NCBI GenBank assembly: GCA_002383325.1
Contig: DFYJ01000058.1
Coordinates: 1-20,320 of the forward strand
Origin: Candidatus Aminicenantes bacterium UBA4085
GTDB taxonomy: Bacteria > Acidobacteriota > Aminicenantia > Aminicenantales > UBA4085
Length of the DNA: 20,320 nucleotides
Direction of reading: 5' to 3'
A program made the translations under genes and the position numbers. The number at the start of each line of letters is the position of its first letter. The first letter of the stretch is position 1. The notes under the pieces were generated by a model. The model was not told the origin of the DNA and searched no databases. It was given only the letters and a program-made list of their open reading frames with translations. Shown here in pieces: positions 1 to 20,320 of the stretch.

Positions 1-2
1 TG

Positions 3-518
3 CTCTGGTTTGCCTCACCCCCGGACCACGTCCCCGAACGCGGCTGGCTCCTGGCCGAGGGCATGGGCCTGATGGAAAGCATCGAGTCCGCCGGGCCTTT
101 CGGCGGAGGAGCCGCGGCGGCCGCCTGGCTGGCGGATTCGGGCTGGCTGGGCGCCAAGCCCCGGACCAGGGAAATGGGAGAGGCCGTCGGCCTCGCCGAA
201 TCCGCTGATCGCTTCCTGGCCGCCTTCCCCGAGGGCATGATTCTTGGGCCGGGACGGCCCGATCCGGCCGGGTGGCGGATCCTTCCGGGCCAGGCGCGCC
301 GCGACATCTGGCATGACGCCCTGGCCTTCGCCGTCTCCGAAAAGCCGGGTCCCGGCCGGGCCTTTGACGTGACCGCCGCCCTGGAGGGCGGATCGATCCG
401 CCTGGTCTTCGCGGCTCCGGCTGCGGCGGATCCCGCCGTTCGCCGCGATTGGCGCGCGCGCATTCGGCGCCGCAATCTCGAGACGCTCCTCAGAGAATCT
501 TCGGCACTTCGCGAATAA
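3..518 (+). CDS. Unknown protein, C-terminal part (5' end outside window)
   Basis: An open frame enters from the left edge and ends at TAA 516-518, giving about 171 residues of the C-terminal part. Internal ATGs at 63 and 72 lack a clear Shine-Dalgarno sequence and the frame stays open upstream of them, so the gene almost certainly starts outside the window. The visible part is rich in Ala, Gly, Pro and Arg and ends in a basic stretch (RARIRRRNLETLLRESS). No signal peptide, membrane segment or family motif is recognisable. It converges on the S9 peptidase gene, with 43 bp between the two stops. The GC-rich third-position pattern fits the host. I do not recognise the family and assign no function. 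Confidence 0.6.
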   Translation, partial: LWFASPPDHVPERGWLLAEGMGLMESIESAGPFGGGAAAAAWLADSGWLGAKPRTREMGEAVGLAESADRFLAAFPEGMILGPGRPDPAGWRILPGQARRDIWHDALAFAVSEKPGPGRAFDVTAALEGGSIRLVFAAPAAADPAVRRDWRARIRRRNLETLLRESSALRE

Positions 519-561
519 ATAAGATCTCGATACCTCTGACGGCCTCGAAGCCGGCCGCGGC

Positions 562-3234
562 CTAGCGCCGAACGCCGCCGCCCTGGCCGCCGGCTCCGGC
601 CGCCGCGGCTTTAGCCCCGGACTGCTCTTTCTCCCTGTTCAGCTCTCTTATGTCCACCGTCTGGGAGAAGTCGCCCAGCAGCCACTTGCAGAAATAGTCG
701 GCTCGGAACCAGGTCCAGTAGTCGGCCATGTCGCCGTAGCCGTGCCGCTGGCCCGGGAAGAGGAAGAAGTCGAAGCGCTTGTTGGCCCGGATCAGGGCGT
801 TGGCCAGGCGGTAGGTGTTGCCGGGGTGGACGTTGTTATCGATGTCGCCGGTGGTCAGGAGCAGATGGCCCTTGAGGTTCCTGGCCAGCTCGGAGTTCTT
901 CTCGATGGCGTACTCGAACTTGACCGCACCCTTGTCGTCCGTGACCTCCTTGACCCCATGGTGCTTCTCGCTCCACCAGCGGTTGTAGATGTTGTTCTCG
1001 TGGTTGCCGGAGGAAGACACCCCGACCTTGAAGAAATCGGGGTAGACGAGAAGCGCGGCGGCCGTCATGAAGCCGCCCCCGCTATGGCCGAAGATGCCGA
1101 CCTTGTCGCTGTCGATGAAAGGGTACCGGAGGGCCAGCTGCTCCACGCAGCGCTTCTTGTCGGCCAGGCCGTAGTCGCGCAGGTTGCCGTAGCCGAAGTT
1201 GTGGTACCACTTGGACCTCTGGGGATTGCCGCCGCGGTTGCCGACCTCGACCACGATGAAGCCGAACTGGGCCAAGTGCTGGCTGGCGCTGCGGGGCACG
1301 AAGGTTTTGGAGACGCTCTCGGTCTGCGGACCGGGGTAGACGTAAAGGATGACCGGGTAGGTCTTCTGCGGATCGAAGTCGAAGGGCTTGTACATGACCC
1401 CGTAGAGGTCCGTGACGCCGTCGTCGGCCTTGACCTGGAACGGCGCGGGATACTGGAAGCCGGCCTCGAACAAGGCCGAGACGTCGGTGGCCTCCAGCGG
1501 CAGGAGCAGGTTGCCCTGGGCATCCCGCAGATCGGACTTGGGGGCCTGGTCGACCCGGCTGGAGCTGTCCACGATCCAGCGGCCGGCCTCGTTCATGCCG
1601 GCCGAGTGGTTGGCGTCGCCGGGGTTGAGGAGCTTCAGCCCGCCGCCGTCCAGGTTGATCCGGTAGAGATGGGCGTAGTAGGGGTCCTCGCCCGGCTCAC
1701 GGCCCCAGGCGTTGAAGTAGAGAACGCGGGCCTTGTCGTCCAGGTGCTGGATGCCGGCGCAGACAAACTCGCCCGAGGTGATCTGCCCCTTGAGCCGGCC
1801 CGCCCCGTCGTAGAGGTAATAGTGGCCCCAGCCGTCCCGCTCGGACCACCAGATGATCTCCTTCCCCCCGTCCACCAGGCGCGGCGTCTGGATGTCGACG
1901 TAGGTGTTGAGGACCTCTTCGAAGAGCGTCTTGACCTCGCCCTTCTCCGTGTCGGCCGTGCTCAGGTCATAGCGGTGCAGGTCGCGGCTCTGGCGGCCCA
2001 GGTAGAGCAGGTCCGACCGGTCGCCCAGCCAGATGGCCGGGGACGGATAGTCCTTGTCCATGTCCGAGGCTTTACGCGGGGCGGTGAAGACCGACAGGGT
2101 TTGGTCCTTGTACTTGTCCGCCTTGACCTGGACCCTGGCCTTGGAGGCGACGTCGAAGATCCACAGCTCGGGCTGGGGCTGGGCCTCCTCGCCGGGCATG
2201 GCATATTTGTAGGTCTCCAAGGTTGGACGCGGGTTGGATAGGGCGTTGATGACCCACAAGGCCCCGACCTTGCGCTCGTCCTCCCGCTCGATGGAGAATT
2301 TCTTGGAATCCTTGGACCAGATGACCCCGGCCGCCGGAACGCGGTAGTCCTTGCGGTCCTTCTCGTCCTTCTGGAAGGTCTTCTTGTCTTCGTCCGACAG
2401 GGTCCGGGTCCAGCTGTAGTGTTCCTCGCCGTCGGTCGTCAGCTGGACTTCCTTGACGTCCTTGTCGTCGGCCTTCTTCCAGGCCTTCTTGAAGCTCTCG
2501 GCATCCATCATGTAGAGATTGTACCCGCGGCCGAAGACGACCGTCTTCTCGTCGGGTGAGACGGAGGCCCAGCGCGGCCGGGGCTCGGGGGCCTTGTAGT
2601 CTTCCAGCACGGTCAGCCGGCCGGTGGCCAGCTCGTACTCGAAGAACAGGGTTTTAGTCTTGCTCTCCGGCTCCTTGGGCTTCTCAGCCTCCTTCTTGTC
2701 CTGGTCCTTCTTGTCCTGATCCTTCTTCTGCGTGTCCTGCTCTTTTTCCTTCTCTTTTTCCTTGTCCTCGAACTCCTTGCCTACGTCGCCGACCTTCTTC
2801 AGGGCCTCGCCGACGCGAATGTCCGCGTCCTTGGGCAGCTCAATGTCGAAGCGGAGGGCCGTGTCCTTCTTGATGAACTTGATCGTCCGGATCGGCAAGT
2901 GCTGGGCGTCGTAGGGGAAGAGGGTCGTCTTGGTCAGCAGGGCGGCCATCCTGGCGTTGTCGAAGAGCGGCTTGCGCGACTTGGCCGCCGGGTCGACGAT
3001 ATACCATTGGCGGCCGAGGCTGGTCTCGTAGGAATACCAGAAGCGGTCCCCGGACTCCAGCCAGCGCGGCTGGACCTGGCCGTCGAAGACGAGCTTGCCG
3101 ACTTTGGCCGCCGTCCAGCGCGACGCCAGATCGTAGTTGGCTTTGCCGGCGGGGACGGCCTGGACGCCGGCCAAGGTCATCGACACGGCCGCGAGAATAA
3201 GAGTCGGGGCAATGGCCCGCATCAAGCGCTTCAT
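562..3234 (-). CDS. Secreted S9 family peptidase (DPP IV / prolyl oligopeptidase type)
   Basis: An 890-residue serine peptidase. An N-terminal signal sequence (MKRLMRAIAPTLILAAVSMT, then LAGVQA) points to export. The middle should form the DPP IV-type beta-propeller and the C-terminal third is an alpha/beta hydrolase. The visible triad is Ser718 in GHSGGG, Asp799 in GDIDNNVHP (DxxV motif) and His831 in GQRHGYG. Known family members cleave after Pro or other small residues in oligopeptides, so peptide scavenging in the periplasm is the likely role. Residues about 152-195 form an unusual Lys/Glu/Asp/Gln-rich low-complexity insert within the propeller region. The start is fixed by AGGAGG five bases before the ATG. 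The gene stands alone: the upstream neighbour lies across a 500-bp gap and the downstream gene is convergent. The family call is firm; the substrate is unknown. Confidence 0.93.
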   Translation of the reverse strand: MKRLMRAIAPTLILAAVSMTLAGVQAVPAGKANYDLASRWTAAKVGKLVFDGQVQPRWLESGDRFWYSYETSLGRQWYIVDPAAKSRKPLFDNARMAALLTKTTLFPYDAQHLPIRTIKFIKKDTALRFDIELPKDADIRVGEALKKVGDVGKEFEDKEKEKEKEQDTQKKDQDKKDQDKKEAEKPKEPESKTKTLFFEYELATGRLTVLEDYKAPEPRPRWASVSPDEKTVVFGRGYNLYMMDAESFKKAWKKADDKDVKEVQLTTDGEEHYSWTRTLSDEDKKTFQKDEKDRKDYRVPAAGVIWSKDSKKFSIEREDERKVGALWVINALSNPRPTLETYKYAMPGEEAQPQPELWIFDVASKARVQVKADKYKDQTLSVFTAPRKASDMDKDYPSPAIWLGDRSDLLYLGRQSRDLHRYDLSTADTEKGEVKTLFEEVLNTYVDIQTPRLVDGGKEIIWWSERDGWGHYYLYDGAGRLKGQITSGEFVCAGIQHLDDKARVLYFNAWGREPGEDPYYAHLYRINLDGGGLKLLNPGDANHSAGMNEAGRWIVDSSSRVDQAPKSDLRDAQGNLLLPLEATDVSALFEAGFQYPAPFQVKADDGVTDLYGVMYKPFDFDPQKTYPVILYVYPGPQTESVSKTFVPRSASQHLAQFGFIVVEVGNRGGNPQRSKWYHNFGYGNLRDYGLADKKRCVEQLALRYPFIDSDKVGIFGHSGGGFMTAAALLVYPDFFKVGVSSSGNHENNIYNRWWSEKHHGVKEVTDDKGAVKFEYAIEKNSELARNLKGHLLLTTGDIDNNVHPGNTYRLANALIRANKRFDFFLFPGQRHGYGDMADYWTWFRADYFCKWLLGDFSQTVDIRELNREKEQSGAKAAAAGAGGQGGGVRR

Positions 3235-3351
3235 GGTTCCTCCTGGAGAGTGGGGGGATGGGATGCTCCGCCGGCGCGGACGGGGTAACGGCGGGAATCA
3301 AGGCGGATCGCGGCGGCCGGCCGGGCGGGAGCGACGGTCATGGGGAATGAA

Positions 3352-3379
3352 TATATAATCAGCCGGGGGAAGAAATCAA
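3352..3379 (-). promoter_or_regulatory. Candidate sigma70-type promoter for the S9 peptidase
   Basis: On the minus strand TTGATT (3379-3374) is followed after 16 bp by TATATA (3357-3352), about 115 bp upstream of the peptidase ATG. The same TTGATT box begins the tRNA-Arg promoter in this window. The AT-rich patch stands out from the GC-rich surroundings. No experimental support. Confidence 0.4.
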
Positions 3380-3561
3380 TCGGGGAAACTCGGCGACGGG
3401 AGGAAAATCGAGAACCCGGCCCGGGGGGATGGAACCCCCTTCCCCGCCCTTTTCATCCGGGGAAGTCCTAAGATCCCATCCCCCGCGCGCCCGGCCCCTT
3501 CCGGCGGAGGGCCCCTCCCATGAGGTCACCGCACGATCGGAACGCCGCGCCGGTCGGGGCG

Positions 3562-3582
3562 GCCGCCTTCTCCCGAGGCGGC
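3562..3582. terminator. Possible hairpin terminator
   Basis: A perfect 7-bp stem, GCCGCCT (3562-3568) and AGGCGGC (3576-3582), with a 7-base loop. It lies downstream of the AT-rich gene (minus strand). There is no T-tract, so termination is only a possibility. Confidence 0.3.
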
Positions 3583-3601
3583 TAAGAACGACCGCACTTA
3601 A

Positions 3602-3630
3602 TACATAGGCCGCGGCCCCGGCTTTGTCAA
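3602..3630 (-). promoter_or_regulatory. Promoter-like pair with consensus -35
   Basis: Minus-strand TTGACA (3630-3625), a 17-bp spacer, then TATGTA (3607-3602). The -35 is perfect but the -10 is weak. It points toward the S9 peptidase 370 bp away and no gene lies between, so it could make a long leader or a small RNA, or be chance. Confidence 0.28.
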
Positions 3631-3737
3631 CTCGAGAATAAAGATCCCAAACCGCGCCAACCATCCACTTTGCCGAGGAAAAAGCCTCGCCGAGTCATGA
3701 GCACCTGAAGGGGCCAACCCAGCCGTCGCTGAAGACA

Positions 3738-4358
3738 CTAATCGCTGCAATCACCACCAAGACAAGTGATCGTGCAGTTGTTTAAATCATAAAGAATATT
3801 GCCGTATTGACAACACTTAACCTGGAGACAGCCGGTTGGATACGAAATGATATACGCCCAGTAACACCAGGTCGGGCAGCCGGGAGCGCTTTCAATGTGT
3901 GGATCACCAGTACCACAGGCTACTTTACCCGTCATGCTTGTCGTTGGGGGTATAAATTTGATGCAAAAAAAGTCAGGTGTTTCTTTGCTCTTCCTAACCC
4001 TTATGTGCAGATAGGGATCAGTGGGTTGATAAACAATAGGCAGGATTATGGAAATATTTGAGGATTTGGATTCATCAGTGGCGGACCCCGGGATGAGGCT
4101 CATGCGGCTAAAGACGGTGGCCGTTTCGGAGTCCGATGAGACATTCTCAATGACAATTTTGTCAAACCCAGTCATATTAAAAAAATTAATAGTCAAAACA
4201 TCTTTTGCAGGGGGTATGATCTCGTACTCTAGTGAATAGGGAGATATTTTATTCTGAGGTTTTTTGAAGCTTGGTCCGGTTCCATAGGAATGCCACGGAC
4301 TAAAACACATAAAAAGGGCAAAGATCGAGACAAGCCAGGAAGACGCATGATTACTCAC
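3738..4358 (-). CDS. Cysteine-rich secreted protein of unknown function (AT-rich gene)
   Basis: A 206-residue protein if it starts at GTG 4358, which has AGGGGAGGG three to four bases upstream. The longer frame to TTG 4412 is unlikely because that TTG is the -35 box of a promoter whose transcript would begin near 4377. Residues 1 to about 27 (SNHASSWLVSIFALFMCFSP) form a signal peptide without a lipobox, so export is likely. The middle is beta-rich and polar. The last 63 residues hold nine cysteines (CPTWCYW, CLQVKCC, CTITCLGGDC), suggesting a disulfide-bonded domain. Base composition is clearly more AT-rich than its neighbours, which suggests horizontal acquisition. It sits alone between non-coding DNA and the SpoIIM-like gene. 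I do not recognise the family; a secreted effector, adhesion or binding domain are open guesses. Confidence 0.7.
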   Translation of the reverse strand: MSNHASSWLVSIFALFMCFSPWHSYGTGPSFKKPQNKISPYSLEYEIIPPAKDVLTINFFNMTGFDKIVIENVSSDSETATVFSRMSLIPGSATDESKSSNISIILPIVYQPTDPYLHIRVRKSKETPDFFCIKFIPPTTSMTGKVACGTGDPHIESAPGCPTWCYWAYIISYPTGCLQVKCCQYGNILYDLNNCTITCLGGDCSD

Positions 4359-4383
4359 TTTCCCTCCCCTGTACTTCGACAGG

Positions 4384-4412
4384 ATCCTACTCGTCAGGAA
4401 TACCCTTGTCAA
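4384..4412 (-). promoter_or_regulatory. Strong sigma70-type promoter of the Cys-rich protein gene
   Basis: On the minus strand a perfect TTGACA (4412-4407) is followed after exactly 17 bp by TAGGAT (4389-4384). Transcription would start near 4377, leaving a leader of about 19 bases that carries the AGGGGAGGG ribosome site before GTG 4358. This arrangement decides the start codon. Confidence 0.65.
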
Positions 4413-4461
4413 GAGATGTGAACCAGTAGATTAGTGACGCTTGAGCTTATGCTCCTTGGGT

Positions 4462-5100
4462 TCAGCCGAAGGTGCGGCCGAGGAGGAGCATCGTCTCGAG
4501 CCAGGCTCCGACGAGGAAAAAGACGCCGGAAAGCAGGTAGGCGGCCGCGAACACCTTCAATCCTCCCGCCAGCGCCTGGCGCCGCGAAGGAAAGCCGAAG
4601 CGACGGAAGGCCAGGACCCAGAGGACCAGGCAGAGGGCGGCGCAGATGGTCACGAAATATCCGCCGAACTCGGTCAGCCAGATGGACCAGACCCGGAAGC
4701 TTGAGGGCGCCCGGGCCAGGAACACCCCTTGGGCGAAGCGTCCGTAGGGATAGAGCAGAAGCGGCAGCAGGGTGACCGTTCGCACCACCATGGTGAAGTC
4801 GGCCACGACCCAGTTGTTGAACAAGATCAGAAACGTGGCCCGGGTCGCGCGGCCTTGGAATACGGCACTCATCAGCCGCGGCCGCTCCCATTCCTTGTAC
4901 TTCCGCAGGAGCGCGCCGTAAACGGGGACCTTGTATTCGAGGTCCCGGCTGAGCTGGGCGATCTTCGTCGTCCGCAGCTTGGCCGCGTCGACCCAGCCGC
5001 GCTGACCGGCGACGTAGCCGGCCCCGGTTCCGCCCAGGTAGATGAAAAGCATGGCTAGGACGATCCAGCGGGTCCGCTTGAGCAGTCCGTAAAATCGCAT
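4462..5100 (-). CDS. SpoIIM/DUF95-like integral membrane protein
   Basis: A 212-residue protein with an N-terminal hydrophobic segment (WIVLAMLFIYLGG, about residues 12-30), a basic soluble stretch, then about four more membrane segments in the C-terminal half. The pattern FNNW, a glycine-containing segment, LTEFGGYFVTI and a last segment ending in GAWLETMLL resembles SpoIIM-family proteins. These carry an asparagine motif near the first core helix and a conserved glutamate in the last helix. In non-sporulating bacteria such proteins have uncharacterised membrane roles and often sit near MoxR/RDD genes, which are absent here. No good Shine-Dalgarno sequence precedes ATG 5100. A promoter lies about 55 bp upstream. 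The family assignment is by motif impression only. Confidence 0.55.
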   Translation of the reverse strand: MRFYGLLKRTRWIVLAMLFIYLGGTGAGYVAGQRGWVDAAKLRTTKIAQLSRDLEYKVPVYGALLRKYKEWERPRLMSAVFQGRATRATFLILFNNWVVADFTMVVRTVTLLPLLLYPYGRFAQGVFLARAPSSFRVWSIWLTEFGGYFVTICAALCLVLWVLAFRRFGFPSRRQALAGGLKVFAAAYLLSGVFFLVGAWLETMLLLGRTFG

Positions 5101-5154
5101 GGGAGACTTCGTCGCCGCGGCTCCTGGGACGGAGGCCGCCGGCGATCGAGACTC

Positions 5155-5183
5155 ATCATAGGGAGTTGAGAACCGGAACGCAA
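5155..5183 (-). promoter_or_regulatory. Sigma70-type promoter of the SpoIIM-like gene
   Basis: Minus-strand TTGCGT (5183-5178), 17-bp spacer, TATGAT (5160-5155). The 20 bp at 5150-5169, covering the -10 and flanks, matches the tRNA-Arg promoter region (14580-14599) at 19 of 20 positions, which supports both as real promoters. Confidence 0.6.
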
Positions 5184-5189
5184 CCTCAT

Positions 5190-5204
5190 GGGGCGGCGCG
5201 CCCC
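5190..5204. terminator. Possible GC hairpin after the four-gene run
   Basis: GGGGCG (5190-5195) and CGCCCC (5199-5204) form a 6-bp stem with a 3-base loop, about 50 bp past the stop of the receiver-like gene (minus strand). No T-tract follows, so this is a weak terminator candidate. Confidence 0.3.
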
Positions 5205-5250
5205 GACTCGGCGCCGGTCCGCTCCAGGCCTAGCCGGGGGGAGAGCCCGG

Positions 5251-5640
5251 TCAGCCGACCAGGGGGGCCAATTGGGAATGGATGAACATCTTATTCAGGA
5301 CAAATCGAAGGTTGACGAAATCGCTCTCCTTCTGACTCAAGAACCGGGGCAGAAGGATGTGCGCAAGCTCGAAGGTCCTCTTCTCCCGATCCGGAATGAT
5401 CATCAGGATATAGATCTCCGTCAGCATCTCGCGCAGCTTTTGCATTTGAACGAGCTCTTTCCGGCTGTCGATGGAAAGGACCGCTATGGAATCCGGCTCG
5501 ACGGGTATCCGCAGCCTCTTTTCAAAATCCGGCAAGCAGGCAAAGCTTTCGATTCGGTCATGGGGGATGACGGCCCGGATCACCGCTTTGAGTCTTTTCG
5601 TATGGGGATTGTCCCGGCTGGAATAGTAGAACATTCGCAT
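5251..5640 (-). CDS. Small atypical receiver-like protein
   Basis: A 129-residue soluble protein. ATG 5640 is preceded by AAGGAGAG at good spacing; the open frame runs further upstream but that part overlaps the DUF3943 gene and is discarded. The alternating hydrophobic strands and helices (SIAVLSID, EIYILMIIPD, AHILLPRFLS) resemble a response-regulator receiver fold, and Asp58 sits where the phospho-acceptor would be. The N-terminal acidic pair of a true receiver is missing (MRMFYYSSRD) and no output domain follows. It may therefore be a pseudo-receiver that acts by protein contact. It is the last gene of the minus-strand run, 97 bp after the DUF3943 gene. The fold call is inference from pattern; the function is unknown. 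Confidence 0.6.
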   Translation of the reverse strand: MRMFYYSSRDNPHTKRLKAVIRAVIPHDRIESFACLPDFEKRLRIPVEPDSIAVLSIDSRKELVQMQKLREMLTEIYILMIIPDREKRTFELAHILLPRFLSQKESDFVNLRFVLNKMFIHSQLAPLVG

Positions 5641-5737
5641 CAGACTCTCCTTGTCCGTTCCGGTCCAACGGAACGGCTCCGCTCCCGCAAGCCCTGCCGG
5701 CCCTCTCCCGTCCACCCCCCGCAAGCCGGACTTCGGC

Positions 5738-7330
5738 TCAGAAATACAGCAGCAAGTACAGCTTCTGTTCGCTGTTGCCTTTGTGCTCGTCCGGAATATC
5801 CCGGTAAAAGCTGTCCTTGTGGTAAAATAAATACTCGAAGCCGAGGCTGACGTTTCCCGTGAGCCTGACGGCGACTCGGGGCTTGAAGACCGCGACATTC
5901 TTGTATCCGGGCGGCCCGACATAGGTATGGAGACTATAGGCGTAATAGATCGCCGTCACCTGCCCCCGATCCAGGAGATTCAGAGTGGCTTCGAGCTTGG
6001 CTTCGACTCCGCCGGAATAATCATAGTTCCGGACGTGGACCCCCTCTTCCAGGAAATCGATATGGGGCGAATCGCTGGCTCCGAGGGGGATGAGCCCGAG
6101 GTGGAAGACGGCCTGAACGTTCGATTTCCCGGGCAGATGCCACTTCCCGACGACCCCCCCGCCGAAGGCCATCGTGCTGATTCGAAAAATCTTGCTGTCC
6201 CAGTAGTTGTAATGCTGAAAGGCCCCCAGCAAGACATCCAGATTCCCGGTCCGGATGGTTTTGCCGAATAGAAGCCCATACCCGATGAAATTATCCAGAT
6301 ATCTTCCACCGATGCTCTTCCCGAAGCTGAGGTCGGTCCGCAGCTTGAAGAAATCGAAGGGCTTGCGGGGGCGAATCTCGAAAGGATTCCCGTAGTCCAG
6401 ATGGATGTCGAAATTGGAGCTCAGGCTGCCTGTGAAGAAGCTCGTCCCCTTGTTGAAGACATGGGCCCCGGCGGTCAGCGTGACGTTGAGCGGTTCCTTC
6501 TGATAGATCTCTTTCGCCGTGATCCTGGTCATCTCGCCCTGTAGAAGGCGGCTGACCGCCCGCCCGGGGCTGAGAATCATGGCCCCGAATTCCCGGAAAA
6601 ACCTTTCCGCCCCCGTCGTCCTGTCATCCAGGAGCAGCGAGCTCAATCGATACAGGATTTCCCCAAACAGGGCGCCGCTGATCGTCGTGTTGATCACATC
6701 GTTGTACGCCGGTTGATTCGTTTCCCCGAGGTATTCCCACATCAAGCTGCCCAGGAGGGCAAGAGGCACCGATTCCAAGTAGCCGTATCCGCCGGCCCGG
6801 GCGGCATTGAAAGAGGCGCCTCCCGAGTAGGGATGAAAGAAGAAATTCATGTTGAACGTGTCGATATCCCAGACGCAGCCTAGTTGGAAATTCTTTTTCC
6901 AGCTCGATACACCGACCCGGGCCCAAGAATATCCGAAGACATACCTGTCCACCGCCCAGGTCAGCGCATTCGTCGCAGTGACCTGGAGAGCGACGGTTCC
7001 CAGCGACCGCTTCGGGTTGAACTCCGGGTCATCACTCCGCAATCGTCTAGGTTCCACGTTGAACGGCTGCTGTTGAAACAAGAGACGCGGCGGCCTAAAG
7101 CCGCCTCGCCTCGCGGTAGGGGCGGGGGGGCGATAGGGAGTCAGGTAAAAATCCGCCGCAGGGGATGCCGCAGGCTGGGCCATGGCCTGCCGCGGCGGAT
7201 CATGGCTCTCGGATGTGAGGAACCCGAAAGCGAATGATCCGCCGCCGGCGAAAATCCCGGAGCACATCCAGGCCAGGATCGCAGCTCTAGGTCTCCATCC
7301 CCTTGAGCTCCCGCTGTTGGACTCCGTCAT
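5738..7330 (-). CDS. DUF3943 outer-membrane protein
   Basis: A 530-residue protein. ATG 7330 is chosen because AGGAAG lies five bases upstream; the longer open frame would overlap the preceding gene. A hydrophobic N-terminal segment (residues about 16-38) may be a long signal sequence, followed by a Pro/Ala linker. Residues about 110-235 carry the DUF3943 signature: DRYVFGYSWARVGVSSW, WDIDTFNMNFFFHPYSG, FNAAR, GSLMWEY and a GEILYRLSSLLLDD-like helix. The C-terminal half has alternating aromatic/polar strands and ends in a terminal Phe (LYLLLYF), typical of an outer-membrane beta-barrel. The function of DUF3943 is not known; lipid or envelope maintenance is a guess. It follows the small barrel gene by 77 bp and probably shares its transcript. 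Confidence 0.85.
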   Translation of the reverse strand: MTESNSGSSRGWRPRAAILAWMCSGIFAGGGSFAFGFLTSESHDPPRQAMAQPAASPAADFYLTPYRPPAPTARRGGFRPPRLLFQQQPFNVEPRRLRSDDPEFNPKRSLGTVALQVTATNALTWAVDRYVFGYSWARVGVSSWKKNFQLGCVWDIDTFNMNFFFHPYSGGASFNAARAGGYGYLESVPLALLGSLMWEYLGETNQPAYNDVINTTISGALFGEILYRLSSLLLDDRTTGAERFFREFGAMILSPGRAVSRLLQGEMTRITAKEIYQKEPLNVTLTAGAHVFNKGTSFFTGSLSSNFDIHLDYGNPFEIRPRKPFDFFKLRTDLSFGKSIGGRYLDNFIGYGLLFGKTIRTGNLDVLLGAFQHYNYWDSKIFRISTMAFGGGVVGKWHLPGKSNVQAVFHLGLIPLGASDSPHIDFLEEGVHVRNYDYSGGVEAKLEATLNLLDRGQVTAIYYAYSLHTYVGPPGYKNVAVFKPRVAVRLTGNVSLGFEYLFYHKDSFYRDIPDEHKGNSEQKLYLLLYF

Positions 7331-7407
7331 TTGATCTTCCTGTTCGGATCCCGGACCCGGCTCTTTCCCTCCGTTCCCCTTCCTCCCGGACGGCCGGGCC
7401 GGGGGCC

Positions 7408-8016
7408 TCAACGGAAGAAATACAGGGCCAATCCCAGGCTGGCATAGTGACGGGCGTTCCCGTTGAGCGCGAAGCCGAATTCCGCCAGGAAATCGAGGCT
7501 CCTGCTGATCCGGAACTCGAGTCCCGGCACGAGATGCATCATGGCCAGCGTACGATCCGAGCCGTTGACCCAATCATAGGCGAATTTGAAGCCTCCGTAG
7601 AGCTCCAGCCGCTCGACGGGCCTGGTGCTGAGCAGGAGCGCGGTGTCGACGCCCCGGCTGTCATCCCCCCCCTGCCGATTCGTCATGTGGACGCCCAGCG
7701 CGGCCGAGCCGTTGAAGTTCGGCCCGTGGAGGAACCATAATTCGGCGTCGGCGCCCAGGTACTTAAGGCCTTGGAAGATCGCGCCCTTGACCTCGATGTC
7801 GAAGCGCGTCGTCAGCCCGATCCCCACCCGGCCGGCCGCGCCGAACAAGGTGTCTTCGCCGTTCTTGCCGAAGAGCACCGTGGGGAAAAAGCCCAGCTTG
7901 ACGTTGCCCTTGTTGATGGTCTCGGCCGAGTTCATCAGGACGTCCTGAGCGGAGACCGCGGCCGCGGAGGCCAGAAACAGGACGGCGGATAGTCCCACGA
8001 TTATTTTTTTAAGCAT
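7408..8016 (-). CDS. Small outer-membrane beta-barrel protein
   Basis: A 202-residue exported protein. Its classic signal peptide (MLKKIIVGLSAVLFLASAAA, then VSA before QD) is followed by alternating aromatic/hydrophobic strands separated by polar turns (GNVKLGFFPTVLFG, RFDIEVKGAIFQ, LELYGGFKFAYDW). It ends in LALYFFR, close to the usual aromatic C-terminus of barrel proteins. The predicted size suggests an 8- to 10-strand barrel, as in OmpX/OmpW-like proteins, but no specific family motif is visible. AGGAAGG lies a few bases before ATG 8016. It lies 46 bp downstream of the DUF6600 gene and 77 bp upstream of the DUF3943 gene, so all three likely form an envelope operon. The barrel call is solid; the substrate or role is unknown. 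Confidence 0.75.
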   Translation of the reverse strand: MLKKIIVGLSAVLFLASAAAVSAQDVLMNSAETINKGNVKLGFFPTVLFGKNGEDTLFGAAGRVGIGLTTRFDIEVKGAIFQGLKYLGADAELWFLHGPNFNGSAALGVHMTNRQGGDDSRGVDTALLLSTRPVERLELYGGFKFAYDWVNGSDRTLAMMHLVPGLEFRISRSLDFLAEFGFALNGNARHYASLGLALYFFR

Positions 8017-8062
8017 CTTTACCTTCCTGACAAGACATTCTCAAACTGTGATAATCCATCGT

Positions 8063-9280
8063 TCATTTCTTCCCGCCGCGCTTCGTCGGCGCGGACTTGT
8101 GGACCTGGGTGACCTTCTTGACCTGCTCGGCATCGCTTCGATGCCGGACGTCGATCTGCTGGGCCTCGACGGCATGACTCTTCTTCAATTCGGAGATCTT
8201 GGCCTCATAATCACGCGTGACCCGAGCTTTAGCCGCGGCGTCTCTGACCCGCCGGGCCTCCTGATCGCGCTTCTGCTGAATGCCCTTGATCTCCTGCGCC
8301 TGACTCGCCGTCAGAAGCCTCTTTTCCTGAATTTGCCGCCTCTGGACGGCCGCGGCTTCCGTCGAGATGGTCTGCTGCCCGCGGGGGTCGAAGACTTTGG
8401 CCGGGGCCAGCTCCCGCCGGGCCTGGTTCGTATTCACCAAGTTTTTGGGCTTGGCGGCGCTGTTGGCCCGAATCGTCGGCCGGAAGAGCTGGACCGATCG
8501 GCCGCTGACCCGCGTGCGTCCCGGCTGCGGAACATCCTGCACCGCGTAGACGGGGACGACCCGTCCGGTGATGCGGCGTACCTCATCAAACCCGATTCCT
8601 TCGTTGATGATTCTGTCGTTGCGGGTGTACATGTTGTTGTGGAGGTTCGAGGAGTTGACGATCATCGGATTGCGCTCATAAGGAAGGATATAGGAATTGA
8701 GGTTTGTATCCTGAAAGTGCGATCCTTGGATAAAAACCCAGAAATTCGAGGAGATCCGAAGCGAAGATGAATTGAAGCTCATCCCCAGGCTGAACTCGAA
8801 TCCGGGCGGAAGCGGCGCCCAGCCCATATAGCGATCGTTGGATCTCCAAGTCACCCAAGCCGGGCCCCAAACCGAGCCGGGAACCCAAAACCAGCCGATC
8901 TCATCATCCCAGCCCCAGCGGCCGTAATGGAAGGGAATATCTCCCCATTCCTCGGCCGCGATCCAGGTCCAGCCGTAATCGGTCCAGACCCATTGCCCGT
9001 TGCTGTAGGGACGCCAGCGATAGCCCATATGCCTGGGGATCCAGACATAGCCATAGGGATTGAGATCGATCCAGTCTCCGTAGAAGGACAGACGATCATA
9101 GAAGTAGGAATCATCTTCATATCGTCCGTACTCCTGAGGATTGCGGGCATACTGCTGAACGCCGGAAGCCGCAGGGCTGACCCCTTCATAGGCATAACCG
9201 ACGTCGGGCGAAGCGAGCTGGCCGGCCGAGCTCGCCGCCATGATAAAAACCAAGGCCACGACCCAAAAGGCTCTTTTCAT
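8063..9280 (-). CDS. DUF6600-type Trp/Tyr-rich envelope protein with C-terminal coiled coil
   Basis: A 405-residue exported protein. ATG 9280 has AGGAG seven to eight bases upstream and lies about 14 bases after a predicted sigma54 start site; the frame continues upstream but that part is untranslated leader and promoter. Residues 1 to about 20 (MKRAFWVVALVFIMAASSAG) are a signal peptide. Residues about 65-160 form a Trp/Tyr/Gly-rich block (YGDWIDLNPYGYVW, DYGWTWIAAEEWGDIPFHYG, GWFWVPGSVWGPAW, MGWAPLPPG) matching the DUF6600 region seen in FecR-associated envelope proteins. Residues about 300-390 are Lys/Arg/Gln/Ala/Glu-rich and probably form a coiled coil. First gene of the four-gene minus-strand run. 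The function is unknown; an envelope-stress structural role is inferred from promoter and neighbours. Confidence 0.8.
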   Translation of the reverse strand: MKRAFWVVALVFIMAASSAGQLASPDVGYAYEGVSPAASGVQQYARNPQEYGRYEDDSYFYDRLSFYGDWIDLNPYGYVWIPRHMGYRWRPYSNGQWVWTDYGWTWIAAEEWGDIPFHYGRWGWDDEIGWFWVPGSVWGPAWVTWRSNDRYMGWAPLPPGFEFSLGMSFNSSSLRISSNFWVFIQGSHFQDTNLNSYILPYERNPMIVNSSNLHNNMYTRNDRIINEGIGFDEVRRITGRVVPVYAVQDVPQPGRTRVSGRSVQLFRPTIRANSAAKPKNLVNTNQARRELAPAKVFDPRGQQTISTEAAAVQRRQIQEKRLLTASQAQEIKGIQQKRDQEARRVRDAAAKARVTRDYEAKISELKKSHAVEAQQIDVRHRSDAEQVKKVTQVHKSAPTKRGGKK

Positions 9281-9304
9281 GTTTGTTCTCCTAATCGGCA
9301 TCAT

Positions 9305-9321
9305 TGCAATATGTGTGCCAA
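9305..9321 (-). promoter_or_regulatory. Sigma54 (-24/-12) promoter for the four-gene envelope run
   Basis: Minus strand TTGGCACACATATTGCA. Compared with the sigma54 consensus TGGCACG-N4-TTGCW only one base differs, and the GG and GC doublets have exact spacing. The predicted start is near 9294, giving a leader of about 14 bases that holds the AGGAG site of the DUF6600 gene. An upstream element lies about 176-196 bp away. Confidence 0.72.
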
Positions 9322-9455
9322 GATGTTTTTCCATCCTTCCCCATAGGTCATGAGGAAGTCTCTTCGCGCCGGCGGCCCCAAGAGCCGCGCCGCGGGACGC
9401 CCCGGGGATGCCCCCCGGCTCTTCCCGACTTCGGGACGGATGGGCCGCCGTCTTA

Positions 9456-9489
9456 CTCTTTAGCAAGAATAATGCTGCGTTGCAGGAAT
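9456..9489. promoter_or_regulatory. Upstream activator element A (tandem CAGGAAT-type half-sites)
   Basis: CTCTTTAG is followed by CAAGAAT (9464-9470), 12 bases, then CAGGAAT (9483-9489); the half-sites start 19 bp apart. CAAGAATAATGCTG (9464-9477) matches the palindrome CAGGAATATTCCTG of element B at 11 of 14. The full 34 bp matches element B (14071-14104) at 26 of 34, in the same orientation. It lies between two outward-facing sigma54 promoters, where an enhancer-binding protein would sit. Confidence 0.6.
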
Positions 9490-9584
9490 ATTTTGGGGAG
9501 GGGGGGGGCTTCCCCCTTGGCTCAAGCGGACGCTTTGTTAGAATTATGCGTGATTCTCTGATCGCCGAGAACAAGAAGAAGAAT

Positions 9585-9601
9585 GTGGCATGAAAGCGGC
9601 A
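9585..9601 (+). promoter_or_regulatory. Weaker sigma54-like promoter for the anchored unknown protein
   Basis: GTGGCATGAAAGCGGCA keeps GG and GC at the exact -24/-12 spacing but has three mismatches to TGGCACG-N4-TTGCW. Its TGGCATGAA matches the promoter at 13947-13963. The predicted start is near 9612, about 56 bp before ATG 9668 and about 122-142 bp from element A. Confidence 0.42.
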
Positions 9602-9667
9602 GTATTAGGGTGAATGATTTCGGATCCAGGGCTTATCCGTTAACGGAAGCTGGAGGGATGCCGCGAG

Positions 9668-10258
9668 ATGAGAGAAAGAAAGAAGAAAGAAGATCGAATC
9701 ACTATGACAGCCCAAGCCGGGTCGAGGATCCTAGGGAGAACGATCCGGAAGGCCGCCCTTCTCCTGCTGGTCGTCGTCGGGGTATCGGGCTGGCTTGTCT
9801 ACGCGAAGAGATATGAGCTGGCCTTGAGGTATATGCGGAAAAGCGAAAAGGCCCGGGAGATGATCATCCAGCAAATGATCATCATCGCCAAGCCGATCAT
9901 TGAAAGAGACATCGACATGACGCTGCCCCAAAAGATCATCAGCACCCTGACCGGCCGAAGGAACGAAGCCGAGAGGCGGGCGGGCGCCCTGCGCGACGTC
10001 CGGGCCTTCGGCGAAGGCGGCTTTCAAAGCGGCCGGCTCGAATTCCTGGACGTCCATCAAGCAGGCTCCCGGCACGGTTTCAATCTTCAGGGACTCGATT
10101 TCGCGCTGGGATGGAAGCGGGGAAACGACGAGGAAGTGTTGGCGGCCTTCGCCTTCAATTTCTGGAAAAGAAAAGCGGGTCCGATGCGCATCAATCCGGA
10201 TTGCAGCTTCTTCTCCGAGCTGAAATCGTCCATCGAAAAAAAAGCGCGGGCGAATTGA
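9668..10258 (+). CDS. Membrane-anchored protein of unknown function
   Basis: A 196-residue protein with a basic N-terminus (MRERKKKEDR), one membrane segment at residues about 28-46 (KAALLLLVVVGVSGWLVYAK) and a mostly soluble C-terminal domain. By the positive-inside rule that domain should face the periplasm. GGAGGG lies about 10 bases before ATG 9668; ATG 9704 is an alternative start with a poorer site. The helix after the membrane segment is charged and amphipathic (ALRYMRKSEKAREMIIQQMI). I do not recognise the family. It is divergent from the DUF6600 envelope run and convergent with the sigma54 regulator. The shared upstream element and sigma54-like promoter suggest it is co-regulated with the envelope genes. 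Confidence 0.62.
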   Translation: MRERKKKEDRITMTAQAGSRILGRTIRKAALLLLVVVGVSGWLVYAKRYELALRYMRKSEKAREMIIQQMIIIAKPIIERDIDMTLPQKIISTLTGRRNEAERRAGALRDVRAFGEGGFQSGRLEFLDVHQAGSRHGFNLQGLDFALGWKRGNDEEVLAAFAFNFWKRKAGPMRINPDCSFFSELKSSIEKKARAN

Positions 10259-10285
10259 CGGACCGGGCGCTCAGGGACGACCCGG

Positions 10286-10301
10286 GGCGGGGATTCCCGC
10301 C
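10286..10301. terminator. Hairpin between convergent genes
   Basis: GGCGGG (10286-10291) and CCCGCC (10296-10301) form a 6-bp stem with a GATT loop in the 55-bp gap between two convergent stops. It could serve both directions; no T-tract is present. Confidence 0.38.
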
Positions 10302-10313
10302 GGCGATCCGATG

Positions 10314-11732
10314 TCAGGTCGGATGACGCCAGTCGGCGGAGCGATATTTCCGCAGAAGGGAATAGAGCCGCGATCGGGATAGGCCGGAGATCCGGCAGGC
10401 CTCATCGACTTTTCCGCCGACCGAAGACATCAGGTCCTTGACGTACTTCTGCTCCGCAGCCGATACGGCGGCCTTCCTGATCTCCTGCCATCGCGGCGGC
10501 TGGAGGGAAGAGCGGGCATCTTTTTCCGCGGCCGCCGGGCCGGCCGGTCCCTTGACGAAAGAGCCGCGGGCCACCTGGATGCGGATGTAGACTGGAAGGT
10601 GCTTGGGGAAGAGCATGGGCTCGTCTTTGGCCTGAAGCAGGGCTTTCTCCAAGGCCTGGATCATTTCCCGCACGTTGCCGGGCCAAGGGTACTTGATGAC
10701 GACATCCCAGAACTCGGCGGAAGCCTCTTTGGCTTCAATTCCAAACCGCTCGCACAAGACATTCATGTAGAAGAGCGTCAGTTCCTTGATGTCTCCGGGA
10801 ATCAATCGCAAAGGGGGCAATTCCAGAGTCAGCGTCCGAAGCCGGAAGAACAGGTCCTCCCGGAACAGGCCCAGCTGGACCATGCTCGGCAAATCCCGAT
10901 TCGTCGCCGCTACGAGCCGGAAATCGCTCTCGATTTCCTGGCGTCCTCCGACCGGACGAAAACGATGCTCTTGAATGACCCGCAGGAATCTCTTTTGAAT
11001 CAGGAACGGCATCTCCCCGATTTCATCCAAAAACAGGGTCCCGCCGTCGGCTTGCTTGATCAATCCCTCCTCGCTTCGATCGGCTCCGGTGAAAGCTCCC
11101 CGAGTGTGCCCGAAAAGGACGCTTTCAACGAGCGTCTCCGGAAGCGCCGTGCAATCGACGACCACGAAGCTCTTTTTGGCCCGGGAGCTGTTGTAATGAA
11201 CAGCCTTGGCAAAAAGCTCTTTCCCCGTTCCGGTCTCGCCGGTAATGAGAACATTGACGCCGCTGCCGGCGGCTTGGGCCAGCAGGTCCAGACAGGCCGT
11301 GATCGCCGCGGAATCTCCGATGATGCCTTTTCTCTTCAAGACGACCGGCGGCTTCCCCGATTGTCGTTCAGCGCGATAATCCAGGGCTCGGAGTATGGTA
11401 AGCTTGATGGCCTCCAAGGAAGCCGGCTTTTCTATATAATCCCAGGCGCCGGCCCGAATCGCGAGCTCGGCTTCATCGGGATCGCCCAAGTCGGTAATGA
11501 CGATGATTTCCGGGGAGGATCGCGCCGCTTTGATCTTCGACATCTTCTCCAAGCCGCTTCCATCGGGCAGGCGCACGTCGACAAACACGATATCGAACGG
11601 CTCGGCTTGAGCTTTCCCCAGCCCGCCTTTAAGGGTAGGCGAGGTGAAGGAACGATGCCCCAATTGGGCTACGGCGTTGGCGATCCAATTGCTGATGAGC
11701 TTGTCGTCATCGATGATGAGAATGGAAGCCAT
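10314..11732 (-). CDS. NtrC-family sigma54-dependent response regulator
   Basis: A 472-residue regulator starting at ATG 11732 (GGAG four bases upstream). Residues 1-120 are a receiver domain with acidic pocket Asp8-Asp10, phospho-acceptor Asp52 (FVDVRLPDG), Thr80 and Lys102. Residues about 138-380 are the AAA+ sigma54 activation domain: Walker A GETGTGKE (165-172), the sigma54-contacting GAFTGA loop (212-217), Walker B GTLFLDEI (231-238) and the FREDLFFRL arginine-finger region (290-298). Residues about 425-463 are a Fis-type helix-turn-helix (DEACRISGLSRSRLYSLLRKY). Phosphorylation should drive oligomerisation, binding to upstream elements and ATP-driven opening of sigma54 promoters. No sensor kinase gene is visible, so its partner is elsewhere. 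The two candidate target regions flank this gene, about 0.8 kb and 2.2 kb away. Confidence 0.96.
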   Translation of the reverse strand: MASILIIDDDKLISNWIANAVAQLGHRSFTSPTLKGGLGKAQAEPFDIVFVDVRLPDGSGLEKMSKIKAARSSPEIIVITDLGDPDEAELAIRAGAWDYIEKPASLEAIKLTILRALDYRAERQSGKPPVVLKRKGIIGDSAAITACLDLLAQAAGSGVNVLITGETGTGKELFAKAVHYNSSRAKKSFVVVDCTALPETLVESVLFGHTRGAFTGADRSEEGLIKQADGGTLFLDEIGEMPFLIQKRFLRVIQEHRFRPVGGRQEIESDFRLVAATNRDLPSMVQLGLFREDLFFRLRTLTLELPPLRLIPGDIKELTLFYMNVLCERFGIEAKEASAEFWDVVIKYPWPGNVREMIQALEKALLQAKDEPMLFPKHLPVYIRIQVARGSFVKGPAGPAAAEKDARSSLQPPRWQEIRKAAVSAAEQKYVKDLMSSVGGKVDEACRISGLSRSRLYSLLRKYRSADWRHPT

Positions 11733-11762
11733 GGAACTCCGCGCCTTTCTTTCTTGGTCCGA

Positions 11763-11792
11763 ATTATAAAAAAGCAAAAGATAACTTGTCAA
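11763..11792 (-). promoter_or_regulatory. Consensus sigma70 promoter of the sigma54 regulator gene
   Basis: Minus strand TTGACA (11792-11787), an 18-bp T-rich spacer, then TATAAT (11768-11763); both boxes are perfect. The predicted start is near 11756, 24 bases before ATG 11732. The regulator therefore appears to be made by the housekeeping polymerase and not from a sigma54 promoter. Confidence 0.75.
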
Positions 11793-11905
11793 TACGATTC
11801 GGCCCGGCTCTTTCGAATCGGCTTCCATCGGCTGCGCGCTTATGATCCAATAGGCTTCGATGAAGCTCGGCGGGAAAGTCGGCGACGATCCTGGAAGGAG
11901 ATGAG

Positions 11906-13024
11906 ATGAAACTGCCGTTTCTTGCCAAGGCCGCCGTTTTGCTTGTCAGCGTCTATGCCTTGTTGACGATGTTGTACGTCTCCCGGAACATCGTCGTCCC
12001 GCTTATTTTTGCGATCATCATCGCCATCGTGCTCCATCCCGTCGTTGATTTTTTAGCTCGAAAAAAAATCAACCGCTTGATCGCGATTATCGTCACCATG
12101 CTCCTTGTCTTTATCATCATCGCCGCGTTCGGAGGATTTTTTATCTCGCAGGTCAGTCGGCTCGGCGAATCATGGCCGGTCCTGGTCGAGAGGTTGACCG
12201 GGATCCTCAACCAGACCATCACCTCCGTCTCCGGCTATTTCGATCTGAATCCACAAAAGCTTCAGGCCTGGCTTGCCAAAACTCAGAGCGAGCTCGTCAA
12301 CACCGGCACCGCCGCCATCGGACGAACGCTCGTCACCCTCGGCAACTGGATTGTGATCTTGTTGCTTCTTCCCGTGTACGTCTTTTTGCTGTTGTTATAT
12401 CAACCGATCCTGCTCGACTTCATTCGCAGGCTGTTTCGCGCCGACGAGCAAAGTCAGGTCAATGAAGTCGTCACCCAGACCAAATCCGTCATTCAGCGCT
12501 ATATCGTCGGCTTGGCGATTGAGGCCGTCCTGGTCGCGGCCCTGGAGATCATGGCTCTTCTCCTGCTCGGCATCGATTATGCGATCCTGATCGGGATCCT
12601 GGGCGCCTTGCTCAACGTCATCCCCTACATCGGCGGGCTTGTGGCCGTCGCCTTGCCCATCATGGTCGCCCTGGCCACCAAGCCCTCGCCATGGTTTGCC
12701 GTCTATATTCTCATCGCCTATTACGCCATCCAGTTGATCGATAACAACTATATCGTCCCCAAAATCGTCGCCTCGAAAGTCAAGATCAACGCGCTTTTTT
12801 CCATCATCGTGGTCATCGCGGGAAATGCTCTCTGGGGCGTCCCCGGCATGTTTCTTTCCATACCGCTGCTGGCCATCATCAAGCTCATCTGCGACCATAT
12901 CGAGCCCTTGAAGCCTTGGGGATTCCTGCTGGGCGACACCATGCCCTCCCCCTTGAGCATCCGAGCGATCCTCAAGAAGAAAAGGAAAGCTGAAGCCAAA
13001 GAATCACCCCCGGCGGGCCGATAA
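11906..13024 (+). CDS. AI-2E/PerM-family membrane transporter
   Basis: A 372-residue polytopic inner-membrane protein of the AI-2E transporter (UPF0118, PerM/TqsA) family. Visible features are paired N-terminal helices (LAKAAVLLVSVYALLTMLYV, then IVVPLIFAIIIAIVLHPVVDFL), a soluble segment with an amphipathic helix, then a C-terminal helix set. The C-terminal set carries family-typical LLGIDYAILIGILGALLNVIPYIGG and a DNNYIVPKIV motif. Members export autoinducer-2 or act as cation/proton exchangers; the substrate here cannot be told. The tail is Lys-rich and cytoplasmic. AAGGAG precedes ATG 11906 at good spacing. It is divergent from the sigma54 regulator with 173 bp between starts. No clear promoter of its own was found; TATGAT at 11841 lacks a -35. 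Confidence 0.92.
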   Translation: MKLPFLAKAAVLLVSVYALLTMLYVSRNIVVPLIFAIIIAIVLHPVVDFLARKKINRLIAIIVTMLLVFIIIAAFGGFFISQVSRLGESWPVLVERLTGILNQTITSVSGYFDLNPQKLQAWLAKTQSELVNTGTAAIGRTLVTLGNWIVILLLLPVYVFLLLLYQPILLDFIRRLFRADEQSQVNEVVTQTKSVIQRYIVGLAIEAVLVAALEIMALLLLGIDYAILIGILGALLNVIPYIGGLVAVALPIMVALATKPSPWFAVYILIAYYAIQLIDNNYIVPKIVASKVKINALFSIIVVIAGNALWGVPGMFLSIPLLAIIKLICDHIEPLKPWGFLLGDTMPSPLSIRAILKKKRKAEAKESPPAGR

Positions 13025-13032
13025 GAACCACG

Positions 13033-13072
13033 GGCCCTCTTCTTCTCCCTAGAGCCCCCGAAGAAGAGGGCC
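13033..13072. terminator. Strong bidirectional hairpin
   Basis: A perfect 13-bp inverted repeat, GGCCCTCTTCTTC (13033-13045) and GAAGAAGAGGGCC (13060-13072), with a 14-base loop. It starts eight bases after the transporter stop, between that gene and the convergent DUF3185-like gene, as expected for a shared terminator. It lacks a T-tract. Confidence 0.6.
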
Positions 13073-13118
13073 GCCCGATCCCGCCAATCAGCCGGAAACG
13101 AACCCGGACTGGGGGCCG

Positions 13119-13331
13119 TCAGGGCTTTTTGCGTCCGGCGACAACCAGCGCGACCCCCGCTACAAGCGCGATTCCGCCCGCAATCGGAGGCAGGGGGATG
13201 TTCTTCTTCTGCGTCGCCGTGACTTGAAGAGGCCCGAGATCCACCACTTTTTCCCTGGACGTGTACTGGATTCCCCCGTAGATCAGAGCCAAGAGGCCCA
13301 CAACGATGAGGATAACGCCTAGAACCTTCAT
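13119..13331 (-). CDS. DUF3185-like small membrane protein
   Basis: A 70-residue protein with two membrane segments: MKVLGVILIVVGLLALIYGG at the N-terminus and IAGGIALVAGVALVVAG near the C-terminus. A polar linker (QYTSREKVVDLGPLQVTATQ) joins them and the tail is RKKP. The two-helix layout with a GxxLxVVGxxxLxYGG first helix resembles DUF3185-type proteins, which are common beside other small stress proteins; the exact family is uncertain. GGAAG precedes ATG 13331. It is the last of three small minus-strand genes and probably shares the promoter upstream of the lmo0937-like gene. The role is unknown; membrane stress tolerance is inferred from context. Confidence 0.65.
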   Translation of the reverse strand: MKVLGVILIVVGLLALIYGGIQYTSREKVVDLGPLQVTATQKKNIPLPPIAGGIALVAGVALVVAGRKKP

Positions 13332-13450
13332 GATATCTTCCTTCCTTTCCCCAGCGTCCGTACGCCCTTCCCGTCCCTTCCCTTCTCTCCCTGAAGGGCA
13401 TGCCGCCCCGACTCGCCGATCCTATGGCTGAGCGTGCCTCAGCGGCTCCG

Positions 13451-13636
13451 TTAAGCTCGGCTGCGGACGGCGAGGATCAGCGCGGCGCTTGCGACAAGCA
13501 GCGCCATTCCTCCGACGATGGGAGAGAACAGATCCCGGCGAACCCGAGCCAGAGCACGTCCCGTCACTGCCGGCGCCGTGTTCGTGTGATGCGGCGAGCG
13601 CGGGCGGGCTTTCCCAGGCGGACTTACCTTAGGCAA
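13451..13636 (-). CDS. Small membrane protein, possible truncated relative of the DUF3185-like gene
   Basis: A 61-residue frame from TTG 13636, which has GGGAGGGGA about five bases upstream. The N-terminal half is basic and Pro-rich (PKVSPPGKARPRSPHH). The C-terminal half is one membrane segment (FSPIVGGMALLVASAALILA) ending in VRSRA. This segment resembles the second helix of the neighbouring 70-residue protein (LPPIAGGIALVAGVALVVAG), with the same PIxGGxAL core. It may be a small single-pass protein, or a decayed duplicate that lost its first helix. The unusual TTG start lowers confidence. It is flanked by two other small minus-strand membrane protein genes. Confidence 0.4.
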   Translation of the reverse strand: MPKVSPPGKARPRSPHHTNTAPAVTGRALARVRRDLFSPIVGGMALLVASAALILAVRSRA

Positions 13637-13710
13637 AGCGTCCCCTCCCGCTGATCATCGTCTCGCCCCACCAACCGGGCCTCCGCCTTGTCCCTGCGGC
13701 ATCATTCACT

Positions 13711-13857
13711 TTAGAGGACTCTCCGGCCCTTCAACAGCCGGATGACCAGGACCACCAAGGCGATGACGAGCAGGACGTGGATGATGCTGCCGGCGTGAAA
13801 GGCAAAAAGCCCCAAGGCCCACCCGACCAACAGAATGATCAAGATCGCTTCAAGCAT
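13711..13857 (-). CDS. lmo0937/DUF5670-family small membrane protein
   Basis: A 48-residue protein, easily missed by gene finders. The sequence MLEAILIILLVGWALGLFAF, then HAGSIIHVLLVIALVVLVIR and LLKGRRVL, has the two-helix form of lmo0937-family proteins: an aromatic-Gly first helix, a central GxxIHxLLVIA motif and a basic RLLxGRR tail. AAAGGAG lies six bases before ATG 13857. The function is not known. These proteins often occur beside CsbD-type and other stress genes, as here (CsbD divergent, DUF3185-like downstream). A sigma54-like promoter lies about 90 bp upstream. Confidence 0.75.
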   Translation of the reverse strand: MLEAILIILLVGWALGLFAFHAGSIIHVLLVIALVVLVIRLLKGRRVL

Positions 13858-13946
13858 CTCGGACTCCTTTCCCCTCTAGCTCCCGACGTCCCGAGCCTGG
13901 CCGATCCGAAAGACGGATTGAACTTGTGAGGGTCGACAGATATCAA

Positions 13947-13963
13947 TGCACGATTCATGCCAA
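13947..13963 (-). promoter_or_regulatory. Sigma54-like promoter for the small membrane protein genes
   Basis: Minus strand TTGGCATGAATCGTGCA keeps GG and GC at exact -24/-12 spacing, with two mismatches to TGGCACG-N4-TTGCW. The predicted start is near 13936, about 79 bases before ATG 13857. Element B lies about 150-169 bp upstream. Confidence 0.5.
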
Positions 13964-14070
13964 GCCTTCTCAGCTTCGGTCGACCGGACGGAAATCCAAC
14001 CCGGCTGAGCCAGAGGCGCGAACGGCCGGCTTTCGGAGCGCTGCGCTCAACGCTTTTTTCGCGATTCGCT

Positions 14071-14104
14071 CTCTTAAACAGGAATATTCCTGCTCCGCAG
14101 GAAT
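14071..14104. promoter_or_regulatory. Upstream activator element B (palindrome plus third half-site)
   Basis: CTCTTAAA precedes the perfect 14-bp palindrome CAGGAATATTCCTG (14079-14092), and a further CAGGAAT half-site follows at 14098-14104, its start 19 bp from the first. It matches element A at 26 of 34 positions. It lies between two outward-facing sigma54 promoters, about 150-169 bp from one predicted start and 143-162 bp from the other. No gene is visible in the surrounding 13858-14286 stretch. Confidence 0.65.
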
Positions 14105-14219
14105 CAAGCCTCCGTGATCCCTTCCTCCTGATCCATCGGCCGGCGGCAAAGCCAAGGTTAGTCCGAATTTAAGGGGCCCCTCTCCCGGGGGGGAAACGCC
14201 TGAAACCGAGATGCGGCAT

Positions 14220-14236
14220 CTGGCACGAAGGTTGCA
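14220..14236 (+). promoter_or_regulatory. Perfect sigma54 promoter for the CsbD-family gene
   Basis: CTGGCACGAAGGTTGCA matches TGGCACG-N4-TTGCW at every defined base. The predicted start is near 14247, about 40 bp before GTG 14287. Element B lies about 143-162 bp upstream. Confidence 0.8.
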
Positions 14237-14286
14237 ATAACGCTATAGGCAAGACATAGGTCCGCGTTTCCTGAAGGAGGAACACC

Positions 14287-14466
14287 GTGAAATCCAGCCA
14301 GAGAGACAAAACGGAAGGTCGTCTGCACGAAGCGAAGGGGAAGATCAAAGAGGTCGTAGGAAATGCCGTCGGGAATCGAGATCTGGAAGCCGACGGAAAA
14401 AACGAACAGCTGGCCGGCAAGGTTCAGAAGAAGATCGGAGAGATTAAAAAGGTCGTGGGAAAGTAG
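14287..14466 (+). CDS. CsbD-family stress protein
   Basis: A 59-residue hydrophilic protein starting at GTG 14287, with AAGGAGG six to seven bases upstream. The sequence has the CsbD layout: an N-terminal GRLHEAKGKIKEVVGNAVG repeat-like helix, a short acidic linker (NRDLEADGKNEQ), then a second related helix (LAGKVQKKIGEIKKVVGK). CsbD proteins are small, charged, cytosolic and induced by general stress in many bacteria; their molecular role is unknown. Here the gene has a consensus sigma54 promoter and an upstream element shared with the envelope-gene region. It runs toward the tRNA-Arg gene, 27 bp past its stop. The short length and GTG start make it easy to miss. Confidence 0.9.
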   Translation: MKSSQRDKTEGRLHEAKGKIKEVVGNAVGNRDLEADGKNEQLAGKVQKKIGEIKKVVGK

Positions 14467-14493
14467 ACTCCCCCTCCGGGGTGGATGGGAAAG

Positions 14494-14567
14494 CGCGCCC
14501 GGAGAGATTCGAACTCCCGACCCTTTGGTTCGAAGCCAAATGCTCTATCCAGCTGAGCTACGGGCGC
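14494..14567 (-). tRNA. tRNA-Arg, anticodon UCG
   Basis: On the minus strand a 74-nt cloverleaf: acceptor GCGCCCG/CGGGCGC (7 perfect pairs), D-arm GCTC...GAGC, anticodon stem TTTGG/CCAAA with loop CTTCGAA (anticodon TCG, reads CGA), variable GGGTC, T-arm GGGAG-TTCGAAT-CTCTC with one wobble, discriminator G. CCA is not encoded. Its promoter lies just upstream. Confidence 0.95.
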
Positions 14568-14584
14568 GCCCGGAAGCGCGACTC

Positions 14585-14613
14585 ATCATAGGGGGTTGAC
14601 CGGGGGAAATCAA
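14585..14613 (-). promoter_or_regulatory. Sigma70-type promoter of tRNA-Arg
   Basis: Minus strand TTGATT (14613-14608), 17-bp spacer, TATGAT (14590-14585), placing the start about 10 bases before the mature tRNA 5' end. The 20 bp at 14580-14599 match the SpoIIM-like gene promoter (5150-5169) at 19 positions. Confidence 0.65.
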
Positions 14614-14657
14614 GCCATTGGGCGCCAAGCCGGGCCGATTCCCGATTCCGATCCCTC

Positions 14658-14999
14658 TCAGCCGCGGATAAAATGCGGCATCGCCGTCGGGATCTCCAGC
14701 GACAGCTCGACGAAGCCGGCGTAGACGCCGGCTTCGAACCAGGGCGCCTGGTAGATGAGCTTCTTGATGCCCTTCTTCTCGATGGTGTAGACATGGACCC
14801 GGCCGGAGGCCAGCAGGTCCCGCAGCTTGGTCCGGGCGGGCTCGGGATGGCAGTCGAGGACGTTCGTCCCGATCAGCGCCGCGCCGCCGTCGGCTTCGAA
14901 AGTGCGGCGGGCCCGCTCGTTCATCTCCAGGATGACGCCGTCGCGGCCGCAGACCGTGACGGCGCCGGGAAGCTCCTTCCACCAGGACGAAGCATCCAT
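14658..14999 (-). CDS. Stand-alone PAS-domain protein
   Basis: A 113-residue soluble protein made of one PAS-like domain. The motif pattern WWKELPGAVTVCGRDGVILEMNERA followed by GTNVLDCHPEPARTKL, and then a strand pair YTIEKKGIKKLIYQAPW with GFVELSLEIP, is typical of single-domain PAS proteins with a CHP(E/P) loop. It may sense a small ligand or redox state, but no cofactor residues can be assigned and no output domain is attached. ATG 14999 has AAGGG just upstream and lies only 14 bp after the M64 peptidase stop, so the two genes are very probably co-transcribed. The domain call is good; the signal and partner are unknown. Confidence 0.8.
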   Translation of the reverse strand: MDASSWWKELPGAVTVCGRDGVILEMNERARRTFEADGGAALIGTNVLDCHPEPARTKLRDLLASGRVHVYTIEKKGIKKLIYQAPWFEAGVYAGFVELSLEIPTAMPHFIRG

Positions 15000-15013
15000 G
15001 ACCCTTGCCTCTC

Positions 15014-16507
15014 TTACCGCGCCGCCGGGGCGGCGAAATAATCGATCATGTCGGCGATGGCCTTGCGGCAAACGGCGCAGAACTCCCGCTTGGGATTGCC
15101 GATCATGATGCAGACGATCTGGGGCCGGTAGAGACCCTTGGCGGCATAGCCGGCCCCTTCAAAGACGCCGACCTTGTCCATCAGGCCCTCGTACTTCAGG
15201 CGAATCGCCGCGATTCTGGCTTGCAGGATCTTGTCATCGGCCGCCGCCTTGTCCTCGATGGCCTTGACGGCCGTCGCGGCCGATCCCTTTTTCTTGGCTT
15301 GGGCGACCTCCTCGGCCGCGGCTTTGCGGCGGGCCTGCCGCTCGGCCATCAAGGCTTCCTGCTCGCTCTTGCCGTACTCGGTCGGTACTCCGATGCCGGG
15401 CGACAGGAGGTCTTTCCACTTGACGTTGGCCGGGTCGAGCAGGGCCGTGATATTGGGCTCGAAAGGCTCCACGCCCTTGGGATAGAAGTCGTTGTAGGAC
15501 ACCTCGCTGGCGTAGTACTCGTCGGCCAGGCCGCCGAAGGAATGGCCCATCTCGTGCAGGAAGACTTCCAGGCTGCGGGCGTGGTCGGTCGTGGTCACGC
15601 AGTAGTCGAAGGCGATGGAGCCGCCGCCGTAGCGGGCGCTGTCCACCAGGACGATGATGGCGTCGTAGGGCACCTGGGCCGCGATCTCGTGCATCAGGTG
15701 GTCCCTCTCGATGAGCATATAGCGGTCCAGATCGAAGGCGTTGAACGACGCGGCCAGGACGGTTTTGCGGTAGGCCCGCTGGCGCGGCTCGTCCATGGAC
15801 GCCTCGGGCGAGGGGCGGAAGACGGCCCGGACGCTGATCCGCCCCTTGGCGTTCCTATAGGGCTCGGTCTCGAACAGGGTCCGGGTCATCCGATCGACAT
15901 CGGCCTTGAACTTGTCCTTGCCCGCGGCCGCATAGCCCTCGGCCAGGAAGACCAGGTCCAGCGTCGTGCGCGGATCGCCGGCCACGGCCGGCTCATAGAT
16001 CCAGTCGCCGGCGGCCGCCGGCTCCCGGATAATGTGATAGTCGGCCGGATCAATGGTCCGGCTGAAGATGGGATGGAGGAGGTTCTTCTTGTCCCGGGCC
16101 TCGACGACGAACAGGACCGGCCGCTTGGGCTCGGGAAAGCGCAGGCTGCGCTGGAAGACGCGCTTGGCTCCCTCCAGGGCCGGGGTGGTGGTCTTGTACT
16201 CGGCGTACATGGTGTCGAAGCCGCGCGAGTAGATCAGGGTATTGGAGGCAACATCGTAGACCTTGAGGACATAGCGGCCGTATCCGAAGGGGTCGACGAG
16301 CGCCGTGCGGGTCTCGGGCCAGAGCGGCTCTCCATAGATCGCGTCGATGGTCAGGGATTCGCCGGCCGCATCGCCGACCTGGTAGAGATCGATCCGCAGG
16401 GCCTTGTCGGTGAACCAGGCGTTATATCCGGCCGGCGCTCCAGCCAAGCCGAGTCCCGCGGTCGCCAGGAGCGCGGCGGTGAAAAGGGCCGCTCTCTTCA
16501 TCTTCAT
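15014..16507 (-). CDS. Secreted M64-family (IgA peptidase-like) metallopeptidase
   Basis: A 497-residue protein starting at ATG 16507, with GGAGG five bases upstream. A signal peptide (KRAALFTAALLATAGLGLAG) indicates export. The N-terminal part is a beta-rich M64 N-domain. The zinc site is HEMGHSFGGLADEY with His318, Glu319 and His322, preceded by the LDLVFLAEGY and VPYDAIIVLVDSARYGG segments typical of M64. A charged Ala/Lys/Glu-rich coiled-coil insert (residues about 385-440) separates this from the C-terminal YRPQIVCIMIGNPKREFCAVC motif that family members share. M64 includes Clostridium ramosum IgA peptidase, but most members are environmental and of unknown substrate, so immunoglobulin cleavage should not be assumed. 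It lies 88 bp after truD and 14 bp before the PAS gene. Confidence 0.9.
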   Translation of the reverse strand: MKMKRAALFTAALLATAGLGLAGAPAGYNAWFTDKALRIDLYQVGDAAGESLTIDAIYGEPLWPETRTALVDPFGYGRYVLKVYDVASNTLIYSRGFDTMYAEYKTTTPALEGAKRVFQRSLRFPEPKRPVLFVVEARDKKNLLHPIFSRTIDPADYHIIREPAAAGDWIYEPAVAGDPRTTLDLVFLAEGYAAAGKDKFKADVDRMTRTLFETEPYRNAKGRISVRAVFRPSPEASMDEPRQRAYRKTVLAASFNAFDLDRYMLIERDHLMHEIAAQVPYDAIIVLVDSARYGGGSIAFDYCVTTTDHARSLEVFLHEMGHSFGGLADEYYASEVSYNDFYPKGVEPFEPNITALLDPANVKWKDLLSPGIGVPTEYGKSEQEALMAERQARRKAAAEEVAQAKKKGSAATAVKAIEDKAAADDKILQARIAAIRLKYEGLMDKVGVFEGAGYAAKGLYRPQIVCIMIGNPKREFCAVCRKAIADMIDYFAAPAAR

Positions 16508-16595
16508 GGTCGCCTCCGTCAAGGGATGTTCCACTGTCCGGAATCCTTATGATCTCCGAAGTCCATCCGGGGCGCAAGTCCCCGCTCCGGCCGGC

Positions 16596-17750
16596 TCAGG
16601 CGGCATCCCCGAGGGACAGCCTTTTGATCAGGATGGTGGCGTAAGAGCCCCGGGGCAGGGAGAAAGACAGGGTCAGACGACGCCGGCCGCGGTTGAACTC
16701 GTCGGCCCCCTTCTCCAGAATGACCGGATTCTCCGGTACGACCGCCGCCGGCCGGGGGAAGGACTTGAAATAGACCCGGTGCAGGGCCCGGGTCCGGAAG
16801 TCGCCGAACTTCAAGTTCCGGCCCCTGAGAATCCCGGCGAAAATATCACGCGTCCGATCGCTGGGAAAGACCATGCTGGCGGCGCAGGTCGGAAGGTCCA
16901 GGGCCAGCAATCCGGCCGGAGCCTTATCCTCGGTCCAGTAGAGATACTCGCCCTCAGCTCCCGGAACCGCCGCGGGGGCGGGCACCGCCTCCCGCACGAC
17001 CTGCCGCAGCAGCTCGTTCCAGAGGTGGGACTGGAACGAGGAATAGCGCATGGAGATCTCTTCCTGGGGCAGCTTGTGCAGGGCCTTGACCTGGTCCTTG
17101 GGATGGGCGACGAGAAACTCGAAGATCTCCCGCTCCTCCCGTCCCCGGGCCAGCTCCAGGCAGCGCGGCCAGTCCTTCCAGCGGTCGAAGAGCTCGCGGC
17201 GCCTGATCTTCTCGGGCCCCCACATTCCGGGCGCCGTCGAGGTCAGGAAAACCTGCAGCGCGCCGTTCCAATGCCGGTGGAGGATCTTCTCGGCGAAGAA
17301 TCCCCTTTCGGGATCGTAGCTGCGGAACCTCTGGTCGTCGAAGTAGTTGGGGAATCCCGTTTCGCGCGCCTCAGCCAGGGCCCGCTCCGCGGGCTCCGTC
17401 GCGAGGAGGTCCCTTAAAACGACCCGGAAGGCGTTGCCGCGCAAAAGATCGGGGCCCATGGGCCGGTCCATGAAGCCGACGGTCTCCAGGCGGAAGCCGT
17501 CTCCCTCGCGGCTGAAGTTCCGCCCGTCCCGCACGGCGATAAACTGGGATGTGCGGCCGTGCTTGTCCTTCTTTCCGCCGTAGGACAGGGCCGCAGGGGA
17601 TACGCCGAAGGCTCCGGCCAGGCGGCGAACGAGGTCCGGAGTCGTCCAGTCGGTCTTGGTCAGAAGATAGACGCGGAAGGAGCCGGACGGGACCAGGGGC
17701 AGGTCGGCCTTCTCCTCGACGATGAAGTCCTCCGGCCTGGCTTTGATCAT
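16596..17750 (-). CDS. truD: tRNA pseudouridine(13) synthase TruD
   Basis: A 384-residue cytosolic enzyme converting U13 of tRNA to pseudouridine. The N-terminus IKARPEDFIVEE is the family hallmark. The catalytic Asp62 lies in GGKKDKHGRTSQ, and NYFDDQRF (135-142) is the second TruD motif. A central TRUD insertion domain and a C-terminal catalytic half complete the normal length. The start at ATG 17750 is supported by homology position. No Shine-Dalgarno sequence precedes it; instead TATAAT sits six bases upstream, so the mRNA could be leaderless. Upstream in-frame GTG codons (17789, 17816) are less likely starts. It is the first gene of the minus-strand run truD, M64 peptidase, PAS protein. 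Confidence 0.92.
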   Translation of the reverse strand: MIKARPEDFIVEEKADLPLVPSGSFRVYLLTKTDWTTPDLVRRLAGAFGVSPAALSYGGKKDKHGRTSQFIAVRDGRNFSREGDGFRLETVGFMDRPMGPDLLRGNAFRVVLRDLLATEPAERALAEARETGFPNYFDDQRFRSYDPERGFFAEKILHRHWNGALQVFLTSTAPGMWGPEKIRRRELFDRWKDWPRCLELARGREEREIFEFLVAHPKDQVKALHKLPQEEISMRYSSFQSHLWNELLRQVVREAVPAPAAVPGAEGEYLYWTEDKAPAGLLALDLPTCAASMVFPSDRTRDIFAGILRGRNLKFGDFRTRALHRVYFKSFPRPAAVVPENPVILEKGADEFNRGRRRLTLSFSLPRGSYATILIKRLSLGDAA

Positions 17751-17756
17751 GGCGCC

Positions 17757-17762
17757 ATTATA
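17757..17762 (-). promoter_or_regulatory. TATAAT -10 box abutting truD start
   Basis: A perfect TATAAT on the minus strand ends six bases before ATG 17750, which would place transcription at or next to the A of ATG. No good -35 is seen at 16-18 bp (CCCCCA region), so the site is uncertain. Confidence 0.4.
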
Positions 17763-17924
17763 ACGAAATGGAATTGAATTGGGGGACACCCTACATAACT
17801 CCCGAATTACCCCCACCGCACCGGACCTCTCCTCCAGCCCTTCATCTGGCTCTTCTCCCGATTCCGGGAAGTCCTGCGAACCGGGGTACCGGCCAATCCT
17901 GCGCGGCTTGAGCCGGCCTCCTGA

Positions 17925-17954
17925 TTTACCGGAAGGCGGTCTTTCTGTTAAAAT
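17925..17954 (+). promoter_or_regulatory. Possible promoter of the HlyD-permease gene
   Basis: TTTACC (17925-17930), 18-bp spacer, TAAAAT (17949-17954), about 40 bp before GTG 17994. The -10 matches at five of six and the -35 at four of six. The rest of 17763-17993 shows no gene. Confidence 0.35.
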
Positions 17955-17993
17955 ACTCTATGCCGATAGGAATTTAAACCGGGACGGATTCCC

Positions 17994-19182
17994 GTGTCCA
18001 AGGATTTTAGCTACATGGCCCGCATCAAGAAGCCGGTTGGTGTTTTTCTCCTCCTGGGGGGCCTTGCTCCTTACGTTCTTCGCCGCCCGCTCGCTCAGGC
18101 GCGTCCGGATCCCCTCCGTCGTCCTGGAGGCCCGCGAGGCCTCCGAGACCGTTCTCGCTTCTGGACAGATGGTCGGTGAGAGGACCATTCCTCTATCTTT
18201 CAACCGGGCCGGCCGCATCGCCGAGGAGCTCATCAAGGACGGCGACCGGGTCAAGGCCGGCCAGGCGCTCATGCGGCAGGATACGGCCATCGAAGAGACG
18301 GTCCTTGCCCAGCGCCGGTCAGCCTTGGCGGCGGCGCGGCTGAACTTGGCCAAGCTGGGCTCGACCGACCTGATCGATCTGGAGCAGAGGGTTCGCCAGG
18401 CCAAGGCCTCGGCCGATTACGCCGCCGTATATTTCAAGCGCCAGGCCGAGCTACTGGACAAGGGCTCGATCACGCCCCTGCAGTTCGACCAGGTCAGACG
18501 GGACAAGGAGCTGGCCGAGTCGGCCCTCGTTTCGGCCACCAGCCAGCTTCGCTCGCTGGAGACGACCTTGCGGCCTCTGGCCGAGATCCAAGTGGCCCAG
18601 GCCGAGAACGACCTGCAGCGGGCCGAGATCGATCTGCGGGAGACGGTCCTGCGGGCGCCTCTCGACGGCCGCATCGTCGAGCACGCCGCCCACAAGGGCG
18701 AATTCGGCACCAGCGGGGCCAAGGTCATCACCTTCATCCCGGCCTCGGAGCGCTCTTATGTCGAGGTCCAGGTCGAGGAGGCCAGCCTGGCCCGGCTGGC
18801 GATCGGCCAAAAGGCGGCCATCGCTTCCCCCGCCTTCCCCGGCCGGACCTATCCGGCGGCGGTCGAGCGCATCGCCCCGATCGTCGATACCCAGCGGGGC
18901 ACCTTCGCCTTGCGGCTGATGCTGGACGGCGTTCACGAGGAGCTTCTCCCGGAGTCCTCGGTCTCCGTCCAAATCGTCGTCGGAAGCGCTCCGGCCGCCC
19001 TGCTGGTGGAGCAGCGCTTCCTAGTCCGCGAGGGCGGAGCGGCCTTCGTCTACGCCGCGGACGGCGGGCGGGCCCGGCGGATCGAGATCAAGGCCGACGA
19101 CATCGGCGGCGGGCTGTTCGCCGTCGCTTCGGGCCTCAAGGCCGGCGATCGCATCCTCCTTCCCCAAGGGCTCAAGGAAGGG
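17994..19182 (+). pseudogene. HlyD/RND-type membrane fusion protein, frameshifted near its N-terminus
   Basis: A periplasmic adaptor protein for an ABC exporter. From GTG 17994 (or ATG 18015, with AAGGA about 10 bases upstream) the frame reads a basic start, ARIKKPVGVFLLLG, then meets a six-G run (18056-18061) and goes out of frame to a stop at 18179. Removing one G restores GVFLLLGALLLTFFAARSLRR, a normal single anchor helix, followed by the full adaptor: lipoyl half EELIKDGDRVKAGQALMRQD, a long coiled-coil hairpin, the second lipoyl half TVLRAPLDGRIVEHAAHKGE, a beta-barrel and a membrane-proximal domain ending at PQGLKEG. The indel may be a sequencing error or a true mutation. At 19171-19182 the frame runs without a stop into permease sequence. 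The family is clear; functional status is doubtful. Confidence 0.8.
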
Positions 19183-20320
19183 AAGACCCAAACCGTCATG
19201 ATCCTGGTCGGCATCACCCTGGGCATCGCCGTCCAGGTCTTTCTCAACTCGCTGATCGTCGACCTCCAGCGCAGCCTGGTCGAGGACACCGTGGGCCGCT
19301 CGCCGCACATCACGGCCGAGATGCCCGACGCCGTTCCGGCCGGCGGCCTCGTTCCCTCCGACGGGCGGATCGCCACGACCCGAATCGTAACCAACGAAGG
19401 CAGCCTCAAGCCTATCCGCAACTGGCGGTCGATCGACCGACAATTGGCCAAGCTGGGCGCTTTCAAGGCGATCAATCCCGTGGCCCAGGGCTCGGGCTTC
19501 ATCCTGCAGGGCGACAAATCCCTGCCGGTCATCCTGCGCGGCTTCGACCTGGAGCGGGCCGACGCCCTCTACGACATCCGCCGCCGTCTGGTCGCCGGCC
19601 GCTACGAGGTCGGCGGCAACGGCATCCTGATCGGCCGCCAGCTGTCCGAGAGACTCCGCACCGGCGTCGGCGACACGCTGCGCATCATCGTGCCCTCCGG
19701 GGCCGGCGATGTCTTCCCCATCTACGGCGTGTTCGACCTGGAGAACAAGTCCCTCAACGAGAGCTGGGTCATCATCTCCCTCGGCCGGGCCCAGATCCTC
19801 TACGGGCTCGACCAGGGCCTGACCCAAATCGAGCTGCAGGTTCCGGACGTCTTCACCGCCAAGGACTGGGCGGCCGACCTGCGCCGGACCTTCCCCGGCC
19901 TGGAGTGGCTGAGCTGGCAGGAGACCAACGCCCAGCTCCTGGCCGCCCTGCAGGGCCAGGGCTCGTCGTCTTACCTGATCCAGCTCTTCGTGCTTCTCTC
20001 GGTTACCCTGGCCATCGCCTCGGTCCTGGCCATTTCGGTTGTCCAGCGCTCGCGGCAGATCGGCATCCTCAAAGCCCTGGGCATGAAGACCCGCCAAATC
20101 AGCCGCGTCTTCATCATCCAGGGCGGCATCCTGGGCTTCCTCGGCTCGCTCCTGGGCGGACTGGCCGGCTGGGGCATGGTTCAAGCCTTCGTCCTGGCCC
20201 AGAAGGCCAACCCCTCGGCCAGCCTGGATGTCATCACCGTCCGCTTCGGGGCGGTGGTCTTGTCGGTGCTCATCGCCACGGCCGCCGGGACGCTGGCCGC
20301 CTTCGTGCCGGCCCGGCGGG
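19171..20320 (+). CDS. FtsX/MacB-type ABC transporter permease, fused to the adaptor and cut by the window end
   Basis: About 380 residues of an FtsX-like permease in the same frame as the adaptor. Membrane segment 1 is TVMILVGITLGIAVQVFLNS, followed by a large extracytoplasmic MacB-like domain (SPHITAEMPDAVP to the LEWLSWQETN region). Three C-terminal helices follow: LIQLFVLLSVTLAIASVLAI, GGILGFLGSLLGGLAGWG and the last near FGAVVLSVLIATAAGTLAAF. QIGILKALGMKTRQI is the cytoplasmic coupling loop typical of the family. Related permeases start with a short Met-led segment ending in FLREG(R/K)xQT; here it is replaced by the adaptor C-terminus, so no start codon or ribosome site exists. With a separate ATPase (probably downstream) it would export lipoproteins, peptides or drugs; the substrate is unknown. 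Confidence 0.85.

Follow-up and report, generated by a model that had tools for sequence, protein, structure and literature searches.

The ZraPSR system of enterobacteria consists of a sigma54 response regulator with divergent -24/-12 promoters around common activator sites, and its output is a response to envelope stress. PspF activates membrane-protection genes through sigma54 and has no receiver domain. In Geobacter, BccR is said to be the activator of cbcBA. Several sigma54 response regulators of Desulfovibrio vulgaris (DVU3305, DVU1419, DVU3381 and DVU2934) have been described, some of them labelled as envelope or general stress regulators, and most of the D. vulgaris regulators have palindromic sites, as given in the available parts of two papers (PMC4641369, PMC3333781).

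The locus studied here lies in a window of 20,320 nucleotides, i.e., the whole stretch of DNA that was analysed, with a G+C content of 61.5% (Table 1). It is similar to ZraPSR in its sigma54 response regulator and in the divergent -24/-12 promoters around common activator sites, and an envelope stress output, predicted for the window, would be a further likeness. It differs in that the operator is a double CAGGAAnnTTCCTG palindrome and the locus has a pseudo-receiver partner; moreover, neither ZraP nor ZraS was found among the ten window proteins scanned against profiles. The likeness to PspF is in sigma54 activation of membrane-protection genes, as predicted for the window; the window regulator has a receiver domain and scores below the PspF cut-off. 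None of the NCBIfam equivalog cut-offs was reached, i.e., 277.5 vs 760 bits for ZraR, 233.5 vs 443.55 for PspF, 319.6 vs 558.6 for NtrC, 326.3 vs 714 for AtoC and 283.8 vs 502.6 for the PEP-CTERM regulator, and these identities were rejected. Judged from the neighbourhoods of relatives, BccR is possibly an orthologue of the window regulator family: in L055 and L071 family members are located upstream of cytochrome genes, with the double palindrome before a sigma54 site, whereas the neighbouring targets in such loci look respiratory. The D. vulgaris regulators, compared by description, are alike in being sigma54 response regulators with mostly palindromic sites; the main text of PMC4641369, where the motif logos are figures, contains no CAGGAA and no TTCCTG.

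Table 1. Coordinates of the regulator, predicted control sites and putative target genes in the window
Feature	Position	Strand	Remarks
Sigma54-dependent response regulator	10314..11735	-	Receiver, AAA+ with GAFTGA, putative C-terminal HTH; between the two control regions
Stand-alone pseudo-receiver (RECL)	5251..5640	-	Receiver fold, phospho-acceptor Asp absent
DUF3943 protein	5738..7330	-	Pfam PF13084, 109.1 bits; start estimated by eye from ORF
Small barrel-like secreted protein (BARREL)	7408..8016	-	No Pfam family; description from the initial annotation
DUF6600 protein	8063..9280	-	Pfam PF20245, 115.9 bits
-24/-12 promoter, DUF6600 run	9305..9320	-	TGGCACACATATTGCA, 21.5 of 22.5; kept in L118, L120
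Tandem operator 1 (degenerate, predicted)	9462..9498	.	Second-best match in window, 19.8 bits, Desulfobacterota-only matrix
Weak -24/-12 promoter, anchored protein	9586..9601	+	TGGCATGAAAGCGGCA, 19.0
Anchored protein (ANCH), N-terminal hydrophobic stretch	9668..10258	+	No Pfam family
DUF3185-like small membrane protein	13119..13331	-	DUF202 25.5 vs 23.4 (above cut-off); DUF3185 13.9 vs 25.3 (below)
lmo0937-family (DUF5670) membrane protein	13711..13857	-	NF033488, 53.3 bits vs cut-off 30
-24/-12 promoter, lmo0937 gene	13947..13962	-	TGGCATGAATCGTGCA, 20.5
Tandem operator 2 (predicted)	14077..14113	.	Best match in window, 27.7 bits, Desulfobacterota-only matrix
-24/-12 promoter, CsbD	14221..14236	+	TGGCACGAAGGTTGCA, 22.5 of 22.5
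CsbD-like protein	14287..14466	+	Pfam PF05532, 58 bits vs cut-off 40

The locus is very probably a sigma54 regulon with RECL as a partner. The double palindrome is located between two divergent -24/-12 promoters that face outward, with some 105-160 bp between its centre and either promoter. Once activated, the regulator would bind there and use its AAA+ domain to open both promoters. Operator 1 would serve the DUF6600-barrel-DUF3943-pseudo-receiver run and the divergent ANCH gene, and operator 2 the lmo0937 and DUF3185-like genes and the divergent CsbD gene. Binding and activation by the regulator, as well as co-transcription of the whole runs, are deduced here from sequence. The operator-promoter architecture, its tie to the regulator family and the target families shared among relatives are results of the computations given below.

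The initial annotation had placed an NtrC-type activator with a GAFTGA loop and a Fis-type HTH between the two control regions. The receiver (Response_reg, 70.2 bits, Pfam cut-off 30.2) and the sigma54 AAA+ domain (Sigma54_activat, 218.6 bits, cut-off 20.2) were recovered, and the exact GAFTGA string is present in the window regulator, though in no more than 47 of the 90 orthologues. The HTH (HTH_8) scored 17.9 bits, below the cut-off of 22, and orthologues of both bacterial groups show strong conservation of the C-terminal stretch SGLSRSRLY. Identity to the window regulator was 77, 74 and 66% in L001-L003 (Ca. Aminicenantes) and 50-57% in the other 77 loci. The phospho-acceptor Asp is present at residue 52; among relatives, Glu or Asn takes its place in 5 of the 21 Aminicenantia loci and in none of the 69 other loci. 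A kinase homologue was near the regulator in only 2 of the 21 Aminicenantia loci. The rpoN gene, on which the proposal also depended, was found in seven of the eight other regulator-carrying genomes examined. Autoregulation from 11736-11905 was rejected, since neither the 40 best sigma54 sites nor the 10 best operator matches include one in this stretch.

Sigma54 sites were scored against the consensus TGGCACGN4TTGCW with weights of our own (maximum 22.5). Two outward promoters had been proposed in each of the regions 9281-9667 and 13858-14286, and three of the four are the best sites of the window, i.e., those of CsbD, DUF6600 and lmo0937 in that order. The lmo0937 site is located 105 bp upstream of the start codon, and most relatives are alike. 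The fourth, upstream of ANCH, shares rank 4-5 and is at chance level judged on score alone, since a window simulated with matching dinucleotide composition is expected to hold 3.7 such sites; yet the DUF6600/anchored-protein intergenic regions of L118 and L120 have a counterpart at this position (TGGCATGAAAACCGCA and TGGCACGAAAACCGCA, respectively).

A common tandem-site element in both regions was confirmed, with 26 of 34 positions identical between 9456-9489 and 14071-14104 as compared with at most 23 of 34 in 20 simulated pairs, and the observed local-alignment score was reached by 0 of 500 simulated controls. It is better described as a tandem double palindrome, CAGGAAnnTTCCTG-n5-CAGGAAnnTTCCTG, with a 19-bp period. 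The same motif adjoins regulator orthologues in Desulfobacterota. It came from a k-mer-seeded search of 25 upstream regions next to orthologues, of which one is from Aminicenantia, and a palindrome refit with hand-picked seeds on the other 24 regions, the window excluded; these 24, out of 76 loci, were confined to loci in which a strong promoter follows the regulator. When the palindromic seeds were taken from the data, the 24 regions led to the inter-site palindrome with a log-likelihood of 198.8, against at most 51.5 in 12 simulated sets. This winning palindrome was also considered as a terminator, which was ruled out since it is the inter-site half of the operator. With the tandem matrix, 95% of 200 simulated windows reached no more than 13.0 bits and their maximum, 19.8, equals the score of operator 1; with a 20-bp palindrome matrix operator 2 ranked first in the window (22.0 bits vs a maximum of 17.0 in 50 simulated windows). 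Across 23 Aminicenantia loci there are 16 matches of at least 17.7 bits, corresponding to about 14 separate elements, and each of the 16 is accompanied by an outward -24/-12 site at a distance of 60-260 bp. In Desulfobacterota-type loci carrying RECL, the palindrome in the regulator-RECL gap is weak or absent (best 11.5 bits). Candidate operators upstream of the L113 OmpA/glycine-zipper and L119 Transgly_assoc genes were unconvincing (8.0 and -1.7 bits), with good -24/-12 sites, and were rejected.

A loosened tandem pattern was searched in 142 Aminicenantia genomes, 28 with the regulator and 114 without, and gave 30 matches in 24 genomes vs one control match. The pattern occurred in 12/28 regulator-bearing genomes vs 12/114 others (12/28 vs 6/114 at two mismatches or fewer), counts on which Fisher p values are too small because the genomes are related by descent. 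An outward -24/-12 site accompanied 20 of the 30 matches (19 of 24 at two mismatches or fewer) vs 6.8% of random points, and operator and sigma54 site precede lmo0937, DUF6600, anchored-protein and receiver-like genes. The reverse test agrees: a protein profile identified 23 lmo0937 genes, of which 20 are preceded by a -24/-12 site, 16 by the operator and 15 by both, with a null of 0.85% for both. The lmo0937 family itself scored above cut-off in 16/28 regulator-bearing vs 3/114 other genomes. No match was found in 16 of the 28 regulator-bearing genomes. Element and promoters are thus conserved in relatives, upstream of the same target families in Aminicenantia. The regulon had been proposed as local; however, it is not merely local, because in some relatives operator copies are on contigs other than that of the regulator. 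Searched in 38 Geobacterales genomes, the pattern had 27 matches, spread over 15 genomes, vs no control match; some of the matches are a single site counted on each strand.

As for the putative targets, BARREL homologues occur near the regulator, and those of L124, L126 and L130 each come with an operator and a -24/-12 site of their own. ANCH homologues are present in L112, L118 and L120 and behind the operator in L135, and DUF3185-like homologues near the regulator in six further loci, all Aminicenantia. CsbD and DUF3943 are counted as putative members solely by their position in this window. DUF6600 was rejected as a regulon marker because it is found in 141 of the 142 genomes.

Chance resemblance of elements and promoters in a G+C-rich window could be suspected from the fourth promoter and from operator 1, which only equals the maximum of 200 simulated windows. 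It is scarcely conceivable, as both elements are the top two under a matrix trained without the window and both genome-wide tests are concordant; as far as operator 2 and the entire family are concerned, the simulated sequences and this matrix ruled it out. Real operators and promoters could instead be served by another activator, the regulator being a mere neighbour. Six genomes without an orthologue at E 1e-100 do carry the operator at two mismatches or fewer (G119 among them without an adjoining sigma54 site) and hold other activators, but a fuller search gave generic activators only, of at most 41% identity, and the missing orthologue could possibly be caused by incomplete assemblies. Moreover, the motif was discovered beside orthologues of a distant bacterial group and conservation of the HTH end extends to both groups, which makes this explanation improbable. 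The regulator family is thus tied to operator and sigma54 promoters in two bacterial groups, with the same target families in Aminicenantia. The further part of the original proposal, control of all neighbours as one stress response, is less firm, and the output is termed an envelope or general stress response because of the gene families only. The regulon may respond to energy or redox limitation instead, as Geobacter-type relatives beside cytochrome genes may do. In Geotalea L055, genes for a multihaem cytochrome c and a cytochrome b561 follow the orthologue, and these resemble CbcBA. CbcBA is induced in the absence of easily reduced acceptors, according to the available part of a review (PMC12307469). 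The linked kinases in L018, L045 and L055 also have GAF and PAS domains. On the other hand, no cytochrome gene was noticed among the Aminicenantia targets examined, which comprise small membrane proteins, members of the DUF6600, BON and PAP2 families and proteins of unknown kind, and a redox signal is a possible but not a likely reading.

The association of the regulator with RECL is strong and was absent from the initial annotation. RECL has the five-fold beta-alpha pattern of the receiver fold, and at the end of strand 3, at residues 56 and 57, Asp is missing from all 46 aligned proteins (Asp at 58 in 2/46, the window protein included; at 59 in 5/46). It occurs in 24 of the 28 genomes with the regulator vs 1 of 114 without. 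Of 90 loci, 33 have it close to the regulator, 16 of them in Aminicenantia and 17 elsewhere. Common descent can yield such co-occurrence, and RECL is missing in G095, which has two regulators, and in G070, G075 and G085. However, G127 and G128 have two regulators each, every one flanked by its own RECL, and together with the above counts this makes an ordinary co-inherited neighbour without a part in control rather unlikely. RECL is, from its distribution, probably a dedicated partner of the regulator, and it might, as a guess, bind to the receiver domain or the kinase of the regulator and in this way tune the latter. More tentatively, and with some doubt, RECL may be a dedicated phosphorylation-independent controller, a receiver fold pairing in trans with the receiver of the regulator, which in the sub-group with Glu for Asp would have taken over switching fully and turned a two-component activator into a protein-partner switch.

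No earlier description of the regulon or of a RECL-like partner was found among the titles and opening lines of abstracts listed in the literature searches. The search gave no publications on DUF6600 or GSU0598; the available part of PMC12316311 does not mention Aminicenantes or CsbD, and none of GSU0593, GSU0594 and GSU0596-GSU0599 is in PMC2725144. What is new here is the co-occurrence of a receiver-fold protein without phospho-acceptor Asp with this regulator. If true, a pseudo-receiver travelling with one activator would be an added control layer, none being found described for the class among the papers listed (20 of 262). For a two-component sigma54 system of two distant bacterial groups, one of which is known here from metagenome assemblies alone, the results yield an operator that can be tested, a list of targets and a protein that is a candidate for control. 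The operator prediction extends to Geobacter-type relatives beside cytochrome genes, which are amenable to culture tests.

Many of the 76 non-Aminicenantes regulator loci, termed Desulfobacterota here, carried a strong -24/-12 site 3' of the regulator, and regions upstream of such sites (scores of at least 20, 30-300 bases after the regulator) were used for motif training (n=25, of which 24 were non-Aminicenantes). Seeding a run with the 7-mers most frequent in the 25 regions yielded GCAGGAA..TTTCC, and a palindromic refit on the 24 non-Aminicenantes regions, with seeds chosen by hand, gave CAGGAAnnTTCCTG, which reached at least 15 bits in 17 of the 24. Data-driven seeds on these 24 regions converged on the gap between two palindromes (log-likelihood 198.8, compared with at most 51.5 in 12 simulated sets), and the operator is therefore described as two palindromes with a 19-base period. 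The inter-site half reached at least 19 bits in 17/24 training regions.

When the window was scanned with the tandem matrix, operators 2 and 1, the predicted double palindromes of the two intergenic control regions, ranked first and second, followed by a shifted register of operator 1 (12.0 bits) and a match of 8.8; in 200 simulated windows the best match reached 8.6 on average, 13.0 at the 95% point and 19.8 at most. Operator 1 alone (11.1) was not above simulated windows when scanned with the single-palindrome matrix. The tandem-site element that the initial annotation saw in both regions was borne out, as the 34-base common stretch was identical at 26/34 positions (maximum 23 in 20 simulated pairs) and its local-alignment score was reached in none of 500 simulated pairs. 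All GG-N10-GC sites of the window were also scored against the consensus TGGCACGN4TTGCW (maximum 22.5). Three of the four promoters claimed were the top three scores, whereas the fourth (9586) is weak, 3.7 sites at its score being expected per simulated window.

Predicted features of the window
Feature	Position	Strand	Remark
-24/-12 site	9320	-	21.5 of 22.5, second in window
Operator 1	9462-9498		19.8 bits
-24/-12 site, weak	9586	+	19.0
61-aa ORF	13451-13636	-	between lmo0937 and DUF3185-like genes
-24/-12 site	13962	-	20.5 of 22.5, third in window
Operator 2	14077-14113		27.7 bits
-24/-12 site	14221	+	22.5 of 22.5, top score in window
tRNA-Arg (tcg)	14493-14567	-	26 bases after CsbD

The arrangement recurred in relatives: the tandem operator was flanked by divergent -24/-12 sites in loci L003, L119, L124 and L125, and L118 and L120 kept both boxes of the first window region, the weak one included, between their DUF6600 and anchored-protein genes. 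Across 23 Aminicenantia loci, all 16 operator matches of at least 17.7 bits had an outward -24/-12 site 60-260 bases off; lower-scoring matches were a mixture with and without such sites.

A degenerate tandem pattern (up to 3 mismatches) found 30 matches in 24 of 142 Aminicenantia genomes, compared with 1 for the reversed control. Since the pattern was built from already known Aminicenantia loci, matches at those loci are not new. Matches occurred in 12/28 regulator-bearing genomes vs 12/114 others (12/28 vs 6/114 at up to 2 mismatches), figures inflated, like all co-occurrence statistics here, by kinship of the genomes; the pattern was absent from 16 of the 28 regulator-bearing genomes. An outward -24/-12 site lay within 40-230 bases of 20 of the 30 matches (19/24 at up to 2 mismatches, 1/6 at 3), compared with 6.8% of random points (273 of 4000). 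Behind the matches were the lmo0937 family (10 loci), DUF6600 (5), the anchored protein, the pseudo-receiver RECL and a DUF3185-like protein (1 each), plus others. These genes were named by hand from translations, some with a Pfam check, in which a PAP2 protein (L158) and a lectin-like protein (L160) passed the cut-offs, the DUF3185-like protein (L150) was slightly under them, and the protein behind the L141 operator matched no Pfam family. Six genomes carried the operator at up to 2 mismatches without a regulator orthologue at E 1e-100, and wider candidate scoring there gave generic activators only (at most 41% identity).

The reverse test started from 23 lmo0937 genes located by protein profile; L207 was left out as being under the family cut-off. 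A -24/-12 site lay within 200 bases upstream of 20 genes, usually some 105 bases ahead of the start codon, an operator of at least 13 bits upstream of 16, and both together upstream of 15/23, compared with 0.85% of random 420-base stretches; L201, with just 58 bases of upstream sequence, was scored as a miss. The lmo0937 family was above cut-off in 19/142 genomes, namely 16/28 with the regulator vs 3/114 without, and two of these three (G138, G146) have the operator. The 61-aa ORF may encode a small, conserved membrane protein on the lmo0937/DUF3185-like transcript; it resembles by eye an ORF of L111, and this look-alike stands behind a sigma54 site.

Among the best 80 of 442 regulator loci gathered from the genome collection, the regulators nearest to that of the window were from Candidatus Aminicenantes (77, 74 and 66% identical), which makes an origin of the window in this group probable; these 80 included 4 Aminicenantes loci, most of the remainder carrying labels such as Deltaproteobacteria or Desulfuromonadales. 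The regulator was found at E 1e-100 in 28/142 Aminicenantia genomes (11 candidates scored per genome), and rpoN, on which the proposed sigma54 control depends, was detected in 7 of 8 regulator-bearing genomes tested, the exception being a 2.1-Mb assembly. In 54/90 loci overall, but in only 2/21 Aminicenantia loci, a kinase homologue lay at most 4.5 kb from the regulator. The phospho-acceptor Asp of the regulator was replaced by Glu in Aminicenantia loci L095-L099, L109 and L110. The regulator stayed below every NCBIfam equivalog cut-off among the matches listed (25 of 108 families). The window system would work like ZraSR or further two-component sigma54 activators that serve divergent promoters; it differs from ZraSR-like systems in its double-palindrome operator and probable pseudo-receiver partner.

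Where Desulfobacterota loci carry RECL, the stretch between it and the regulator had a weak palindrome or none (best 11.5 bits), and so their operator may differ or lie elsewhere. In 14 loci, all outside Aminicenantia, a different small receiver-type protein is encoded near the regulator (L045:7964-8344 and relatives; 39.1 bits for Pfam Response_reg in L045) and is a possible counterpart of RECL. In Desulfuromonadales relatives, the sigma54 site after the regulator was followed by a further, short sigma54 activator (L045:6453-7403, with similar ORFs in L019, L024 and L026); in L045, Pfam recognised AAA+ and lid and no receiver.

Regarding the single regulon proposed initially, lmo0937, DUF6600 and the anchored protein were found behind operators in relatives, whereas CsbD and DUF3943 are candidate members by window position only. 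Operators in relatives also preceded a BON-domain protein (L124) and the L158 PAP2 phosphatase, and 6 Aminicenantia loci had an M48 protease family close to the regulator; families of the BON, PAP2 and M48 kind often occur in responses to envelope or osmotic stress. Geobacter-type relatives adjoin cytochrome genes, for example a multihaem cytochrome c and cytochrome b561 after the regulator in Geotalea (L055:10628-12356). The genes after the regulator in Geomonas L071 resemble these by eye, and both loci had the double palindrome upstream of the sigma54 site. Such relatives may be linked to BccR and CbcBA. A passage of a review (PMC12307469) describes CbcBA rather than its regulator. Given the cytochrome genes beside the Geobacter-type relatives, the signal of this regulator system may concern energy or redox state.
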